NCBI GenBank assembly: GCA_905339155.1
Contig: CAJPFJ010000004.1
Coordinates: forward strand, 1 to 64,000
DNA length: 64,000 nt
From: Methanosarcinales archaeon
GTDB lineage: Archaea > Halobacteriota > Methanosarcinia > Methanosarcinales > Methanoperedenaceae
Direction of reading: 5' to 3'
In this document: one piece after another, positions 1 through 64,000 of the stretch
Layout: every line of letters begins with the position of its first letter
How positions within the stretch are numbered: position 1 is the stretch's first letter
Notes under the pieces: generated by a model
Database searches by the model: none
Seen by the model: the letters and a program-made list of their open reading frames with translations, nothing else
What the model was told of the DNA's origin: nothing
Program-made: the position numbers and the translations under genes

Positions 1-754
1 TGAAATCATCAAAGAACTCAAAAGTACTTTTTCCATTACTCAAGGAGGATGCAGACGGATTGCCATAATATATGTTCACAACGCCGTTATCAGGAACCCT
101 CACCCATACTTTGCCGGTTGCAGCGTTTTCTATCCAGTAAGGAAGTTCGATTGCATTGTTAAGGGTAAACCTGATATCTGAGAAATCGGACTTTGCATGA
201 CCGTTTAAGAAAATATGAGTTGCAGTGTTTGTACCTGCTGAATTACTCATGGTAAGTGAAAGCTGGTACGGTCGTACGCCGTCAGGAAGCGGATTATCGA
301 TTCGATACTGCCAGGCGCTGTTCCACCAGCCTGTTGCCTGGATCCCGGCGGACATTCCCATTATTCCTGCCTTTTGAACAGGACTAACTTCGCGGTATCT
401 TGTTTCCGGATGGGTTCCTGTTTGCTCTGTTACAGTCCTGTAGAATGTTATGACCTGAGGATAGGTGGAAATTGTCTCGTAGCGTTCAAAACCGATTGTT
501 ACCTCCCCTTTTGCCGTAGTTACGTTCCATTTATATGGCGCACGGTTCTTTCCCCAGTCAAGATCCCATGGGGCAGCATCATAAGCATTCGTAACATCGC
601 TGTAAGACAGTATATTTGAGATAGTCAGGTTCTTTTCAATATCTATGTAATCCGGCACAGTGATATCATATCCTTCTTCTTGTGCAGCCAGAGCCGCATG
701 TGTCAACGCTACTCCAAAATACAATAACAGGACAACTATTTTTATGAATTTCAT
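1..754 (-). CDS. secreted DUF2341-domain protein (3' part outside the window)
   Basis: This reading frame is open from an ATG at 754 to the window edge, so only about 251 N-terminal residues are visible. It begins with a signal peptide (MKFIKIVVLLLYFGVALTHA) and is preceded by AGGAGG at 763-758. Around residues 140-250 it carries the DUF2341 signature: a WNSAWQYR-like start, then DFSDIRF, LPYWIE, VWVRVP and IYYGNP. DUF2341 is a beta-sandwich domain common in archaeal and planctomycete surface proteins and often sits next to LamG or sorting-signal domains. The function is probably surface-exposed carbohydrate or protein binding, but no partner can be named. It is divergently oriented from the LUD gene at 910 with an AT-rich shared intergenic region. 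The C-terminus and any anchor cannot be seen. Confidence 0.8.
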   Translation of the reverse strand, partial: MKFIKIVVLLLYFGVALTHAALAAQEEGYDITVPDYIDIEKNLTISNILSYSDVTNAYDAAPWDLDWGKNRAPYKWNVTTAKGEVTIGFERYETISTYPQVITFYRTVTEQTGTHPETRYREVSPVQKAGIMGMSAGIQATGWWNSAWQYRIDNPLPDGVRPYQLSLTMSNSAGTNTATHIFLNGHAKSDFSDIRFTLNNAIELPYWIENAATGKVWVRVPDNGVVNIYYGNPSASSLSNGKSTFEFFDDF

Positions 755-909
755 ATTCCTCCTATCGTTCATAAAGCATAATTAATATCTATAAAGTATA
801 TATATGTTGTTTATATTAAAAAATTAATATAAGTATTATAATCATCATAAGATTAAACATATGCTTAAATAGTATAAAGCAAGAAGTAATATCCCTGATT
901 TCCCGATTT

Positions 910-2115
910 GTGAATAAAATGAACCATTCTGAAGTAAAAGCCCTGAGAAAAGCCTTCAATTCAGTTAAGGAAAGACAGGCTCAACAACTGCCCTGTGATT
1001 TTGAAGAGCGGAAAAAGAGACTTGCTTCTTCAAGGGAACTGTGTGTGGGAAATGAGGAACTTCTTGCCAGGTCTATAACCAGCCTTGAGAAAAACGGGAT
1101 GAAAGTCCACCTTGTAAAAGACAAAGAAGAAGCAGTTAATATTATCCTGGATGAACTGGATGGGGAAAAGTTCATAGTAAAATCCAAGTCCAATGTCACA
1201 AAAGAGATAGAACTTACAAAAGCGCTTGAAAAAAAAGGTTTCACCGTTGTCGAGACGGACATCGGTGACCGCATTTTGCAGATAATGAAGGCAAGCCCGT
1301 CCCATCCAACAGGTCCTGTTGCTCATCTCTCGGCAAAAGAGATAGCAAAAGGACTGTCAGGATATTATAATAGGCCTATAAAAGATGACCCGGATGAGAT
1401 CGTAAAAATCGTCAGAGAAGATGTGGTTTCAAGCATCAGTCATGCCAAAATAGGCATTACGGGGGCAAATGCCATAACCGCAGAAGAAGGCTCTATAATG
1501 ATGACCCATAATGAAGGCAACATCTATGAGGTCATGAGAAAGGAAAGACACATTGTTGTAACCTCAATAGACAAAATATACCCTGATATTGAGTCAGCCA
1601 TTAACATGCTGAAAATCCTGAGCTACAACGCCACAGGTTCGATAATTCCTTCTTTTGTTGAAATTATTAGCGGGGTGAGCAAGACGGCGGACGTGGAGAA
1701 GAAATTCATAAAAGGTGTCCATAGCCCTTCCAGGATCACAGTTATACTGGTGGATAACAGGAGGAGTGAGCTTGCAAAGAATGAGGGAGTCAGGGAATTA
1801 TTGTATTGCATTGGGTGCGGGAATTGCCTTCTCTATTGCCCCATGTACAATACAATAGGCAACGAATTCGCAAGGGACAACTATCTCGGAGGAAAAGGCA
1901 TCGCTTATCATTCGCTTTACACTAATGAGAGAGATGATAAGCTTGAGTTCTGTCTCTCGTGCGGGAAATGCAGGGAAAACTGTCCACTTGAACTTGATAT
2001 ACCTGCAATTATCAAGAAACTAAGGAGTACTGGTATCTCCTCAGAAATCTATTATTTCCTGAAATCACATTCACTCTGGTTGTATTACCAGGCTCTTCTG
2101 AGAATTAATAGATAA
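910..2115 (+). CDS. LutB/LldF-type LUD domain iron-sulfur protein
   Basis: A 401-residue protein with an N-terminal LUD (DUF162) domain, including a segment near residues 185-215 with GANAITAEEGSIMM and NEG, and a C-terminal ferredoxin-like part. The latter has two cysteine clusters, CIGCGNCLLYCP near residue 303 and CLSCGKCRENCP near residue 349, each followed by proline as expected for [4Fe-4S] ligation. In bacteria, LutB is the iron-sulfur subunit of lactate utilisation. In methanogens and ANME archaea such proteins often stand alone or near hydrogenase/HdrD-like genes, so the substrate is uncertain. No lutA or lutC neighbour is visible. The start is GTG at 910; ATG at 919 is equally possible. 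There is no clear ribosome binding site, and the TATA-like TTAAATAG near 863-870 would give a very short leader. Confidence 0.85.
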   Translation: MNKMNHSEVKALRKAFNSVKERQAQQLPCDFEERKKRLASSRELCVGNEELLARSITSLEKNGMKVHLVKDKEEAVNIILDELDGEKFIVKSKSNVTKEIELTKALEKKGFTVVETDIGDRILQIMKASPSHPTGPVAHLSAKEIAKGLSGYYNRPIKDDPDEIVKIVREDVVSSISHAKIGITGANAITAEEGSIMMTHNEGNIYEVMRKERHIVVTSIDKIYPDIESAINMLKILSYNATGSIIPSFVEIISGVSKTADVEKKFIKGVHSPSRITVILVDNRRSELAKNEGVRELLYCIGCGNCLLYCPMYNTIGNEFARDNYLGGKGIAYHSLYTNERDDKLEFCLSCGKCRENCPLELDIPAIIKKLRSTGISSEIYYFLKSHSLWLYYQALLRINR

Positions 2116-2196
2116 AAGTGAATAAATGGTTCGATCGGGATATTACCAATGTTTATTAAAAATCAATTTATTATCTTCGTTATATATATATGCAAT

Positions 2197-3255
2197 CTAA
2201 TTATTTATAATTTCCCTAATCTTTTCACAGGCAAATCCATTCCCAAATATGTCCTTCTTTCTATCACGTGGCTTAAATTCATTCAATGCTTTAACAATCT
2301 TCTTACTGTCTGCCCCAACCAACACATTCCATCCATCCCCAAGAGTTTCCACCCATTCTGTATTCATCCGAAGTGTGATACACGGCACTTCAAGCATATA
2401 TGCTTCTTTTTGAATCCCGCCCGAATCGGTCAGTATCTTCTCAGCGTCACCCATGAGCCTGAGCATATCCAGATATCCAACAGGCTGGATCAATTTCACA
2501 TTCGAAGGTATATTATCCCAGATCCCGTATTCTCTCATGTACTTCATTGTCCTTGGATGGACCGGGAACACTGTAATTTTACCCGACTGGCCAAGAGCTT
2601 CGATAATATTGCTCATGCTATCCTTACTATCCGTATTGCCTGGCCGATGCACTGTAATTACTACATACTTTCCCTTCTCAAGTTCCAGTTCTTCTAATAT
2701 CCGAGATTTTTCCCTGGCCACTTTCCAATTATACTCAAGCGCATCCATCATAACATCTCCCACCAGATGGACGCCTTCGGTGATACCCTCCTTGCCCAGG
2801 TTGTCTATTGCCGTCTGTGTCGGGCATAACAATAAATCAGAAACTTGGTCACTGAGTATTCTATTAATCTCCTCAGGCATCCTCCTATCAAAACTACGCA
2901 GTCCTGCTTCAACATGTGCCAGTTTGATATGAAGCTTTGAGGCAGCCAGCCCTCCTGCAAGAGTGGAGTTAGTGTCACCGTACACCAGCACCATTTCAGG
3001 CTTCTCTTTCAGGAACACTTTTTCAATCTCGATGAGCATCTTTCCTGTCTGCTCGCCCTGATTGCCAGAGCCGATTCCGAGATTGTAATCCGGCTTCGGA
3101 ATATTTAGCTCCTCAAAGAATATATCTGACATCTCATGGTCATAGTGCTGCCCCGTATGTATCAAAATTTCTTCATGTTCTGTCCTCAATTCTCTGGAAA
3201 GCGGCGCACACTTGATGAACTGTGGGCGAGCACCCACGATTGATGCGATTTTCAT
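2197..3255 (-). CDS. UDP-N-acetylglucosamine 2-epimerase family protein (WecB/WbpI type)
   Basis: A 352-residue protein of normal family length. It shows the hallmark motifs GARPQFIK, HTGQHYD, YGDTNSTLAGGL, HVEAGLRSFDRRMPEE(I)NR, VHRPGNTD and DSGGIQKEA. The family interconverts UDP-GlcNAc and UDP-ManNAc or their 3-acetamido uronic acid derivatives. Its ATG overlaps the stop of the upstream acetyltransferase (TAATG at 3257-3253). The pair is therefore almost certainly cotranscribed and acts on the same nucleotide sugar. An acetyltransferase of the WbpD class makes UDP-GlcNAc(3NAc)A, the substrate of a WbpI-type epimerase, so this copy may be WbpI-like rather than plain WecB (inference). The product would feed N-glycans or S-layer glycans. 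TAG-free AT-rich DNA follows the stop. Confidence 0.9.
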   Translation of the reverse strand: MKIASIVGARPQFIKCAPLSRELRTEHEEILIHTGQHYDHEMSDIFFEELNIPKPDYNLGIGSGNQGEQTGKMLIEIEKVFLKEKPEMVLVYGDTNSTLAGGLAASKLHIKLAHVEAGLRSFDRRMPEEINRILSDQVSDLLLCPTQTAIDNLGKEGITEGVHLVGDVMMDALEYNWKVAREKSRILEELELEKGKYVVITVHRPGNTDSKDSMSNIIEALGQSGKITVFPVHPRTMKYMREYGIWDNIPSNVKLIQPVGYLDMLRLMGDAEKILTDSGGIQKEAYMLEVPCITLRMNTEWVETLGDGWNVLVGADSKKIVKALNEFKPRDRKKDIFGNGFACEKIREIINN

Positions 3256-3857
3256 TATTCGATCACCAGACTAAAGCTGTCAAATACTATTTCAACGTTT
3301 TTTCCGCATTCACATTCATATATAACCTTCTCCCCTTCACTTTCTTTGACCTGGTTCAATCTCTTTCCGCAGTAGCAGATATAACCTTTCAACCGTGCAG
3401 GATTTCCAAATACAAGACCAAAAGGCGGAACATCTTTTGTGACTACACTCCCTGCTCCTACCATTGCATAATCACCGATTGTTACACCGCAAATAATTGT
3501 AGAATTAGCACCAATGCTCGATCCTTTCTTAACAATAGTCGTAACTATTTTTTCATCGCCCCAGATAAATGCCCTCGGGTAGAGATCATTTGTAAAAACC
3601 ACAGAAGGCCCCACAAAAACATCATCCTGTATTTGGACTCCTTTATATATCGAAACGAAATTCTGGATTTTTACATTATCCCCTACTTCAACCCCTGTAT
3701 CAATATAAACGCTTTTACCTATATTACAATTCTTCCCGATACTTGCACCTTCCCTTATATGGACAAAATGCCATATTTTCGACCCATCTCCAATATCATT
3801 ACTTTCCACAATAGCAGTCTGATGCTTAAAAAAGGTCATTTTATTTATATTCATCAT
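3255..3857 (-). CDS. hexapeptide-repeat N-acetyltransferase, WbpD/WlbB-like
   Basis: A 200-residue left-handed beta-helix protein: hexapeptide [LIV]-G-x4 repeats run from about residue 15 to 150 (IGDGSKIWHFVHIREGASIG, IGKNCNIGKSVYI, VGDNVKIQNFVSIYKGVQI, IGANSTIICGVTIG, VGAGSVVTKDV). The start of this series, with IWHFVHI, is typical of WbpD/WlbB UDP-2-acetamido-3-amino-glucuronate N-acetyltransferases. After NPARLKGYI the protein ends in a small two-CxC zinc-ribbon-like tail (CYCGKRL and CECGK). The gene is first in a two-gene operon with the 2-epimerase, overlapping by one base. Together they fit synthesis of a diacetamido uronic acid sugar for surface glycoproteins, as known from Methanococcus N-glycans. 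The start at 3857 (MMNINKM) has a second ATG three bases in and a third six codons later; the exact start is uncertain. Confidence 0.85.
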   Translation of the reverse strand: MMNINKMTFFKHQTAIVESNDIGDGSKIWHFVHIREGASIGKNCNIGKSVYIDTGVEVGDNVKIQNFVSIYKGVQIQDDVFVGPSVVFTNDLYPRAFIWGDEKIVTTIVKKGSSIGANSTIICGVTIGDYAMVGAGSVVTKDVPPFGLVFGNPARLKGYICYCGKRLNQVKESEGEKVIYECECGKNVEIVFDSFSLVIE

Positions 3858-4011
3858 ATCACTTATGTAATCACTATATAATGTCTAATAATAAAGTCTT
3901 TTTCTTCCTCAAAATATACATTATGATCATTAACATGTTATGAGCATAATGATTATATATATATTAATTTGAAGATAATATATAAATAGAATAAAGAAGT
4001 TGTTATAAATT

Positions 4012-4626
4012 ATGAAATGGAAATTTATTGGAATTTTATTGATTTCGATTTTCTTGCTGGGTTTGGCAGGTATCGCTATCACGAAAGGGTTTGCAACGGA
4101 TGAGAGAATTAATGTCCTTAATACTGATGAACAAAGGTTAGAAATTTCCCCAACAGTTAATGTGGACAATTCAGGAATTCAGACCACAGGATTACAAACA
4201 ATGGTAGAATCCCCGGCAACTGGATTGAAATTCTCCGGAGAAGTAGTGAGCTGTACTATTAATACCGATGTTGGGCAAAAAATCGACCTGAGATTGAGTA
4301 ATCTGGATGTAGAGAACCAGTCGATTAGCGTTTATCCATTAAATACAACAATAGAGTTGTTGAAAAATACTATATTAAGGATAGACCTTGCTCTTCCCTA
4401 TGGGGTTTCTTCGTTAATACTGGAATCCAGTAATGGAGAGGCGTTGACAGTAGGGGTGCCTCCTTGTATTAGTGGCGGTTGGAGCGGCAGCAGTTCTCAA
4501 AGTAGCTTTTCCAGCTCAACTGAAGTCAACAATCCACCTCCACCAGTTCCGGAATTATCCACAATAGCGCTAACAGGACTGGGAATCTTTGGCTTAATAT
4601 TAATTATTAGCAGAAGTAAGCAATGA
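4012..4626 (+). CDS. secreted protein with PEF-CTERM-like sorting signal
   Basis: A 204-residue secreted protein. An N-terminal hydrophobic signal (residues 5-25) leads to a beta-rich region of unknown function, then a low-complexity Gly/Ser/Pro linker (GGWSGSSSQSSFSS, NNPPPPV). It ends in a tripartite tail: PELSTIALTGLG, a hydrophobic helix and a short basic end SRSKQ. This is the layout of PEF-CTERM proteins, except that the canonical phenylalanine is leucine. PEF-CTERM tails are the predicted substrates of ArtC-type archaeosortases, and an archaeosortase lies 3 kb downstream. I infer that this is a cognate substrate that is cut and relinked at the cell surface. A TATA-like AATATATAAATAG lies at 3978-3990, giving a leaderless or very short leader. 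Confidence 0.75.
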   Translation: MKWKFIGILLISIFLLGLAGIAITKGFATDERINVLNTDEQRLEISPTVNVDNSGIQTTGLQTMVESPATGLKFSGEVVSCTINTDVGQKIDLRLSNLDVENQSISVYPLNTTIELLKNTILRIDLALPYGVSSLILESSNGEALTVGVPPCISGGWSGSSSQSSFSSSTEVNNPPPPVPELSTIALTGLGIFGLILIISRSKQ

Positions 4627-4756
4627 ACTTCTGCATAATTTTTTTCAGATTCTTCATCTCCTTAAATTCGTTGTATGGTGTTCATTAACATAACTTAAAT
4701 ATATATATGTTGGATACAATAAAGATAAATCAAAAATAATTAACAGGTGAAATCTT

Positions 4757-5617
4757 TTGAAGAAATCTTTAAGACTTCAGTCAGATCTTATATTGATATT
4801 TATATGGACCATTCTTGCAATTGCGTTTATGGTCATTCCTTCATTGAATGAGGTCTTCATAAGAAATATTCTAATTCTACCTATTATCCTTTTTATCCCT
4901 GGTTATGTCTTGATAGCTGCCATCTTCCCAAAAAAGGAAGGATTGGACAATATCGAGCGACTGGCTTTGAGCTTTGGTCTTAGCGTCGCAATGGTCTCAC
5001 TTCTTGGTCTGTCGCTTAAATTTATCTTCGGGAAAGGATTACTTCATTTGCTGCTATCCCTCTGTCTGTTAACTATTATCCTAATCGTATTTGCCGCTTA
5101 TCGAAGGATGAAATTGCCTCATGAAGAAAGGTTTTACATTCCTTTCCATCGGGTGCAAGAACTTCTTAAAGAGGAGCTGAATATTCCAAAGAGCAAAACC
5201 GATAGGATCATTACCGCGATTTTGATTTTCTCAATTGTGCTTGCGATAGGCATGCTGTATTTTGTCATCACCGTACCCAAGATAGGAGAGAAGTTCACCG
5301 AGTTTTACATCCTTGGACTTGACGGCAAAGCTGATAAATATCCTTCTGTACTTCAATACAATTCTCCCACCAATATTCTTGTAGGAGTAGTGAACCACGA
5401 GTACGTTTCGACCAATTATACGGTCCGGATTGCCCTCGATAATGATACCCTGACTGATAGATTGTTATTTCTGGATCACAATATGACATGGGAAAATAAT
5501 GTTTCCTTTGTACCAGATAAGTACGGTACTGATATGAAACTTAAGTTATGGTTGTTCAAAGAAGATAATTTCACTGCTCCTTATCGTGAACTGTATATGT
5601 GGGTAACTGTGAAATAA
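4757..5617 (+). CDS. DUF1616 family membrane protein
   Basis: A 286-residue protein with four N-terminal membrane segments (about residues 10-30, 38-58, 75-95, 100-115), a fifth near 155-178 and a C-terminal extracellular beta domain. The segment ILFIPGYVLIAAIFPKKEGL followed by ERLALSFGLS is the DUF1616 hallmark. The ectodomain begins FTEFYILGLDGKADKYP and contains VGVVNHE and VRIAL, a pattern shared with the protein at 8243-9400. The start is a TTG at 4757 with AGGTGA eight bases upstream; no ATG fits. The gene is the first of three plus-strand genes in the archaeosortase neighbourhood. DUF1616 proteins often occur beside archaeosortases and glycosyltransferases; a role in surface glycoprotein processing is inferred and the molecular function is unknown. 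Confidence 0.8.
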   Translation: MKKSLRLQSDLILIFIWTILAIAFMVIPSLNEVFIRNILILPIILFIPGYVLIAAIFPKKEGLDNIERLALSFGLSVAMVSLLGLSLKFIFGKGLLHLLLSLCLLTIILIVFAAYRRMKLPHEERFYIPFHRVQELLKEELNIPKSKTDRIITAILIFSIVLAIGMLYFVITVPKIGEKFTEFYILGLDGKADKYPSVLQYNSPTNILVGVVNHEYVSTNYTVRIALDNDTLTDRLLFLDHNMTWENNVSFVPDKYGTDMKLKLWLFKEDNFTAPYRELYMWVTVK

Positions 5618-5636
5618 TAACAATCATTGAGGTCAA

Positions 5637-6428
5637 ATGTCCATCAGGAATAATCTCTCAAAAAGCTTAACAAATGTAAATGTGGGAATATATCTTTCTG
5701 TTCTGGGTGTAATCGCAGGAGAGGTGCTGTTGTTCCTGGGCTATGTGTATCCAGGCCTGGCAGTCCATATTATCAACATTCAGGCGATAACTATCGCAAT
5801 TATTCTGGGCAATTTTTCACCCGGAACAAAAAATGTTCTACAGAGTTTGCTATTGCCATTGCAAATGAGGATAATAAATCTTGCTATGCCACTGTTCTTC
5901 ACAATAACATTACTCTGGTATACTCTCGTTTATGGTGTTATGTATATATCCATCTACTATGTTACAAAAAATCAAAATATTACATCAAAAGAAATTGGTA
6001 TTAATTTTAAGCATTGGTATATTTACTTTCCAGCAGCCCTCCTGATCGGTATTGCAATGGCAATGCTGGAGTTTCAAATATTGCATCCAACTCCACTTAT
6101 ATCGGATATGAAATTACAGAACCTTTTTTTCATATCCATGGTCATGTTCGTTTTTGTAGGGGCTGTTGAAGAATTGATATTCAGATCAATACTGCTAACC
6201 AGACTTGAGAAAATGTTTGGAATGTTCAAAAGTTTATTTCTCAGTTCTCTTTTGTTCGGGATTATGCATTCAGGTTACGGGCTTGTTTCCGAAGTCGTTT
6301 TTGCTACATTCTTCGGATTTGTTCTGGGTTTCATATTTCAGAAGACGAGAAGTTTCCCCTTTATCCTGTTGATCCACGGTACAGCTAACGTGCTTCTGTA
6401 TGGAATCTTACCTATACTAACATTATGA
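5637..6428 (+). CDS. CPBP family intramembrane glutamic metalloprotease
   Basis: A 263-residue polytopic membrane protein with about eight hydrophobic segments. The C-terminal half carries the CPBP/Abi (CAAX protease) motifs: EELIFRSILLTRLEK (motif 1, EExxxR), FGIMHSGYG (motif 2, with histidine) and LLIHGTAN (motif 3, with His and Asn). These are the catalytic residues of Rce1-like intramembrane proteases, so the enzyme should be active. It follows the DUF1616 gene by 19 bases with the ribosome binding site GAGGTC just before the ATG at 5637, and is probably cotranscribed. Its 3' end overlaps by 17 bases the convergent small gene at 6412-6645. Some CPBP proteins accompany sortase-like systems; a link to the archaeosortase here is inferred from position only. 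Confidence 0.85.
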   Translation: MSIRNNLSKSLTNVNVGIYLSVLGVIAGEVLLFLGYVYPGLAVHIINIQAITIAIILGNFSPGTKNVLQSLLLPLQMRIINLAMPLFFTITLLWYTLVYGVMYISIYYVTKNQNITSKEIGINFKHWYIYFPAALLIGIAMAMLEFQILHPTPLISDMKLQNLFFISMVMFVFVGAVEELIFRSILLTRLEKMFGMFKSLFLSSLLFGIMHSGYGLVSEVVFATFFGFVLGFIFQKTRSFPFILLIHGTANVLLYGILPILTL

Positions 6429-6645
6429 TCTTTAAGAGCACAATAGCTGCAAATGTTATAAGAAGCGAGCTTGTGCAGATATTTAGTGTGCTTGATGCCC
6501 ATTTGTTCCAGTATTTTGAATCCGAAACCAGAAGGGCTATGGAAAGAGAAACAACAAGAGATACTGCTGCTATTGTCCCTCCCTGTGTGATGACATCCAC
6601 TGTAAAGGGGATCTGTACATTTGATATCGCTGCAACCATGCTCAT
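6412..6645 (-). CDS. small two-helix membrane protein, last gene of archaeosortase operon
   Basis: A 77-residue protein with two predicted membrane helices (about residues 22-42 and 55-75) joined by a short polar loop (SDSKYWNKWASS). I do not recognise a family. I prefer this strand over the overlapping plus-strand frame at 6425-6667 because it has an AGAGGTT ribosome binding site 12-18 bases before the ATG at 6645, a protein-like composition and two coherent helices. It also sits 26 bases after the EpsI-like gene in the same orientation. The plus frame has no ribosome binding site and reads like a shadow. It is probably an accessory of the archaeosortase/EpsI unit. Confidence 0.6.
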   Translation of the reverse strand: MSMVAAISNVQIPFTVDVITQGGTIAAVSLVVSLSIALLVSDSKYWNKWASSTLNICTSSLLITFAAIVLLKIIMLV

Positions 6646-6671
6646 AATTTTATATAACCTCTTTTGAATAT

Positions 6672-7460
6672 TTAGTTATTTCTCCTCATGCCTGCGAACA
6701 CAAGACCGACAGGTACTAATATTGCAAGGACCATTGCTGCTATGCCGATATTTCCATATTTATTATTTATGTCCTCTGCTACTGTTATTGTTTCCGGGTC
6801 AGCCTGTTTATACATAGTGTAGAATAATTCTTTTTCTACGAAATCTTTGATGGAATTGAATGCAGCTGTTTCGTTAGATATTACTGGCGCTGTAATTCGT
6901 ATCATTGAGACTGAATCGTTTTCCCCGAATTTCTTGAACATGAACCAGTAAACCATAATCTGTCTTTGGTTGGGTTTGCTATAATCCAGCCTTAATGCAT
7001 ATAATTTTGTAAAGGGGTTATCACCATCAGCTATCTTGAACTGGGTAATGCTTTCGTTATCGATATTCCAGGCCCCCAGACATATTTTTTGATCATGAAA
7101 GCTCGCCCCGACCTTGCTATTTATTATATCCATCCAGAGATAACTTCCATTGTTTTTAATGTATTTCCTGCTAAGAATTATGTCGGCCTTTAACAATTTA
7201 TAAACATCTTCGCCATATCTGAAATCATAACCTTTCCAATCTCCAAGTACTTTCGGAAAAGCCTGCAAATCCTCTTTGTTGTTATATTCATATGCAGTCT
7301 TCACAAACAGGCGATTTTCTGTTTCACCCCAATAGACCGTATCTGCTATCGTAAAATCTGCAATATCCTTCGGAGAGAGAAGGAAAACAACGATATATGA
7401 AAACAGGATTATACCTATCATTATTAGAATATTTTTTTGAATCGCAGCCGTCCGAAACAC
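6672..7460 (-). CDS. exosortase-associated EpsI-like (DUF3485) protein
   Basis: A 262-residue protein with an N-terminal membrane helix (residues 11-32), an extracellular domain and a C-terminal helix (about 238-257) followed by RRNN. The ectodomain has KVLGDWKGYDFR, the segment SFHDQKICLGAWNI and LRLDYSKPNQRQIMVYWFMF, which match the EpsI/DUF3485 pattern in which a histidine and cysteine lie in a H..E/D..CxP-like region before the YW motif. EpsI domains are fused to or adjacent to exosortases and archaeosortases in polysaccharide and sorting loci. The GTG start at 7460 overlaps the archaeosortase end by 37 bases. An ATG at 7421, just after the archaeosortase stop, would still leave a membrane anchor and is an alternative start. 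Confidence 0.75.
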   Translation of the reverse strand: MFRTAAIQKNILIMIGIILFSYIVVFLLSPKDIADFTIADTVYWGETENRLFVKTAYEYNNKEDLQAFPKVLGDWKGYDFRYGEDVYKLLKADIILSRKYIKNNGSYLWMDIINSKVGASFHDQKICLGAWNIDNESITQFKIADGDNPFTKLYALRLDYSKPNQRQIMVYWFMFKKFGENDSVSMIRITAPVISNETAAFNSIKDFVEKELFYTMYKQADPETITVAEDINNKYGNIGIAAMVLAILVPVGLVFAGMRRNN

Positions 7461-8239
7461 CTCCCAACAAGGAATAGCCCTAGCAGGGCAACACCGAATA
7501 GAAGAAGGCTTGAAAAGTCGTGGAAATAGTTGATAGCTGCCTCCTGACCATATATATTTGCAACTATAAGGATCGAAGTGATCCTTAGAATATTTCCTGC
7601 GAAAGCTAATGGTATTGTGGATATGAGTACTGTGGCTTTCATTAAATTACTTCCCTCTAAAATATAGGCAAATATTATTCCAATTGTGAATAGGGAGATC
7701 ATAGAATTAATTCCACTACACTCGGCTCCAACTTCAAATGCCCCTGATGACATTTTAAGTGTAAGTCCCTCCCTTATAGTTGGTATCCCGATGAAATTTG
7801 CCACATTGGCGACTGAGAATACTGAAATTGTCTGGGCGGGAGACACTATCATATAAACAAAAGGCAATGGTATCATCAATACCAGGAAAAGGAATGGAAA
7901 CCTTATCTTTTTCATAAATTCCCAACCATAAAGATAGATAATCGCCCCTGCGATCGTTATTAAAAGAGATATCCCTGACAAAAAGCGTATTGTCCATAAA
8001 ACACTTATCCCCTGAATTATGATACCTGCTGCAAATATTATAAGACCATTCTCAGATGGCTTCTTTTCCATAGTTGAAAGCTCTTTTCTAATATTCCAGA
8101 CAAGATATCCTGATATTAGCGGAACAAGTAGCCCGTGTGAATAGTATTCATTATGAATCCATGATTCTAAAAGCCAGCTAATCGTATTATAATAGAAAAT
8201 CAATACTATTGGAATAAAAATTAACAAGGCGTAATTCAT
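7424..8239 (-). CDS. archaeosortase (exosortase/archaeosortase family transpeptidase)
   Basis: A 271-residue polytopic membrane protein with about eight helices. The three catalytic residues of the family are visible: cysteine in GAECSGINSM (near residue 173), arginine in AGNILRITSI (near 216) and histidine in INYFHDFSS (near 240). The segment YYSHGLLVPLISGYLVW near residue 33 is also typical of exosortases and archaeosortases. These enzymes cleave C-terminal sorting signals of surface proteins and, by inference, attach them to lipid. The nearest candidate substrate is the PEF-CTERM-like protein at 4012, so an ArtC-type assignment is likely. The gene lies between a DUF1616-ectodomain-like protein (3-base gap) and the EpsI-like gene (overlap). 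The PGF-CTERM protein at 42698 belongs to the ArtA class and would need another enzyme. Confidence 0.9.
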   Translation of the reverse strand: MNYALLIFIPIVLIFYYNTISWLLESWIHNEYYSHGLLVPLISGYLVWNIRKELSTMEKKPSENGLIIFAAGIIIQGISVLWTIRFLSGISLLITIAGAIIYLYGWEFMKKIRFPFLFLVLMIPLPFVYMIVSPAQTISVFSVANVANFIGIPTIREGLTLKMSSGAFEVGAECSGINSMISLFTIGIIFAYILEGSNLMKATVLISTIPLAFAGNILRITSILIVANIYGQEAAINYFHDFSSLLLFGVALLGLFLVGRCFGRLRFKKIF

Positions 8240-8242
8240 TTT

Positions 8243-9400
8243 TCACACTTTTATTTTTATCTTACCTTTTATCAAAGAGAGGTCTTTTCTGGTTGATATA
8301 CTCAATGGCCGGGTATTTTTCATTATGATGGAATCCTGGGTAATGTTTACTATTTTGAATTCTTCATAATTATCACCAATCAAAACTCTTTTCTTGCTAC
8401 CATATTGGGTAATATCAAACATTATATCGGTTTCGGATATCGAGGTAGGAATGATCCTCAAAATTCTATCTTTTTTTGAATCATCAATTTGATACCAGTA
8501 TTCTATAGGAGAATTTCCATGACTGATAATCTCCCTTACAATCATGTTATTCTTTGATATGTCGATTTTTAGAATCTCACTATTGATGTTCTGGCTGTTT
8601 ATTTCTCTTAAAGTGAGAGAATAGCCATTTTTTAAATTTAGTGTCTCGTTTATTGAAAGTTTATTATCATGAATTTCCAGAATTACCGGATAAAGATTAA
8701 TTAAACTATTGGGAAGGATCTTTACATACATTTCTTGAATAAACATGATATTGTCTCCATCACTCACCGTTGAGTACACTGCATCCCCAATATTCACAAT
8801 ACCATTTGTAACTGCCATCTCAAGTCTTTCTCCCGAGTCGAATTTATATATAATAGTGCTTCCATTATTTTCAACCGTATAGTTGGAATTCTGAGCATCT
8901 TCTTTTTCAACCAGGGGATATTCAGCTTTGTTTTTCAGAGGCGATGAAGGGTTGGTTGATGGCACAGAACCGTATTCGATGGGGGATATTAATTGAAAAA
9001 CATATGTTCTATAAAGTTCCATACCTCTAAAAAGCAAGAACTCAAGCTTCTGATGACCCCCGGTCAAGTTTGGAATGACAGAAACTGTCTCGTTTGAAAT
9101 ATCATTTTTTTCCAATATAATTTTTTGATTGTGTATCTCCTTGCCATCCAGACTGACTTGTAACCCATACTCAACTTTTTTGTCTTCCCTGTTTTCGACC
9201 ACTACTCTATAAACTACTGGCTTTTGGGCAATCATATCTGTTTCATTTTTTACATAGAAATGTGTTAGAGGCTCAGAGGGAAGCCTGGTTTCTTCTCCCG
9301 CAAGTTTTGTAATTACAAAATAAGTTCCTGTTGCTCCTGCAATTGGGAGAAATATGAAGAAAAAAAATATCGCAATATGACTGGTTTTAATATTCATCAT
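8243..9400 (-). CDS. membrane-anchored surface protein with DUF1616-type ectodomain
   Basis: A 385-residue protein with one N-terminal membrane helix (residues 8-30) and the rest extracellular. Residues 40-150 (LTHFYVKNETD, VVYRVVVENRE, VSLDGKEI, LEFLLFRGMELYRTYVFQL) follow the same beta-strand pattern as the ectodomain of the DUF1616 protein at 4757: a FYV/FYI start, a V[VN]xE motif, an amide-rich turn and a final strand with an aromatic. The C-terminal two thirds are beta-rich with many Asn-X-Ser/Thr sites and are unrecognised. The gene is the first of the minus-strand operon leading into archaeosortase, EpsI-like and the 77-aa protein, and lies 48 bases after the glycosyltransferase gene. 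It may present or scaffold sorted glycoproteins; this is inference. Confidence 0.65.
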   Translation of the reverse strand: MMNIKTSHIAIFFFFIFLPIAGATGTYFVITKLAGEETRLPSEPLTHFYVKNETDMIAQKPVVYRVVVENREDKKVEYGLQVSLDGKEIHNQKIILEKNDISNETVSVIPNLTGGHQKLEFLLFRGMELYRTYVFQLISPIEYGSVPSTNPSSPLKNKAEYPLVEKEDAQNSNYTVENNGSTIIYKFDSGERLEMAVTNGIVNIGDAVYSTVSDGDNIMFIQEMYVKILPNSLINLYPVILEIHDNKLSINETLNLKNGYSLTLREINSQNINSEILKIDISKNNMIVREIISHGNSPIEYWYQIDDSKKDRILRIIPTSISETDIMFDITQYGSKKRVLIGDNYEEFKIVNITQDSIIMKNTRPLSISTRKDLSLIKGKIKIKV

Positions 9401-9448
9401 ATCGAAATCTCTATTTACCTATTAATTCATTTTTTCTGCTGTAAATTC

Positions 9449-10414
9449 TCAAGACGACTCCCTTCCAACATTTGATTTGACTTTCTTTATCGCATGGGAG
9501 ACCTGGAATGTCTTTTTATCCGCCTTCTTTACATTTTTACCTTCATTGATCAGCCGCGACATCGAATGCAGTATTATCCCTGTGAACACCATAAAACTTC
9601 CTATGAGGGTAAGCATTATCATAAGCATTGTCGGACCGACGCTCAGACTTCCACCATTATAGAAATCCCTTAAAAAGCTAAGCCCAAGAAATATACCTGT
9701 TGTTGCGAACACAAGTCCGGGTACAGTAAAGTAATATAATGGCCTGTTTAATTCCATGTCGTGCAGCACCTGAGTCATGACCTTAAAACCATGGCTCACT
9801 GGATTCTCTGACGAACCATCTACATCATATCTTACTCCAATCTCCACTTCTTTTATAGTTAATCCTGCTTTAGCTGCGTCCGACAACATCTCACTCTCTA
9901 TCGCAAGTCCTTTCGATTCAAACCTGAATGCAGGCAATGTATGCCTGGCAAATGCCCTAAAACCACTCTGAGTATCGGTGATATGGAGACCGCAATTGAT
10001 ATTGGTGGCACTATCAAGCAAATTCTGTCCTATGCGACGATATATGGGAGTGTTTTTCCCATTGCCGCCAATATACCTGCTGCCGTTTACAATATCTGCT
10101 TCTCCTTTGATGATTGGAGCCGTGAGCTTCTGGATATCCTCCGGGTCATGCTGACCATCTGAATCCATTGTTACAATCACCTTGGCCCCATTTCTTTCCA
10201 CACATTCAAAACCGGTCTTTAGTGCCATGCCTTTGCCCATATTTTTTGGATGGCGGATTACTTGCGCGCCTGCAAGTTTCGCAACTTCTGCCGTTCTGTC
10301 TGTGCTGCCATCATCTATGACCAGAACTTCATCGACATGCTGCATGGCGTGGAGAACCACACTGCCAATAGATACTTCCTCGTTATAAGCTGGAAGAATT
10401 GCTGTTATTTTCAT
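9449..10414 (-). CDS. GT2 glycosyltransferase, polyprenyl-phosphate hexose synthase type (DPM1/AglJ-like)
   Basis: A GT-A fold glycosyltransferase. The start MKITAILPAYNEE at 10414 is preferred over an upstream frame start because GGGGG lies eight bases before it; the protein is then 321 residues. Visible motifs are VLVIDDGSTDRTAEVA, GKGMALKTGF, VTMDSDGQHDPED with the metal-binding D-x-D, GSRYIGG and SGFRAF. The C-terminus has two membrane segments (about residues 240-260 and 270-295) as in dolichol-phosphate glucose/mannose synthases and archaeal AglJ/AglD relatives. It probably charges a lipid carrier with the first sugar for N-glycosylation. It lies upstream of the archaeosortase operon in the same orientation, supporting coordinated surface glycoprotein maturation. 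Confidence 0.85.
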   Translation of the reverse strand: MKITAILPAYNEEVSIGSVVLHAMQHVDEVLVIDDGSTDRTAEVAKLAGAQVIRHPKNMGKGMALKTGFECVERNGAKVIVTMDSDGQHDPEDIQKLTAPIIKGEADIVNGSRYIGGNGKNTPIYRRIGQNLLDSATNINCGLHITDTQSGFRAFARHTLPAFRFESKGLAIESEMLSDAAKAGLTIKEVEIGVRYDVDGSSENPVSHGFKVMTQVLHDMELNRPLYYFTVPGLVFATTGIFLGLSFLRDFYNGGSLSVGPTMLMIMLTLIGSFMVFTGIILHSMSRLINEGKNVKKADKKTFQVSHAIKKVKSNVGRESS

Positions 10415-10597
10415 AAATTGTTTCCCCCTGTATTTTTTGTCTTCATACTTTATCAAATTGTATCTTTACCTCTGTTTTAGGATATTATTATATTACACCT
10501 TTAGCTTATTTAAATGTTTCTTTAATTATTAATTAATTGATATACTTATGCGCATCATTATAATATATATCTAGATTATCAGATTAATTGGATAAAG

Positions 10598-10912
10598 TAG
10601 CGGGCACACCTGGGGTCGCAGTCCCTTCCACTGAACGGTTGACCACAAACTCGCCTCCGCCCCGCGCCCCCATGAGCGATAGTTGTTCACGGCTGGTTTG
10701 CTCCCTTCCGGGCCTAGACCGTTATCCGCAACTAAGGCACAAAAACCTTCCTTCAGGAAAGCCCCTGTACCAACACCAGCCCCATAGGACGGGGTTTCAC
10801 AGTAGAACCTGTGGGCCATTCAATAGTCAAAACTTCTTCCTTTGGTTTCGCCCCCCGCTATCGACGGTTTCGGGTTACAGGTAACGCCGAGTTACCCGGG
10901 CTAGCCCGCCGG
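10598..10912 (-). ncRNA. ffs: archaeal signal recognition particle (7S) RNA
   Basis: The minus strand carries a roughly 315-nt GC-rich RNA gene in an AT-rich setting. Its 5' end has the archaeal SRP signature GGGCTAGCCCGGGTAACTC, GGCGTTACC and TGTAACCCGAAACCG. The apical helix 8 has the universally conserved GGCCCGGAAGGGAGCA (near 10716-10701). The first bases GCGGGC (10909-10904) pair with the 3' end GCCCGC (10605-10600), closing the molecule as in archaeal 7S RNA with helix 1/5. Exact ends are estimated to within a few bases. It scaffolds SRP19 and SRP54 for cotranslational membrane targeting. Two open frames over this locus are artefacts of the RNA gene. Confidence 0.93.
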
Positions 10913-10987
10913 AGTTGTAATGTTGCTCGAATGCAATAAAGTTATCTCAAAAGAAGTACAATATAGGAGAAAGGAGTAAAGAAATAT

Positions 10988-11221
10988 ATGGAAGAATTGA
11001 TCGGTTACGTTGCAAGCAACCATAAGGCGAGTAAAATCCTTAATGTATTGGATTCAAAGGGCGCAATGGATGGAGCAACTATAGCAAAGACAGTAAGGAT
11101 TGTGGGAGCGGAAAAAACAATAGAAGAATTGGCGGAAAAAAACCTCGTATCACGCGAAGGGACAAAATTTGCTTTAACGGACCTGGGAAAGCAGGTTTCA
11201 CACAAGCTTCGAAGCGTATAA
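10988..11221 (+). CDS. small archaeal winged-helix-like protein
   Basis: A 77-residue protein whose pattern (SKILNVLDSKGAMDGATIAK, then IEELAEKNLVSREGTKFALTDLGKQV) is that of a winged helix: recognition-helix region followed by a KNLV-x-R wing and the TDLGK ending common in archaeal HTH proteins. It has a good GGAGAAAGGAG ribosome binding site before ATG 10988. It precedes the DUF1805 gene by 31 bases and ribosomal protein S3Ae, probably in one transcription unit. It may regulate the cluster or bind DNA/RNA generally; no target can be named. Confidence 0.7.
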   Translation: MEELIGYVASNHKASKILNVLDSKGAMDGATIAKTVRIVGAEKTIEELAEKNLVSREGTKFALTDLGKQVSHKLRSV

Positions 11222-11252
11222 TACCATAATTCGATTAATTGGCTCAACGCTC

Positions 11253-11540
11253 ATGCTAATTGAACAGATGAATCTTGAAAAAGGGAGCGCGATCGGGCTC
11301 AAGATGGATATGGAACATGCCCCGCTCCTTGTTATCCGCGCAGGCTGCGGCTTTGTCATGTGCGGTTATCTCAATATGGATATCGCTAATACACTCGAAG
11401 ATGTGGCCGTGAGGGTTACCCGGGTCAAGAGCTTTGAGGATGTATTGAACGCAAAGGCTGTGGATGTCTCCGAAGCAGCGAAGAAACGGGGGATAATGGT
11501 TGGAATGGCTGCAAAAGAAGCGCTAAACAGGATGTTTTGA
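11253..11540 (+). CDS. DUF1805 family protein (YunC-like)
   Basis: A 95-residue protein with the DUF1805 pattern: an N-terminal strand (GSAIGLKMDME), then APLLVIRAGCGFVMCGYLNMD and the C-terminal helix with FEDVLNAKAVDVSEAAKKRG and GMAAKEAL. The CGFVMCGYL segment with its two cysteines is the family hallmark. Bacterial YunC has a known structure but an unsettled function. Several archaeal genomes carry DUF1805 near translation genes, as here beside S3Ae. The ATG at 11253 has no strong ribosome binding site; a second start, ATG at 11268 (MNLEKG), fits the usual family length better. Confidence 0.8.
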   Translation: MLIEQMNLEKGSAIGLKMDMEHAPLLVIRAGCGFVMCGYLNMDIANTLEDVAVRVTRVKSFEDVLNAKAVDVSEAAKKRGIMVGMAAKEALNRMF

Positions 11541-11638
11541 TGTTCTCCAAAAGTATTAAGTATCCATTGCTCTATTAAACGCATGATTTTGTGAATACTT
11601 TTCACATTTTAATCATATTATACCCTGGAGGAAATTAA

Positions 11639-12220
11639 TTGGCAGTTACAAAGACAGAAGGCTGGAAAGCAAAGAAATGGTACAACCTTGTTGCACCGGA
11701 CATGTTCGGAAAATCAAACATCGGAGAAACCATTGCTGATGAGCCGGAAAAGTTGGTCGGAAGAAACATCGAAGTTACACTTGGGGAGCTGACAAATGAT
11801 CTTTCCAAGCAGAATACCAAGCTGATCCTGAAAATTGACCGCGTAGGCGGCGATGTCGCTTATACAAAATACATGGGGCATCAACTGACCCAGGATTATC
11901 TGCGCTCACTCGTTAAGAGAGAAACATCATCTGTTGAAACAAATGTTTCAGTCAAGACAAAGGACGGTTATACCATAAGAGTAAAACCATCGTGTTTTAC
12001 CATAAAAAGGGCACGAGAGGCCCAGGTAAAAGCTATCCGCCAGATAATGAACCAGGTTATTGAAGCAAGAGCCAGGGAAATGGATATGGAGCAGTTCGTC
12101 CAGGATGTTGTAACAGGAAAACTGTCTGCCAGTATATATCATGATGTCAAACCCATCTATCCCCTTCGCAGGGTAGAGGTCAGAAAAACAGAAATTGAGG
12201 CCGAACCAAAAGCCTCATAA
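11639..12220 (+). CDS. rps3ae: 30S ribosomal protein S3Ae (eS1)
   Basis: A 193-residue protein that matches archaeal eS1/S3Ae throughout: KTEGWKAKKWYNLVAPDMFG near the start, RNIEVTLGELTNDLSKQ, a LKIDRV strand, then YTKYMGHQLTQDYLRSLVKR and VKTKDGYTIRVKPSCFT. The helical end IRQIMNQVIEARAREM is also conserved. The start is TTG at 11639, preceded by CTGGAGGAAA with good spacing; translation from TTG gives the canonical MAVTK start. It acts in the small ribosomal subunit near the mRNA exit channel. A T-rich terminator follows at about 12223-12249. Confidence 0.95.
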   Translation: MAVTKTEGWKAKKWYNLVAPDMFGKSNIGETIADEPEKLVGRNIEVTLGELTNDLSKQNTKLILKIDRVGGDVAYTKYMGHQLTQDYLRSLVKRETSSVETNVSVKTKDGYTIRVKPSCFTIKRAREAQVKAIRQIMNQVIEARAREMDMEQFVQDVVTGKLSASIYHDVKPIYPLRRVEVRKTEIEAEPKAS

Positions 12221-12222
12221 TT

Positions 12223-12249
12223 ATTTTTGGTGTTTTTTGGTTTTTTAAC
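12223..12249 (+). terminator. T-rich terminator after rps3ae
   Basis: The segment just after the S3Ae stop holds three T runs (TTTTT, TTTTTT, TTTTTT) separated by GG pairs. Archaeal RNA polymerase terminates on such oligo-T tracts without needing a hairpin. The convergent VOC gene ends 70 bases further. Confidence 0.6.
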
Positions 12250-12320
12250 GAATAGGAAACTATAAACACATACCCCTATCTTGCGCCAGAATTCTATGCC
12301 GAAAATTTGATATTCTTGAT

Positions 12321-12770
12321 TTATTTGATTTGCTCCGCCAACTCTAAAATAATTCCTTCTGGCCCACGAATGTAGCATAATTTATAATGAGTGTTTTCAA
12401 ATGATGCGACGGTTTGTATATCGCTAAAAGTTTCCATACCCTTCTTTTTCAATTTGGCAACAATAGCCTCAATATCTTCGACAACAAATGCGATATGCCG
12501 AATACCCAGAGTATTCGCTAAAGGATACTGAATGCCTTTTTCGTCTGACGGCGTATGGAATTTGGTTAGCTCCAGATTTACCTGACGGTCTGGCGTCTGC
12601 ATCATTACCAACTCTGTTTTAACATCATTAAGACCCACTACCCGATCCAGCCACTCTCCTTCCAACTTTCCTTCTCCTTGGACTTCAAGCCCAAAATCAA
12701 GGAAAAACACTTTAGCGGCAGAAAGGTCATTTACGACTATACCTACATGGTCTATTCTATGTATCTTCAT
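12321..12770 (-). CDS. VOC superfamily (glyoxalase/bleomycin-resistance fold) protein
   Basis: A 149-residue protein with two beta-alpha-beta-beta-beta modules. The first begins IHRIDHVGIVVNDLSAAKVFF and the second TLGIRHIAFVVEDIEAIVAKL, ending EGIILELAEQ. The likely metal ligands are His in DHVGI, Glu in VNLELTKF, His in IRHIAF and Glu in ILELAE. This full set argues for an active metalloenzyme of the glyoxalase I, dioxygenase or epimerase type. The substrate cannot be read from sequence. The gene stands alone between S3Ae and ccmC, with a 62-base gap to ccmC. Confidence 0.85.
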   Translation of the reverse strand: MKIHRIDHVGIVVNDLSAAKVFFLDFGLEVQGEGKLEGEWLDRVVGLNDVKTELVMMQTPDRQVNLELTKFHTPSDEKGIQYPLANTLGIRHIAFVVEDIEAIVAKLKKKGMETFSDIQTVASFENTHYKLCYIRGPEGIILELAEQIK

Positions 12771-12832
12771 AATTATGTCTCCCGTTTATTATTGTTGCAT
12801 AAACTTAATTAAATCAGCTTTCTTGAAAATTA

Positions 12833-13555
12833 TTAGAGATTGTTTTTTCTCTTTAATTCATTTGCTTTTTCTTTCAATCGCTCATTATCCATCCTTAGCA
12901 TCATGAGAGTCGCTGCCAGCAGGAAAAATGCAGCAAAATTGATTAGGAGATAATACAGGACTGCTCCCCCTATACCTCCACCCCCGCCGCTGGGGCATGG
13001 CGGGACAACGCAGGGATGCATTTTTGAATAGAACCGGACCGAAAGAAAACTGATCGGGACACTTATAAAACCGATTATACCAAAAACAGCCGAAAGCCGT
13101 GCCCGTTTTTCAGGCTCCTCTACGGCCTGGCGGATCATCAGATAAGACAGGTATATTAAGAATAGGATAAGTGAGGTATTCAACCTGACATCCCATGATA
13201 CCCAGTACGCATTCCAGGCGGATCTTCCCCATATCGATCCAGTCACAAGCGTCAGGAAGGCAAATACTACTCCAACTTCAGCTGCTGATAACGATAACAT
13301 ATCCCATTTTTGTTTCTTGCTTCTAAGATACAGGATACTTGAAACAAAAACAATCGCAAATGATAGGTACGCAGATATTGCGATGGGAAGATGGAAAAAG
13401 AATATTTTGAAGTTATTCGGGTCACCCGCTGCCGCCCCGGGATCTATTGGGATGGGCGCAATAAAGAACACTAAATATACCGAGATCAATACCAATACAG
13501 GAGTTATCACATAAAGAATTTTTTTGAGCATATTATACACAGAATTAGTTCGCAT
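12833..13555 (-). CDS. ccmC: cytochrome c assembly protein CcmC (haem-handling)
   Basis: A 240-residue membrane protein with six helices. It carries the tryptophan-rich haem-binding region of the CcmC/CcmF/CcsA family, WGRSAWNAYWVSWDVR (near residue 123), and flanking histidine in FFFHLPIAISAY (near 53). A His-containing loop (SKMHPCVVPPCPSGGGGG) takes the place of the second periplasmic haem-ligand region and is unusually Pro/Gly/Cys-rich. It presumably presents haem on the outer face for attachment to apocytochromes. It is the third gene of the ccmABC run, 62 bases after ccmB. Two starts are possible, ATG 13555 or ATG 13531; neither has a clear ribosome binding site. The large cytochromes at 39.9 and 43.9 kb need such a system. 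Confidence 0.88.
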   Translation of the reverse strand: MRTNSVYNMLKKILYVITPVLVLISVYLVFFIAPIPIDPGAAAGDPNNFKIFFFHLPIAISAYLSFAIVFVSSILYLRSKKQKWDMLSLSAAEVGVVFAFLTLVTGSIWGRSAWNAYWVSWDVRLNTSLILFLIYLSYLMIRQAVEEPEKRARLSAVFGIIGFISVPISFLSVRFYSKMHPCVVPPCPSGGGGGIGGAVLYYLLINFAAFFLLAATLMMLRMDNERLKEKANELKRKNNL

Positions 13556-13617
13556 GTCTCATAATATTATCCATTTATCATCATTTTTATTTCCATAAAA
13601 CCGATTGTTCGGTTATA

Positions 13618-14307
13618 TTAATCTTCGATCGTATATTCAAATACCATTTGAGCTACTACGAAAAAAATGATATCATACACTACAAGTATCTGCATTTCTC
13701 CTGCAACATCCGAAAAATCCCCATTTGCAAGCATTGTTCCGGTCGCAGTTACTGCCGATAGTATTACAGGGATAAGGACAGGAAACAATATGACCGGAAG
13801 AAGTATCTCGCGGGTTCGGGTATTTACAGTGAGCGCTGATAGAAGTGTTCCCACAAAAATGAACCCGAAAGTACCCAGGATGATCACAACGATCAGACCC
13901 GGAAGATTTTTTATATCATAACTGAAAAGGACAACAAAGATCGGTAACGTTGCCATTTCCATAAGGAACATCAAAACCGCATTGGACAGGACTTTCCCAT
14001 TATATATTTCACTCCTGTCAGCAGGACAAAGTTTCAGTCCTTCAAGGCATCCTTCTTCCTTTTCACCTGCAAATGACCGTGATAGCCCCAGCATCCCCGC
14101 AAACGTGAACGCGATCCAGAGCATACCGGGGGCAAGAAGGTCAACTATCTTTTTATTGAGATTTGACACGAATATTGTTGCTTCATTCCCGAATGCAAAG
14201 CTAAAGATCACTATCACAAGAAGCGCAAAGATCACCATGGAATTCAGCATCTGCTTGGTGCGAAATTCCGCTTTAAGATCCTTTTTTGCGATCTGGAGGA
14301 ATTTCAT
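13618..14307 (-). CDS. ccmB: haem exporter permease CcmB
   Basis: A 229-residue membrane protein with six helices, of normal CcmB length. It opens MKFLQIAKKDLKAEFRTKQM and carries the conserved FxRExxxG-type segment here as GLSRSFAGEKEEGCLEGL, typical of CcmB/ABC-2 permeases. The ATG overlaps the ccmA stop (ATGA at 14307-14304), with GGAG just upstream, showing translational coupling. With CcmA it forms the ABC module that in bacteria releases holo-CcmE from CcmC. Downstream spacing to ccmC is 62 bases. Confidence 0.88.
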   Translation of the reverse strand: MKFLQIAKKDLKAEFRTKQMLNSMVIFALLVIVIFSFAFGNEATIFVSNLNKKIVDLLAPGMLWIAFTFAGMLGLSRSFAGEKEEGCLEGLKLCPADRSEIYNGKVLSNAVLMFLMEMATLPIFVVLFSYDIKNLPGLIVVIILGTFGFIFVGTLLSALTVNTRTREILLPVILFPVLIPVILSAVTATGTMLANGDFSDVAGEMQILVVYDIIFFVVAQMVFEYTIED

Positions 14308-15011
14308 TTTCGCTCCTCCACGTGTTTTTCATAAATGGCCCTGCACTGGAGCAAGTCGCCTATCTCTTCCCCGGTCATCTCATGGGCAATATGCCCGCCT
14401 GTGAGAATTATTGCCCTGTCGCATAATGAAATACCATGCTCCAGATCGTGAGAAATAAGGACTCTTGTTTTATCCATAGCATTCATGCCTCCAAGTATCC
14501 TGTCAAATGTCGATATGGCATGCTGGTCCAATCCTGTATAGGGTTCATCAAGAAAAAGAATCGGAGGATCATGAATAAGGGCTCTTGCAATTGATAAGCG
14601 CTGTTTCATCCCGCGTGAGAACGTCCGGACGCGGTCATTTTTCCTGTAGGTCAAACCAACCTGTTTTATAAGGTCATCGATCCTTTCTTCAAGCCGGGGA
14701 GTGTCATACATCTTCCCGAAGAACCTGAGATTTTCGGCTGCTGTCAATTCGGTGTAAAGATAAGTTTCATGTGAGATGACACCGATTTTTTTCCTGATCT
14801 TAATAGGTTCTTCTTTAATATCAAGACCTTCGATAAGGACCTTCCCGGAAGTGGGAGTGACAAGTGTTGCCATTATCTTGATTAGCGTTGTTTTTCCTGC
14901 GCCGTTTGGGCCAAATATTGTGAGGAATTCACCTTTTTCTATCCTGAGATTGATTTTACGAAGGACAACATTCGTACCAAATGCTTTTGAAAGATTTTCA
15001 ATTGAGATTAT
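14304..15011 (-). CDS. ccmA: ABC transporter ATPase CcmA, apparent AUA start codon
   Basis: About 235 residues if started at 15011. Visible elements are Walker A GPNGAGKTT, signature FSRGMKQRLSIARAL, Walker B ILFLDEPYTGLD and H-loop LISHDLEH. The first in-frame ATG (14873) lies after Walker A, and between there and an in-frame TGA near 15046 there is no ATG, GTG or TTG. The sequence ISIENLSKAFG, which begins every CcmA, is in frame just upstream. An ATA at 15011-15009 has AGGAG at 15024-15020 with eight bases spacing, so I place the start there. A TATA-like AAATATAAAG near 15051-15060 would start transcription about 15030. The CDS overlaps ccmB by four bases. A sequencing error is the alternative. 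Confidence 0.85.
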   Translation of the reverse strand: MISIENLSKAFGTNVVLRKINLRIEKGEFLTIFGPNGAGKTTLIKIMATLVTPTSGKVLIEGLDIKEEPIKIRKKIGVISHETYLYTELTAAENLRFFGKMYDTPRLEERIDDLIKQVGLTYRKNDRVRTFSRGMKQRLSIARALIHDPPILFLDEPYTGLDQHAISTFDRILGGMNAMDKTRVLISHDLEHGISLCDRAIILTGGHIAHEMTGEEIGDLLQCRAIYEKHVEERK

Positions 15012-15133
15012 ATTGATTTCTCCTATTCCTACTAGATAATCTCATACATGCTTTATATTTTCTCTTTATTCTTTAAAGAGACACTCTTACAGCACCATTA
15101 AATCTTTATTTACATACGCTAATTTATAAAAAG

Positions 15134-16417
15134 GTGATTTATATCAAACCGGTACTACAGGTAGCTCTTGATGTTCTAGAGACAGAACGCGCCATACAAA
15201 TAGCAAAAGAAGCGATAGATGGCGGCGCTGATTGGATAGAAGCAGGAACACCGTTGATAAAGAGCGAGGGCATGGATGCTTTAAGGAAACTAAAAGCAGC
15301 GTTCCCTGGCAGAGTTATCCTGGCTGATATGAAAACGGTTGACACGGGGGCAATGGAAGTTGAAATGGCAGCCAAAGCCGGCGCTGATATCGTTATCCTG
15401 CTTGGGAGCGCAGATGATTCCACGATACAGGACGCCATAAGATCAGCCCGCAAATATGGGGTAAAGATCATGGCCGACCTGATCTCCGCAGGAAGCCCGG
15501 TAAAAAGGGCTAAAGAACTTGCAGAACTGGGGATCGATTATATAAATATTCATGTCGGGATAGACCAGCAGATGATGGGCGAAGATCCTCTTTCGATCCT
15601 CAAGTCGCTTAAGATAAATGTACCCATCGCGGTCGCAGGCGGGATTGATGCAAAGAGCGCTGCAGAAGCGGTATTATCCGGCGCAGGTATAATCATCGTT
15701 GGCGGAAATATTGTCCGGTCATCCAATGTTACAGCATCGGCAAGAGCTATCCGCGAAAGTTTAGATATGCCGCAGGTATCAAGTCAACCTGAAAAATCCA
15801 TCGATGAAAAAACCATCGAACTACTAAAACTTGTATCTACACCCAATATCTCAGATGCAATGCACAGGAAAGGCGCTATGAAAGATATCCATTCGATTTG
15901 CCAGGGGACAAAAGCAGCAGGGAGGGCAGTCACAGTACAGACATTTCCCGGAGATTGGGCAAAATCAGTTGAGGCAATAAATGTTGCCGAGCGAGGCGAT
16001 GTTATCGTTATCAATAATAATAGCGCTCATGTGGCGCCATGGGGAGAACTTGCTACTTTGAGCAGCATCAATAAAGGTGTGGCAGGGGTCGTGATAGATG
16101 GCGCAGTAAGGGATGTTGATGATATCAGGCGGCTTAATTTTCCTGTTTTTGCGAAATCAATTGTCCCGAATGCAGGCGAGCCAAAAGGTTTCGGGGAAAT
16201 AAATGCAGAGATACAGTGCGGGGGGCAGACCGTAAAACCAGGGGATTTTATCGTTGGAGATGATAACGGTGTTGTCGTAATACCAGGGGAACGGGCATAT
16301 GAAATAGCAAGACGGGGGGCTGAGGTTGAAAAGAACGAGCGGCGAATACGTGATGAAATAAAAAGAGGGAAAACTCTTTCTGAAGTATTATATCTTGAGA
16401 AATGGGAGAAGAAATGA
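15134..16417 (+). CDS. 3-hexulose-6-phosphate synthase fused to RraA-like domain
   Basis: A 427-residue two-domain protein. Residues 1-210 are a TIM-barrel 3-hexulose-6-phosphate synthase: [36 protein letters not shown] with the catalytic DxKxxD, HVGIDQQM and [10 protein letters not shown]. Residues 222-427 are an RraA/HMG-aldolase-like domain: [59 protein letters not shown] and [11 protein letters not shown]. Archaea use HPS in reverse to make ribulose 5-phosphate while releasing formaldehyde. The RraA-like half may be an aldolase/decarboxylase. The start is GTG at 15134; a box-A-like TTTATTTACAT lies about 20-26 bases upstream, so the mRNA may be leaderless. Its stop overlaps the marC start (ATGA). 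Confidence 0.9.
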
Positions 16418-17073
16418 TCTCTGAGATCACATTCTTTATTTCTGTTTTCACTGCATTATTTTCGATCATAAACCCTGTCAGCGGAGTGATGGCATTCATT
16501 TCCATGACATCCAACATGAAAGAAGAGGATAAGAATTATGTGGCAAAGCGTTCTGCAGTTATTGCTTGTATTATGGCAATATTATTTATAATATTCGGGA
16601 ATTATATACTGATATTTTTCAGTATTACTGTGGATTCCCTGAGAGTAGCTGGTGGAATTTTACTTTTCCTTGTGGGCATGGATATGCTTTTTGCCAGAAC
16701 ATCAAGAGAAAGCATCACATCCGAAGAATTATCTGATGCCGTACACAGGGAGAATATATCTATTTTTCCTATGGCTATGCCCATGCTGACAGGACCAGGG
16801 GCCATAACGACAATAATCCTATATGTTACAAAAGGAATTGAGGATTATAATATCAATATGGAAACTGTGAAATTAATTGAAGTTGCTGCAGTTCTACTTA
16901 TATTTTTAATTACTTTCCTGATTTTCCGGTATTCAGATTATTTTAGAAAGGTCGTAGGAATGACAGGCATGCTTGTGATGACACGGCTTATGGGCCTTTT
17001 CCTTGGGGCCATAGCAGTCGGATTTATTACAGATGGGATATGGAATATTTATTTGCTTAAGTTAACGGGTTAA
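16414..17073 (+). CDS. MarC/UPF0056 family membrane protein
   Basis: A 219-residue membrane protein with six helices and no other domains. MarC features are [17 protein letters not shown] near the start, the mid-protein [16 protein letters not shown], and a C-terminal [23 protein letters not shown] start it at ATG 16414, which overlaps the previous stop as ATGA and has GGGAGAAGAA just upstream; a further upstream ATG at 16402 adds four residues only. MarC proteins are putative neutral amino-acid or small-molecule transporters; the original link to multiple antibiotic resistance was withdrawn. It is translationally coupled to the HPS-RraA gene and followed seven bases later by the dihydropteroate synthase-like gene. 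Confidence 0.85.
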
Positions 17074-17080
17074 AGGCTAA

Positions 17081-18577
17081 ATGAGAAAAATGAATATCCT
17101 GGTAGTTACCGGAAAGCTTGCAGCCAATACAGTAAAAGCCTCTGTTAATCGTGGGGCTGAAGTTCTTGTTCTTGATATTGAGGTCGCGGCATTTACAACT
17201 CCAGCTTTGCTGAGGCGTTGTCTCCCTCCTAAAAAATACGACCTGATACTTATTCCCGGCCTGGCATCCGGTGATTTTCCAGGGCTTGAAAAAGAACTTG
17301 GCATCCCGGTAAGACTTGGACCAAAGCATGCAGTGGATCTTGGTTTTGTACTCTCATTTTCAGAAGGATTAGAATTTTCACCCTGGATACCGGCATGCGA
17401 GCTATTGATCGAGAAAAAGCGTTCCAATGCATTCCTGAGGATGAATGAACTGGAGCAACTTGCAGACTCACCTTTATCGTTAAGATCCGTCAAGATCGGG
17501 GGGAATTCCCGAATGAAGGTGATGGCTGAAATTGTGGATGCCGGTTCAATGAGTAAGAACGAACTTACCGATAAAATAATTTATTTTGTAGAACAAGGTG
17601 CGGATATTATTGATCTCGGGATTTCATTGGATACATCGATCGGGGAAGTCAGGACTGCTGTTGAAACTGCAAGATCCGTAACTGATGTCCCCCTGAGCAT
17701 CGATACGCTTGATCCTGAATCAATAAATGAGGCAGTTGATGCAGGAATAGATATTGTTTTGAGCCTTAATTCAAAAAATATCGATAAAGTAAAGGATAAA
17801 ATAATCAGGGATTCCACCGCTTCGGTAATAATTCCTGACCAACCCGGCGACATTGAAAGTCTTTTTGAAAACATAGGATCGGCCAGGACTTCCGGGATCA
17901 GGAATATCATCGCTGACCCGGTGCTTGAACCTGCAGGCCATGGTCTTACAGAGTCGATCAGCAGGTATTATGAATTCAGGAAACGCGACAGGATTACACC
18001 CTTATTCTTCGGTGCAGGGAATGTTACTGAACTTGTTGATGCAGATTCTATAGGGATCAATGCAATTCTTTCAAGCATTGCAATGGAGCTTGATGCGAAC
18101 ATCTTATTTACACCGGAATTCAGCCATAAGGCTCATGACAGTGTCAACGAATTAAAGACCGCTTCCATTATGATGATGCTTTCCAGGGACAGGAAAAGCG
18201 CGCCAAAGGACCTTGGAGTTAACATGCTAACCATTAAGGAAAAGCGCAGGCGGGAATTTGGTGTGATGCCGGAATCCTTTATAGAGGCAAAAGGAAGTGA
18301 AAAATGGCATCTTGACCCGGCCGGATGTTTTAAGATCGAGTTGACAGATGACAAGATCCGTAATGGTAAGATAATCCCTGGAAAAATAATAGTGCGAAAT
18401 ATTATTGATAAAGATATTCCAATAGCCGGATCGACCGCGAAGGATATATTGGATACTATTATCGAACGCGGACTTATTTCACGTCTTGACCATGCTGCTT
18501 ATCTGGGGAGAGAACTTATGAAAGCTGAAATTGCATTGAAATTCAAGAGGAGCTATTCCCAGGATGACAAATTTTGA
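17081..18577 (+). CDS. archaeal dihydropteroate synthase-like protein
   Basis: A 498-residue protein of the archaeal DHPS-related family. Residues 1-150 are an N-terminal domain (MNILVVTGKLAANTVKASVN, YDLILIPGLASGDF, GPKHAVDLGFVL) typical of the archaeal form. Residues 150-440 form a pterin-binding TIM barrel: VMAEIVDAGSM, FVEQGADIIDLGIS, VPLSIDTLDPESINEAVDAG, IIADPVLEPAGHGL and FFGAGNVTELVDADS. A C-terminal extension of about 100 residues follows. It is thought to act in tetrahydromethanopterin synthesis or another pterin reaction; the exact step is not established. An ATG at 17090 (MNILVV) is the likelier start. Its 3' end overlaps the radical SAM gene by 14 bases. Confidence 0.85.
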   Translation: MRKMNILVVTGKLAANTVKASVNRGAEVLVLDIEVAAFTTPALLRRCLPPKKYDLILIPGLASGDFPGLEKELGIPVRLGPKHAVDLGFVLSFSEGLEFSPWIPACELLIEKKRSNAFLRMNELEQLADSPLSLRSVKIGGNSRMKVMAEIVDAGSMSKNELTDKIIYFVEQGADIIDLGISLDTSIGEVRTAVETARSVTDVPLSIDTLDPESINEAVDAGIDIVLSLNSKNIDKVKDKIIRDSTASVIIPDQPGDIESLFENIGSARTSGIRNIIADPVLEPAGHGLTESISRYYEFRKRDRITPLFFGAGNVTELVDADSIGINAILSSIAMELDANILFTPEFSHKAHDSVNELKTASIMMMLSRDRKSAPKDLGVNMLTIKEKRRREFGVMPESFIEAKGSEKWHLDPAGCFKIELTDDKIRNGKIIPGKIIVRNIIDKDIPIAGSTAKDILDTIIERGLISRLDHAAYLGRELMKAEIALKFKRSYSQDDKF

Positions 18578-19706
18578 TATTATAAAAAAATTATCGTATG
18601 ACACTGAAATTACAGAAATTCTTGATCGCGTAGTGAATAACGGAACACGTGAAATATATGATAATATTAATGATGGTATCGATCCGCTTGATCTGGATGA
18701 TGGAAAAAAACTGCTTAAATGTTATGATCTGAATTTATTAGGAGCAGCCGCAGATGCTTTGCGAAAAAGAAGCTCCGGGGATCTTGTCACTTTTGTTATT
18801 GACCGCAACATAAATTATACAAATATCTGCATATCTAAATGCAAATTTTGTGCTTTTTACCGTGAAGCAGATGCAAAAGACGCCTATGTGCTAAGCATTG
18901 AGAAGATACTTGAAAAAGTTGACGAAGCCGTAAAGTTAGGGGCTACCCAGATTCTCATTCAGGGTGGATTGAATCCTGATATTCCCATTGAATATTATGA
19001 AGAAACGCTAAAAGAAGTCAAAAAAAAGTTCAATGTCCAGATGCACGCATTTTCCCCTCCTGAGATCTACCATATCTCAAAGTTATATGGAGCCAGCATA
19101 AAAGAAACAATATCGCGTCTGCACAAAGCAGGTCTTGATTCAATACCTGGGGGTGGAGCAGAGATCCTTGATGACAGGGTAAGGGAAGTTGTCTCGCCAA
19201 AAAAGATCGGGTGGAAGAAATGGAAGGAAGTAATGCTGGCGGCGCACTCACTGGGTATCCCGACCACTGCTACAATGGTCTTCGGGCATGAGGAAACCCC
19301 GGAAGAAAGGATAAAACATATAATCAGGGTACGCGATATGCAAAAACAATATCATGGTTTTACAGCATTCATACCATGGACTTTCCAATCTGAAAATACA
19401 GGATTGAATGGAACCTCAACCGGAATAGATTATCTGAAAATGGTGGCTATATCAAGAATTCTTCTTGATGGTCATATAAAGAACATCCAGGCTTCCTGGG
19501 TGACCCAGGGTATCGATGTTGCGCAAATTGCATTGGATTTTGGCGCAAATGACCTTGGCGGGACAATGATCGAAGAAAATGTCGTCCGTGCTGCAGGTGT
19601 GCCTTTTCACAGTAAGAGCATAGACGAATTTATCCATGCTGCCAGGAAATTGGGGCGTCCTGTAGCCAAAAGAGATACATTGTATAATATCATAGAACGA
19701 TATTAA
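18564..19706 (+). CDS. mqnC: cyclic dehypoxanthinyl futalosine synthase, MqnC-like radical SAM protein
   Basis: A 380-residue radical SAM enzyme. The cluster motif is CISKCKFCAFYR. Family-specific stretches are VIDRNINYTNIC, LIQGGLNPDIPIEYYE, HAFSPPEIYHIS, LDSIPGGGAEIL, SPKKIGWKKW, TTATMVFGHEETPEERI, GFTAFIPWTFQSENT, IQASWVTQGIDVAQIALDFGANDLGGTMIEENVVRAAG. These follow MqnC much more closely than CofH, its F420-pathway cousin, so a role in menaquinone synthesis by the futalosine route is likely. Methanoperedens uses menaquinone rather than methanophenazine (known for the genus). Other mqn genes are not in this window. The ATG at 18564 sits inside the end of the DHPS-like gene with a CCCAGG ribosome binding site, indicating coupled translation. 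Confidence 0.8.
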   Translation: MTNFDIIKKLSYDTEITEILDRVVNNGTREIYDNINDGIDPLDLDDGKKLLKCYDLNLLGAAADALRKRSSGDLVTFVIDRNINYTNICISKCKFCAFYREADAKDAYVLSIEKILEKVDEAVKLGATQILIQGGLNPDIPIEYYEETLKEVKKKFNVQMHAFSPPEIYHISKLYGASIKETISRLHKAGLDSIPGGGAEILDDRVREVVSPKKIGWKKWKEVMLAAHSLGIPTTATMVFGHEETPEERIKHIIRVRDMQKQYHGFTAFIPWTFQSENTGLNGTSTGIDYLKMVAISRILLDGHIKNIQASWVTQGIDVAQIALDFGANDLGGTMIEENVVRAAGVPFHSKSIDEFIHAARKLGRPVAKRDTLYNIIERY

Positions 19707-19767
19707 AACAATTTTTTTTATTTATGGCCAGAAAACTTTATTACTATGTCAAAACAACTCAAACTAT

Positions 19768-19830
19768 GAGGTTGGGGTTAGTGGCACGTAAACCTATCCT
19801 ATCCAATATTTGAATTTTTACCCCCACCTC
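19768..19830 (+). other. imperfect inverted repeat between mqnC and the ADP-ribosylglycohydrolase gene
   Basis: GAGGTTGGGG at 19768-19777 is complementary to CCCCCACCTC at 19821-19830, one mismatch short of perfect. The 43-base loop contains TTTTT just before the C-rich arm. A TATA-like CTTTATTAC lies about 25-30 bases upstream. It could be a bidirectional terminator for the two convergent genes or a diverged relative of the hairpins at 25.5-26.1 kb, whose loops also pair a T run with a CCCCCAC segment. Confidence 0.45.
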
Positions 19831-19863
19831 AAATATCTCAAAAAGCGTTATCTTAAAAATCGC

Positions 19864-20823
19864 TCAAGTTCTAATCAACCCCCGGGTTTTTCCATATATC
19901 ATAGTAGCGATATTCTCCACCAGATCCTTATTTTCAAGACCATTGATCCATTTTTTCGAAAAACGCTCAATGCCGTGAAGCGCTCCGCATAATGCCCCTG
20001 TTATGCAGCCAATAGAATCCGTATCGCCGCCGGCGTTCACAGATTCGATAATAGCCATTTCAGGATCATCAAAATACCTGGAAAAACAATAAAAAGCGCA
20101 AGGGACGGTATCGTACACGTAATACGATGTTCCAAGCCTATCAAAAACTATATCAGGCATTTCGTTTCGCGATTCGTAAGCTAGCTCAATCTTCTTTGCA
20201 AAGCCAATGTCATAATTTGATGCTCTTTCACAGGTTTGCCTGATGATTTCATGGCGATCAAAACCATCAAGCGAACATCGGACAGCTACCGCGACTGCCA
20301 CTGCGCCTGCGATCGCTCCTTTACTTTTATGAGTCGGGATAGAGGAAAGGACTGCATTAGATTCAACATTTTCCAGGCAATCATAAAAAAGTCCGATAGG
20401 GGCAACCCTCATTGCAGAACCGCAAGATGGTATATCACTCCCTGATTCTTTCCAGGAAATACCCGAATTCAATTTATCAATAGCAGAAGAACTTGAAGGA
20501 CCAAGAAATGGACTCCTTGAGGGATCATTTCGGACTTTTACTCCCCATTTCGCTATCCTGTAGGCAAAGTCCACAGCCTTAAAACCATTAAAGGCGATCA
20601 AAGATTGAGCAAGGACAAGCATTTGTTCAGTATCGTCAGTATATTGTCCTGCTCTCAGTTTGTCACCAGGGCTTCCTGTTGGCGCCCTCCCATAATCCTT
20701 TATATACCCCATTTTGAGAATTTCTTTTCTTCTTACTCCTTCATTTTGTTTGCCCAGAGCATCACCTATTGCAGCCCCAAGCATACAGCCAGTGTATTTG
20801 TTTTTTAATTTAATTAACCCCAT
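19864..20823 (-). CDS. ADP-ribosylglycohydrolase family protein (DraG-like)
   Basis: A 319-residue all-helical protein. It shows the DraG/ARH family signatures: GCMLGAAIGDALG at the N-terminus, YTDDTEQMLVLAQSL with metal-binding Thr-Asp-Asp near residue 62, and the C-terminal NAGGDTDSIGCITGALCGALHG with the second metal-binding Asp pair. The length matches ADP-ribosyl-hydrolases. It would remove ADP-ribose from arginine or other targets. In nitrogen-fixing prokaryotes DraG reactivates nitrogenase reductase, but no DraT partner is visible here, so the target is open. It is convergent with mqnC. The next gene on that side with a NAD link is the nicotinate phosphoribosyltransferase at 21342. Confidence 0.88.
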   Translation of the reverse strand: MGLIKLKNKYTGCMLGAAIGDALGKQNEGVRRKEILKMGYIKDYGRAPTGSPGDKLRAGQYTDDTEQMLVLAQSLIAFNGFKAVDFAYRIAKWGVKVRNDPSRSPFLGPSSSSAIDKLNSGISWKESGSDIPSCGSAMRVAPIGLFYDCLENVESNAVLSSIPTHKSKGAIAGAVAVAVAVRCSLDGFDRHEIIRQTCERASNYDIGFAKKIELAYESRNEMPDIVFDRLGTSYYVYDTVPCAFYCFSRYFDDPEMAIIESVNAGGDTDSIGCITGALCGALHGIERFSKKWINGLENKDLVENIATMIYGKTRGLIRT

Positions 20824-21010
20824 ATATTTATCTTTATGTTATTACAGCTAATAAAATATTTCGGTTTATTGTCAATTCCATCGTTCATATGGATTTTGTA
20901 TATCGTTTCTACTAAAACAATATCTGCTGATGATTATAACAATCATACTGTTGAAATAATTTTAGGAATAGTTATATACTATTAACGACAATTAGAATTG
21001 GTGGTGGAAT

Positions 21011-21313
21011 ATGGGGAAAGTTCCATTTGGGGATAAAAGACAGGAAGATATTCAAGAAGGTGGTGGCGTGAAATTCGCTTTATTTCTTACTACCGTGGTA
21101 TCATTATCTGTAGGAGTCATGTTCTTATTGACAATGATATTTTCCAGCAACGGGGGAATATCATATCTCCCTGATCATTCACGAATTGCAGATATAAACA
21201 GCTTTCATGAAGGTTGGATTGAAACTCTATTGTTCTTATTAATCGGAATGTATGGACTTTATACACTAAACACACGGTCTCAAGAACACCAGAAGAATAA
21301 AAAGGAGGATTAA
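21011..21313 (+). CDS. small unrecognised membrane protein
   Basis: A 100-residue protein with two hydrophobic helices (about residues 22-45 and 70-88), a charged N-terminus and a Lys/Glu-rich C-terminal tail. The loop between them contains a short polar stretch (PDHSRIADINSFHEGW). I do not recognise a family. ATG 21011 follows GGTGGTGG, and a TATA-like ATAGTTATATACTA lies near 20968-20981, so it is probably its own unit. It is convergent with the NAPRTase gene whose 3' end lies 28 bases away. Confidence 0.6.
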   Translation: MGKVPFGDKRQEDIQEGGGVKFALFLTTVVSLSVGVMFLLTMIFSSNGGISYLPDHSRIADINSFHEGWIETLLFLLIGMYGLYTLNTRSQEHQKNKKED

Positions 21314-21341
21314 ATGAATTGATATTGTATCTTTTTCTTAT

Positions 21342-22700
21342 TTATTCGTGCCTTATTTCTTCTCTTGTTATTTTCTCAACTATGTCAGCTCTAAGTTCAG
21401 TAAGTCCCCTGCTGAACTCAACTGGATATGCTGGCGCTGTGTCAAGTTTTTTGAAAATTTCTGGCAATTTTGAGAAATTCACGGCCGTATTTTGTCGGAT
21501 ATCAGATAATGATGGCCTGTCACATGCGATTTTTCCTTTCCTGACAACAGTTTCCAATAAGGGCACTCCCTCATCAACGAGCTCATTCTCAAGCGTTATG
21601 ATATCTTTCTTAAATTTTCCATTTTCCGTTATTCGCCATACTATTTTTTTCCCGGGAAGAGTTGTTTTTACGATCTCTTCCGAGAGTTTCATCTTGGGAA
21701 CATGCTTCCCGTCCTCAATAATATCTGAAAGTTTGTATATCCCATCAAGCGCAGGAGTGGGGCGGCCAGTAATAAGTTCAGTCCCTACACCGAACATATC
21801 GATACTTGCGCCATATTTGATGAGGTCATCAATTTTCCACTCATTCAGGTCCCCGCTTGCAACTATTTTTACATCTTCGAGGCCGCCATCATCCAGGATT
21901 TTTCGGACCTGCTTTGAAAGCCCGCACAGGTCCCCGCTATCAAGCCTTACACCAATAAGTTTCTCTCCTCTTTTTTCAAGCTCCTTTCCTACAATGACGG
22001 CTTTTTTTGCGCCTTCAATGGTATTATATGTATCAATTAGCAAAAAACATCGTTTGGGGAAGGCATCGGCATAGGCGCGGTAAGAGTCGATCTCATGGTC
22101 AAAACTTGTTACAAATGAATGCGCCATTGTTCCTGATATCGGGATACCAAGTTTTTTCCCGGCAAGTACATTGGATGTGGAAGCGCAGCCCCCGATATAC
22201 GTTGCGCGGGTTGCTTCAAGATGCCCATCCCCCTGGGCGCGGCGCAATCCGAATTCGGCTATCGCTCTTCCTTTTGCGGCATAGACAACGCGCGAGGCTT
22301 TACTGGCAATGAGTGTTGAAAAGTTAATTTTATTGAGCAGAAACGTTTCAACAAGCTGGGCTTCGATTATGGGAGCTGTTACTCTTATTATAGGTTCGAT
22401 CGGAAATGCGACGCTTCCTTCGGGCATTGCAAGGATGTCACCTGTGAATTTGAAATCCCGCAAGGTCTTGAGGAACTCTTTATCAAAATCCTGGGTCCTC
22501 AAATATTCTATATCATCATCATCAAAGCGCAGGTTTTCAATGTAATCGAGAAGAAAGGTTAATCCTGCTGTGATAAGATAGGAGCCTGAGGGAATTTTAC
22601 GCACAAAATAATCAAAAGTAGCTTCCGGGTTATGCCGGGATTTCCAGTATGCCTGCATCATTGTCAACTGGTACAGGTCAGTTCTCAGGGCTTCACTCAT
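21342..22700 (-). CDS. pncB: nicotinate phosphoribosyltransferase
   Basis: A 452-residue protein with the NAPRTase hallmarks: TDLYQLTMMQAYWK, FDYFVRKIPSGSYLITAGL, EGSVAFPIEPIIRV, then EFGLRRAQGDGHLEATRATYIGG split over residues 165-190, GTMAHSFVTSF and IDTYNTIEGAKKAV. The phosphate-binding part is GVRLDSGDL and IVASGDLNEWKI. It converts nicotinate and PRPP to nicotinate mononucleotide in NAD salvage. The length is usual for the archaeal type. It stands alone, with convergent and divergent neighbours, and the ATG at 22700 is preceded by a short AT-rich region. Confidence 0.92.
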   Translation of the reverse strand: MSEALRTDLYQLTMMQAYWKSRHNPEATFDYFVRKIPSGSYLITAGLTFLLDYIENLRFDDDDIEYLRTQDFDKEFLKTLRDFKFTGDILAMPEGSVAFPIEPIIRVTAPIIEAQLVETFLLNKINFSTLIASKASRVVYAAKGRAIAEFGLRRAQGDGHLEATRATYIGGCASTSNVLAGKKLGIPISGTMAHSFVTSFDHEIDSYRAYADAFPKRCFLLIDTYNTIEGAKKAVIVGKELEKRGEKLIGVRLDSGDLCGLSKQVRKILDDGGLEDVKIVASGDLNEWKIDDLIKYGASIDMFGVGTELITGRPTPALDGIYKLSDIIEDGKHVPKMKLSEEIVKTTLPGKKIVWRITENGKFKKDIITLENELVDEGVPLLETVVRKGKIACDRPSLSDIRQNTAVNFSKLPEIFKKLDTAPAYPVEFSRGLTELRADIVEKITREEIRHE

Positions 22701-22859
22701 AATCCAGGTTGGAGCGGTGATGAATTAAGAGTTTCTAATAGACAGGATTTTCAAAATTTAAAGCAGGCGAAATCTTTATACCATAGTAATTTAAGTTATA
22801 GTATGTAAGAAAAACTTACACATGAAATAAATAATAAAATATCCAAAGGTGACAAAAAT

Positions 22860-23624
22860 ATGAACAATAAAACGATCCTGGTCATTGCAGCAATCATTGT
22901 TGTCCTGGGAGCCGGTTATGCGGTGGCAAAACCCGGCGGTTTCTGGAATGGCATGATGGGCAACTATGGGACAGGTAATGGAATGATGAGCGGAAATGGA
23001 ATCGGCATGATGGGAAGCGGCGGAATGATGGACGGTTCCGGAACGGCCAATGGCATGATGGGAAGCGGCGGAATGATGACCGGTAGCGCTGGAGCCGGTT
23101 ATGGAAATCACTGCGGTGCAAATGCCACGAGCTATGGGGAAAATTCAACCCCCATAACCATTGATAAAGCAAAGATATCAGTAGAGCAATATCTCACAGC
23201 GACAGGTAACAATGACCTTAAGCTTGCCGAAGTATTGCAATTCGACAACCACTTCTATGCCGGGGTGAAAGAGAAGAGCACAGATAAATATGCATTTGAG
23301 CTTATAGTCAATAAATACTCAGGTGCAGTAGTTCCCGAAATGGGGCCGAACATGATGTGGAATACCAGATATGGGCACATGAACATAGGTGAAACAGAAA
23401 CGAAAGTGACAGAAGAACAGGCTCTGAAGAACGCACAGGAATATCTTGACAGGACTCTACCCGGAACGAAAGTGAAAGGCGCTGATGATTTCTATGGTTA
23501 TTATACGATGGAAGTAACAAAAGACGGGAATATTTATGGTATGCTCAGCGTTAACAGCAACACAGGCGCTGTATGGTACCACAATTGGCATGGTACATTT
23601 GAAAAAGTGCTGGAAGTAGAATGA
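22860..23624 (+). CDS. secreted Met/Gly-rich protein with PepSY-like domains
   Basis: A 254-residue secreted protein. After a signal peptide (residues 4-24) comes a Met/Gly-rich region, about residues 30-80, with repeated GMMGSGGMM and NGMM units, and a cysteine in GNHCGAN. Two PepSY-like halves follow: residues 98-165 (ISVEQYLTATGNNDLKLAEV, FYAGVKEK, NKYSGAV) and 175-250 (VTEEQALKNAQEYLDRTLPG, NSNTGAVWYHNWHG). Met-rich stretches can bind Cu(I) or Ag(I) (known for other proteins); here this is inference. The gene has ribosome binding site AGGTG, and sits upstream of an ArsR regulator and a thioredoxin-like gene, a plausible metal or redox stress group. Confidence 0.7.
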   Translation: MNNKTILVIAAIIVVLGAGYAVAKPGGFWNGMMGNYGTGNGMMSGNGIGMMGSGGMMDGSGTANGMMGSGGMMTGSAGAGYGNHCGANATSYGENSTPITIDKAKISVEQYLTATGNNDLKLAEVLQFDNHFYAGVKEKSTDKYAFELIVNKYSGAVVPEMGPNMMWNTRYGHMNIGETETKVTEEQALKNAQEYLDRTLPGTKVKGADDFYGYYTMEVTKDGNIYGMLSVNSNTGAVWYHNWHGTFEKVLEVE

Positions 23625-23707
23625 TCTTCCAGTTATATTTATTTTGAAAAGCAATATTTTCCTTTATTTTAAATATCTTAAGATTCTTTTAGTTAATCGG
23701 TGAAAAG

Positions 23708-24001
23708 GTGGATAAGAAATCCCTTGTGGAAATGCTAAATGCCCTTGGCAACGAGCATAGCTTAAAGATCCTGGCAACCCTTGCCGAATGTGAATGTTAT
23801 GTATCTGAGCTTGCCAAGGAAGTGGGGATTTCACGCCCGCTCCTGTACCTTCACCTTAAGAAACTTGAAAATGCCGGTCTTGTGGAAAGTGAGATAAGGC
23901 ATTTTGAAGAGCCGCCATATACAAAGAAATATTATAAAGCAAAGAATTTTGAATTAGTACTGTCATTGAGTATGATCAAGGAAATTTTAAAATCGGAGTA
24001 A
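23708..24001 (+). CDS. ArsR-type winged-helix transcriptional regulator
   Basis: A 97-residue HTH protein: ALGNEHSLKILATLAECECYVSELAKEVGISRPLLYLHLKKLENAGLVESEI followed by a wing with EEPPYTKKYYKAKNFEL. The pattern is that of archaeal ArsR regulators. The two cysteines in ECECYV are in the position of the alpha-3 metal-binding motif of ArsR/SmtB sensors and could sense metal or redox state. The start is GTG at 23708 (GTGGATAAG). Five bases later begins a 59-residue membrane protein and then the two-domain thioredoxin, so the three are one operon and likely autoregulated. Confidence 0.8.
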   Translation: MDKKSLVEMLNALGNEHSLKILATLAECECYVSELAKEVGISRPLLYLHLKKLENAGLVESEIRHFEEPPYTKKYYKAKNFELVLSLSMIKEILKSE

Positions 24002-24005
24002 AATT

Positions 24006-24185
24006 ATGACAATGATGGATGAAATGTTCGGTACAACATCGCAATGGCCTATTTATACCCTGATAATCGTGGTCATTGTTTTGGGCCTCATATCGATCTA
24101 TTTGACATATATGATGCTAATGGAGCTTAAGGAATCAAAAAAATCACTTGAGAGGGTAGAAAAACTCTTAAAATCTGTGGAGTAA
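24006..24185 (+). CDS. 59-residue single-helix membrane protein in the ArsR/thioredoxin operon
   Basis: A short gene with ATG 24006 and TAA 24183-24185. It has one strong membrane helix (YTLIIVVIVLGLISIYLTYM) after a short N-terminus and then a charged amphipathic tail (KESKKSLERVEKLLKSVE) that could form a coiled coil. It begins four bases after the ArsR stop and ends four bases before the thioredoxin-like gene, in the same direction, which is strong contextual support. The family is not recognised; it may anchor the oxidoreductase at the membrane. Confidence 0.7.
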   Translation: MTMMDEMFGTTSQWPIYTLIIVVIVLGLISIYLTYMMLMELKESKKSLERVEKLLKSVE

Positions 24186-24189
24186 TCTT

Positions 24190-24852
24190 ATGGTCCTCCA
24201 GGAGAGCGATAAGGAAGCTATCCAAAAAAGATTTGTAGAACTTGCAGATGATGTGGAACTTATTGTTTTTTCACAGGAGCTTGAGTGCCAGTTCTGCAAG
24301 GAAACAAGAGAGATGGTGCTTGATTTGGGGACATTATCAAAAAAAATAAAAGTGAAAATATTTGACTTTGTCAAGGATTCGGATGAAGTCCTTAAATATA
24401 ATATTAAAAAAATCCCCGCCATAGCAATAGCTGGAAAAATAGACTATGGAATCAGGTATTATGGCTTACCTGAGGGATACGAACTTCCGGTCATGATCGA
24501 TACGATAATTGATGTTTCAAAGGGAAAAACAAAATTATCCGATGCAATAAAGACCCAGCTTTCGGAAATAAAAAAATCCGTTCATTTACAGGTATTCGTT
24601 TCGCCAACCTGCCCATATTGCCCAAAAGCCGCAAAGACCGCTCACCAGTTTGCAATTGAAAATGAAAATATTCGTTCCGATGTAATAGAAATGGCGGAGT
24701 TCCCTTATCTGGTTCAGAGGTACAGCGTTATGAGCGTTCCCCACATTGTGATCAACAATGATTCTTCATTTGTAGGCGCGTATTCCCCTGAGATATTCAT
24801 TGACCAGATAGCATTGGCTCTACGCTCTGCCTACAATCCGATGTACTCTTAA
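24190..24852 (+). CDS. glutaredoxin-like protein disulfide oxidoreductase (two thioredoxin folds)
   Basis: A 220-residue protein with two thioredoxin-fold units. The first has a CQFC motif (LECQFCKETREMV, near residue 32) and the cis-proline KKIPAIAI; the second has CPYC (SPTCPYCPKAAKTA, near residue 140) and cis-proline SVPHIVI. This is the plan of archaeal PDO proteins that form or exchange disulfides and accept electrons from thioredoxin reductase-like enzymes. Four bases separate it from the small membrane protein upstream. Its 3' end overlaps the convergent methyltransferase gene by four bases. Confidence 0.88.
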   Translation: MVLQESDKEAIQKRFVELADDVELIVFSQELECQFCKETREMVLDLGTLSKKIKVKIFDFVKDSDEVLKYNIKKIPAIAIAGKIDYGIRYYGLPEGYELPVMIDTIIDVSKGKTKLSDAIKTQLSEIKKSVHLQVFVSPTCPYCPKAAKTAHQFAIENENIRSDVIEMAEFPYLVQRYSVMSVPHIVINNDSSFVGAYSPEIFIDQIALALRSAYNPMYS

Positions 24853-25478
24853 CTTTCCTTTTTTGCCAGAATGAGAAATTCATCTGCAAATAAGTTTTTC
24901 CAGGCTTTTGCAAGATGATACCATAAGAAATTTAATTTTTCCTTATAAAAATACACGCTGGGAGTGACATCAAGCCAAACAATATGGAATCCTGCATCAA
25001 TAGCCAGATTTCTTGCGGATATAAGATTGAAGAACCGCAAATGGTTCATGTCAAAGACAGTCCCATCCGTATATTCGAATTTGCCCAAAAAGATAGTCAT
25101 CCTCGAATGCCAGTTCACGATATTGGGGACTGAATATATTAATGACCCATTTTCAGAAAGATACTTTTTGAGATCCATCAATACCTTTTTTGGATTTATC
25201 ATATGTTCCAGGACATTTACAAGAATAATGTGATCAAAATACCCATCTTCATAAGGTAATTCGGAATTTTCTATATCAATATTCAGTATCTCAATGCATT
25301 TGCCCTTTGCAAAGGAAGAGCTGATGGGATCTTTATCGGCACAATAAACCTTGCAGTGCTTCCATGTGGTTAATAAATTAGATAACTTTCCTGAACCGCA
25401 CCCGATCTCCAATACCCTGGAGCCATGGGAAACCTGGTCGAATATCCTGCATTGTGATGTAAATTTATCAATATACAT
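24849..25478 (-). CDS. class I SAM-dependent methyltransferase
   Basis: A 209-residue methyltransferase type 11 protein. Motif I is VLEIGCGSGKLSNLL, motif II region YCADKDP, post-II IENSELPYEDGYFDHIILVNVLEHM with the acidic turn and YFDHI. C-terminal LKKYLSENGSLIYSVPNIVNWHSR and FEYTDGTVFDMNHLRFF are typical of methyltransferases acting on lipid-linked or polysaccharide substrates. The substrate is unknown. Upstream (25479-26173) is the sRNA repeat region. A TATA-like sequence near 25509-25515 may drive it. Confidence 0.85.
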   Translation of the reverse strand: MYIDKFTSQCRIFDQVSHGSRVLEIGCGSGKLSNLLTTWKHCKVYCADKDPISSSFAKGKCIEILNIDIENSELPYEDGYFDHIILVNVLEHMINPKKVLMDLKKYLSENGSLIYSVPNIVNWHSRMTIFLGKFEYTDGTVFDMNHLRFFNLISARNLAIDAGFHIVWLDVTPSVYFYKEKLNFLWYHLAKAWKNLFADEFLILAKKES

Positions 25479-25532
25479 AATTCTATATTCTCTTATTATT
25501 ATTGGTTGCTTATATGGTTATTGAAAAACAGA

Positions 25533-25590
25533 AACGGGCGATCAGAGGTATGGGGGTTGGTAGGGTTTTAAAAAAATCCGACCGCTCGTT
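25533..25590 (-). ncRNA. predicted small hairpin RNA, family copy 1
   Basis: On the minus strand AACGAGCGGTCGG (25590-25578) pairs with CTGATCGCCCGTT (25545-25533), 12 of 13 positions with two G.U pairs and one A-C mismatch. The loop starts ATTTTTTT and continues AACCCTACCAACCCCCAT. A TATA-like GGTTATATATG lies about 27 bases before the stem. The pairs that are G.U on this strand are mismatches on the other strand, so transcription is probably minus. The unit repeats at 25698 (165 bases away). Confidence 0.6.
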
Positions 25591-25697
25591 ATACATAATA
25601 ATGATACGTATCATATATAACCCTTTCCATCCAAAAAAATTATAATGATTATAACTTATTTCACTCAATATTTTGGGAGAAAATACATAAAAGCATC

Positions 25698-25753
25698 AAC
25701 GAGCGGTCGGAGAGTGGGAGTGGTGGGTTATATAAAAAAATCCGACCGTCGTT
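25698..25753 (-). ncRNA. predicted small hairpin RNA, family copy 2
   Basis: AACGACGGTCGG (25753-25742) pairs with CCGACCGCTCGTT (25710-25698), with a single bulged base. The loop is ATTTTTTTATATAACCCACC followed by ACTCCCACTCT. The TATA-like GGTTATATATGATAAG lies at the same distance upstream as in copy 1. After the hairpin, GATGCTTTTGTATTTTCTCC could terminate transcription. Confidence 0.65.
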
Positions 25754-25860
25754 ATACATAATAATGATACTTATCATATATAACCTTTTCCCCTTAAAAA
25801 TCATAATGATCATATATAACTTGCCTTGCTCAATATTTTGGGAGAAAATACAAAAGCATC

Positions 25861-25912
25861 AACGAGCGGGCGGGAGTGGGAGTGGTTATTTAAAAAAATC
25901 CACCCGCTCGTT
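25861..25912 (-). ncRNA. predicted small hairpin RNA, family copy 3
   Basis: AACGAGCGGGTGG (25912-25900) pairs with CCGCCCGCTCGTT (25873-25861) over 13 of 13 positions with one U.G pair that would be a mismatch on the plus strand. Relative to copy 2 the inner stem has changed on both sides (GGTCGG/CCGACC to GGGTGG/CCGCCC), a compensatory change. The loop is ATTTTTTTAAATAACCACTC and CCACTC. Upstream the TATA box is TATAAATATT instead of TATATATG but at the same distance. Confidence 0.65.
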
Positions 25913-26026
25913 ATAAATAATAATGAGTATCATAATATTTATACTTTTTCATCATTTTTCCGGAAATAACCCTGGATTATATAGTAAACTTTAAATATGA
26001 TTCTTTGAATTTTGGGACCAGTGTAA

Positions 26027-26074
26027 AGTGGCAGGTAACGTTTTTTTCTAACCCCCACTCCCCAACCTGCCACT
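26027..26074 (+). ncRNA. predicted small hairpin RNA, family copy 4 (opposite strand)
   Basis: On the plus strand AGTGGCAGGT (26027-26036) pairs perfectly with ACCTGCCACT (26065-26074), and outer AGTG (26020-26023) with CACT (26078-26081). The stem sequence is unrelated to copies 1-3, but the loop is the same type: TTTTTTT then CTAACCCCCACTCCCC. A TATA-like CTTTAAATATG at about 25989-25999 puts a start near 26018. GATTCTTTTGTTC follows as a possible terminator. Confidence 0.6.
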
Positions 26075-26173
26075 GTGCACTAAGATTCTTTTGTTCAGAA
26101 AATATAAGAAATTTGGTGTATCTCTTAAATAGAATTTCCCCATTCTTTTCGCATTTTAAAAATTCGTCTAAGG

Positions 26174-26340
26174 GCTAAAATTTTCCAGAAATCTGGACCT
26201 CGATTTTAGCTTTCCGCCGTGCAAATTCCAGCATCTGATGTGAGATATCCACTGCGAATATTTTTGCACAATGTTTGGCAGCTTCTATTGCGAAACTTCC
26301 TGTTCCAGTACCAAATTCGAGGATTTTTTGGAGACCCTCT
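26174..26340 (-). pseudogene. methyltransferase fragment
   Basis: Minus-strand frame without a start reads EGLQKILEFGTGTGSFAIE, AAKHCAKIFAVDISHQMLEF, ARRKAKIEVQISGKF and then a stop TAG at 26176-26174. This is the motif I to motif II part of a class I SAM methyltransferase (ILEFGTGTGSF, then the acidic AVDIS). Everything upstream and downstream of about 50 residues is missing. It differs from the intact methyltransferase at 24849, so it is not a partial duplicate of that copy. Its break at 26340 is next to a hairpin (26375-26424) that resembles an insertion sequence end. Confidence 0.7.
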
Positions 26341-26374
26341 CATATACTTGTTATGGAGTTATGTTAAAAAACGT

Positions 26375-26424
26375 GGGTATCAATTCATCCCTCGCCTTCG
26401 AAAGGCCGGAGGTTCTTGATACCC
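26375..26424. repeat. long hairpin, possible IS200/IS605-type end remnant
   Basis: GGGTATCAA (26375-26383) and TTGATACCC (26416-26424) are exact inverse complements. Inside is a second stem, CCTCGCC, TTCGAAA loop, GGCCGGAGG. Preceded by ATTCATCC as in many archaeal IS200/IS605 ends. No transposase or TnpB remnant is seen. It could instead be a convergent terminator of the cyclophilin gene, whose own TAACTAAT/ATTAGTTA palindrome lies just after it. Confidence 0.4.
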
Positions 26425-26440
26425 GTTAACTAATAATTAG

Positions 26441-26983
26441 TTACTTTTCCCCGATCGTAACTTTTAGTATTTTATCGCCTTTTGTGATTTTACCCACGAC
26501 ATCCTGTCCTTGCGTGACCTGCCCGAATATCGCATAATTCTTATCAAGGAATTTTGCATCTTCAAGAACGATATAGAATTGTGAGGATGCACTGTTGGGG
26601 TCATTTGATCGAGCCATAGCTACCGCGCCCTTCTTATGGGTCAATGATGCATTTATTTCAAGCGGTATTGTTTTCCCCGAACCTCCTGTTCCATCTCCTT
26701 TCGGATCTCCCCCCTGGATGACGAATCCCGGCTCAACCCTGTGGAATGTAAGCCCGTCATAGAATCCTTTTTGTGCCAATTCAATAAAATTCTTTGTAGT
26801 GATAGGCGCTTCTTTTTCATATAGCTCAAACTTGATCGTACCCTTCTCTGTAACGATAGTCGATATCCTGTTTTTTTCAGATATTACAGATTGGTTTTTT
26901 TCAATGATCCCATTTTTGTCACTTACACATCCGAATGTCAGTGAGATCAAAACAATGATAGAAATAACGATTATTCGTTTCAT
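26441..26983 (-). CDS. ppiA: cyclophilin-type peptidyl-prolyl isomerase, lipoprotein
   Basis: A 180-residue protein. The N-terminus ([19 protein letters not shown]) is a lipoprotein signal with lipobox cysteine at 19, so the enzyme is probably membrane anchored outside the cell. The cyclophilin domain begins near residue 40 ([20 protein letters not shown]) and holds the active-site segments [37 protein letters not shown] and [14 protein letters not shown]. The conserved catalytic arginine and Phe/Gln residues are present. Length is typical for prokaryotic short cyclophilins. It may help folding of secreted proteins such as the surface cytochromes. A palindrome TAACTAAT/ATTAGTTA right after the stop is a likely terminator. 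Confidence 0.92.
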
Positions 26984-27059
26984 AAGCAGACCATTTAATT
27001 AGTAAAATTGAATGGAATCGAAATAAAATGACGCTCCCGGCAATGCTGGGAATTTAAAC

Positions 27060-27302
27060 TTACTTTGTTTCTCCCTTATTTTCTTCCTTTTCCATTTCTT
27101 TATCCATCTTGTAATCGTCATAGCCCATCCATGCGACGATCAACCCGACAAAGAGAAGGAAGAGGCCGATGGTGGCTTTTAATAGATCAAGTAGTTCCTC
27201 CCAAAAGCCGAGATATCCACCTATCCCCGTATACCATACAATGCCAATAATCAAAACTACTATACCTATCAACATCTTAATTATATTATTTACCATAGAC
27301 AT
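27060..27302 (-). CDS. small two-helix membrane protein
   Basis: An 80-residue protein with two membrane helices (about residues 8-28 and 40-62) and a strongly charged C-terminus (DDYKMDKEMEKEENKGETK). The family is not recognised. A Gly/Trp-rich turn (WYTGIGGYLGFW) joins the helices. The ATG at 27302 has an ATGTC context without a strong ribosome binding site; ATG at 27296 is an alternative. It lies 76 bases upstream of the cyclophilin start on the same strand and could be in the same operon. It is divergent from the tRNA-Val gene. Confidence 0.6.
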   Translation of the reverse strand: MSMVNNIIKMLIGIVVLIIGIVWYTGIGGYLGFWEELLDLLKATIGLFLLFVGLIVAWMGYDDYKMDKEMEKEENKGETK

Positions 27303-27399
27303 ATTTACCCATTTTATATTGTTTTATCCCCTATTAAAGTTTTTTTATGAACTTGAACTAAAAAACTATATACTCCAACCAACATCTAAGCTTTCTGCA

Positions 27400-27473
27400 G
27401 GGCTCGTGGTCTAGTCGGCTATGATATCGCCTTTACATGGCGGGGATCCGGAGTTCGAATCTCCGCGGGCCCA
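27400..27473 (+). tRNA. tRNA-Val(UAC)
   Basis: The 74-base cloverleaf has acceptor GGGCTCG/CGGGCCC with discriminator A, a D arm GTGGTCTAGTCGGCTATGATA region, anticodon stem CGCC/GGCG with loop TTTACAT giving anticodon TAC, and T arm CGGAG TTCGAAT CTCCG. The anticodon reads GUA valine codons. CCA is not encoded in the gene, as usual in many archaea. A TATA-like ACTATATACTCC lies about 27 bases upstream of the start. Confidence 0.95.
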
Positions 27474-27531
27474 TATTCTTTTATATGCAAGTATGGAACA
27501 ATTAAATTTTGATCAAAAAAGATAAAAACCT

Positions 27532-28191
27532 ATGGCCTCACCAAAAAAATGTATCCTCTGTCGCAATTCCTCCGTATTTGATTTAAAATTTACAAAAACT
27601 TACAAAAAGATGGGAAAACGAGATTATTTCCGCTGCCCTGAATGTGATCTGATCTTTGTGCCTGAAGAATTCCATCTTTCGTCCATTGATGAAGAAGCCC
27701 GATATTTACTTCATAATAATACGCTTTCAAACGGGGGATATGTAAACATGTTCATGGAAAAAATAAAACTCATACAGCAATATTGTCCTGGAATCATGTC
27801 TGCGCTTGATTATGGGTGCGGGCATGAACCTGTCCTGAAGAAGTTACTGCAACTGGAGGGTTATGATTGTGACGGCTATGACCTTTATTTCAATCCCGGG
27901 TTTCCTGTACGTTCATATGACATCGTCATCTCTACAGAGGTTTTCGAGCATTTCAGGGATATCAGGAATGAGCTTACAAAAATACATTCACTTCTAAAAA
28001 CGGGAGGATTTCTTGCCATTATGACATCATTTCATGATCCTGCAGAGGATTTTGAAAATTGGTGGTACCACAGCGATCCGACACACATTTGTTTTTTTAG
28101 CATGAAAACATTTGATTGGATATCAAAGCAATTTGGATTTAAGAAAATTTATTCGAACGAAAGAAATTTTATAATATTACAGTTAAAATGA
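27532..28191 (+). CDS. zinc-ribbon class I methyltransferase
   Basis: A 219-residue protein. The N-terminus holds a four-cysteine zinc ribbon (CILC near residue 7 and CPEC near 36). The methyltransferase domain follows: ALDYGCGHEPVLKKLL (motif I, degenerate), YDLYFNP, SYDIVISTEVFEHF and LLKTGGFLAIMTSFHDP. The same architecture occurs in SAM enzymes acting on sugars or lipids with an attached ribbon. Motif I has GCGHE in place of GxGxG, so SAM binding should be checked, but EVFEHF and the rest are well conserved. The start is ATG 27532; it follows the tRNA by 58 bases. The next plus gene (mscL) is 63 bases away. Confidence 0.82.
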   Translation: MASPKKCILCRNSSVFDLKFTKTYKKMGKRDYFRCPECDLIFVPEEFHLSSIDEEARYLLHNNTLSNGGYVNMFMEKIKLIQQYCPGIMSALDYGCGHEPVLKKLLQLEGYDCDGYDLYFNPGFPVRSYDIVISTEVFEHFRDIRNELTKIHSLLKTGGFLAIMTSFHDPAEDFENWWYHSDPTHICFFSMKTFDWISKQFGFKKIYSNERNFIILQLK

Positions 28192-28254
28192 ATTTGTTTA
28201 GAACACCTTTATTTATGATTAACTCGATATAATTAGTGATAGGAGTGTGATTAC

Positions 28255-28575
28255 ATGGTAGTAACAAAAAAATCTTTCATCCAGGAATTTAATGACTTTT
28301 TGACCAAATATGGAGTTATCGGATTGGCAGTTGCGTTCGTAATGGGTCTGGCAATAACCAAGCTTGTAACAGCGCTTGTTACCGACCTTATTATGCCTAT
28401 TATCGGCGCGTTGATACCAGGCGGGGACTGGAGGGCTGCAACTTTGAATATTGGACCTGTCAAGTTCATGGTTGGAGATTTTGCAGGCGCGTTATTGGAT
28501 TTCATTATCATTGCTCTTGTAATTTTTATGATTGTAAAATCCATAATCAAAGAAGAAAAAAGTGAACGAAAATAA
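28255..28575 (+). CDS. mscL: large-conductance mechanosensitive channel MscL
   Basis: A 106-residue protein with the MscL layout: short N-terminal helix (FIQEFNDFLTKYGVIGLAVA), TM1 with the pore-lining GLAVAFVMGLAITKLVTALV, a short periplasmic loop, TM2 (ALLDFIIIALVIFMIVKSI) and a charged cytoplasmic tail. It forms a pentameric pressure valve in the membrane. The length is at the short end (bacterial proteins are about 130). ATG 28255 has GGAGTG upstream; a TATA-like TTATGATTAACTC may lie near 28210. The downstream IscB element begins close to its stop. Confidence 0.88.
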   Translation: MVVTKKSFIQEFNDFLTKYGVIGLAVAFVMGLAITKLVTALVTDLIMPIIGALIPGGDWRAATLNIGPVKFMVGDFAGALLDFIIIALVIFMIVKSIIKEEKSERK

Positions 28576-28669
28576 TTAATCTTTTATAACGTGGGGAGAG
28601 GGGTAGAGAATACCATCGGACTTGTCCGATGGATGAATCGAACCCCCTTGTATATGTAATGTATTCCCC

Positions 28670-29893
28670 TCAAAACCCAAATTGTAGTCCTTTTCCATAA
28701 GTGATCAACTCCACATTTTTAATATTTGAATTAATATCCTTTCCATTATCGTTCTGTAATCGTATCCAAGCGCCATAATTGAAAATTCCCTTAACCGTAT
28801 ATGCCTGACCATTAAGCCTTACAAGATCATGAGGCTGGAATTTGTATCTCTCTCTTCGGATAGATGGTTTGAATCCTTTTCTATTCAATTGAAGAGAACG
28901 ATTGTTTCTTCTATTTTGCTTAACCGCATGAGGTCGGCATCTTTCCTGATCAGTTCCTTTTGATATTGCAAAAGCGTCATTTACATGCGATTTCTCTAAC
29001 CCCAAATATATCCTGAATTTCTTGGTGATGTAGCCATAGGTATGATTGACTGCGGTTTTTCCATACAGGTTTTTCAATCTTTTGACCAATTCCCATCTTA
29101 CGGTATTCATGAATGCGGAGGCTTTCAAGGATTTTTTGCATAATGCTTCGATCTCAGGATGACCAAATTCTGCTGCTGTCTTGTTTCCTTTCTTCTGATT
29201 GCACTTATGGCAGGCGATAGTTAAGTTGGAAACACGGTCACTTCCACCTTTTGAGGATGGGGTTACATGCTCGATCTCCAAGCGAATATCGGTCTTTCCA
29301 CAATAAGCGCATTTTCGCTGGAATTTCTCAAGCAGATATTCCCTTACTTCATAGCCCTGTAATTCGCCTTGCTGATACTCTATTCCTGATATTTCAGGAT
29401 TCTGCATTTTCTGAGTATCGAAGGATGCTACTTCAACGTCTATTTCAGTTATGGGAAGTAGTTTCTTGATCTTCTCGATCAATTCCAGATGAGAATTGAT
29501 CTTATGCTCTATTGAAGGGGCAAACCAGCCTTTTGGGATGCTCCTGTTCAGGAATCTTGGCTCTCGATACTGAGTATTCCTGTTTCTTCTACCACGCCGA
29601 TACATCATCTTTTCTTTGAGCTTATCAGGTATATCGGTTCTTAAAATCACTTCGCCTGATATGAGTTCTGCTGTTCTGGTTCTCGCAGAGTAACCTATTG
29701 TTTTGAATGCACTATCTATTCCCAATATAATTTCTTGTTTCGTTTCTCCTGTTGCGTATTTTAGCTGGATTGTAAATGGAGTTCGCTTAACAACTTTTGC
29801 TTTTCCCATTTTCAATAAATGCTTTGCTTTTGCTGCTCTGGTCGGCATCAAAGGTTGACCTCTCATGTTTAACACATATACAGGAACTCGCAA
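28670..29893 (-). CDS. iscB: IscB RNA-guided endonuclease (RuvC + HNH)
   Basis: From the TTG at 29893 this is a 407-residue IscB. In order: the PLMP domain (VPVYVLNMRGQPLMPTR; PLMP at residues 14-17), RuvC-I LGIDSAFKTIG (D60), arginine-rich bridge MYRRGRRNRNTQYREPRF, RuvC-II EIDVEVASFD (E154), an HNH nuclease with CAYCGKTDIRLEIEHVTPSS (H209) and NLTIACHKCNQKKGN (N223), and RuvC-III SHVNDAFAI (H303, D306). All catalytic residues are present. A longer frame to 30058 adds 55 residues that look unlike protein and coincide with the omega-RNA region, so I reject that start; AGGAAACAGGA before TTG 29893 supports it. IscB proteins are Cas9 relatives guided by omega-RNA. Confidence 0.9.
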   Translation of the reverse strand: MRVPVYVLNMRGQPLMPTRAAKAKHLLKMGKAKVVKRTPFTIQLKYATGETKQEIILGIDSAFKTIGYSARTRTAELISGEVILRTDIPDKLKEKMMYRRGRRNRNTQYREPRFLNRSIPKGWFAPSIEHKINSHLELIEKIKKLLPITEIDVEVASFDTQKMQNPEISGIEYQQGELQGYEVREYLLEKFQRKCAYCGKTDIRLEIEHVTPSSKGGSDRVSNLTIACHKCNQKKGNKTAAEFGHPEIEALCKKSLKASAFMNTVRWELVKRLKNLYGKTAVNHTYGYITKKFRIYLGLEKSHVNDAFAISKGTDQERCRPHAVKQNRRNNRSLQLNRKGFKPSIRRERYKFQPHDLVRLNGQAYTVKGIFNYGAWIRLQNDNGKDINSNIKNVELITYGKGLQFGF

Positions 29894-30131
29894 GTCCTGT
29901 TTCCTGTGTTTGGATTGGTTCACTTCGGAGCGGTTATCTAAAGTTTTTAAACCGGATACACTGAGAGTTTCCTCTCTGTTTAATATCCGATCACAGTTGC
30001 CACTAACTTGTGAAGCATCAGTGGGTGTGCATGTATTTCTTTTGGATAACTTTTTCAATTTCTTGACTCCTAATCAATCAAATTACTCTTTGTCCCTCAC
30101 GGGACAAGCCTCCGGTTTCAACCGGAGGTGA
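29894..30131 (-). ncRNA. predicted IscB omega-RNA
   Basis: The DNA from the element end (30131) to the IscB start codon is transcribed in the same direction, begins with two strong hairpins (CCTCCGGTT loop AACCGGAGG, then TTGTCCC loop GGGACAA) and is otherwise low in coding quality. IscB guide RNAs are known to lie upstream of iscB with the guide at the 5' end, taken from sequence flanking the element. Here the guide would come from the 3' end of the DUF1015 gene just beyond 30131. Length of about 238 nt fits known omega-RNAs. Confidence 0.6.
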
Positions 30132-31423
30132 TTGACTTTTCTCATAACGATCCCTTCTGCCACCTTGGGAAGAAAAAGCGTTGATTTCTGGGGAAAATTC
30201 TTCCTTTCAATAAATGCTTTTCTTTCGACGTCTTTTATTGAGAACGGATTTAAGAGAAAAGCAACTTTATATTCCTTTGAATCAACCCTTGAAATGGCTT
30301 CATCAGGACTTGCGTTAAAAGACACATCATCTACAGGTTTTCCCTGTATGACAGGATCTATCAGCCATTCATGAAGTACAATAAGGTCAAGACCCACAAT
30401 TTCTTTTTTCTCTCTTGAAAGATCATGCACAGCTTTCTCATCGGCCCTGAGGATACTGAATTTTTTCCCGTCGTACATCCCGAGCTTTATATCAAATTCA
30501 CTTCTGCGCTTCCTGAGCCTGGAATAGAATTCCTCGTCGTTGGTATCGCTTTCCCAGTCAATTGAAAAATTCTCCCGTATTTTTTGTGTAAGTTCCTGTT
30601 CGCTAAAATTGCGCACTGCCCTGTGCCAGGGTAAAAGTAAAAGAGCCCTGTCCCCTCCTTCCATCAGCATCATCATGGTATATTCAATGCCATCACTTTC
30701 CCTCAGGATATTTGATGCTGTGTACCTGTGGTGCCCGTCAAGTATGAGAAGCTTAAGTCCTTTTGTCAACTTCTTGATCTTTCGAATTAATTTTTCATCA
30801 GTTATCTCCCATAAAAAATGACGGCTGCCATTCAGGGTGACGTCGACTACAGGCGTTTTATCCGGATATGGCACAAAATCAGGGCGTTTAAAACCCAGGT
30901 ATTCCTCGAAAAGATTGTTCAAATCATGGTCTGGCATATTGTATTCAGCAGCAATGGGTGAAAAGTTCATCATACTTGCTCTCATCAACCTGTAGCGTTC
31001 GTTTGAATTTACTTCAAAAATTTTCTCATGCCCCACGATATTTCCTTTCCCGAGTTCTTCAACTTTAACAAGCGATACCAGGCCAAAAACAAAATACAGG
31101 CTCATCCTGTCTTTTTCAGGAAGAAGGGCCAGTATTTCAGGCGTAAGGGAATACATGATACCGTAAATATAAAAAGCAGGTTTTTCTCGTTCTAAAAGTA
31201 TCTTTGAGCTGATGAAACGATCGAGTTCTTTTGTTGCATATCCAATAAATTCATCCCTGTCCATGTCTTTTCTTCTGGTTGTCACCTGGATAATGTTGTT
31301 TTTCTCATGGGCGAATCTCTGGTAATTTGCGGCATCTATGGTATCATAAACCGGACAAATGAGTTTATCAATCTGCATCCCCGGATTAATTATCGTGGCT
31401 TTAAAAGGTCGAATTTCTACCAT
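30083..31423 (-). CDS. DUF1015 family protein, C-terminus altered by the IscB element
   Basis: A 446-residue protein with the DUF1015 core. Residues 200-240 contain LKLLILDGHHRYTASNIL with the family motif LDGHHRY, and the C-terminal half has VGLDLIVLHEWLIDP and AFLLNPFSIKDVERK with FLPKVAEGIVMRK, where the family normally ends. The last residues, VNHLRLKPEACPVRDKE, are encoded by the hairpin region of the IscB element and are not conserved-looking. So the true end has been replaced by element sequence, adding a tail of about 17 residues. DUF1015 proteins resemble ParB-like kinases in part of their fold; the role here is unknown. Upstream is the 318-base region with promoter-like repeats. Confidence 0.85.
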   Translation of the reverse strand: MVEIRPFKATIINPGMQIDKLICPVYDTIDAANYQRFAHEKNNIIQVTTRRKDMDRDEFIGYATKELDRFISSKILLEREKPAFYIYGIMYSLTPEILALLPEKDRMSLYFVFGLVSLVKVEELGKGNIVGHEKIFEVNSNERYRLMRASMMNFSPIAAEYNMPDHDLNNLFEEYLGFKRPDFVPYPDKTPVVDVTLNGSRHFLWEITDEKLIRKIKKLTKGLKLLILDGHHRYTASNILRESDGIEYTMMMLMEGGDRALLLLPWHRAVRNFSEQELTQKIRENFSIDWESDTNDEEFYSRLRKRRSEFDIKLGMYDGKKFSILRADEKAVHDLSREKKEIVGLDLIVLHEWLIDPVIQGKPVDDVSFNASPDEAISRVDSKEYKVAFLLNPFSIKDVERKAFIERKNFPQKSTLFLPKVAEGIVMRKVNHLRLKPEACPVRDKE

Positions 31424-31593
31424 TGGTGAGCTTCCTTAAAGGATTTCAATATTTATTTTTTCGGTTCTCAAAGGTTAATATAGAACATGAATGTTTCGAG
31501 ACCATATACTATTTATAAAGTCTGATTTTTAGGTGAAATATCTGGATCGATTTCTCAACCTATAGGAAACTATAAACGTATTTTTTTATCATT

Positions 31594-31632
31594 ATATATT
31601 TAAAAAGTTCCAAGACTAACGTGAGGCTATGG
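31594..31632 (+). repeat. TATA-box plus 25-base repeat, copy A
   Basis: ATATATTTAAAAA followed by a 25-base segment containing CCAAGACTAAC matches the segment at 34278-34317 with 20 of 25 identical after the AT stretch. The shared AT stretch looks like box A, and CCAAGACTAAC falls 15-25 bases downstream, where a transcript would begin. Possibly two copies of one small RNA gene. Confidence 0.5.
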
Positions 31633-31693
31633 AATATGAGGGTGGTGCATGACGTTAACTTTATATAAAAATAACACTAAGAAGAAAGTTGTC

Positions 31694-31733
31694 AGAGTGG
31701 GTTACTGTCCTCTCAAAACAGTTCTACCACTCT
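31694..31733 (+). promoter_or_regulatory. nested leader hairpin upstream of a lipoprotein gene
   Basis: AGAGTGG (31694-31700) pairs with CCACTCT (31727-31733), and an inner ACTGT pairs with ACAGT. It lies about 27-60 bases downstream of the TATA-like CTTTATATAAAAAT and 20 bases before the lipoprotein ATG at 31754, so it would be in the 5' leader. Confidence 0.5.
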
Positions 31734-31753
31734 TAAATTAGATGTGGTTAGAT

Positions 31754-32089
31754 ATGAATAAGAAAATTATGGTTGTAAGTATTTTAATAACAATACTGGT
31801 TTTATTATCAGGGTGTGTTTCGTCGCCAAAGCCCGTTGTTCTTTCAAAAAATGCTGAAGGAACAATGCAAGGCTTAAATAGTGTTACAATTGTAACCGCT
31901 GACATAGAGAATCAAGGAGAGTCTGGTGATGTTCTTGTAAAAGTCGAAGTAAAAGCTCCAGACAAAGAACCTATGAACCAACAACAAGTGACATACATTG
32001 AAAAAGGAATGATAAAAAAACTAAGTTTTACTTTTGATACAGAATTTGGAGATAACATTTATTATTCAGTTACTGCTGAACCAACCTAA
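31754..32089 (+). CDS. small lipoprotein
   Basis: A 111-residue protein beginning MNKKIMVVSILITILVLLSGC: signal peptide with lipobox LLSGC. The mature part (VTIVTADIENQGESGDVLVKVEVKAP) has an alternating pattern like a small immunoglobulin-like or FxLYD beta domain that handles extracellular interactions in archaea. A frame start at ATG 31742 adds four residues and lacks a better ribosome binding site, so I use 31754. The function is unknown. It stands alone and is preceded by a hairpin leader. Confidence 0.7.
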   Translation: MNKKIMVVSILITILVLLSGCVSSPKPVVLSKNAEGTMQGLNSVTIVTADIENQGESGDVLVKVEVKAPDKEPMNQQQVTYIEKGMIKKLSFTFDTEFGDNIYYSVTAEPT

Positions 32090-32180
32090 CAATCTGTTGT
32101 AGGCTTTGGGGTGACGTCCAGAGCTTTACTGTTTTACTATAATACCAATATTATTTATTAATATATAATACTATATTATT

Positions 32181-33227
32181 TTAATCCATAATTTTGCTCG
32201 ATTTATGTAATAGTTTATGTTTTTCAAGAACTAAAATCCGTCTGGTCAGGCTCTTATGCACTCTTTGCAAATGCGTCTCCACCACCTCAAAACCTGCATC
32301 CTTTGCTATCGCTTCGATGGGACGCTCGGAAACAAAAACTGCACGTTTTCCGTTTTTTAGAACTCGGTATATCTCTTTCATGGACATTGCAAGCATATAT
32401 TCAAGAGAATCTGCTTTAATTGCCGCGGATCTTCCGTATGGCGGGTCTGTAACCACAGCATCCACACTTTCATCCCTGAGCGCAAGGCGGCATGCATCTT
32501 CATACATCAGTGTATAGTTTACATTATAATGCTCAAGGTTCATTTTTGCGCCAAGCAGGATCTTTCTTTGCATATCAGCGCCGATCACTTTTATACCAAT
32601 AAGCCCGGCTTCTACAAGAATTCCTCCTGTTCCGCAGAATGGGTCTAAGAGAGATCCCTGCGGCATTGAAATATTAACAAGCGCCCTTGCCACCCTTGGC
32701 ATCAGGACACCGGGATAAAAAAAAGGCTTGAAATGTGGTTTTCGCGCTTCGAAAATACTCCGGTCAATTGAATATAATAGACTGGCGAAAATACTCTTAT
32801 CTTCCGTAAGCACCACCCTGAACTGCATTTGCGGGCTTTTAAGGTTTGCTCGTTTCCCTTTTCTATAAAAAATACTCCCGATTTGCCTTTCCATCGATTC
32901 AGTGTTAATTGTAGAATGCTCTCTTACCCGTTTGACCCGAACGCTATATGTTCCTTCAAAATCCGGCATATTTTTTCCAACAAGATCCAGTATTTCCTGT
33001 TCACTCGATCCGCCTATACCGAGGACTTTAGTGATGTGATGGGTCATTGCCAGTCTTTTTGAGATATTTTCAACTATTTTCCCTGCCCCTGTTCCCAGAT
33101 CGATAATAAGGCATCCATCAAGGGAATGACAAACCTGGAAATCAGCCTCCAGCAGCCTGAGGCAGGCAGATACTTCTGATATGGGGATGGTGTTGTGTTC
33201 TCCTGAAAGTTCAAATGCGATCAACAT
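32181..33227 (-). CDS. tRNA (guanine-10-N2)-methyltransferase Trm-G10
   Basis: A 348-residue protein. The N-terminal half has a THUMP-like domain with IGIGGSSEQE, FSVRVKR-type strands and QIGSIFYRKGKR. The methyltransferase half has LVNISMPQGSLLDPFCGTGGILVEAGLIG (SAM site), GADMQRKILLGAKMNLEHY and the catalytic motif AVVTDPPYGRSAA (DPPY). The C-terminus has KNGKRAVFVSERPIEAI. This is the archaeal Trm-G10 enzyme that makes m2G/m22G10 in tRNA. The start ATG 33227 lies one base after the truA stop, so the two tRNA-modification genes are one operon. Confidence 0.88.
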   Translation of the reverse strand: MLIAFELSGEHNTIPISEVSACLRLLEADFQVCHSLDGCLIIDLGTGAGKIVENISKRLAMTHHITKVLGIGGSSEQEILDLVGKNMPDFEGTYSVRVKRVREHSTINTESMERQIGSIFYRKGKRANLKSPQMQFRVVLTEDKSIFASLLYSIDRSIFEARKPHFKPFFYPGVLMPRVARALVNISMPQGSLLDPFCGTGGILVEAGLIGIKVIGADMQRKILLGAKMNLEHYNVNYTLMYEDACRLALRDESVDAVVTDPPYGRSAAIKADSLEYMLAMSMKEIYRVLKNGKRAVFVSERPIEAIAKDAGFEVVETHLQRVHKSLTRRILVLEKHKLLHKSSKIMD

Positions 33228-33228
33228 A

Positions 33229-34044
33229 TCAATTATCCGGTGTCATGTCTTTTTTAAGTTCATTTAGCATTTGCGCCATTACACTATGCCATAAGAATTC
33301 TTCTGTGAGAATTTCCGATGTCTTCTTTTTTGCATAAGGATCTTCTTTCCAGTCAATATTCCCGTATTCCACATTCTTAAGGACCAGGCCATGAGCTGGC
33401 GCAGGCGGAAGCGCTTCACGGAATTGCGAAGGCAGCAGCATCTTTTCAAGCCATGGAATATCTCTTTTTCCACTGCCGATCATTTTCAATGCTGTGGCAA
33501 TTTTCCTGACCATGTGCCATAAAAAATGATCCGCGCTGATATCCATTATCGTGAACTCACCGACTGTGCTGGTATTTAATTTATAAACAAAAGTTGAACT
33601 GATACGGTCTTTCTCAGGGGTGATAAAATTTAAAAAATCATGTTCACCCATTATTAATTTAGATGCGCTATTAAGAAGTGGATTATCCAATTTCCCCGGC
33701 ATGATATACATGTATTCCCTGGATTTTGCATGGCGTCGCGGATCAAAACCATCCGGTACCTGCGCCCTTGCCCATGTCCATATTGTCCCTGGAAGATTGC
33801 TGTTGATAGCCCTGGGAATCGCTATTTCCGGTACCGGGGTATCAAATGCTATCACCTGACCGAGTGCATGAACTCCTTTATCAGTTCTTCCTGATGCGAT
33901 ATAATTAGCCTCATGGGGATTCTTGATGAGATCTAATTTCTTAAGGGATGCAAAAAGCTCACCTTCAATAGTCAACACATCAGGCTGTATCTGGAATCCA
34001 TGATAATTTGTACCGATGTATCCAACTTTGAGGGCTATTCGCAT
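33229..34044 (-). CDS. truA: tRNA pseudouridine synthase A
   Basis: Starting at ATG 34044 (MRIALKVGYIGTNYHGFQIQP) the protein is 271 residues, as usual for archaeal TruA. The catalytic motif is ASGRTDKGVHALGQVIAFDT, with the nucleophile aspartate in RTDKG. Other conserved parts are AINSNLPGTIWTWARAQVPDGFDPRR, SREYMYIMPG and HDFLNFITPEKDR. It modifies U38-U40 in the anticodon loop. A longer frame from 34179 adds 45 poor-quality residues; there is no strong ribosome binding site for either, but family homology supports 34044. It is followed by trm-G10 after one base. Confidence 0.9.
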   Translation of the reverse strand: MRIALKVGYIGTNYHGFQIQPDVLTIEGELFASLKKLDLIKNPHEANYIASGRTDKGVHALGQVIAFDTPVPEIAIPRAINSNLPGTIWTWARAQVPDGFDPRRHAKSREYMYIMPGKLDNPLLNSASKLIMGEHDFLNFITPEKDRISSTFVYKLNTSTVGEFTIMDISADHFLWHMVRKIATALKMIGSGKRDIPWLEKMLLPSQFREALPPAPAHGLVLKNVEYGNIDWKEDPYAKKKTSEILTEEFLWHSVMAQMLNELKKDMTPDN

Positions 34045-34457
34045 GGTGGTTGAAATTGGCGCATTGATATATGTATATGCTGGAGGGCCTGTTTTTGGAA
34101 ATGGCATGGATTCGATGGATACGCACGGATTTGGGATTTCGGATTCAAATCTTTCTTTCCTGACATTTGTAAATAACACTCTTTTAAATTCTGGTGTTTT
34201 ACAAAATGTAATAATTCTGGTTGATCATTTTGTGTTTTCCATGCGTGGGAGAAATATACAAAACAAAATAATAAGTAATATATTTAAAAAAATCCCAAGA
34301 CTAACTTGAAGACATGGTGTCCCAAACTGTTTTGAGACAAAGTTATATATATCATAATAACAATGGTTATAGTTATCCGAATGTAAATTTTATAATATCG
34401 GTTGGATTATATAATTTATAATAATGGAAATATTAAATAGAAGGAGGATTTGGTGAA
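34045..34457. other. non-coding region upstream of the surface gene cluster
   Basis: 413 bases. It contains the second copy of the TATA plus CCAAGACTAAC repeat (34278-34317), a TGTC/GACA hairpin just after it and, before the LamG gene, TTATATAATTTATAATAATGG. I see no gene beyond the possible N-terminal extension of TruA. Several AT-rich stretches could be promoters for the operon at 34458. Confidence 0.5.
34278..34317 (+). repeat. TATA-box plus 25-base repeat, copy B
   Basis: ATATATTTAAAAA, then a segment containing CCCAAGACTAACTTG and GACATGG, is homologous to 31594-31632. The distance from the AT-rich box to the repeated CCAAGACTAAC is the same within one base. Confidence 0.5.
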
Positions 34458-37400
34458 ATGAAACTGAAGAGTATTACTATATGGAACGATTTGCGAATTT
34501 GTATACTTGCATTGCTATTTTTAACATTTATAGCAGGAACTGTGGCAGGAGAGTTTAACATAACTTTTTTTACGGACACTCCGGCTGACGGTGAATCACT
34601 TAATCAGACATATGCAGATATCAATACATCAATTACTAATGCTACTAGTAATTCAACAGCCTTTATAGACTGGAATAATTCCGTAATTGGATGGTGGAGA
34701 CTCAACAATGAGAGCGTTGAGGATTCAACCTTTTTCAGGGACTGGAGCAGCTGGGGAAATAACGCAAGCTGTTCAACTTGTCCTGTTTTTTCAACATCCG
34801 GGAGGTTCGGGAATGCAACGAGCTTTAACGGAATAAATCAATATGTAAATACTAGCACCACTATAGCATCATTTGCAAATGGCACTATGGAAGCCTGGAT
34901 AAAACCCGCTAACTTAACCCCCAGCACAAACTCTTATGTGATGGGTGGAGCCAGCTCCAACGGAGATGATCTTAACGTAACATATGCCATATTTGTCAAT
35001 AACTCAGGTTGTCCGACACGATCCTGGGGCACAGTAATTGCAAATGGAACATCTGGACGAACAGTTTGTTCCGGTCAACTATACAATTCTTCAAATTTCT
35101 CAATAGGTGTATGGAAACATTTAGCTATTACATACAATGGATCAAATGTGTCCTTTTATGCTGATGGGGTATTGATCAATGTTACCGCCCAGCCTGTCGG
35201 CGGAGCAGGTAATGTGCAGCCATTTTCGATAGGACGGTTGGGTCCTGTAGTTTTAAACACTTATTTCAACGGCTCTATCGATGAAGTGCGTATACACAGC
35301 AGGGCATTAAGCGCTGAAGAAATAAATGCCTCTTACAATGCAACTATTAATCAGTTACATAATAATTTCACAGGTCTTGGGTATGGAAATTATAATTATA
35401 CGGCATATGCCCAGAATGAGACCGGGAATATAAGCCAGGCAACAAGGACCCTGACACTGGCCGCAGCCGGAGCAGGAGCTCCCAACATAAACAGTTCCTC
35501 TCCATCGTCACCTGTGACTGATACAGTGGGCACATCCAGGACATTCAATATCACTGCGGACCAGATCGTGAACGTCAGCTGGTATCTTAACGGAACGCTG
35601 CTTGCCGATAATAGCAGTACTAACGTCACGGCTGCGAATTATACCAATACCAGTGCAGTTTCAGGCATCTGGAATGTAACTGCTCGCGTGAACAATAGCA
35701 ATGGAACAGCCCAAAACGTGTGGACATGGACAGTAAGCGCAGCCGGAGCACAAGCTCCCACCATAAACAGTTCCTCTCCATCGTCACCTGTGACTGATAC
35801 AGTGGGCGCATCCAGGACATTCAATATCACTGCGGACCAGACTGTGAACGTCAGCTGGTATATGAACGGAACGCTGCTTGGTAATAACAGCACTAACGTC
35901 ATGAGTGCCAACTATACTAATACCAGTGCAGTTGCAGGCACATGGAATGTAACTGCTCGCGTGAACAATAGCAATGGAACAGCCCAAAACGTGTGGACAT
36001 GGACAGTAAGCGCAGCCGGAGCAGGAGCTCCCACCATAAACAGTTCCTCTCCATCGTCACCTGTGACTAATAATTCAGGCGAATCCGTAAGGTTCGATAT
36101 CAATGTTGACCAGATCGTGAACGTCAGCTGGTATCTTAACGGAACGCTGCTTTCCAGTAATAGCAGTACTAACGTCACGACTGCGAACTATACCAATACC
36201 AGTGCAGTTTCAGGCATCTGGAATGTAACTGCTATCGTGAACAATAGCAATGGAACAGACCAAAATGTGTGGACATGGACGGTACGAGCGCCAAACGGCA
36301 CTAAACTGACTGCTGACCAATTAACGCAAACAGTAAGCGCAGGTGTGACCGCAACCTATACGATCACGCTTGAAAATAATGGAAGCTCTACTGATAACTA
36401 TTCGATCTCAGTATTGAATCCGGATAACGCTGAAAACGCCAGCTTGAATATCAGTTCGCCAAGGATGATAGAATCAGGTGCGAAACTGTACTTTACACTG
36501 AATGTCAGCAATACCACGGCAGGAACTTTCCATGTGAACGTTACAGCCAATTCTACAAATGAAGTTTCCAAGGTAGGTTATGTCAATACCACAACCATAG
36601 TTACAGCAGTTATTGCACCACCTGTCATAACCATTGTCAACCCGGCTAACAATAGCGTCAACACTACCGGTTATGTCAATGTTACTGCCACTCTTTCCGA
36701 TGACGGAATGGCACAGTACCTGAATTGGGATGGCGTGAACTATTCAATGACGCCGGCCACTGCACAAACTGCAGGAACTGAGTTCTACAGAAACATGACC
36801 GGATTGTTGAGCGGGGACCATACCTTCAGGATATTTGGTAACAACTCAGGCGCCTCAAACACATCAGAAACAAGAGTAGTCACTGTCAACAGGACAACTG
36901 AAACATCAATAGCTGATTCTATTAACACAACTACTTTCATCGTTAACGATACGATAGAAATATCAGCGCCAAGCGGCAATGTAACGGTCACGATCCCCAA
37001 TGGCACCAATGCTTCTGTTGGCGGTTCTGCAATAACGAATATTTCCATGGATTCCCTTGCCCTGGTGAATTCTACATACGTGTCTGCCCTTGGCAACAAC
37101 ACCCTGATAGGTGAAAACCTCTCAGCAGGGCCTGAAGGAGCGCGTTTTAGTCCTGATATACAGATCAGGTTCAACTATACGGATGCCCAGCTTACTGCAG
37201 CAGGAATAACTGAATCCCAATTGAGGATCAAGTTCTACAACACCACATCAGGGACCTGGGTCGAACAGACTCCATACACACTCAACACTACAGGCAACTT
37301 CATCACTGCAAATGTAAGTCACTTCAGCACATTTGCGCTGGCAGCGGAAGTAACTGTAGCAGGAGCGCCCAGCATAACAGGTTTCGCCCCGTCAGCCTCT

Positions 37401-38405
37401 GTGACTGATACAGTGGGCGCATCAAGGACGTTTAATATCACCGTGGACCAGACCGTGAATGTCAGCTGGTATCTTAACGGAACGCTGCTCAGTAATACCA
37501 GCACCAGCGTCACGACTGCGAACTATACCAATGCCAGTGCATCTGCAGGCACCTGGAATGTAACTGCTCGCGTGAACAATAGCAATGGAACAGACCAAAA
37601 TGTGTGGACATGGACAGTAGGCGCAGCCTCTGGAGCTCCCACCATAAGCAGTTCCGCTCCGGAGTCACCAGTAAGAGACCTGATCGGTGCAATCAGGACC
37701 TTTACCATAACCGTTGACCAGACTGTGAATGTTTCATGGTATTTAAATGGAACGTCGGTTCAGAACAACACGAGCGTTTCATCGGGAACCATGGTCAATT
37801 ACACCAATAGCAGCGCACTTTCAGGCATCTGGAATGTAACTGCTGTTGCGAACAATAGCAATGGAACAGTTTCGAAACAATGGACATGGAGCGCATCGGA
37901 TACTATACTGACCCTTAATTCCGGATGGAATCTTGTTTCCGTACCTTTCAACCTGACCAACACCAGGCCATTTACAGGGTTCACAGTACTGACCTACAAT
38001 GCATCCGCAGCTATCCCCGTAAGTGATCCGGCGGTAGAGCCGCTGAAATCCTACTGGGTAAATAACAGCGGCAATGAGACAACTGTTGCGCTGTTCAAGG
38101 CGACCGCTGATGGATCGTCTGGCGGCAGCGGCGCGCCTACAAAGTCCATATCCCTTGCAAATGGCTGGAACATGGTTGGACCCACCGGTAATGTATCCAT
38201 GAATGCCTCTGAAATGTTCGGTTCAATTGGCTTGAACCTGTGGAGAGTTGCCAGTTATAACTCAACTGGCGATGCATACGTGATCTTCACAAATTCAGAT
38301 ACAGCGGTCAATAAGGTATCGGATCTTGTTACAGAGCCGACTGCTGGTTACTGGGCGTTCGTGACCAGAGACTCGATGTACGATGGAGATGGATCCATAA
38401 GATAA
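34458..38405 (+). CDS. 1315-residue LamG and Ig-like repeat surface protein
   Basis: A large secreted protein with signal peptide (about residues 12-32). Residues 75-300 form a LamG/concanavalin domain: VIGWWRLNNESVEDST, GNATSFNGINQYV, GTMEAWIKPANL, WKHLAITYNGSNVSFYADG and FNGSIDEVRIHSRALS. From about 340 to 620 three near-identical repeats of about 91 residues follow (NSSSPSSPVTD, FNITADQ, NVSWYLNGTLL, NVWTWTV), then a CARDB-like and further Ig-like region, then two more diverged repeats (about 970-1150). The C-terminus has two copies of a GWNLVS/GYW domain (from about residue 1155). There are dozens of NxS/T sites. No sorting signal or membrane helix is seen at the end, so attachment is unclear. 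First gene of the surface cluster; ribosome binding site GGAGG. Confidence 0.8.
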   Translation: MKLKSITIWNDLRICILALLFLTFIAGTVAGEFNITFFTDTPADGESLNQTYADINTSITNATSNSTAFIDWNNSVIGWWRLNNESVEDSTFFRDWSSWGNNASCSTCPVFSTSGRFGNATSFNGINQYVNTSTTIASFANGTMEAWIKPANLTPSTNSYVMGGASSNGDDLNVTYAIFVNNSGCPTRSWGTVIANGTSGRTVCSGQLYNSSNFSIGVWKHLAITYNGSNVSFYADGVLINVTAQPVGGAGNVQPFSIGRLGPVVLNTYFNGSIDEVRIHSRALSAEEINASYNATINQLHNNFTGLGYGNYNYTAYAQNETGNISQATRTLTLAAAGAGAPNINSSSPSSPVTDTVGTSRTFNITADQIVNVSWYLNGTLLADNSSTNVTAANYTNTSAVSGIWNVTARVNNSNGTAQNVWTWTVSAAGAQAPTINSSSPSSPVTDTVGASRTFNITADQTVNVSWYMNGTLLGNNSTNVMSANYTNTSAVAGTWNVTARVNNSNGTAQNVWTWTVSAAGAGAPTINSSSPSSPVTNNSGESVRFDINVDQIVNVSWYLNGTLLSSNSSTNVTTANYTNTSAVSGIWNVTAIVNNSNGTDQNVWTWTVRAPNGTKLTADQLTQTVSAGVTATYTITLENNGSSTDNYSISVLNPDNAENASLNISSPRMIESGAKLYFTLNVSNTTAGTFHVNVTANSTNEVSKVGYVNTTTIVTAVIAPPVITIVNPANNSVNTTGYVNVTATLSDDGMAQYLNWDGVNYSMTPATAQTAGTEFYRNMTGLLSGDHTFRIFGNNSGASNTSETRVVTVNRTTETSIADSINTTTFIVNDTIEISAPSGNVTVTIPNGTNASVGGSAITNISMDSLALVNSTYVSALGNNTLIGENLSAGPEGARFSPDIQIRFNYTDAQLTAAGITESQLRIKFYNTTSGTWVEQTPYTLNTTGNFITANVSHFSTFALAAEVTVAGAPSITGFAPSASVTDTVGASRTFNITVDQTVNVSWYLNGTLLSNTSTSVTTANYTNASASAGTWNVTARVNNSNGTDQNVWTWTVGAASGAPTISSSAPESPVRDLIGAIRTFTITVDQTVNVSWYLNGTSVQNNTSVSSGTMVNYTNSSALSGIWNVTAVANNSNGTVSKQWTWSASDTILTLNSGWNLVSVPFNLTNTRPFTGFTVLTYNASAAIPVSDPAVEPLKSYWVNNSGNETTVALFKATADGSSGGSGAPTKSISLANGWNMVGPTGNVSMNASEMFGSIGLNLWRVASYNSTGDAYVIFTNSDTAVNKVSDLVTEPTAGYWAFVTRDSMYDGDGSIR
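35479..36300 (+). repeat. tandem DNA repeats coding Ig-like units in the LamG protein
   Basis: Three units starting with GCTCCCANCATAAACAG at about 35479, 35755 and 36028 are spaced 276 and 273 bases apart and nearly identical in long stretches, for example the shared start GTTCCTCTCCATCGTCACCT. Two diverged relatives lie near 37370 and 37640. Such repeats can expand or contract by recombination. Confidence 0.85.
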
Positions 38406-38426
38406 GGGACATAACTCCCTTTATCT
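38401..38426 (+). terminator. hairpin at the end of the LamG gene
   Basis: GATAAGGGA and TCCCTTTATC flank a six-base loop directly at the stop codon (TAA within the first arm), with a TTATT run after it. Possible terminator or processing site between the LamG gene and the next PGF-pre-PGF gene. Confidence 0.5.
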
Positions 38427-38440
38427 TATTGTGAGGTTAT

Positions 38441-39499
38441 ATGAAAAAAAAATATATTTTGATCGTAGCGCTCTTACTTCTGCTTCCGGTCGTGACATCT
38501 GCAGAAGAGAACATACCCGACGTAAAGAATTCGACTATTTTCCAGGGCAGTGTAACTGTTGACGGAAACGTTGCACCGGATGGAACGACAATAGAAGCAA
38601 AAGCGGGAACTGTGCTCCGTGGCTCTGATTATGGCGGGACATCAGCCGGGAATTACAATCTTGCAGTATTTCCCACAACAGAGACGCTTACATTCTATAT
38701 CAACGGCAGATCGGCACAGACCTATTCTCTGCTGTCAACAGATAAAGCAAGGACAATAAATCTTGATCTTTCTGTTTCAACCAGTAGCGGTAGTGGCGGC
38801 AGCAGCGGCGGCGGCACCAGCAGCGGTGGAGGCGGCGGGGGTGGACCATCGGGAGAGAACCCATCCAATATTGAACTGATCGAGAAATATGACCTGGATA
38901 TCTCAAAGGATGTTCTCACATCCTACAAGTTCACACACCCAAAGAATCCCATCAAGTTCGTCAATGTCACAGGAGTGACGACATCAGGCTTAATAACAAC
39001 ATCAGTGGAAGTACTCAAGGGCACTTCAAGCCTTGTGAAAAGCACGCCGAAGGGGAAGGTCCATAAGAACGTTAACATATGGATGGGAACCTCTGGCTTT
39101 GCAACGCCAAAGAACATCAAGAATGCTCTCATCAATTTCAGGGTAGATAATGCGTGGATGAGTTCAAACAGTGTTCTAAGCGCAGATATCGTGCTTTCGA
39201 AATGGGACGGGAATAGCTGGATACAGCTTGAAACCAGGATGCTGTCAAAAGATGACGTCTACACATACTTTGAAGGAAAGACCGATTCGTTTTCACCCTT
39301 TGCAATAACAACAAAGGAAGAGGCGCCAACGCCAACTGTCACGACAACACCGGCAGGGACAGTGAAACCCACAGTGACACCGCTTACACCGCCTGCAGGA
39401 GGCACGGGTATCCTGACATGGCTTATCGTAGTGATCCTAATTCTGATCATCGGTGCAGGTGTATATTTCTTTGTCGTGAAAAAGAATAAAAAAGAATAG
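38441..39499 (+). CDS. PGF-pre-PGF domain surface protein
   Basis: A 352-residue protein with signal peptide (residues 2-20), a beta-sandwich region (residues 30-115: FQGSVTVDGNVAPDGTTIEA, NLAVFPTTETLTFYINGRSA), a Gly/Ser linker (near 110-135) and a PGF-pre-PGF domain (about 145-285: YDLDISKDVLTSYKF, VNVTGVTTSGLITTSVEVLK, VNIWMGTSGFATPKNIKNAL, FRVDNAWM, WDGNSWIQLET, FSPFAITTKEE). A Thr/Pro stalk and one C-terminal helix ending KKNKKE follow. This tail is a plain membrane anchor rather than PGF-CTERM. A paralogue lies at 42698. GTGAGG lies upstream of the ATG at 38441. It probably anchors or caps the neighbouring cytochrome at the S-layer (inference). Confidence 0.82.
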   Translation: MKKKYILIVALLLLLPVVTSAEENIPDVKNSTIFQGSVTVDGNVAPDGTTIEAKAGTVLRGSDYGGTSAGNYNLAVFPTTETLTFYINGRSAQTYSLLSTDKARTINLDLSVSTSSGSGGSSGGGTSSGGGGGGGPSGENPSNIELIEKYDLDISKDVLTSYKFTHPKNPIKFVNVTGVTTSGLITTSVEVLKGTSSLVKSTPKGKVHKNVNIWMGTSGFATPKNIKNALINFRVDNAWMSSNSVLSADIVLSKWDGNSWIQLETRMLSKDDVYTYFEGKTDSFSPFAITTKEEAPTPTVTTTPAGTVKPTVTPLTPPAGGTGILTWLIVVILILIIGAGVYFFVVKKNKKE

Positions 39500-39509
39500 A
39501 AAGGAATAA

Positions 39510-39524
39510 GGGGCACAAAGCCCC
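39510..39524 (+). terminator. hairpin terminator after the first PGF-pre-PGF gene
   Basis: GGGGC-ACAAA-GCCCC stem-loop followed by ATTATTCATATTTTT. It lies 11 bases after the stop. The next gene (multiheme cytochrome) starts 390 bases later and has its own promoter region. Confidence 0.7.
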
Positions 39525-39915
39525 ATTATTCATATTTTTGAATCAAATCCTTGACGCAGGTAGGAGTTTCTCAACTGGTGCTGGAAACTTTTTTGGATCA
39601 CTTATTTTACAAAAATTTGATTTCATCGAATTGCACCAACGTGAAATGTAACGGTCACCATGCATCCATGAACCGATATATTTATATACCATTAATTATT
39701 ATTATTATCATAATCATTGTATCAACAGTAAATTTATACCAAAATCTATGAAATATATACATATGATGGTATTTAATAAGAGGTATGGAAATAATGTAGG
39801 GAAAATCGGTTAGTTTACTGTGAGTATTCAAAGATCATTAATTTATCTACATTAATAATATATTAATAGTTATTTCAATATAATTATATAAAATAATGAG
39901 AAGGAGAACTAATAT
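39525..39915. other. 391-base intergenic region upstream of the first multiheme cytochrome
   Basis: No gene is supported; a 66-residue frame at 39551 has a homopolymeric isoleucine stretch and no ribosome binding site. AT-rich boxes near 39762 (GAAATATATACATATG) and 39877 (AATATAATTATATAAAATAATG) are promoter candidates for the cytochrome, with GGAG at 39902-39905 as its ribosome binding site. Confidence 0.45.
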
Positions 39916-42666
39916 ATGAAAAAGAAAATAATATTTGGAATAGGAATTTTGATATCCCTCCTGGCGCTGGCAGGAACAGGAAGCGCACGTTTTGCATATG
40001 CTTCAGATTGCGGCCATTGTCACGATGGTTATCCAACACCTTTAACAGCAAATGGTATATTTTTTAACGACACGCATAAATTTGATGGTATCGCAAGGCC
40101 AATTTCAGGCACTAGCTGTACCGAATGTCATATAGATCCAGGGAATGCGGTTACCGGGAATTTTACTTTGACTGGTGCTGGTACCTCTTATAATGTGACG
40201 CATAGATATAATAGCACGACATTGGGTTCTAGATTTCTTTCATCTCCCGGATGTGGAAATTGCCATGTCGACGCACTCGGAAAAGATTTCTCCATGAAAT
40301 CGGGCAATAGAACATACCTGACATCTTCGGTATGCCAGGATTGCCATAAAGCTAAGTATGACAACTGGACAAACACAATGCATCGCGTCATGTTAACGCC
40401 AAAAGATACTGCTGAAGCAATGGGTCTTCCAACACCGTGGGTTGGATGGGCTAATATATCCTACGTAATAGTCTCAAAGCCAGCTCTGGAATATATCAAC
40501 TCAACGGGATATTTCCTTACAGAAAATGGTTCATATGAAAGCGAACTTAAGGAATTTGAAAATGGCACTCACGCAGGCGGCACATACGGCACCTGTGGAA
40601 GATGCCATACTACTGGCTGGAATACCAGCGGTTGGAATGCAAGCCTTTTGAATGGTATATTACCAGGCATAAACGGAACCTTTAGCGAGCCGGGAATTGC
40701 CTGTGAGAGATGTCATATGGCTGGAGGTAACGGACATCAGGTAGTTGTTAATTATTCCGGGGATTTATGTCGCGAATGCCATACTGGCGGAACACATGGA
40801 ACTGGCTGGGAAAATGGTCTCCATGCGCCGCCTCCATTTGAAATCGGCAGCAATTGTATGTTCTGCCATTCTTCCTTTGATCAATATAAGAATCAGAATG
40901 TGACAGAGGAGAATGCTACTGGAGTAACATGTGGCGTGTGTCACAATATCCATGATATGACCGATGACCAATATGGACCATTATATTCTCCAGGCGGTTA
41001 CAATACAACAATAGCGTCAGACATTAAAGTCGCGAAGTTAAGTTTCTTCAATGCAACTGCTTCGATAGCTTCAGGCACAGATGTATTCGATATCCTTATT
41101 TCACCTGCCCTTTTATATAATGGAACGGATTCCAGTAGAAAAGACTCAAGCTACGGTACTGCCCCAATAAATGTTACAGGCGCCATATCCAATGTATTGT
41201 GCTCCAAATGCCATTATAGGCATGGGCTTGGCCATATGGCCGGGGTGAATCTGTCACATGGCACAGCGAGCGACCCTGATAATGCGGCTTCGTGCATAGA
41301 TTGCCACATGGAAAAGGCAGGAAGCGATGAAAGGACTGTAATGAAAAAACATGCTCTTGATCCATTGGCGTATGTGAACAATTCATGCGGCGGCAACACA
41401 AAATGCCATGAAACAAGCAGCCAGAATCTGAGCAATAGTTTGGAATCAATTGTCCCGGTGCAAAGCGAATGGGAAGGAACTGCACATAATGACAAAGAAA
41501 CAAGCTTAAACCACTCAAACCCTAATAGTAGTTTCTATCGGAGTATCAACGCAACCACTGGGGTCGTTACTATCAAATCAAGAGCAAACTCTTGCCTCAA
41601 ATGCCATTCGCCGTTCGACTGGAACCCGGCGACAGCAGAATCAATCACTACCACTGCCCAACTGTCTGAGGATTTCAAGGGCATAGTATGTGCAGTTTGT
41701 CATAACATCCACGATATGGGCAACTCGATCACAGAATCCAGCGGAAAGAAATATAGCTGGTACAATAGGGATGGAGTATATACTACCAGGTACAAAGCTA
41801 ATTATACGCTGATGGCAGACACCACTGAGCTATGCGGCAATTGTCATTCAAACATTAGATATGGCAATACAGGACCGGGGTGGGCAAGTGATACTGCCAC
41901 AACTCCGATATCACAGCATGGTTTCCCGGCAAAGGATGTATTCGTGGGCTCGTGGAAACAATCAAGTATTCTGGGCTTTGAGTGTATAGATTGCCACATG
42001 TATACCAATAAGACAAATGCCTCAGGAGGCGTACTGAACGATACCGAAAAGATAATGGGACACAGTTTCGTAGTGAATGCTACGGGTCTTCAGAACACTT
42101 CGAACTGCAACACGTGCCATGTAGAAGGTTCAATCCTGGGTTCGATTCCCAGCGTGATTGAGGAGATCCAGGCATCTACCCAAAACAAGTGGAATACCAC
42201 AAATATAACAGTTAGGAACGCTTTGGCAAATATTAATAGCTCTACCGGTCAGAAGAACCTGAGCCGTTATCAGATTGCCCAGGCATACTGGAATCTCAAA
42301 CTTGTGGAAAATGATGAAAGTTGGGGTGTGCACAACCCATCCGGAACAGATCAGTTGCTTGATGATGCAGCAACACTTGCGATCGCAGCCAATGCATCTC
42401 TGGGCAGAGGTAATACCACTGTTCAGCTATATGCAGGCTGGAACCTTGTGTCGCTCAACGAAACACCAGCATCCACAGCGCCACTATCGGTAATGTCTTC
42501 GGTATCAAGCAATTTAACCCGAGTAATTGGCTATAATTCGACTGGCAAGGTATATATGATCTATGACCCGGCGAATGTAAACCAGTCGCTAAATACTCTG
42601 ACAAGGATGGTCAAGACCGAAGGCTACTGGATAAATGTAGAATCAAATTGTGTTTGGGTGGTATAA
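39916..42666 (+). CDS. large multiheme c-type cytochrome (16 CxxCH plus one CX5CH)
   Basis: A 916-residue secreted cytochrome. The signal peptide ends near residue 25-29. I count 16 CxxCH sites: CGHCH, CTECH, CGNCH, CQDCH, CGRCH, CERCH, CRECH, CMFCH, CGVCH, CSKCH, CIDCH, CLKCH, CAVCH, CGNCH, CIDCH and CNTCH. One extra CX5CH site (CGGNTKCH) lies between the 11th and 12th of the CxxCH list. The CQDCHKAKYDNW to CERCHMAGGNGH segment resembles cytochrome c554-type haem domains; CIDCHM followed by a distant His is seen twice. The last 90 residues form a GWNLVS/GYW domain shared with the LamG protein. No membrane anchor is seen. It is likely an extracellular conduit. Ribosome binding site AAGGAG before 39916. 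Confidence 0.92.
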   Translation: MKKKIIFGIGILISLLALAGTGSARFAYASDCGHCHDGYPTPLTANGIFFNDTHKFDGIARPISGTSCTECHIDPGNAVTGNFTLTGAGTSYNVTHRYNSTTLGSRFLSSPGCGNCHVDALGKDFSMKSGNRTYLTSSVCQDCHKAKYDNWTNTMHRVMLTPKDTAEAMGLPTPWVGWANISYVIVSKPALEYINSTGYFLTENGSYESELKEFENGTHAGGTYGTCGRCHTTGWNTSGWNASLLNGILPGINGTFSEPGIACERCHMAGGNGHQVVVNYSGDLCRECHTGGTHGTGWENGLHAPPPFEIGSNCMFCHSSFDQYKNQNVTEENATGVTCGVCHNIHDMTDDQYGPLYSPGGYNTTIASDIKVAKLSFFNATASIASGTDVFDILISPALLYNGTDSSRKDSSYGTAPINVTGAISNVLCSKCHYRHGLGHMAGVNLSHGTASDPDNAASCIDCHMEKAGSDERTVMKKHALDPLAYVNNSCGGNTKCHETSSQNLSNSLESIVPVQSEWEGTAHNDKETSLNHSNPNSSFYRSINATTGVVTIKSRANSCLKCHSPFDWNPATAESITTTAQLSEDFKGIVCAVCHNIHDMGNSITESSGKKYSWYNRDGVYTTRYKANYTLMADTTELCGNCHSNIRYGNTGPGWASDTATTPISQHGFPAKDVFVGSWKQSSILGFECIDCHMYTNKTNASGGVLNDTEKIMGHSFVVNATGLQNTSNCNTCHVEGSILGSIPSVIEEIQASTQNKWNTTNITVRNALANINSSTGQKNLSRYQIAQAYWNLKLVENDESWGVHNPSGTDQLLDDAATLAIAANASLGRGNTTVQLYAGWNLVSLNETPASTAPLSVMSSVSSNLTRVIGYNSTGKVYMIYDPANVNQSLNTLTRMVKTEGYWINVESNCVWVV

Positions 42667-42687
42667 ATGCCCAAACCTTTCTTTTTG
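42653..42687 (+). terminator. hairpin with T-rich tail after the first cytochrome
   Basis: TTTGGG (42653-42658) pairs with CCCAAA (42670-42675), followed by CCTTTCTTTTT and then the ribosome binding site of the next gene. It overlaps the cytochrome stop (TAA 42664-42666). It could attenuate transcription between the cytochrome and the PGF-pre-PGF gene. Confidence 0.5.
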
Positions 42688-42697
42688 GAGGGATATA

Positions 42698-43753
42698 ATG
42701 AATAAAGGTTTTTTAATTATTTTACTCTTGTTCCTTATTCCAATAGCCCATGCTGATGGACCCCCTGTGACTTTTTACAATGGTTATGTGACCTCTGACG
42801 GTGTCATCAAAAATGCAAATGCCCTGGTAACTGTTGTTGATTCATCGGGTAATATGCTCGATAGTAAAACGAGTCTGGCGGATGGCTCATATATGGTCGC
42901 GGTACCGTGGGACGATTCATCGACATCACTGGATGAGGGTGTAGTAAGCGGAGAAACCATTTATTTCAAAGTGAATGGGACGACTTATACCTCAAGGACT
43001 ATTGACGCTATGGGATCAAATGGCAGGCTTGACCTTGCACCAGGTTCTACATCAGGTGGATCTTCAGGTGGATCTTCAGGTGGATCTTCAAATGGGGGTA
43101 GCGGTGGCGGAGGCTCTTCCTCACCCGAAACCTTTGAAAACATTGTGAATAAAGAATCAAGAGATGAAATACTCACAAAAGATGTTCCGAAGACTTACAG
43201 TTTCACGACAAAGGAACTTCCAGTCTCCGCGATAATTATAACCAGCAATATAAGCACAGCCACTATAAATGTCATGGTTGAGCTTTTAAAGACCAGATCC
43301 AATATAGCGAAAAATGATCCACCCGGAAATGTATATAAATATCTCAATATCTGGGTTGGTACTTCAGGTTATGCGATCCCGAAAAACATAAAAGAAGCAG
43401 TAATAAAATTCAAGATCGAGAATTCCTGGATAGCCTCACAGGGTATTAAGGAAACAGATATTGTAATGCACAGATGGGACGGAACACAGTGGGTGCCGCT
43501 TGTTACAGAAAAAAAGACGGGCGACAACACATATACTTTCTATGAGGCAAAGACCAATGCCTTCTCACCATTTGCTATCACAAGTGTCAATGCGGCGCCT
43601 GCAGCATTGGACGAGACAACGCCAATAGCGCCTGCACCAACCGGGGAACAGGAAACGCCTGCTCCCACACCAACAAAAAAGGCGCCAGGATTCGGTCTTG
43701 TTCTTACCATAGCAGGCTTGATGGCTTTTGTCTTAAGAAAGAGAAGTAAATAG
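42698..43753 (+). CDS. PGF-pre-PGF and PGF-CTERM surface protein
   Basis: Starting at ATG 42698 (ribosome binding site GGAGG) the protein is 351 residues. It has a signal peptide (2-19), an N-terminal beta-sandwich (VTFYNGYVTSDGVIKNANAL, MVAVPWDDSS, GETIYFKVNGTTYTSRT), a Gly/Ser linker with three direct SSGG repeats, a PGF-pre-PGF domain (VPKTYSFTTKELPVSAIII, LNIWVGTSGYAIPKNIKEAV, FKIENSWI, WDGTQWVPL, FSPFAITSV) and a Pro/Thr stalk. The tail APGFGLVLTIAGLMAFVLRK is a bona fide PGF-CTERM signal, the substrate of ArtA. An upstream frame from 42650 overlaps the cytochrome stop and is not used. It is a paralogue of the protein at 38441 and differs mainly in the anchor. Confidence 0.88.
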   Translation: MNKGFLIILLLFLIPIAHADGPPVTFYNGYVTSDGVIKNANALVTVVDSSGNMLDSKTSLADGSYMVAVPWDDSSTSLDEGVVSGETIYFKVNGTTYTSRTIDAMGSNGRLDLAPGSTSGGSSGGSSGGSSNGGSGGGGSSSPETFENIVNKESRDEILTKDVPKTYSFTTKELPVSAIIITSNISTATINVMVELLKTRSNIAKNDPPGNVYKYLNIWVGTSGYAIPKNIKEAVIKFKIENSWIASQGIKETDIVMHRWDGTQWVPLVTEKKTGDNTYTFYEAKTNAFSPFAITSVNAAPAALDETTPIAPAPTGEQETPAPTPTKKAPGFGLVLTIAGLMAFVLRKRSK

Positions 43754-43764
43754 CCTTCTCTTTT
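43738..43764 (+). terminator. hairpin terminator after the PGF-CTERM gene
   Basis: AAAGAGAAG (43738-43746) and CTTCTCTTT (43755-43763) form a perfect stem around the stop codon TAA, followed by TCTAACTTTTTTT. A typical intrinsic-type signal. Confidence 0.65.
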
Positions 43765-43858
43765 CTAACTTTTTTTAATACTAAGATTAATATGACTTAT
43801 GAACATATCATCATAATGGAGAATTCATTTATTAGGCGGGAATTCAGGAATTAAAACA

Positions 43859-46800
43859 ATGAAAAAAATCCTTTTCCTACTGGCATTATTTGTTTCTCTT
43901 ACGTTCGCATATACTGGCAGCGCAATTGAATGCATGATATGCCATGAATATGACTCTCTAAGTTTTCCTCTTATAAACACATCCTTTTTCGGGGTCCACA
44001 TAAATGTAAATTTAACCGGAGGGTCAGGAAATCTAACAAGCCAGGATTGCACAGAATGCCATTATTCGGTCAATACTTCATCCTCCCATAAATTCCCTGT
44101 ATCAAAATTTCCGGTATTAACGTACACTTGTGAGGACTGCCATATCGACGGGATAATTTCGACAGCTCCGAAAGTTAATAATCATAACAGGAAAGGCAAT
44201 GTGTCTGTGACAGCATCATGCGCCGATTGTCACAACAAAACATCAAATATCTTCAAATACAGCGCCAATGCAAGCGCTGCCCACTATGGAACAAACGCAA
44301 GCTTTGGCTTATCTCCGGGAAAGAATTACTGCGCTTTCTGCCATCAAAATACTTCAACCATTTACAGGGATGTAATGCTAAACCAGACAAATAATTTTTT
44401 AGGCAACCACACATCAGCCACAATCAATCCCTCCCATTCCGGGGGGAACCCCGATTGCACAACCTGTCACCGGACGGACAGGATACATGGTCCCAACCTG
44501 ACAAAGCCCCTTCCTGATTCAGTCTTCTGCAATAATTGTCACAGGTTCGACCTGTTTCAAAAGAATATGCATGCAGGGAAGGTAGAATGTATAAGATGCC
44601 ATGCTAGCACGATTTCAGATATCCATAATATAAAATATTTGCTTCCGAATGGAACATATCGTAGTGTAAACGGCACAGGTTGTGGGAATTGTCATGATTT
44701 CAGGCTGGCGCCCCCTTTCTTCAGACTTTTGTTCTCGACTGCGAACTGCACTACCTGCCACCTGGGGAACGGCATAATAAAATTTGCAGACGCGCCGCGC
44801 TTTGTTTCGCCATTGAATCACAGTTCAAATCCTGCTTCCGGAGGATTGTGGAACGGCACACAGGCCGCTTACTGGGACAGCCAGGTTGGTGCCTGCTATT
44901 ATTGCCATGGTCAAAAGCTTCATGATACAAATCCTCTTGGAAACGTCTCGAATATCAAGGCGGGTAACTCCCTGAACCAGAGCATTACAAATACAAGTTT
45001 CTGGTGCGCCAACTGTCATTACCAGAGCGATAATGTGCCACCAAATTATTTTTATAATGCTACCTCCTATGCTCCCCTGCCGCCTGAAATCCGGAATAAT
45101 TCCAGGCTTGTTCCCGCGCAGGCATCTGATGGGACTACTTTCTATAACCATTCACTCAGTGAATATTCGGATGAAACATGCAGGATATGCCATGCAGTAA
45201 ATTCCCCGGCCACAACTGCTTTATTCATTCATAATGTTGGCGCAGGCGGAGGAGGGCCAAATTGCATTTCCTGCCATGATAGCAGAGGTGGAGGTGCCCC
45301 TGCCGATAAGAGAATAGATATCGTTTCATTTAATTTGAGCGAGCATAATGGCCTGAATGGCGGCGGGAATGGCGCATGCTGGGCATGTCATGGCGATGGA
45401 ACCCGGCCTTCGGGACATCCTGCGGGTTATAAGTCACCAAAGAAGTGCAGCAATGATGAGTGTCATTCCCTTGACCAGGAATTTCGCGCCCCAATGATCT
45501 ATTCACATTTCAGGAATGCAAGCCTGATTGACAACCCGGACAATGCCGTTAATTATAATGTAACAACCAGTAACCAATGCCAGGAATGCCATATAAACAG
45601 CGTAAATTCCCAGGGCAGGAACATAAATTCAACTGTATCTCATTTTGCTTCAGGCGATCTGTTTGATAGTATCAATTGTATTTACTGCCATCTTAATGAG
45701 GACAATTCAAAGACGTGGGGGAATGCTACGTTGATATACAAGAACAGGACAGCGCTTATAGAACTCAACAGGGAAAATAACAAATTCAGCGCTATGGAGG
45801 GGGGGTCTGTGGACTTTGGTTTTGGTTTCAGTCTCAAAATACTTGAAGTCTCATCGGTCAGGAGCAGCGTGCTGATAGAACTTATAAAAGAAAATATAAT
45901 TGTAGATAAGAGCCTTATTGGAATTGGAAATTATACATACGAGGAGTACTTGATTATCGACAACGGAAGTGTGAAAGTTCCTGTAATTGTAATTAATATC
46001 ACAGGCATATTTAAAGGAAATGATACTGGCTTTATCCAGTTTGAAGGTTTCAGGTTAAAAAGAGTCCATCCTGAGAAAAAAGTCACATCATGCTATTCAT
46101 GTCATGTGAAAGCAATGCCAAAAGCAATATATAAAGTGATTGAAAGGGCAAGCGGTGAGAAAGATGAAATCTATTATACGAAAGAAACTGTCAATTTTAC
46201 CGATAATAAAATTTTCGATGAAAATGTTGTTCTTCAATTATTAGGCTTACTCACAGACAAAGACCTGCATGTGACCATCCAGCCGGAAAAACGCAGGTCG
46301 CTTTATGAAGGAGAAGCCTGGAATATCTCGGAAGGAACAAGCCTTCTGGTCAGGGGAGTGGATACCAAAAACGAAGTGGTTTTCCTCCAGCTGCACAGTG
46401 GCGATTATTTTTATGAGGATATAGTAAAAAGGGGAGGTATATTTGAATTCACCCCGGAAATTAATTATATCGGGAACCGACCCAAAAATATCACGATTTT
46501 CAGGGCGAAAGTGTCGGGAATAATCCAGGCAAAGCCAAAGAATATGGTAATTATTGAGGATGTGGTTGCCCTGTCACCTGAAATCAAGAAAATATTGGCT
46601 AACCAGACGCTTTTTGGTTATAATACAAGCTGGCTATGGGAAAATTCAACCATTAACGTTGGTAAAATCCCTGATAATTTCCATTCCCCACAGCTCTTTG
46701 ATGGCGGGAACGGTGGAGGCAATTGTCTTTCCTGCCACGGGGCGGAGGGCTTTTCACAGAAAAAAGTATTCTCGCTCGGAAAGCATGATTCACTGAACGG

Positions 46801-47413
46801 CGGGGGGAACAATGCCTGCCGCGCATGCCACGGCGGGACGAAGGATATACTGGCACATCCTGCCGGTTACAGGACGCCGAGGAACTGCTTAAGTTGTCAT
46901 GCAGCTACCAATGATAATTATGGCGCAGTGTACATAGGCGACGAGGAGCATAAGAATGAAAAGTGTGAAGCCTGCCATGTATCAAATATCCATGAAATTA
47001 CCGCGCTGCATATGACGCCCTCAGTTAAAAAAATATCAATTACGAAAGAAAATAACACGAACGTGTTGAGAGCATCGGTATCTGCCGGATATAAAATGAG
47101 AGTAAGAGATGCCAGGTATTACATTGATACGCCGCTTAACAAATCCGGGATGTATCCGGTAGATGGGGTTTTTAATTCACAGGCAGAGGATGTATTTGCT
47201 CAATTAGATATATCAGGATTATCACAGGGAAAACACCGGGTTTTTGTTGAAGCCATGGAGAGAAATAACAACTGGGGTGTGCCATCTTCACTGGAATTCA
47301 CAATAGAGGGTCTGGATTTGAAATCCGGGGAGGAAAAAAAGACAAGTATGCTCACAATGGCAAATACGCTGGCAGTATTACTGATCGCTTCTGTTTTGAG
47401 GCGTTTTAAATAA
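43859..47413 (+). CDS. very large multiheme cytochrome with S-layer-like insert (22 CxxCH plus one CX4CH)
   Basis: A 1184-residue secreted cytochrome, signal peptide about residues 1-21. I count 22 CxxCH sites and one CX4CH (CSNDECH). Haems 1 to 18 (including the CX4CH) lie in residues 25-620; then comes about 400 residues with only one CYSCH, then four more sites (CLSCH, CRACH, CLSCH, CEACH) near residues 955-1045. The haem-poor stretch (residues 625-950) resembles Methanosarcinales S-layer domains: VDFGFGFSLKILEVS, VLIELIKENIIVDKS, YEEYLIIDNGS and later SLLVRGVDTKNEVVFLQL. The end is a likely Ig-like domain and a C-terminal hydrophobic anchor (NTLAVLLIASVLRRFK). S-layer-fused cytochromes are known from ANME archaea and could carry electrons through the S-layer. 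The 3' end overlaps the convergent two-CW gene. Confidence 0.92.
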   Translation: MKKILFLLALFVSLTFAYTGSAIECMICHEYDSLSFPLINTSFFGVHINVNLTGGSGNLTSQDCTECHYSVNTSSSHKFPVSKFPVLTYTCEDCHIDGIISTAPKVNNHNRKGNVSVTASCADCHNKTSNIFKYSANASAAHYGTNASFGLSPGKNYCAFCHQNTSTIYRDVMLNQTNNFLGNHTSATINPSHSGGNPDCTTCHRTDRIHGPNLTKPLPDSVFCNNCHRFDLFQKNMHAGKVECIRCHASTISDIHNIKYLLPNGTYRSVNGTGCGNCHDFRLAPPFFRLLFSTANCTTCHLGNGIIKFADAPRFVSPLNHSSNPASGGLWNGTQAAYWDSQVGACYYCHGQKLHDTNPLGNVSNIKAGNSLNQSITNTSFWCANCHYQSDNVPPNYFYNATSYAPLPPEIRNNSRLVPAQASDGTTFYNHSLSEYSDETCRICHAVNSPATTALFIHNVGAGGGGPNCISCHDSRGGGAPADKRIDIVSFNLSEHNGLNGGGNGACWACHGDGTRPSGHPAGYKSPKKCSNDECHSLDQEFRAPMIYSHFRNASLIDNPDNAVNYNVTTSNQCQECHINSVNSQGRNINSTVSHFASGDLFDSINCIYCHLNEDNSKTWGNATLIYKNRTALIELNRENNKFSAMEGGSVDFGFGFSLKILEVSSVRSSVLIELIKENIIVDKSLIGIGNYTYEEYLIIDNGSVKVPVIVINITGIFKGNDTGFIQFEGFRLKRVHPEKKVTSCYSCHVKAMPKAIYKVIERASGEKDEIYYTKETVNFTDNKIFDENVVLQLLGLLTDKDLHVTIQPEKRRSLYEGEAWNISEGTSLLVRGVDTKNEVVFLQLHSGDYFYEDIVKRGGIFEFTPEINYIGNRPKNITIFRAKVSGIIQAKPKNMVIIEDVVALSPEIKKILANQTLFGYNTSWLWENSTINVGKIPDNFHSPQLFDGGNGGGNCLSCHGAEGFSQKKVFSLGKHDSLNGGGNNACRACHGGTKDILAHPAGYRTPRNCLSCHAATNDNYGAVYIGDEEHKNEKCEACHVSNIHEITALHMTPSVKKISITKENNTNVLRASVSAGYKMRVRDARYYIDTPLNKSGMYPVDGVFNSQAEDVFAQLDISGLSQGKHRVFVEAMERNNNWGVPSSLEFTIEGLDLKSGEEKKTSMLTMANTLAVLLIASVLRRFK

Positions 47414-47776
47414 AATAGTCTGGATGATAATATTTGATCCCTCTTCTTTTTTGACCTTTTTAAAAAAAATACATGATCTGCAGGATAATTGAGTTTTAGC
47501 AAAAAGTCCCTGTATTTTTTTTTTGGAACAAAAAGTGCCTGAAACAGCCCAGCATATCCTGCCGCCGTTTTTCCCTCCATTCAATCCATCCACGGATGTG
47601 TCGATCGACGCCGGACAAATACCTGATATAGCCGCCTTTTCTCCCCCGGCTTCCCTTCCGCATTTTATTACCTCCCAGCAATTCGGTTTTAATGAAGGAT
47701 TTTGTGTTATATTTCCAGGTTTACCATTGATATTCCTTTTTAACAATCCTGCTCTTTCCAATAGATTTACTAACAT
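47378..47776 (-). CDS. two-CW domain protein (cysteine-rich)
   Basis: A 132-residue protein whose core is NCWEVIKCGREAGGEKAAISGICPASID, then GLNGGKNGGRICWAVSGTFCSKK and LSCRSCIFFKKVKKEEG. These are the two CW motifs and conserved cysteines of the two-CW domain family found mostly near signalling genes in bacteria and archaea. It may bind a metal or iron-sulfur cluster, but the function is unknown. The ATG at 47776 has GAGGAAGTG upstream. Its 3' end overlaps the cytochrome gene by 36 bases (convergent). It sits beside a nitroreductase and a sensory cluster. Confidence 0.82.
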   Translation of the reverse strand: MLVNLLERAGLLKRNINGKPGNITQNPSLKPNCWEVIKCGREAGGEKAAISGICPASIDTSVDGLNGGKNGGRICWAVSGTFCSKKKIQGLFAKTQLSCRSCIFFKKVKKEEGSNIIIQTILFKTPQNRSDQ

Positions 47777-47905
47777 GATCCACTTCCTCTATTAACTATC
47801 CACTTATATTATAAGACGTCAGGATAATTAAATATTACTGGAAATTCGATTGTAGAATCCCATGCTGTCAAGTTGGAGTGTATATTATAATTATAGTTCA
47901 CGCTA

Positions 47906-48424
47906 TTACCAGGTTTCCCAGTGAACAAGCCGTTCCATAGCGATTCTTGGCGGCGTAGCGGGCTGTTCATCCGGATATCCAACAGGTATTATCGCAACAG
48001 GTAATGTTTTATCCGGGATTCCGAGAAGCTCGCTGACCGCGTTCTCATCAAAAGCGCCGATCCAGCATGTACCAAGGCCCATAGAGTGAGCCGCAAGAAG
48101 AATATTCTCGATGCCTGCAGTAGCATCCTGTGTCGCATAAAGTTCTCCCCTTGATCTATATATCCGGGATGAGCGCTCAATATTCGCAACAACAACTATA
48201 ACAACAGGCGCTTGCTCAATGAAAGACTGGCCAAGAGCCGCTTTTACTAATTTTTGTTTTGTAATTTTGTTGGTAATTATTATGAAATCCCGCGCTTGCA
48301 GGTTTCCCGCTGATGGCGCCATCTGGGCTGCGTTCAACAAATCTTCAATTATCTCTTTTCCAATAGCAAGGTCTTTGAATTTCCTGATAGACCTTCTCCC
48401 TTTGATAACATCAATGCAATCCAT
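47906..48424 (-). CDS. nitroreductase family flavoprotein
   Basis: A 172-residue FMN protein of the nitroreductase fold: IKGRRSIRKFKDL (FMN-binding Arg-Arg-S), AAQMAPSAGNLQARDFIIITN, QDATAGIENILLAAHSMGLGTCWIGAFDE and LGIPDKTLPVAIIPVGYPDE. The length is usual for short NADH/nitroreductase-like enzymes in archaea. It would reduce an unknown substrate with NAD(P)H. The ATG 48424 follows AGGTCAT. It is transcribed toward the two-CW gene but 130 bases separate them. Confidence 0.88.
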   Translation of the reverse strand: MDCIDVIKGRRSIRKFKDLAIGKEIIEDLLNAAQMAPSAGNLQARDFIIITNKITKQKLVKAALGQSFIEQAPVVIVVVANIERSSRIYRSRGELYATQDATAGIENILLAAHSMGLGTCWIGAFDENAVSELLGIPDKTLPVAIIPVGYPDEQPATPPRIAMERLVHWETW

Positions 48425-48486
48425 TATATGACCTCATAATTGAAATGAATATCAAACAATATAAAATAACCTAAAAAAGCAATAAT

Positions 48487-49086
48487 TCACCCTTTCCAGT
48501 AGACCTTATCGCTAATCACTTCCATTTTCAAGATAATATCCACGTCATAAGAAGGTACGAAAGCGACACTTTTTGAACTCGTATCCATATATAATAAAAT
48601 GAACTTACATGTTGTCCTTGTATTTTTTAAAGTATTTAAAAAATCATATAAATTTTGTGTGTTTCTTGGGGTTGTGGTGGAAAAATCAATAAATTGCGAC
48701 AATGAATCCAGGATTATATAGTCAGGATAAAGTTCTGTGATATATTTATCATTTAATCTTGACATTTCATCTATCGTCGAAGGCGGGTTCTCATAGAAAC
48801 TTGTCCTTGTATTCTTCTTTTCAAACACTCCCCCGGAAACGCAATCAACTATGAATAATGAAGTCTCCATATCATCAAAATAAGGCCTGATTGCATTGTC
48901 CGTTTTTGTCAGTGAAATATATAATATTTTTTTTGCCCCGGATAGTTTCTTTATAAAATCCACAATCTCTTTAACTTCCTTTGAATTATGGAAAAGCAAT
49001 AAAGTCTTCCAGGGCTCAGAGAGTACTTTCTTCAGGTCTTTCCTGGTTTCCTTCCAATAATTTACCGCAAGTACTTCTAAATCCAT
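48487..49086 (-). CDS. RecA/KaiC-like protein lacking a Walker A motif
   Basis: A 199-residue protein. Segment by segment it reads like a Rad55/KaiC ATPase core: KKILYISLTKTDNA after the first helix, LFIVDCVSGGVF, YIILDSLSQFIDFS (Walker B like), LYDFLNTLKNTRTTCKFILLYMDTS and DVDIILKMEV. Where a GxxxxGK[ST] P-loop should be near residue 20-35 there is TLLLFHNSKEVKEIVDFI, so it cannot bind ATP in the usual way. Similar P-loop-less proteins accompany two-component genes in archaea. It follows the response regulator by six bases and is probably cotranscribed as a signalling partner. Confidence 0.6.
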   Translation of the reverse strand: MDLEVLAVNYWKETRKDLKKVLSEPWKTLLLFHNSKEVKEIVDFIKKLSGAKKILYISLTKTDNAIRPYFDDMETSLFIVDCVSGGVFEKKNTRTSFYENPPSTIDEMSRLNDKYITELYPDYIILDSLSQFIDFSTTTPRNTQNLYDFLNTLKNTRTTCKFILLYMDTSSKSVAFVPSYDVDIILKMEVISDKVYWKG

Positions 49087-49092
49087 TTCAAT

Positions 49093-49458
49093 CTAACCCA
49101 GATGTTTTCTTATCCTGTTCACGATATCCGGAAGGTCAAACGGTTTTGTGACATAATCCTTAATATTATATTCATTCAACAGGATTTTTCTTTCTTCATC
49201 CGAGAACCTGACCACTGTGACAAGTATTATTTTCAGGTTCCCAAGCCCTTTTTCCTTAAGCTTTGCCAGTATCTCTTTTGTTTTCATCCCCGGCATCATT
49301 ACATCAAGGAGAACAAGGTCCGGTTTTGCCTTTTCTACCTTATTCAGGAACTCTTCTCCATTGGATGCTGTCTGAGTCTCATGTTTTTCAAGCTCCATTA
49401 TTGTTTTTAAAGTTTCTGATATATCCGGGTTGTCATCCACTATCATTATTTTTGCCAT
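49093..49458 (-). CDS. single-domain response regulator
   Basis: A 121-residue receiver domain: KIMIVDDNPDISETL (acidic D8, D9), phospho-acceptor D52 in LVLLDVMMPGM, T81 and K105 in DYVTKPF. No output domain is attached, so it acts on a partner protein, plausibly the KaiC-like protein encoded next. The histidine kinase gene lies 27 bases upstream in the same direction. Confidence 0.92.
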   Translation of the reverse strand: MAKIMIVDDNPDISETLKTIMELEKHETQTASNGEEFLNKVEKAKPDLVLLDVMMPGMKTKEILAKLKEKGLGNLKIILVTVVRFSDEERKILLNEYNIKDYVTKPFDLPDIVNRIRKHLG

Positions 49459-49484
49459 CTTATCACTTCTTTCTCAAATCTTTC

Positions 49485-50672
49485 TTATACTTTTTCAAAT
49501 AAGTTCACAACAGATCTCTTCTCGTTCTTTTCATATTTCAGGGGAATTGTGAACTGGAATGTTGATCCTTTACCTGGCTCACTTTCGATCCAGATCTTCC
49601 CGCCATGAGAATTTATTATCCCCTTACATATCGAAAGACCAAGACCACTCCCTTCAAACTTCCTTGTATATGTAGAATCCACCTGGACAAATGGCTTGAA
49701 TAACTTTTCCTGTTCTTCTTTTTTGATCCCGATCCCGGTATCTTTTATTTTAACAATTGCATTTGTGTCGCTTTTGGATACATCGACATTTATTATGCCC
49801 CCGGGATTCGTAAACTTAATTGCATTATTTACAAGGTTAATTACTACCTGGGTGATCCTGTCCGTATCTATTATTATATCCTCGATCTTTTCTTCTTTTA
49901 GATTAAGTTCGATATTCTTATCCTGCGCTTTTTGCCTCATTGTTTCTATCGCATTCTTGACCACTTCATTAATGCTGGCTTTGTCCTTATCAAATTTCAT
50001 TACTCCGGCCTCAAGCTTGGAAATATCAAGAACGTCACCGATCAGACGATCAAGTCTCTGGGTATTTCGAAGTATCATTTCAAGACTTGTTTTTTGCTTT
50101 TCGGTCACTACCCCGAAATATCCTGCAAGGTTCATCTGCAGTTGCGCTTTCATAGGCGTAAGAGGAGTTCGAAGCTCATGGGAAACAACACTTAAGAACT
50201 GTGTTTTGATTTTATCTGCGATCTTAAGTTCCATATTGATCCGGATTATTTCTTCCTCTAAAAGCTTTCTCTCCGTAATATCGCGTATTATACTTGCTTT
50301 ATATGTTCCTGATGTCGTTTTCCACGACGCCACTGATATATCCAGCGCGAACTCAGTCGCATTCTTCCTGAGGCCATGCAATTCTATGGATTTTCCGGAA
50401 ATACTTACCCCTGATAACATCCATTCCAGCCCATATCTGTAAGTCTCTTTATATCGTTGCGGCAGCAGATTAAGAAATGATTTCCCGACCAGTTCCTCCT
50501 CATTATAACCGAACATAATTGTTGCACTTTTGTTCAAGGAGATTATGTTATTCTCACTATCTGTCAAAATAATTGCATCGTTTGCGGACTGAACTGTCAA
50601 ACGAAATTTTTCTTCGCTTTCTCGAAGTTTTTCCTCGGCATGTATGTTGTCCGGATTTGTTATTTTATTCAT
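49485..50672 (-). CDS. PAS-domain sensor histidine kinase
   Basis: A 395-residue cytoplasmic kinase. Residues 10-140 are a PAS domain (FRLTVQSANDAIILTDSENNI, GKSFLNLLPQRYKETY, SIIRDITERKLLEEEI). The HisKA part has FLSVVSHELRTPLTPMKAQL with the phospho-accepting His. The ATPase part has N box VVINLVNNAIKFTNPGG, G1 VKIKDTGIGIKKEEQEKLF, F and G2 GSGLGLSICKGIINSHGG. No membrane segments are visible. It overlaps the upstream RR-PAS gene by eight bases (50665-50672). It probably phosphorylates the response regulator at 49093. Confidence 0.92.
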   Translation of the reverse strand: MNKITNPDNIHAEEKLRESEEKFRLTVQSANDAIILTDSENNIISLNKSATIMFGYNEEELVGKSFLNLLPQRYKETYRYGLEWMLSGVSISGKSIELHGLRKNATEFALDISVASWKTTSGTYKASIIRDITERKLLEEEIIRINMELKIADKIKTQFLSVVSHELRTPLTPMKAQLQMNLAGYFGVVTEKQKTSLEMILRNTQRLDRLIGDVLDISKLEAGVMKFDKDKASINEVVKNAIETMRQKAQDKNIELNLKEEKIEDIIIDTDRITQVVINLVNNAIKFTNPGGIINVDVSKSDTNAIVKIKDTGIGIKKEEQEKLFKPFVQVDSTYTRKFEGSGLGLSICKGIINSHGGKIWIESEPGKGSTFQFTIPLKYEKNEKRSVVNLFEKV

Positions 50673-51465
50673 TATTTTTACAATTCAGTCTCTCCCCCAT
50701 CCGTTTACGCTCAATAATGTCTTCAAAGATCAAAACAGTACCCAAAATATTTCCTAAATCATCTTTTATCAGGGAACCGATAATATCAACAGGTATTCTC
50801 ATTCCTTCTTTTGACACCAATTCCGTGTGCTCTGCAAGCCCATAGAACATTCCTTCCCGGATCGCCCTGGTTACCGGGTTTTCCACTTTTATACCGGGTT
50901 TTTCACTGATTATATTAAAAACAGTCGAAATGGGTTTTCCGAATGCATCATCGAATTTCCAGGCAGTCATCGCCTCTGCCAGAGGGTTCATGGTCTTTAT
51001 TAAACCGTCTTTATCTGTTGAAATAACCGCTTCCCCAAGATTCTTGATCGTCGATGCCAGCCAATATTCGCTTTCCTTCAATTTCTTTTCCATCTGGTGT
51101 TTATAGATGGCTATCTCGATGTTGATACGAAGCTCTCTCTCCCTGAAGGGTTTAATTATATAACAGTAAGGCTCTGTTATTTTTGCTCTTTCAAGGATCT
51201 GCTCATCAGAATATGAAGTAATATAGAGAACCGGAATATCGAATCGGTCATGTACCTCTTTTGCTGTCTCAATGCCGTCCTTTTGGCCTTTCAACACAAT
51301 ATCCATAAGCACAAGGTCCGGGCGACTTTCCTCAATTTTTTTTATAGCTTTTTCCCCAGAAGATTCAACCGATGGAACAGCATATCCTAAACTGATCAAG
51401 CTTTCCCTCAGGTCTTCAGCAATGATACTTTCATCTTCAACTACAAGTATCTGCTTTTTAGACAT
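50665..51465 (-). CDS. response regulator with PAS domain
   Basis: A 266-residue protein: receiver domain in residues 5-120 (ILVVEDESIIAEDL, D55 in LVLMDIVLKG, LYITSYSDEQ, CYIIKPF) and a PAS domain in residues 135-255 (LASTIKNLGEAVISTDKDGLI, GKPISTVFNIIS, VPVDIIG-like end with GTVLIFEDIIERKRM). The PAS end makes it a relay that senses a ligand and passes signals to the next kinase. Its ATG and the stop of the upstream kinase share one base (TAATG at 51465), so translation is coupled. Confidence 0.9.
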   Translation of the reverse strand: MSKKQILVVEDESIIAEDLRESLISLGYAVPSVESSGEKAIKKIEESRPDLVLMDIVLKGQKDGIETAKEVHDRFDIPVLYITSYSDEQILERAKITEPYCYIIKPFRERELRINIEIAIYKHQMEKKLKESEYWLASTIKNLGEAVISTDKDGLIKTMNPLAEAMTAWKFDDAFGKPISTVFNIISEKPGIKVENPVTRAIREGMFYGLAEHTELVSKEGMRIPVDIIGSLIKDDLGNILGTVLIFEDIIERKRMGERLNCKNNE

Positions 51466-52877
51466 TATTTAACTCCTTTAAAATGAATGTTAAATTCAGT
51501 CCCATGGTCACGATCCAGGTTTATTTCTCCATTTAGCTGGTTTTTAGCCAATATTTTAACCAGATGCAATCCCAGGCTGTTACTATTATCAAAATCTATT
51601 CCCTGGGCTATACCTATCCCATTATCCCACACTACTAAATTAATATCATTTTCATCTGTTCGCCGCATAAGAATCTTGATTTCACCTTTTCGATCATCTG
51701 GGAATGCATGTTTCAATGAATTGGCAACAAGCTCATTGATGATCAAACCGCAGGGAATGGCTGAATCAATTCCCAGTGAAACATTCTCGACTTTAATAGT
51801 TGTTACTATGCGGTTTGAAATAGTCCCATAAGAGTGGAATATACTCTTTACAAGGTCTCTGGTATAAACATCAAAATCGATTTTTGAAAAATCACGGGAC
51901 TGGTAAAGTTTCTCATGAACAAGAGCCATAGAAGATATCCGGTTCTGGCTATCTTTGAAAATCTCAATATCATCCTTGTCTTTGATATATTTTGATTGAA
52001 GTCTAAGTAAACTGGAAATAACCTGCATATTATTTTTGACCCTGTGATGGATTTCCCTGAGAAGGGTTTCCTTTTCAAGAAGAGAAGACCTTGTCTGTTC
52101 TTCAGCTCTCTTTCGTTCTGTTATATCCCTTGAAATACCTGCAAAAGCGACGACTCTCCCACCCTCATCCTTTATTGGAGAAATTGTCACGCTGACATCG
52201 AAAATGCTCCCATCTTTTTGCTGTCTAATAGTTTCATAAGGTGTAATGATATTGCCTGATTTTACTTCACTTAGAAGTTTCTCGAATTCCGGGATTATGC
52301 TATCCGGTATTGTAGGCAAAATCTTTCCCACGGCTTCCAGGGCAGTCCAGCCGTATATCTTTTCAAAACCATTGTTCACCTGGAGAATTTTTTTTTCCAG
52401 ATCGATGATTATGATGGCATCAGAAGTATTGTTAATGAATGATTCCAGTTTTTCTTTTATACTTATTAATTCTGCTTCTGCATGCTTTCGTTTTCGCCGC
52501 TCTTTTGCCTCGCTAAGTTCTCTTTCTATAGCAGGTATAAGCCTTGCAAGATTGCCTTTTATGAGATAGTCATGAGCTCCGGCTTTCATGGCCCCAACAG
52601 CAGTATCTTCACCGATTTTTCCCGAAACAATGATTATCGGTATCTCAAGACCGCTTTCCTGTGATATCCTGATCGCATCCAATCCTGAAAAATCAGGCAT
52701 GACATAATCTGATATAATGATATCCCATGATTCAGCTGCAAGCGCTGTTCGCATGCCTTCAGGAGAGTCCACAAGTTCATATTCAAGTTCGTAACCCCCA
52801 TGTTCAAGTTCTCCACGCAATACTCTTGCATCAAATTTGGAGTCTTCAATAATCAATACACGAAGTTGTTTATTCAT
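51465..52877 (-). CDS. receiver-PAS histidine kinase (HisKA_2 type)
   Basis: A 470-residue hybrid: receiver in residues 5-125 (VLIIEDSKFDARVL, D57 in DIIISDYVMPDFSGLD, HDYLIKGN), a PAS domain about 140-260 (FINNTSDAIIIIDLEKKI, GWTALEAVGKILPT, AFAGISRDITERKRAEEQ) and a HisKA_2/HATPase pair (LLREIHHRVKNNMQVISSLL with the His; N box ELVANSLKHAFPDD, G1 VVWDNGIGIAQG). It is the first gene of a four-gene two-component operon reading toward the KaiC-like gene. A TATA-like region around 52905-52925 is a promoter candidate. Confidence 0.92.
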   Translation of the reverse strand: MNKQLRVLIIEDSKFDARVLRGELEHGGYELEYELVDSPEGMRTALAAESWDIIISDYVMPDFSGLDAIRISQESGLEIPIIIVSGKIGEDTAVGAMKAGAHDYLIKGNLARLIPAIERELSEAKERRKRKHAEAELISIKEKLESFINNTSDAIIIIDLEKKILQVNNGFEKIYGWTALEAVGKILPTIPDSIIPEFEKLLSEVKSGNIITPYETIRQQKDGSIFDVSVTISPIKDEGGRVVAFAGISRDITERKRAEEQTRSSLLEKETLLREIHHRVKNNMQVISSLLRLQSKYIKDKDDIEIFKDSQNRISSMALVHEKLYQSRDFSKIDFDVYTRDLVKSIFHSYGTISNRIVTTIKVENVSLGIDSAIPCGLIINELVANSLKHAFPDDRKGEIKILMRRTDENDINLVVWDNGIGIAQGIDFDNSNSLGLHLVKILAKNQLNGEINLDRDHGTEFNIHFKGVK

Positions 52878-52980
52878 TACAGTTATCTCCTTCTAAGAGG
52901 ACATATTTATTATCATGATACTAATAATAATGGTTGTTTCGGTTAAATAGATTTCCATATATAATTTTTTTAAACCTTCA

Positions 52981-53568
52981 TTAGCTATAAAATTCAGACT
53001 TATGTAATTTTGTCTGCTGGGACTTTGCTTTTAAGCCCTCAAGGTCGATCAAATCTCTAATAATATCTATCAGAACCCTGTTTCCATTAATTTGGATCTC
53101 ACTTGTTTCCCCGTTAATCTCAAATGCCGGATCATCTATTGGAATTTTTATACGTGTTACAGCATTGCGGTGTTCCTTGAGGCGCGCATCCTTTGACTCC
53201 TTTACGGTTTCGGTCTTACGCGCTTCGATACCCAACAATTCAAGTTCGTATTTGAAACAGGGGCGATGGAAAAGCGAGGAAAGGATAAATACTGCAATTC
53301 CCAACCTTTCTGAAATGTCAATATCTTTCAAATGCTCTTTCACAATATTATAAACATCACGTTTCATACCGGGTTTAAAAACATATACTTTTGAAGGCGG
53401 TATATCGATCTCTTCCATGTAACCTGTTTCATGCAAAGCCCGAAGATATCCTGTAAGTATCAGCCTATGCTGGTCATATCCATTCTTTTTCAATTCCCTT
53501 GCTATACTGCTAATGGACATCTGCTTATTTGCCATCACTTTTGTAAGGATATTGTAATATTCCGACAT
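52981..53568 (-). CDS. archaeal HTH protein of unknown family
   Basis: Starting at ATG 53568 (MSEYYNILTKVMANKQMSIS) the protein is 195 residues; the longer frame from 53640 adds an unlikely leader. Residues 1-60 look like a winged helix (MSISSIARELKKNGYDQHRLILTGYLRALHETGYMEEI). The remainder (FKPGMKRDVYNIVKEHL, ISERLGIAVFILSSLFHRPCFKYELELLGI) is helical with a single ligand-pocket-like beta end (EIQINGNRVLIDIIRD). Family not recognised. It is adjacent to the two-component operon and may be its regulator. A TATA-like box lies near 53640-53650. Confidence 0.65.
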   Translation of the reverse strand: MSEYYNILTKVMANKQMSISSIARELKKNGYDQHRLILTGYLRALHETGYMEEIDIPPSKVYVFKPGMKRDVYNIVKEHLKDIDISERLGIAVFILSSLFHRPCFKYELELLGIEARKTETVKESKDARLKEHRNAVTRIKIPIDDPAFEINGETSEIQINGNRVLIDIIRDLIDLEGLKAKSQQTKLHKSEFYS

Positions 53569-53770
53569 GACTAAATTAGATTTGATAACAAACCTGATAA
53601 ATGTTTGGGTGCCTCTTGTAATTGTAATACCTATCCCCAAAAAATTATTGTCAAAGAAAACATTTAAGGGATAAGCATAACGATAGATAGCATCAAGATC
53701 AGATATAACTTGTCAAAGAAAGCATGAGAACAACATATCAATTCAGGATATACACAAAAAAGAATCACAA

Positions 53771-54109
53771 ATGGCACGAAAGCTGAATTCCTCGGATCTG
53801 CAAATCCTTAAGAAAATTGCGCCTGAGCTTGTTGATAACACATGCAGACATGCGGATTGGGAATTCAGGTCTGTGCTTCCTCCTGTGAGCCAGCATATTT
53901 CTACATCGAACAATGATTTCAGGGAACGCTTACTGAAGCTTTCTGATGAAGAATTGAATTACCTCATTAATTTGATCTTTGAGGGAATGGAGAGCCTTCA
54001 TTGCGTAAAAAAGGAACATGTCGACGCACTTATTGAGGTAGTAAGCGAAAAGATCTCAAAAGTTAAAGCCGCTGAATTGCTTGAATTTCACAAGTTCGCA
54101 GGTGATTGA
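53771..54109 (+). CDS. conserved small protein upstream of the DUF2099 gene
   Basis: A 112-residue, mostly helical, charged protein (LKKIAPELVDNTCRHADWEF, DELNYLINLIFEGMESLHC, VDALIEVVSEKISKVKAAELLEF). No known domain. It is one base before the DUF2099 gene (TGA, then A, then ATG) so translation is coupled. The association with a methanogenesis-marker protein suggests a role in McrA/Mtr maturation or coenzyme biology; this is inferred. Confidence 0.6.
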   Translation: MARKLNSSDLQILKKIAPELVDNTCRHADWEFRSVLPPVSQHISTSNNDFRERLLKLSDEELNYLINLIFEGMESLHCVKKEHVDALIEVVSEKISKVKAAELLEFHKFAGD

Positions 54110-54110
54110 A

Positions 54111-54959
54111 ATGCCGCATATTATGGAATTGTTCGGGAAAACACGCGTTGTTGTAAAAGACGGGGAGGTTGTGGAAGTAGGCGAACCTGTTGCGGATTGG
54201 TGTCCTGTGTTCAGCAAGGTTTCAAATGTTTCAAGACTCACTTCCCAGGAAGCAAAAAAGAACATGGAATACAGGATACGGGAACTGGGAATGTTCACAC
54301 CGGAGAGAAAGTTAGATCAGGGTGTTTTTGTTAATTTCGGAGCAAGTGAGATAATGATGACCGCTCTTTCCCGCGGCCTTATCGACTCCACGGTCACTGT
54401 ATGCGATGGTGCGGGAACCGTGATCACTGATAATCCAGCGCTGGTACAGGGCATGGGCGCTTTGATGTCAGGACTTATTGAAACCGAGCCGATAGCGCAA
54501 ATCATTGCCGGGATCCAGGCGCGTGGAGGATTTGTTCTTGATAAAGAAAATGCAAGGATAGACCAGGCAGGGGGGCTTCTAAGGGCGTATGAACTGGGTT
54601 ACAGGAATATTGCGGTAAGTGTTGTCTCCCCGGCAGACGCTGGGAAACTTCGTTTGATAGAGAAAGAAAAAAATATTGAACTTATACTTATCGGAGCTCA
54701 TCTCACAGGTATCCGGAGCAAGGAAGCCCGGGAGCTTATCGCGAAGATGGATATAATCACGGGCTGCGCTTCTTTTATGGTCCGCCGTCTGGTACGTCCT
54801 GTACTCCAGGCTGGAACTTCAGTTCCCATGTTCGCATTGACACAGAAGGGTAAAGAGATGATCATTGAGAGAGCAAAGGAAATTGATTCACCAATTCTTA
54901 CCAGTACAGCCCAATTGCCTGTGCTGCCTGAGCATAAGCAGCCCAGACCTATGTCTTAA
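54111..54959 (+). CDS. DUF2099 family protein, methanogenesis marker 8
   Basis: A 282-residue protein starting at ATG 54111 (MPHIMELFGKTRVVVKDGEV; ribosome binding site GCAGGTGA). Other conserved-looking blocks are GEPVADWCPVFSKVSN, DQGVFVNFGASEIMMTALSRG, VCDGAGTVITDNPALVQGMGALMSGLIETEPI and CASFMVRRLVRPVLQAG. The family (DUF2099) is confined to methanogens and relatives and is used as a methanogenesis marker (marker 8); its biochemical role is unknown. It is located between a small helical gene and a DUF-like minus-strand gene, 590 bases before mtrE. The upstream in-frame extension to 54081 overlaps the preceding gene and is less likely. Confidence 0.82.
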   Translation: MPHIMELFGKTRVVVKDGEVVEVGEPVADWCPVFSKVSNVSRLTSQEAKKNMEYRIRELGMFTPERKLDQGVFVNFGASEIMMTALSRGLIDSTVTVCDGAGTVITDNPALVQGMGALMSGLIETEPIAQIIAGIQARGGFVLDKENARIDQAGGLLRAYELGYRNIAVSVVSPADAGKLRLIEKEKNIELILIGAHLTGIRSKEARELIAKMDIITGCASFMVRRLVRPVLQAGTSVPMFALTQKGKEMIIERAKEIDSPILTSTAQLPVLPEHKQPRPMS

Positions 54960-55028
54960 CTGCAATTATAACTAAAATCAGGCCAACGAAGAAACGAATA
55001 CCTTCTGTTATTCTCTAATGTGAATCTC

Positions 55029-55322
55029 TCATCCTATTTTTCTGGCGGCAGTATCAATAGCCTGAAACAGGCTATCCCTTGGCATGATGATGGTTACAGG
55101 TATTCGGAGCACTTTTTCAATTGTAGTACTGACTATTGGTGCGCATACCACTGCTTTTGCACCGTCTCTCTCGGCTTTTATCGCAGCTACGATCGCTTCT
55201 TCCATTGAGGTTGCAGAATATTCCCTTATCGTAAGAAGGTGATCTCCTACCTTGAGTTTCTTCTCGGTGATAAGATCAAGCACCGGGCGGGCTGCTATGA
55301 CAGCGATGGTGATATATTTCAT
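55029..55322 (-). CDS. small protein of unknown function (PrpR-like sensor fold possible)
   Basis: A 97-residue protein with ITIAVIAARPVLDLITEKKL, a central GDHLLTIREYSATSMEEAIVAAIKAERDGAKAVVCAPIVSTTI and a C-terminal VTIIMPRDSLFQAIDTAARKIG. The alternation of a loop, amphipathic helix and AVVCAP strand resembles alpha/beta ligand-binding domains such as PrpR_N, but this is weak. It reads away from the mtr operon, between DUF2099 and mtrE, and would share the intergenic region with the mtr promoter. Confidence 0.5.
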   Translation of the reverse strand: MKYITIAVIAARPVLDLITEKKLKVGDHLLTIREYSATSMEEAIVAAIKAERDGAKAVVCAPIVSTTIEKVLRIPVTIIMPRDSLFQAIDTAARKIG

Positions 55323-55446
55323 AGTATTCTTCGTCCCAGGATATATCTGAAGAAGTTAATGGCGCATGCAAAAATCTTTACAAAAAATCAAGATTGGGAT
55401 AAATTGCACTTTGCCTTTATCCGGATCGGGAAAAATCACAAATCGA

Positions 55447-55466
55447 AAAGGAAAGATTTATAATGT
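55447..55466 (+). promoter_or_regulatory. putative promoter of the mtr operon (box A)
   Basis: AAGGAAAGATTTATAATG: a purine-rich BRE-like segment followed by TTTATAATG at 55457-55465. Transcription should start near 55485, leaving a leader of about 60 bases with TAGGAGGAC at about 55530-55538 as ribosome binding site for mtrE. The next possible box (AATTTATG near 55492) is close to the first. Confidence 0.6.
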
Positions 55467-55546
55467 ATAATAAGGTACTTCGATAAAAACTAATTTATGA
55501 TAGTTTTTTATGGTGATTTGAATTCAATATAGGAGGACATAATAAA

Positions 55547-56449
55547 ATGGTATTAGATTTAACCATGAGTATGGCTATATTGGCACTCATGGGAGCTCTT
55601 GCTACTATAGCGGGATGCCTTGAGGATCTTGAATCCGATGTAGGCTCGCAGAGCAATCCGAACTCCCAGGTACAATTAGCTCCCCAGATGGGATTTTTGC
55701 ACAGAATATTTAACAAAGCGATTTCAGGTGAACCGATCAGCAACGGCATGTCAGCTGTGATCGGCGGTACTGTCACAACAGTACTTTTGAGCCAAAAGTT
55801 CTATCCATTGACCGCAATTGTAATTGGCGCGTTTATCGCAGCGATCATATTGGGTATCTTTGCTACAACCTCATTTGCAGGAAGAGTTGCGAGCCAGACA
55901 AGGTTCAAGCAGCCGCTGTATATGGATATTATGAGGTATACGACACCTTCGATCATAGCGCATAATTTCATTATGAATTTCTGCCTTGTGGCTATTGCAT
56001 ACATCCAATTTGAAATACTCGGATATCCATTCACTATCCCATTCCTTGCATTGATATGGGGCATTTCCGTGGGCGCTATCGGCTCATCAGTGGGCGATGT
56101 GCATTATGGAGGAGAACGTGAATTCCAGAACCGCGAATTCGGATGCGGTCTTAACACTGCGCTTTCAGGGCGTATTGTGAGGAAAGCCGAATCGGGGTTA
56201 AGGAATAGCATAGATAATGTCTGGTTCTGCGCCAAGTACGGAGGACCGGCAACAGGTATAGGTCTTGGTCTCACTGTTTTCTTCTCAAGCTGGCCCACAA
56301 CCATTTTCGGGTATACATGGAAAGCGATAGGTGTGGGATTATTAATTGTTGCGGTTCTTACAATAATGAACAGGCTGGTAGAACTCAATGTGAGGCATGC
56401 TTACGGCCCATATAAGGAAGAAAAAAATGAAACGGAGGCTAAAGCATAA
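55547..56449 (+). CDS. mtrE: tetrahydromethanopterin S-methyltransferase subunit E
   Basis: A 300-residue membrane protein, first gene of mtrEDCBAFGH. It has six or more helices and MtrE hallmarks: ATIAGCLEDLESDVGSQSNP, QVQLAPQMGFLHRIFNKAIS, GVDxH-like QKFYPLTAIVIGAFIAA, and GDVHYGGEREFQNREFGCGL. The Mtr complex transfers a methyl group between H4MPT and coenzyme M and couples this to Na+ transport; in methane oxidation it runs in reverse. MtrE, D and C form the membrane channel part. ATG 55547 follows TAGGAGGAC. Its stop shares a base with mtrD (TAATG). Confidence 0.95.
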   Translation: MVLDLTMSMAILALMGALATIAGCLEDLESDVGSQSNPNSQVQLAPQMGFLHRIFNKAISGEPISNGMSAVIGGTVTTVLLSQKFYPLTAIVIGAFIAAIILGIFATTSFAGRVASQTRFKQPLYMDIMRYTTPSIIAHNFIMNFCLVAIAYIQFEILGYPFTIPFLALIWGISVGAIGSSVGDVHYGGEREFQNREFGCGLNTALSGRIVRKAESGLRNSIDNVWFCAKYGGPATGIGLGLTVFFSSWPTTIFGYTWKAIGVGLLIVAVLTIMNRLVELNVRHAYGPYKEEKNETEAKA

Positions 56450-57177
56450 TGGTAGCGATTGATCCAACATTATTAACTAATATTTTATTGATCGGTTTAA
56501 GTGGGACTCTCATTTGTCTTGCCGTTCACTTCATTCCAGTAGGAGGAGCGCCTGCAGCAATGGCACAGGCAACAGGTATCGGAACGGGAACTGTGGAACT
56601 TGCGGCAGGATCCGGTCTTGTAGGACTGATCACAGCAAGTTACATGTATGCTTATGAACCCCTGGCTGATATTCCCCTTGTTATGGCCGCAGGGGCAATG
56701 GGCTCAATGGTAATGCTTGCAAGCACAATGTTTGCCGGCAGTTTGATATATGCTTATGGTGTGGCAGTGCCATTTGCCTCAGCGCAGGTAAAAAAAGACC
56801 CCATCACTGGTGACAGGCAGGATACCTATATCTCCAAAGGAACACAGGGCCAGGGACTTCCCACAATCTGCTATGTGAGCGGCGTAGTGGGAGCGGCGCT
56901 TGGTGGAGCCGGTGGAGGGTTGATCTATTTTGTCCTGATGGACTTATATAAACCATATTTAGCATTGACAAGCGCATTTGCAGTGGCTGGCGTCTTTACA
57001 ATGGGTGTGATGTATGTTAATTCAGTCATACCATCATACGGCGTGGGCGGAACAATTGAAGGAATTCATGATCCCAAGTTCAGGCGTGTGGTCGGGAAAG
57101 ATGTGATCACAAGCTTTTTCGTGAGCATTCTTTGCGGACTCCTTGCAGTATTGATCGCAGGAGGAATGTCAGTATGA
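56449..57177 (+). CDS. mtrD: tetrahydromethanopterin S-methyltransferase subunit D
   Basis: A 242-residue integral membrane protein with six helices. Signature segments are IHFIPVGGAPAAMAQATGIGTGT, LAAGSGLVGLITASYMYAYEPL, GAMGSMVMLASTMFAGSLIYAYGVA, PITGDRQDTYISKGTQGQGLPT and GGTIEGIHDPKFRRVVG. It is translationally coupled to mtrE and overlaps mtrC by four bases. Function as part of the Na+-translocating membrane module of Mtr. Confidence 0.95.
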   Translation: MVAIDPTLLTNILLIGLSGTLICLAVHFIPVGGAPAAMAQATGIGTGTVELAAGSGLVGLITASYMYAYEPLADIPLVMAAGAMGSMVMLASTMFAGSLIYAYGVAVPFASAQVKKDPITGDRQDTYISKGTQGQGLPTICYVSGVVGAALGGAGGGLIYFVLMDLYKPYLALTSAFAVAGVFTMGVMYVNSVIPSYGVGGTIEGIHDPKFRRVVGKDVITSFFVSILCGLLAVLIAGGMSV

Positions 57178-58001
57178 GCGATATCAAAGAAAGATCACCC
57201 AATCAATTAATGCTTTTTGGGATAATCGGAGGGCTTCTTGGAATATATCTCACCTATTTAATTCCATTAGTTGGAGAGAGAACAGGGGGAAAAATTGAGA
57301 TCGCTCTTAATACTATCGCCCCTGTCGCTGGAGCCCTTGGGGCAATCTGCGCGGTTATGTGGGGCGCAGACGCTGTGAGGCGAGTTGCAAAATATGGTCT
57401 GGGAACAGGTGTACCTTCCATCGGGCAAATAGCGATGGGAATGGGAATAATTGCTGCCATGTTTGGCCTTGCAATTGTGCAAACAAATATCCTTGCAGGA
57501 CCGATCGTGGCTTTGGCAACAGCATCCGTTCTTGGATTCATAATTGGCTGGTTTGCGCAGAACGTCATAAAGATGAAGATACCTGTGATGATCCGCTGCA
57601 TGACTGAAATCGCTGCTTCGGGAACGTTGATCATTATCGGCTTTTCCGCAGCAGTCGCAGGAAATTTTGAGTTTGCTAACATTGTTGAACTGGTTTTTGA
57701 TAATGGTGTAATGCTTGCAGTTTTCTGGGTTGGGGCAGTAGCAATGTTACATCCATTCAATGCATGTCTTGGTCCTGATGAAAAGCAAAAAAGGCTTTTG
57801 TATCTTGCCGGCTCAACAGGGGCCATAACAATGGCAGTTATAGGAATAGCTGCAACCATGACACTCGGTGAATCAGGAGTTTTAACCCTGGTACTCGGAA
57901 TAGTCCTGTGGTTAATATTCTACAAGAAATTCTGGGATGAAGTATATAATGATGCTTCTTCAGTAGTTGGAACCGGATTGATCCCCAAGACGGAGGCATA
58001 A
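57174..58001 (+). CDS. mtrC: tetrahydromethanopterin S-methyltransferase subunit C
   Basis: A 275-residue membrane protein starting at ATG 57174 (MSDIKERSPNQLMLFGIIGG), which overlaps the mtrD stop as ATGA and follows AGGAGGAATG. Family segments are GTGVPSIGQIAMGMGIIAAMFG, IGWFAQNVIKMKIPVMIRCMTEI, NIVELVFDNGVMLAVFWVGAVAMLHPFNACLGPDEKQKR and IFYKKFWDEVYNDASSVVGTG. A frame start at 57132 inside mtrD is rejected. With D and E it makes the membrane sector of Mtr. Confidence 0.95.
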   Translation: MSDIKERSPNQLMLFGIIGGLLGIYLTYLIPLVGERTGGKIEIALNTIAPVAGALGAICAVMWGADAVRRVAKYGLGTGVPSIGQIAMGMGIIAAMFGLAIVQTNILAGPIVALATASVLGFIIGWFAQNVIKMKIPVMIRCMTEIAASGTLIIIGFSAAVAGNFEFANIVELVFDNGVMLAVFWVGAVAMLHPFNACLGPDEKQKRLLYLAGSTGAITMAVIGIAATMTLGESGVLTLVLGIVLWLIFYKKFWDEVYNDASSVVGTGLIPKTEA

Positions 58002-58003
58002 AA

Positions 58004-58315
58004 ATGAGTCATATAAGAGTTGCCCCGGAACTGCATCTGATCTTGAATCCAACGACAGGTGTGATCGCAGAAGAAAAAGATGATGTCGTGGAATATTCAC
58101 TGGAGGCAGTGAAAACACAACTGGACGAACTGGATTTAATCGTCACTGATATGATGAACCAGCTTGACCCCAATGCAAAATTATTGAACATGTTCCCCGG
58201 AAGAGAGAGAGCTTCCTATAATGCAGGAATTGTTACAAATGCATTTTATGGCGCAGTAATAGGATTTATGGTATCCTTTTTATTGCTCATAATGATGAAG
58301 CTTGGAGGGATTTAA
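58004..58315 (+). CDS. mtrB: tetrahydromethanopterin S-methyltransferase subunit B
   Basis: A 103-residue protein with an N-terminal soluble part (VAPELHLILNPTTGVIAEEKD) and a C-terminal membrane helix (NAFYGAVIGFMVSFLLLIMMKL) preceded by MFPGRERASYNAGI, the MtrB pattern. It starts two bases after the mtrC stop and ends directly before mtrA. It is one of the small single-helix subunits of the Mtr stalk. Confidence 0.93.
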   Translation: MSHIRVAPELHLILNPTTGVIAEEKDDVVEYSLEAVKTQLDELDLIVTDMMNQLDPNAKLLNMFPGRERASYNAGIVTNAFYGAVIGFMVSFLLLIMMKLGGI

Positions 58316-59041
58316 ATGGCGAATAAAGTTAAACCGGCAGCAGGATGGCCTGTTGTTAAAGGTGAATATGATGCCGGAAACCCGGAAAATTGCGTAGCTG
58401 TAACCACATGCGGTTCACATCTTAAGGGCGCACCGCAAATAGCAGCAGGCGCATGTATCACGGGACCGCATAAGACTGAAAATTTGGGCATCGAGAAAAT
58501 AGTCGCCAACGTCATTTCCAATCCCAACATACGCTTCCTCCTCGTCACAGGCTCTGAAGTGAAAGGTCACATCTCAGGTGAAGCAATAATAATGCTCCAC
58601 AAGAATGGGATCAAAGACAACAGGATCGTAGGTTCAACAGGCGCTATCCCTTACATTGAAAACCTGCCTGATGATGCCATCAAGAGATTCCAGGCCCAGA
58701 TACAGGTAGTTGAAATGATCGGCACCGAGAATGAGGGAGACATCATTGCAAAGATCAAAGAACTGGCAGCAAAAGACCCGGGGGCCTTTGCAGGTGAGCC
58801 GATGATAATACAGGTCGGCGAGAAAAAAGAAGCAGAAGAGTTAGGCGGAGTCAAGCCCATGTCAGCTGAACTGGCTTCCATCCAGGCAAGGATAAAAGGC
58901 GTTCAACAGCAGACTATCGATATCGGGAATATGAATAAATTGATGTCAGGTATCTATGCCGGGAAGATCGAAGGTATAATGATAGGTCTTGTTGTTGGAT
59001 TTACCATTCTTGGAATACTGATATTCGGCGGAGGTGTTTAA
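58316..59041 (+). CDS. mtrA: tetrahydromethanopterin S-methyltransferase subunit A (corrinoid)
   Basis: A 241-residue protein with a Rossmann-like corrinoid domain and a C-terminal membrane anchor ([20 protein letters not shown]). [21 protein letters not shown] at the start and [29 protein letters not shown] are family landmarks. H85 in [16 protein letters not shown] is the likely lower axial ligand of the cobamide (position His84 in the Methanothermobacter enzyme). It carries the methyl group between MtrH and CoM. GGAGGG precedes the start. The segment [20 protein letters not shown] near residue 190 leads to the anchor. Confidence 0.95.
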
Positions 59042-59042
59042 A

Positions 59043-59267
59043 ATGGCAGAGAAAGAATACGAATATGGAAAAGGCGTACCAATGGTATTAACTCCTTCAA
59101 TGGTTGCCATAGAAGCGCTTGTAGCGGATATCAGGTTCAGGGGCCAGCTAATTGCAAGGAACCAGAAACTTGAATCCGGTGTTGGCTCAACAGGCGTGAT
59201 CGGTATCTCGATTGGTTTTGCGATCGTTATGATAGCAGTACTTGTTCCTCCTTTAGTGATGAGGTGA
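59043..59267 (+). CDS. mtrF: tetrahydromethanopterin S-methyltransferase subunit F
   Basis: A 74-residue subunit with a soluble start ([34 protein letters not shown]) and one C-terminal helix ([20 protein letters not shown]). The start at 59043, two bases after mtrA, is used; a frame start at 59034 overlaps mtrA. The repeated helix-loop RNQKLESG motif also occurs in the MtrA end, as known for this family pair. Confidence 0.93.
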
Positions 59268-59271
59268 AAAA

Positions 59272-59541
59272 ATGGCAGAAAAAGTCCCAATAGTTATCGT
59301 AGATCCGGAAGACTACAAGAATATCCTCCAGAAATTGGATGAAATAGATGAAAAGATCGAGTTTACGAATTCTGAGATACACCAGAGATATGGGAAAAAA
59401 ATAGGAAGAGACATAGGAATACTGTACGGGATTTGCGCATCGCTCATGATCGTTGTGGTATATTTGTTACTGCTTCTTTCACCAGCGCTTTCAGATCCAC
59501 GTTTAATCAATGTCATAAAGAAAGCTTTAGGATTAATTTAA
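59272..59541 (+). CDS. mtrG: tetrahydromethanopterin S-methyltransferase subunit G
   Basis: An 89-residue subunit. Its N-terminal half is a coiled helix (IVDPEDYKNILQKLDEIDEK) and its C-terminal half has one membrane helix (GILYGICASLMIVVVYLLLL). The QRYGKKIGRDIGI link is typical. It starts four bases after mtrF. It belongs to the small-subunit stalk of the Mtr complex. Confidence 0.93.
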   Translation: MAEKVPIVIVDPEDYKNILQKLDEIDEKIEFTNSEIHQRYGKKIGRDIGILYGICASLMIVVVYLLLLLSPALSDPRLINVIKKALGLI

Positions 59542-59554
59542 GTGAGGTGCCAAG

Positions 59555-60505
59555 ATGTTCAGATTTGATAAGAAACAAGAAGTATTTGAGTTCGGTAAAA
59601 TTAAAGTGGGCGGACAGCCGGGAGAATACCCAACAGTACTTGTCAGTACGATGTTTTATTTAAAACATAAGATCGTATCTGATGAAGACCATGGCGTATT
59701 TGACAAAGCTGCAGCCGAGAAACTGTGGAATACACAGGAAGTAATGGGAGATACGACAGGAAATCCATATTTCAATCAGCTTGTTGGTGAAACACCTGAA
59801 GCTATCAAGAAATATATTGACTGGTTCGTAAACATATGCGATGATGTACCATTCCTTGTTGACTCCTCTGACGGACATGTCAGGGCTGTTGCCGCAAAGT
59901 ATGCAAAGGAGATCGGTGTTGAGAAACGTGCCATACACAATTCCATCAATGCAAGTATTGGTGCTGAAGAGATCAAAGCTCTAAAAGAAAGTAAGCTGAC
60001 CTCAGCGATCATACTCGCATTCAATGCTACTAACCCCAGCGTTGAAGGAAAACTTGAGATCCTTGAGAAAGGAGGAACAGGACAGGCAAAAGGTATGCTT
60101 GATGTAGCAAAAGATGTCGGGATCACAAGACCCCTGGTGGATGTAGCAGCAACGCCTCTCGGAGCAGGCTCCGGAGCCACGATCAGGTCGATTCTTGCTA
60201 TCAAAGGCAAATTGGGCTTGCCAGTAGGCGGAGGCTTTCATAACATGGCTTCTGCATGGGATTGGATGAAGAAATACAAGAAGACAGATCCGGATGCAAA
60301 GACCGAGTCATGGCCGCCAGTAGATATAGGCACAAACCTTGTCGCACAAATAATGGGCGCTAATTTCCTTCTGTATGGTCCAATTGAGAATGTAAAGAAG
60401 GTTTTCCCGGCAGTAGCAATGGTAGATATCATGCTCGGTGAAACCGCAAAAGACCTCGGCCTCAGTGTTCTGGCTGAAGCCCACCCGATAAAGAAATTGG
60501 TGTAA
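59555..60505 (+). CDS. mtrH: tetrahydromethanopterin S-methyltransferase subunit H
   Basis: A 316-residue cytoplasmic methyltransferase with a TIM barrel of the methyl-THF corrinoid family. Landmarks are MFRFDKKQEVFEFGKIKVGGQPGEYPTVLV, FLVDSSDGHVRAVAAKYAKE, KRAIHNSINASIGAEEIKAL, VDVAATPLGAGSGATIRS and VDIMLGETAKDLGLSVLAEAHPIKK. It transfers methyl between H4MPT and the MtrA cobamide. It is the last gene of the operon; its stop lies in the stem of a strong terminator. Confidence 0.96.
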   Translation: MFRFDKKQEVFEFGKIKVGGQPGEYPTVLVSTMFYLKHKIVSDEDHGVFDKAAAEKLWNTQEVMGDTTGNPYFNQLVGETPEAIKKYIDWFVNICDDVPFLVDSSDGHVRAVAAKYAKEIGVEKRAIHNSINASIGAEEIKALKESKLTSAIILAFNATNPSVEGKLEILEKGGTGQAKGMLDVAKDVGITRPLVDVAATPLGAGSGATIRSILAIKGKLGLPVGGGFHNMASAWDWMKKYKKTDPDAKTESWPPVDIGTNLVAQIMGANFLLYGPIENVKKVFPAVAMVDIMLGETAKDLGLSVLAEAHPIKKLV

Positions 60506-60523
60506 ATTTACACCTTTTTTTTT
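60499..60523 (+). terminator. mtr operon terminator
   Basis: A perfect 16-base palindrome GGTGTAAATTTACACC (60499-60514) followed by nine T residues. The mtrH stop TAA lies within the palindrome. The convergent ArsR gene ends 11 bases later, so it may also serve the other strand. Confidence 0.8.
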
Positions 60524-60533
60524 ACCTGTTTTA

Positions 60534-60905
60534 TCAATTTCGAAAGAGCGAAAGCGTTTTTTCTCCATTCACAGAAAGTGAATAAAATGCAAAACGTGAC
60601 CGTTTTATTTTACATATCATTCCATTTTTTTCTAACATCATCAGATGATAGGAAACAGAAGACTTCTTGGCTTTTAGCTTTCTTGCCATCTCATCCATAC
60701 AATGTTCTCTTTGCTCAAGCATCAGCAGGATCTCAATCCGGTGGGAATTTGCGAGGAGTTTTAGTTTCCAGGCGATTTCTTTTGAGGTTTGTCTTAATGG
60801 GTCATGTTCTTTTTCCAGATCTAGGAGCCAAACTTTGCGAAGTTTTTCATCAGAGGGGCAGCATATTTCTGTGTTTTTTGATGTGCACATGCATTTATTA
60901 TTCAT
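60534..60905 (-). CDS. ArsR-type HTH regulator with Cys-rich N-terminus
   Basis: A 123-residue protein. A cysteine-rich lead (MNNKCMCTSKNTEICCPSD) precedes a winged helix (AWKLKLLANSHRIEILLMLE, KLKAKKSSVSYHLMMLEKNGM). CMC and CC pairs could bind metal, sensing arsenic, copper or redox state as in ArsR/SmtB proteins (inference). It is convergent with mtrH with an 11-base gap after the mtr terminator. The target could be its own promoter or the neighbours at 60937-61742. Confidence 0.75.
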   Translation of the reverse strand: MNNKCMCTSKNTEICCPSDEKLRKVWLLDLEKEHDPLRQTSKEIAWKLKLLANSHRIEILLMLEQREHCMDEMARKLKAKKSSVSYHLMMLEKNGMICKIKRSRFAFYSLSVNGEKTLSLFRN

Positions 60906-60936
60906 AATCCAGGCATTTTATGTCTTTTCATCGCAT

Positions 60937-61242
60937 TTATTGTTCTTTAAGCAATTGTTTTTGTGCAACCATAGCAAGTATTGAGTTAACAAGCTTTTTC
61001 CCTTCTTCAATATCATTCACTTCCCTGATAGTAACTTTTCCGCTTGCGAAAAAATTAACCTCGCGCCTTCCAAGACGTACAAGGACCACGCCCAAACTCT
61101 CGGAATAACGTGCATCCAGGGTTTCTGCAAGTTCTTTGAGATTCGGTGGGCTATTAAGGTGAGCGATTATCCGGAGTTTCCATGGGTCTATTAAGCATGG
61201 AAGCACCTGTTCTATGCGTTCAACGAACATTATTGAATCCAT
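60937..61242 (-). CDS. small protein, possible single-repeat TBP-like fold
   Basis: A 101-residue protein with an N-terminal helix and the segment LKELAETLDARYSESLGVVL, then VRLGRREVNFFASGKVTIREVNDIEEGKKLVNSILAM. The strand-loop-helix VNFF-ASGKV-...-EEGKKLVNSI follows the pattern of one TATA-binding-protein repeat, which reads VxxFxSGKxVxxG...EDxxxAxxxI. No second repeat is present. Similar half-TBP proteins could dimerise; the family is not assigned. It lies 13 bases before the VIT-like gene (overlap of start region 61230-61242). Confidence 0.5.
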   Translation of the reverse strand: MDSIMFVERIEQVLPCLIDPWKLRIIAHLNSPPNLKELAETLDARYSESLGVVLVRLGRREVNFFASGKVTIREVNDIEEGKKLVNSILAMVAQKQLLKEQ

Positions 61243-61733
61243 CCACCTATTAATTTTCCTGTAAAATACGAGATGGTTATAACAACCACAGCAAGGGAAA
61301 CATGCTCGATAACAAGTTTGATCGCGCTTTCATTCTTTAATTTTGCGATATAAATATTAAGTGCAACTATAAGCAATATCCCCCAGACAATATCAACAAT
61401 AACTGCAAATCCCAGCTCATAAATCAAAATCGGGACGGCAAAAGTCAGTATAGAACCGCAAACCCCGAGAAATGTGAAAAAGGTTGTCATCCACACTTCC
61501 CTTGTATTATGCTTAGCTCTCCCATTCTCTAATTCAGCCTCCTCGACAACGTGGAAGCCGGCGGCGTCTGCCATTCCGTCAGCTATTGCCATGACCACGA
61601 TCCCTGCAAATACCGCCAATCTTGAAGAAGTGGCTTCATGCAAGCCAACGATCATCCCAAGAGCTGTGATCACTCCCGAAGTTATTCCAAAACTGACCCC
61701 TGTCACCAGTTGATTCGGGAATTTGTTATTCAT
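61230..61733 (-). CDS. VIT/CCC1-like membrane transporter
   Basis: A 167-residue membrane protein starting at ATG 61733, which overlaps the permease stop as ATGA. Features are GVSFGITSGVITALGMIVGLHEATSS, then GIVVMAIADGMADAAGFHVVEEAELENG with acidic residues in the second helix, and two C-terminal helices (AVIVDIVWGILLIVALNIYI; SLAVVVITISYFTGKLIGG). This is the VIT1/CCC1 iron/manganese transporter pattern, though short. It is in an operon with the permease (upstream) and the TBP-like gene (downstream overlap 13 bases). A frame start at 61742 adds MEE only. Confidence 0.82.
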   Translation of the reverse strand: MNNKFPNQLVTGVSFGITSGVITALGMIVGLHEATSSRLAVFAGIVVMAIADGMADAAGFHVVEEAELENGRAKHNTREVWMTTFFTFLGVCGSILTFAVPILIYELGFAVIVDIVWGILLIVALNIYIAKLKNESAIKLVIEHVSLAVVVITISYFTGKLIGGWIQ

Positions 61734-63004
61734 TTCTTCCATTCCACAAAAGACAGCAATCCCCCTGCAACTACAAGCGCCATACCTACAAGAATAACCT
61801 TCGCTTCAAGCTGGAAGAGCATGAATACGCTGAATAACATGCCCAAAAGAGCAAGTAGCGGGAACCCGCCTATCGTAAATGGTACTCTGAAGGGTCTTTT
61901 CACATCTGGTTCCTTGTACCTCAATACGATCATGGAAGCATTTATCACAAAAAATGTAACGAATAAAGTGAAGTTGGCAATGTTTGCCACGAATGCGATA
62001 TCACCTGCAAAGATGAACAGCAGCGATAACAACGCTATGTTTATTATGGCTATCCATGGTGTTCTCCTTAAAAAATGAACCCTTGAAAGGATATTGGGAA
62101 GATGTGAGGAATCAGCCATCCCATAGATTATTCTTGACGAGCCCAGCATCATCAAAAGAACGGTATTGGCAGTTGAAAAAAGAGCAATAATAGTCAGAAA
62201 GACAAATGCGTTGCTCCCAAAAGCAGAAAAAGCAATGTCTGCAAGAGGCGCATCTGATCTACTCAGATTTTCCCATCCAACAACGCTCACAGCAGAAATT
62301 GCCACCAGAATATAAAGCACCACACTGATCAAAATGGAAAATATCAATCCCTTCGGAATTGTTTTCTCAGGAGATTTCGTCTCTTCCGAGAGCTTAACGA
62401 TGCTCTCAAAACCTGTATATGCAAAAAAAACTAATGCTGAAGCCTGGAAAACCCCGGCCATTCCCAGAGGCATTTCAAAATAATCAACCTTTCCAAGATA
62501 AGGAACTCCTATGAATATGATAATCAAAAGCCCTGATGTCTCAATAAGTGTAGAGATAATTGCGAACCGTGCCGATTCTTTTATTCCCCAGAAAAGGAGA
62601 AAAGAAAGAGCAATTATCAGGACAAACGCCGAGGTAATTATAGGCATATTGAATAATACTTTGAAATAGCCTCCGAATCCGAGAGCCACAGTTGAAGCCC
62701 CGATCGCTCCGCTTAAGATTATCAGCCAGCCGACAATAAAAGCCAGCCTTTTTCCAAAAGCATGTGAAGTATATTCGTATTCTGCGCTTGCTTTTGTAAA
62801 CATGGATGAGAGTTCTGCGTAACTCAATCCGGTGAATATCGCTATTAATGCCGAGATAGCAAATGACATCCATAAGGAATTCCCTGCAAGACCGGATGCT
62901 CTCCCTAAAAGCGCGTAGATTCCCGCGCCAAGGATGATACCTACGCCGGAAAGAGTGACTTCAAGAAGCCCTAGCTCACGTTTCAATGACGCCTTTTCTC
63001 CCAT
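61730..63004 (-). CDS. APC-family amino acid permease
   Basis: Starting at ATG 63004 (MGEKASLKRELGLLEVTLSG) the protein is 424 residues with about twelve helices. Landmarks are GVGIILGAGIYALLGRASGLAG (unwound TM1), SYAELSSMFTKASAEYEY, FAYTGFESIVKLSEETKSPEKTIPKGL and RVHFLRRTPWIAIIN. It imports or exchanges amino acids or related amines. The upstream frame to 63088 adds a poor leader and overlaps the promoter (TTATATATT near 63015-63023). It heads an operon with the VIT-like and TBP-like genes. Confidence 0.88.
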   Translation of the reverse strand: MGEKASLKRELGLLEVTLSGVGIILGAGIYALLGRASGLAGNSLWMSFAISALIAIFTGLSYAELSSMFTKASAEYEYTSHAFGKRLAFIVGWLIILSGAIGASTVALGFGGYFKVLFNMPIITSAFVLIIALSFLLFWGIKESARFAIISTLIETSGLLIIIFIGVPYLGKVDYFEMPLGMAGVFQASALVFFAYTGFESIVKLSEETKSPEKTIPKGLIFSILISVVLYILVAISAVSVVGWENLSRSDAPLADIAFSAFGSNAFVFLTIIALFSTANTVLLMMLGSSRIIYGMADSSHLPNILSRVHFLRRTPWIAIINIALLSLLFIFAGDIAFVANIANFTLFVTFFVINASMIVLRYKEPDVKRPFRVPFTIGGFPLLALLGMLFSVFMLFQLEAKVILVGMALVVAGGLLSFVEWKK

Positions 63005-63115
63005 AAGTTTATATATTATGTATAAATTGATAAAGATTTGGGTTTTTATGCTGATTATAAAATTCATAATACCATTGATACTTTTCATTAATCCTGTGTT
63101 GAGGCTGGTTAAACA

Positions 63116-64000
63116 TGGTTAATGCCACCAGGCATAAGATAGGGGGGATAAAACCAATTAAGCCCACAAAATCCCAGTTGAATGCCCTGGAAAAGTTGAA
63201 AAGGCTTGACCGGAGCCTCCATGTTATATGGGATAAAAGAGGAATTCCCTCTCATTTATGCGGAATTTTATCTGTTGAGATAGGAGAAGACCCGGAAAGA
63301 ATGGCACAAAAATTTCTTCTTGATAATTTAAAATTATTTAAAATGAAGGAAAATTTAAAGGATTTAACTTTAATCAAAAAGGCAGAAAGTCTTGGGGGAT
63401 GTCATGTTATATTCCAGCAGTTTGTCGATGAACTGCCTGTTCACAATGCTTTTAGTTCGGTTCATATGGATAAAAATAACCTGGTCAAAAAAATCGATAT
63501 ATGTTATCACCCCGACCTTTATGTGGAACCCTGGGAAAAAGGCATCTTACAGGAAGAAGCAATTCGCATTGCCATTGATTTTCTTAACGCGGAAAAAAGA
63601 CTTTCAGGAAACGTTTCTGGAGAACTGGTCATTTATTCAAAAAAGGAAAAGTACTATGCAGCATGGAAAATTGCAGTTTCTTGTATTAACCCAATTGAGG
63701 AATGGCATGTATTTGTCGACTGCAATACTGGCAAAATATTGGATATTCTGGATGTGTTACTTAAGGCAACAGGTCGAGGAAAGGTCTTTATTCCAAATCC
63801 TGTGGTTGCTCTCGGGGATACGAGTCTTACTCATGAATCCGAGATCCCGGACAGGGCTTATTCCACAGTTGTATTGAGGGATCTGGACGGATCAGGTTAT
63901 CTCAGGGGGGTGGATGTCGATACATGTATCACACCGAATAGAGCACAGGAACAGAATTTGATTTTTAATTATTCGAGGTCAGATCCGGGCTTCAAGGAAG
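63116..64000 (+). CDS. start of a thermolysin/fungalysin-type metalloprotease precursor (partial)
   Basis: A frame open from ATG 63116 to the window end (295 residues so far). There is no signal peptide; the first residues are basic. Residues 85-130 match an FTP propeptide (CHVIFQQFVDELPVHNAFSS, VHMDKNN), followed by PepSY-like AAWKIAVSCINPIEEWHVFVDCNTGKILDI (about 190-220), then the linker and FIPNPVVALGDTSL, with YLRGVDVDTCITPN, which in M36/M4 enzymes leads into the catalytic domain. The HExxH site would be beyond the edge. The lack of a signal sequence is odd for a family usually secreted. Confidence 0.75.

Follow-up and report, generated by a model that had tools for sequence, protein, structure and literature searches.

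Small intergenic RNAs with stem-loops and a regulatory single-stranded part have been described in the archaeal order that includes Methanosarcina. In Methanosarcina mazei, sRNA154, sRNA162 and sRNA41 act partly by masking ribosome binding sites (PMC5867862, PMC3510493), sRNA162 homologues were found only in two close relatives (PMC3510493), and some M. mazei sRNAs carry small ORFs (PMC11456600). A dRNA-seq study of Methanolobus psychrophilus R15 reports nine highly conserved, cold-induced sRNAs that share a "cold box" upstream of the promoter (PMC5378194). In bacteria, UCCC-type sRNAs of Staphylococcus and the CCUCCUCCC "cuckoo" RNAs of alphaproteobacteria display a constant C-rich motif in hairpin loops, are multi-copy and sometimes tandem, and pair with Shine-Dalgarno sequences. 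Titrating RNAs of the CsrB/RsmZ and 6S type offer a looser analogy, in which a repeated single-strand motif is shown on hairpins and copy number acts as dose; the CsrB motif is GGA in small loops. Few archaeal small RNAs are known to be conserved beyond a genus, and very few have a known function.

Here we describe a family of predicted hairpin RNA genes that spans an archaeal class, is multi-copy and has one nearly invariant C-rich loop. It is not known to be homologous to the bacterial C-rich-loop sRNAs, and general pairing of its loop with ribosome binding sites was tested in two genomes and not supported. Literature searches for the family in Methanoperedens or Methanosarcina gave no description of it, although they did not extend to the primary M. 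mazei dRNA-seq paper and its supplements, and individual copies may already be listed in earlier sRNA tables. Overlap with the conserved sRNAs of M. psychrophilus is likewise possible.

Four hairpins in a Methanoperedens contig

The window analyzed is a 64,000-nucleotide stretch of a Candidatus Methanoperedens genome (GCA_905339155.1, contig CAJPFJ010000004.1). Four hairpins, three on the minus strand and one on the plus strand, lie between a methyltransferase gene and a cyclophilin-type isomerase gene. The features are as follows, with hairpins given from stem foot to stem foot and model scores taken from covariance model R1 (below), which was built without window sequences:

25533..25590 (-), hairpin RNA copy 1; folding z-score -3.8; R1 20.3 bits, E = 0.026; direct repeat of copies 2 and 3 including the promoter
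25552..25567 (-), C-rich loop segment of copy 1, AACCCTACCAACCCCC
25570..25576 (-), U7 tract of the copy 1 loop
25613..25620 (-), TATA box of copy 1, TTATATAT
25698..25753 (-), hairpin RNA copy 2; folding z-score -5.1; R1 18.2 bits, E = 0.08; direct repeat
25717..25730 (-), C-rich loop segment of copy 2, AACCCACCACTCCC
25734..25740 (-), U7 tract of the copy 2 loop
25776..25783 (-), TATA box of copy 2, TTATATAT
25861..25912 (-), hairpin RNA copy 3; folding z-score -5.6; R1 41.2 bits, E = 4.5e-7
25872..25887 (-), C-rich loop segment of copy 3, AACCACTCCCACTCCC
25892..25898 (-), U7 tract of the copy 3 loop
25936..25943 (-), TATA box of copy 3, TATAAATA
25990..25997 (+), TATA box of copy 4, TTTAAATA
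26020..26081 (+), hairpin RNA copy 4, the canonical member (core stem 26026-26075); folding z-score -5.3; R1 59.2 bits, E = 3.5e-11
26041..26047 (+), U7 tract of the copy 4 loop
26048..26064 (+), conserved C-box of copy 4, CTAACCCCCACTCCCCA

The original prediction, that these four hairpins share a constant loop while their stems change, is confirmed by the sequence. Folded as RNA on the C-rich strand, all four are far more stable than shuffled sequences (0 of 200 shuffles as stable for each). Copies 1-3 are direct repeats of about 85 bases that include the promoter region, with start-to-start spacing of 163 and 159. Each loop has seven U followed by a C-rich segment, and each copy has a TATA box about 23 bases before the stem foot. 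One detail is weaker than originally claimed: the inner-stem change GGTCGG/CCGACC to GGGTGG/CCGCCC is only partly compensatory (one pair becomes U.G), and four copies alone could not prove covariation.

Distribution of the family

A 621-base query recovered the loop and 3′ stem of copy 4 in nearly every genome of the genus and, weakly, in other families. The exact loop pattern TAACCCCCACTCCCCNACC occurs in 81 of 186 genomes of the order, while the reversed pattern occurs in none, which excludes chance. We aligned 54 relatives without any window sequence and built covariance model R1. The model recovers copies 4 and 3, whereas copies 1 and 2 score weakly and are tied to the family by repetition of copy 3 and by relatives of the same subtype (loci L017 and L021), not by the model alone. 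Although these E-values are rough, R1 hits 175 of 186 genomes of the order at E <= 0.1 and 219 of 238 genomes of the class at E <= 0.001 (147 of 151 good ones). In an even sample of 394 genomes of the phylum it hits only the window's order and one further family of the class, inferred to be Methanothrix and kin, and none of about 310 other genomes. A scan with a 24-letter gapped pattern gave 87 stretches, all from this group of archaea: Methanoperedens, ANME-2, GoM-Arc1 (GB37), Methanosarcina, Methanolobus, Methanococcoides, Methanohalobium, Methanohalophilus, Methanosalsum and Methanomethylovorans, plus records titled only "archaeon" or "Euryarchaeota". A search of IMG/VR with the exact loop, which covered viral but not Borg records, returned no copies.

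The family is previously uncatalogued. No Rfam 15 family matches the window's hairpins or 17 relatives above gathering score, and relaxing E-values gave only chance hits. The hairpins also do not match the HEARO RNA (RF02033) present 4 kb away, for which only 29913-30136 of the window matches.

Most genomes carry 1-5 copies, Methanosarcina has about 2-4, and most Methanothrix-type genomes have one. By contrast, some Methanoperedens genomes show strong expansion with paralogue-specific stems, with up to 28 hits in one genome (G004) and 15 in the window's genome (G000), both at E <= 1. Conversely, all eight genomes of two small-genome genera of one family (g22 and g23 of family f5, genomes G087-G092 and G103-G104; 1.3-1.8 Mb, one over 90% complete) lack the hairpins that almost every relative has, suggesting probable loss in reduced, perhaps host-associated genomes.

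Signatures of structured RNA and of independent promoters

Presence of a structured RNA predicts that stems covary across relatives. On the 54-sequence alignment, 93.4% of stem cells are paired, against 79.8% when shuffled, 7 of 11 pairs change on both sides, and the covariation score is 0.474, against 0.207 shuffled and at most 0.146 when slid. A class-wide set gives 0.419 against 0.192, with 9 of 11 pairs changing on both sides, although that alignment is fitted to the model and includes three likely wrong-strand matches. Furthermore, G.U cells outnumber A.C cells 24 to 5 on the C-rich strand (the stem picker mildly favors G.U). Further copies in related genomes and covariation beyond the four hairpins had both been set beforehand as conditions that the prediction should satisfy, and both were found.

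TATA boxes sit at a fixed distance upstream on the C-rich strand only. Exact TATA octamers begin at -35 to -21 of the hairpin 126 times in 177 nonredundant copies, against 2 upstream of the G-rich strand and 1 in shuffles. T runs of five or more follow the hairpin within 40 bases in 67 of 196 copies, against 5 before it. Among 222 copies, 208 are intergenic (by crude ORF calling), and the next gene is on the same strand in 73 and on the opposite strand in 133. Neighboring genes are conserved within a lineage but differ between lineages.

The loop stays while the stem changes. A run of at least five U is present in 167 of 196 loops (2 after shuffling) and lies 5′ of the C-box in 167 of 167 relatives that have both, while 36 of 196 loops carry two or more CACTCCC motifs, as in Methanosarcina and Methanolobus. 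Loop invariance is partly imposed in one alignment (A4), because its sequences were picked by their C-box.

Candidate functions

The original interpretation is partly supported. Its core, a family of hairpin RNA genes with a constant loop, covarying stems and a fixed promoter on one strand, is strongly supported and extends to the whole class, not only Methanoperedens. Its functional inference, that the C-rich loop pairs with G-rich ribosome binding sites, is not supported. In 205 genes of a Methanosarcina genome the loop prefers start regions over upstream controls no more than its own shuffles do (-2.32 against -2.26 +/- 0.27 kcal/mol), and the same holds in 104 genes of the window's genome (-1.25 against -1.32 +/- 0.25). 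These tests included starts in ACDS operons, the published sRNA41 target; one ACDS-operon gene start gave about -16 kcal/mol, but it is a G-rich start region, as are other strong scorers. The perfect 10-nt complement GGGGAGTGGG is about as frequent as its reversed control outside hairpins, with no clear excess, and its sites lie mostly in coding sequence, a tRNA or further hairpins. A few specific mRNA targets with imperfect pairing would escape these tests. Pairing with SRP RNA, whose archaeal gene lies at 10598-10911 (-) of the window, was also no better than shuffles.

Together, our analyses show that the four hairpins belong to a multi-copy, noncoding small RNA gene family of the class that holds Methanosarcina, Methanoperedens and Methanothrix, and we are highly confident in this identity. 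The anatomy is that of independently transcribed, trans-acting genes: the predicted start is at the foot of an 11-14 bp stem, the loop shows a single-stranded U5-7 tract followed by (CU)AACCCCCACUCCCC, and a short pyrimidine-rich tail follows. Transcription itself, as RNAs of about 60-90 nt, is inferred from sequence alone, as is everything that concerns mechanism. In the view that we favor, the stem is only a covarying scaffold and the loop is the working part, most likely the docking site of a conserved single-strand RNA-binding partner. The U-tract would suit an Lsm/SmAP ring, given the general preference of Sm-like proteins for U-runs, and the C-box a second, as yet hypothetical protein, so that the RNA would act in trans as a scaffold or titrating RNA whose dose is tuned by copy number and by one or two C-boxes per loop. 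Invariance over a whole class, together with a second invariant element (the U-tract) and motif duplication, fits recognition by a conserved protein better, and we favor this view over selective mRNA pairing. This mechanism remains tentative, at somewhat less than even odds, and our confidence in the whole statement, identity and mechanism combined, is a compromise only slightly better than even. One possibility, which we consider less likely than not, is that the family is an archaeal counterpart of the CsrB/6S kind of protein-controlling RNA, which would sequester or scaffold a conserved RNA-binding protein through its U-tract/C-box loop and be kept in nearly all members of the class, both methane makers and methane oxidizers.

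Close behind is a trans-acting, base-pairing sRNA like sRNA154, sRNA162 and sRNA41, in which the C-box is a seed for G-rich stretches in a limited set of mRNAs (at ribosome binding sites or elsewhere) and the U-tract an Lsm site. M. mazei sRNAs of this order do mask ribosome binding sites (PMC5867862, PMC3510493), and the C-box is exposed in a loop and duplicated in some genera. However, the absence of preference over shuffled loops and of any clear excess of complement sites weighs against it, and we regard this reading as possible but not favored. A cis-acting leader or attenuator is very unlikely and largely refuted: some copies lie 18-110 bases before a same-strand start, and the same gene (such as an RtcA-like cyclase) recurs behind one Methanoperedens paralogue, but the downstream gene is more often on the opposite strand and flanking genes differ in each lineage. 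A DNA-level element (a bidirectional terminator, recombination hairpin or REP-like mobile repeat) is suggested at first sight by inverted repeats with tandem copies, but is highly unlikely given the one-sided TATA box at fixed distance, the G.U excess on one strand, the loop motif maintained across a class and the syntenic neighbors retained within lineages. A short mRNA for a small protein is least likely of all, since conservation follows base pairing and a loop whose length changes are not in multiples of three, and stems change by compensatory pairs.

A structured RNA kept in 147 of 151 good genomes of a class that includes the main aceticlastic and methylotrophic methanogens and several ANME lineages is likely to matter for their physiology, and the shared, exposed C-rich loop probably does an old and important job. 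Genetic systems in Methanosarcina make the function directly testable, and the family would be new to Rfam.

Neighboring elements

The tandem subtype (copies 1-3) recurs beside the same thioredoxin-like gene in other Methanoperedens genomes, there next to hdr-like genes (loci L017, L018, L021 and window 24190-24852). Finally, window 28670-30136 (-) holds the HEARO RNA (RF02033, 116.9 bits) with an adjoining RRXRR/HNH protein, an IscB-like OMEGA system in a Methanoperedens genome.

What the first reader, a model, noticed from the sequence alone, without database searches (positions are those of the whole stretch)
28584..30131. Complete IscB system with omega-RNA hidden in the annotated N-terminus, no transposase
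Seen: all RuvC and HNH catalytic residues, PLMP motif, arginine-rich bridge, and two strong hairpins at one element end. The open frame extends 55 codons beyond the plausible TTG start at 29893, and that extension has RNA-like structure and no protein homology signal. Known: IscB uses an omega-RNA encoded upstream with the guide from flanking DNA. Inference: an intact RNA-guided nuclease with a guide taken from the 3' end of the DUF1015 gene. An archaeal chromosomal copy with a likely functional guide is useful for study.
Basis: partly seen in the sequence, partly recalled or inferred. Interest (0 to 1): 0.72.

Follow-up and report, generated by a model that had tools for sequence, protein, structure and literature searches.

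The report
Archaeal IscB whose guide RNA is translated
A small mobile element in a methane-oxidising archaeon carries the RNA-guided DNA cutter IscB and its guide RNA, and comparison with about 30 relatives indicates that in this archaeal branch the start of the IscB gene lies inside the guide RNA, so one RNA would serve as both guide and message.

Summary
Minus strand 28588-30136 is a complete, transposase-less IscB element in a Ca. Methanoperedens-type genome. It has an intact IscB (NCBIfam guided_IscB, 394 bits) and a full-length HEARO/omegaRNA (RF02033, 116.9 bits, 29913-30136). Sister genomes hold clean empty sites, which fix both ends without target duplication. The predicted 16-nt guide plus flanking ATAAAA is intact at the empty site of three sister species, as expected for retention or homing. 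All this is a known kind.

The extension is constrained as RNA (strong covariation, no codon-phase signal). But across a broad archaeal clade a reading frame starts inside the omegaRNA behind a Shine-Dalgarno sequence. It stays stop-free in 33 of 33 loci, against about 4 stops in each other frame, and is either fused to IscB (window included, TTG 30058) or stops at the IscB start codon. Bacterial loci lack it. The Shine-Dalgarno is also one strand of the omegaRNA pseudoknot, so I infer that guide folding and IscB translation compete. I found no report of this in the papers I could search. Translation itself is unproven.

The parts
28588..30136 (-). Whole IscB element, 1549 bp (5' end at 30136, 3' end at 28588)
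   Evidence: Empty-site alignment with L097/L096/L098; L015 element shares both ends at another site, whose empty site is intact in sister genomes
29913..30136 (-). omegaRNA scaffold (HEARO, RF02033)
   Evidence: cmscan 116.9 bits, full length; covariation in 30 loci
30137..30152 (-). Predicted 16-nt guide GATCGTTATGAGAAAA, 3' end of the DUF1015 gene
   Evidence: Position 5' of omegaRNA (inference from the IscB family); only exact match in the genome; conserved at empty sites
28580..28587 (-). 3' flank ATAAAAGA, predicted TAM (ATAAAA)
   Evidence: Same 8 bases at the L015 insertion; ATGA or ATAA follows the right end in other relatives
30067..30071 (-). AGGAG: Shine-Dalgarno-like, and 5' strand of the nexus pseudoknot (last 4 bases pair)
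29927..29930 (-). CTCC: 3' strand of the pseudoknot that pairs with the Shine-Dalgarno
   Evidence: 94-100% paired with compensatory changes
28670..30058 (-). Likely translated IscB frame (462 aa), TTG start inside the omegaRNA
   Evidence: TTG aligns with ATG of relatives; open frame conserved
29879..30058 (-). Leader / N-terminal extension: overlaps omegaRNA, no codon-phase signal, predicted disordered
   Evidence: Codon-phase profile; AF2 pLDDT about 30 for residues 1-57
29880..29900 (-). Extra covarying hairpin across the IscB domain start, outside the Rfam model; holds TTG 29893
   Evidence: Helix 11: 8 of 8 pairs with changes on both sides
28670..29878 (-). IscB part under protein-level selection (PLMP, RuvC-I, bridge helix, RuvC-II, HNH, RuvC-III, C-terminal domain)
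28613..28632 (-). Right-end hairpin CCATCGGACAAGTCCGATGG
   Evidence: Sequence; equivalent hairpin at the same place in relatives
30083..31423 (-). DUF1015 gene; its last ~17 codons (VNHLRLKPEACPVRDKE) come from the element, against the short native end (...MRKIKN* in L097)

Best explanation
This is a non-autonomous (no TnpA) IS200/IS605-like IscB element inserted at the stop codon of a DUF1015 gene. Read-through transcription from DUF1015 would give an RNA with the guide (DUF1015 3' end) followed by the omegaRNA scaffold and IscB. IscB with this RNA would cut the empty allele (guide plus ATAAAA TAM), so that repair from the occupied copy keeps or spreads the element. In this archaeal branch IscB synthesis starts inside the omegaRNA: ribosomes bind AGGAG, which is also the pseudoknot strand, start at TTG 30058 (ATG in relatives), read through about 60 codons of scaffold as an unconstrained disordered tail, and continue into IscB. 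A folded or IscB-bound omegaRNA would hide the Shine-Dalgarno and shut translation off, so each transcript would be either guide or message. Shown: element, ends, omegaRNA, catalytic residues, conserved open frame with start signals, pseudoknot covariation. Inferred: transcription, cleavage, retention, translation from 30058, the switch.
For: IscB and HEARO matches. Empty sites, ends and intact guide+ATAAAA targets for two independent insertions. Guide occurs once in the own genome, where it is followed by GTCA instead of a TAM. Leader frame: Shine-Dalgarno plus start in the omegaRNA of archaeal relatives, 0 of 17 bacterial loci outside the two misplaced-looking MAG loci L016 and L023. 33 of 33 leader frames open against 4.5 and 3.7 stops in the other frames; chance of an open frame 0.034 per sequence by dinucleotide shuffle and 0.47 by column sampling. 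Further loci L172, L040, L200/L201, L132 also open and fused. Seven loci whose leader is out of frame, or stops in frame, end it at the IscB start codon. All 7 loci whose ATG at the usual place changed carry another in-frame ATG 6-18 nt upstream. Eight fused loci lack any start codon near the classic site. RNA structure covaries strongly, pseudoknot included. Trait follows the IscB tree, 30 of 30 against 0 of 28, three changes.
Against: No expression data. The window itself has TTG, not ATG, at the leader start, and TTG 29893 also has an AGGA 8 nt upstream, so the window alone cannot decide. The extension shows no amino-acid selection, so only openness and start signals argue for translation. 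Sequences are related, so the column-sampling product overstates independence. In L024/L028 the TTG at the 29893-equivalent position looks like a real start reached after the leader stops. Cleavage and TAM are predicted from position only.
Confidence: 0.72

Rival explanations
1. Classic IscB: the omegaRNA is an untranslated 5' leader and IscB starts at TTG 29893; the open frame through the RNA is an accident of RNA conservation.
For: TTG is present in about half of the fused loci and has an AGGA 8 nt upstream in the window; extension has no codon-phase signal; bacterial IscBs start there.
Against: 33 of 33 open frames with start signals, start-codon turnover, leader stops placed at the IscB start, and eight loci with no start codon at the classic place; TTG 29893 is explained by a covarying hairpin.
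Confidence: 0.18
2. The extension is a conserved protein domain of archaeal IscB that happens to look like RNA.
For: Recognisable amino-acid similarity between extensions of relatives.
Against: No third-position excess over codons 1-60, higher nucleotide than codon-level conservation; Rfam match and covariation; pLDDT about 30.
Confidence: 0.03
3. The locus is an inactive relic, or its RNA-guided nuclease has been taken over by the host for another purpose, with no retention role.
For: No adjacent transposase; single copy of this subfamily in the genome, the other two IscBs being only 50% identical.
Against: All catalytic residues intact, both ends intact, frame intact, omegaRNA intact, guide and TAM intact at empty sites; an 87%-identical IscB sits at another site in another species, so the element has moved.
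Confidence: 0.07

Closest known systems
IscB / HEARO OMEGA systems (OgeuIscB, MG35-1; PMC9640706, PMC9755519)
   Same: PLMP domain, split RuvC with HNH, arginine-rich bridge, omegaRNA upstream, guide from the 5' flank, 3' TAM; mostly without TnpA
   Different: In bacterial loci tested the IscB start lies after the omegaRNA; here the frame begins inside it. Archaeal members as such are already known (PMC9755519 cites 'bacterial and archaeal' ISC transposons; PMC12988326 reports IscB-HEARO in archaeal genomes).
IsrB (DtIsrB, PMC9581776)
   Same: The omegaRNA's terminal hairpin holds the Shine-Dalgarno of the protein gene, and the authors suggest this could regulate expression
   Different: There the coding region starts immediately after the RNA; here the Shine-Dalgarno is in the central pseudoknot and about 60 codons of scaffold are read through
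TnpB omegaRNA (PMC10278001)
   Same: Guide RNA is made from the nuclease's own mRNA
   Different: TnpB omegaRNA is at the 3' end of its mRNA; this is the mirror arrangement at the 5' end
Rfam RF02033 HEARO
   Same: Full-length match
   Different: Archaeal members add at least one covarying hairpin 3' of the model, across the IscB domain start

Membership tests
IscB | Match to the curated IscB model | tested here: met
   guided_IscB 394.1 bits, cut-off 175
IscB | RuvC D/E/H/D and HNH histidine | tested here: met
   D115, E209, H264, H358, D361 present and invariant or nearly so
IscB | PLMP domain and arginine-rich bridge | tested here: met
   PLMP 69-72; RRGRRNR at 154-160
IscB | HEARO omegaRNA directly upstream, same strand | tested here: met
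   RF02033 full length, covariation
IscB | RNA-guided cleavage with a 3' TAM | not testable with these tools
   Guide+ATAAAA intact at empty sites; activity needs the bench
IscB | Fold like solved IscB complexes | tested here: met
   Foldseek top 8 hits are IscB chains, best E 1.8e-24; model of modest quality, pLDDT 60
IS200/IS605 element | Hairpins near both ends, insertion without target duplication | tested here: met
   Empty-site junctions; end hairpins
IS200/IS605 element | Own Y1 transposase TnpA | tested here: not met
   None in the window or near the related loci; other Y1 genes in the genome could act in trans, untested
Translated-omegaRNA IscB (grouping proposed here) | Start signal in omegaRNA and stop-free frame to IscB | tested here: met
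   TTG 30058 after AGGAG with 8-nt spacer
Translated-omegaRNA IscB (grouping proposed here) | Ribosomes actually translate the leader | not testable with these tools
   No expression data at hand

The most novel reading that the evidence does not exclude
In a clade of archaeal IscBs (and some archaeal relatives resembling IsrB) the guide-RNA scaffold is itself translated: the iscB Shine-Dalgarno is a strand of the omegaRNA pseudoknot, so guide folding and nuclease synthesis exclude each other on the same transcript, giving a built-in autoregulatory switch.
Probability: 0.55. Interest if true: 0.72.

Novelty: new variant of a known kind. Interest (0 to 1): 0.56.

Why it matters
IscB is held to be the ancestor of Cas9. 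How one locus supplies guide and nuclease in the right ratio is a natural question for IscB. If the archaeal omegaRNA is translated, guide and message are alternative fates of one molecule, and the ratio of nuclease to guide could be set by a pseudoknot that hides the ribosome site. This can be tested with a few point mutations. It also means that archaeal IscB proteins carry a tail of scaffold-encoded residues, which matters for anyone expressing them, and that archaeal omegaRNAs may extend past the Rfam model.

Tried and rejected
Extension as a protein domain: rejected by the codon-phase test. Extension as RNA only, open by accident: disfavoured by frame, start-turnover and stop-placement evidence. 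RNA pairing as the reason for the conserved ATG (it can pair as GCAU/AUGC): disfavoured because the ATG moves upstream in frame when the usual place mutates. A TnpA sharing this element's ends in the same genome: the left-end hairpin pattern occurs only once in the genome, so no trans partner was identified. A search for the guide elsewhere in the genome found only the element's own flank. Literature searches for IscB with Shine-Dalgarno, upstream open reading frame and autoregulation gave only the IsrB precedent; Altae-Tran 2021 and Kapitonov 2016 were not held, so prior mention there cannot be excluded.

Full report
WHAT IS THERE. The minus-strand frame 30058-28670 is an IscB. It scores 394 bits against NCBIfam guided_IscB, hits Pfam RRXRR and HNH, and its closest solved relatives are IscB complexes by sequence and by predicted fold. 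The RuvC residues D115, E209, H358, D361 and the HNH histidine H264 are present and conserved in relatives; they correspond to the D61/E193/H340/D343 and H247 named for OgeuIscB in PMC9640706. Directly upstream, 30136-29913, is a full-length HEARO RNA (116.9 bits against a gathering score of 83). The genome is Ca. Methanoperedens-like: the closest relative of the element, L015 (85% DNA identity), lies in a record titled Candidatus Methanoperedens sp..

ENDS AND INSERTION SITE. In sister genomes the DUF1015 gene continues past the insertion point without interruption. L097 reads GTTATGAGAAAA-ATAAAAAATTAATTATTTTCG where the window reads GTTATGAGAAAA-[element]-ATAAAAGATTAATTATTTTCG. This fixes the element at 28588-30136 with no target duplication. 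The insertion replaced the last codons of DUF1015 (...MRKIKN* in L097) by 17 codons read from the element. The L015 element sits elsewhere, in what looks like the start of a phosphate-transporter permease gene (inference from the translated flank). Its two flanks joined give an open frame, and that joined 90-mer matches other Methanoperedens genomes without a gap, up to 92% identity, while it is split exactly at the element in G003, which carries this element. Both insertions have ATAAAAGA on the 3' side. In other relatives the right-end hairpin is followed within a few bases by ATGA or ATAA (I picked these by eye and did not test them against chance). NNRR is the TAM that PMC9640706 gives for OgeuIscB, and ATAA or ATGA fits it.

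GUIDE AND TARGET. By analogy with IscB the guide is the flank 5' of the omegaRNA, GATCGTTATGAGAAAA. This 16-mer plus ATAAAA is intact at the empty site of L096, L097 and L098. The L015 guide AAGGGCATGAAATGGA plus ATAAAA is intact in L220, L221 and L222. In the own genome the guide occurs exactly once, at its own flank, where it is followed by GTCA, which does not fit NNRR. So the element should spare its host allele and cut empty alleles. That is the retention or homing logic proposed for OMEGA nucleases; here it is inferred from sequence.

NO TRANSPOSASE. None lies in the window or near the fetched relatives, in line with PMC9755519, which says that few HEARO nucleases sit next to TnpA. Y1 transposases exist elsewhere in the genome, but I could not tie one to these ends.

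THE EXTENSION IS RNA. Over codons 1-60 of the 462-aa frame, differences between relatives fall evenly on the three codon positions. From codon 61 (nt 29878) on, third positions dominate about 2- to 3-fold. Between close relatives the extension is usually more conserved in nucleotides than the core. In 30 archaeal loci the HEARO helices covary strongly: 312 two-sided changes against 101 in shuffles, 84.9% of cells paired against 69.0% (the structure was derived from the window, which favours it somewhat). AlphaFold gives residues 1-57 a pLDDT near 30 (17-sequence alignment, overall pLDDT 60).

BUT THE FRAME IS KEPT. In the archaeal relatives a Shine-Dalgarno-like AGGAGG and an ATG lie inside the omegaRNA, about 61-91 nt from its 5' end, and the frame is open to IscB. 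The window has AGGAG and TTG 30058 at the same place; L015 has ATG. I collected 33 such leaders (duplicate loci removed): all are stop-free in this frame, with means of 4.5 and 3.7 stops in the other two. The chance of an open frame is 0.034 per sequence under dinucleotide shuffling, and 0.47 per sequence even when each column is sampled from its own observed letters. The sequences are related, so the joint figure is only a guide. The set was first assembled partly by openness; therefore I checked two things. On a tree of IscB cores the trait fills whole supported clades, 30 of 30, and is absent from the 28 others, with three changes. Loci not used before (L172, L040, L200/L201, L132) are open and fused too, L172 and L040 over longer RNAs with 91-93 codons (L172, L040 and L200/L201 were recognised by eye after the automatic search, whose distance and motif limits missed them). 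Archaeal exceptions exist: L173, L182 and the Methanosarcinaceae-like loci L177-L189 are classic.

THREE FURTHER SIGNS OF TRANSLATION. First, in seven loci the leader is not fused, and it ends at the IscB start: TTGA overlap in L024 and L028, ATGTTAG or GTGTTAG in L032, L038 and L043, TAG AAC ATG in L159, TAA ATG in L016; these look like four independent cases of translational coupling. Second, where the codon at the usual ATG position has changed (L021, L024, L028, L031, L037, L042, L176) there is another in-frame ATG 6-18 nt upstream. Third, eight fused loci have no ATG, GTG or TTG near the classic IscB start (L005, L006, L020, L030, L033, L034, L156, L160). The TTG at 29893 lies in a covarying hairpin, 29880-29900, which Rfam does not model, and is TCG, ACG, CCG, CTG or GTG in relatives. 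Bacterial loci show none of this: 17 of 19 have no such leader, and the two that do, L016 and L023, carry archaeal-type IscBs in MAGs labelled Actinomycetes and Elusimicrobia, which may be transfers or misbinning.

MECHANISM. The Shine-Dalgarno strand pairs with CTCC near the RNA's 3' end in a pseudoknot supported by compensatory changes (helices 4 and 5). A ribosome on this site, or one reading through the scaffold, cannot coexist with the folded guide. So guide and message should be alternative fates of one transcript, and accumulating IscB could lock the RNA as guide and stop its own synthesis. For IsrB a Shine-Dalgarno within the last hairpin of the omegaRNA was noted and a regulatory role suggested (PMC9581776). 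[quoted passage not shown] The arrangement proposed here is the mirror image. It is inferred; no RNA or protein data were available.

VERDICT. An IscB element with its omegaRNA in an archaeon is a new member of a known kind. The translated scaffold is, as far as the held papers show, an undescribed variant. It is well supported by comparison and simple to test.

Noticed in passing
L007 (G000 C6:31763-31990), L163: omegaRNAs without an IscB behind them; both keep a leader frame of about 100 codons running past the RNA. L164 looks like an in-frame deletion joining the leader to the RuvC-III part. These resemble non-autonomous (MITE-like) derivatives.
   Followed up: partly
L166, L168, L170, L171 (G040): Short omegaRNA-like copies with an inserted hairpin block; G040 holds 11 HEARO matches in one genome, an unusually large family. 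A similar 78-nt in-frame insert is in L160 and L162.
   Followed up: partly
L165, L169 (and L167 partly), G040: Distant relatives, about 40% identical over residues 2-162 with 50-bit HEARO matches, possibly IsrB-like; they also have a Shine-Dalgarno plus ATG in the RNA and a fused frame. Class not tested.
   Followed up: partly
L172, L040: omegaRNAs enlarged by repeated AAATCGAAGATTT-type hairpins whose insertion keeps the reading frame open.
   Followed up: no
L016, L017 (Actinomycetes MAG CSMAG_2074), L023 (Elusimicrobia MAG GH52): Archaeal-type IscBs in records labelled bacterial; transfer or misbinning.
   Followed up: no
L200, L201: Archaeal-type IscB with fused leader on contigs classed as viral in IMG/VR.
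   Followed up: no
window 10598-10911 (-): Archaeal SRP RNA, 211.9 bits.
   Followed up: no
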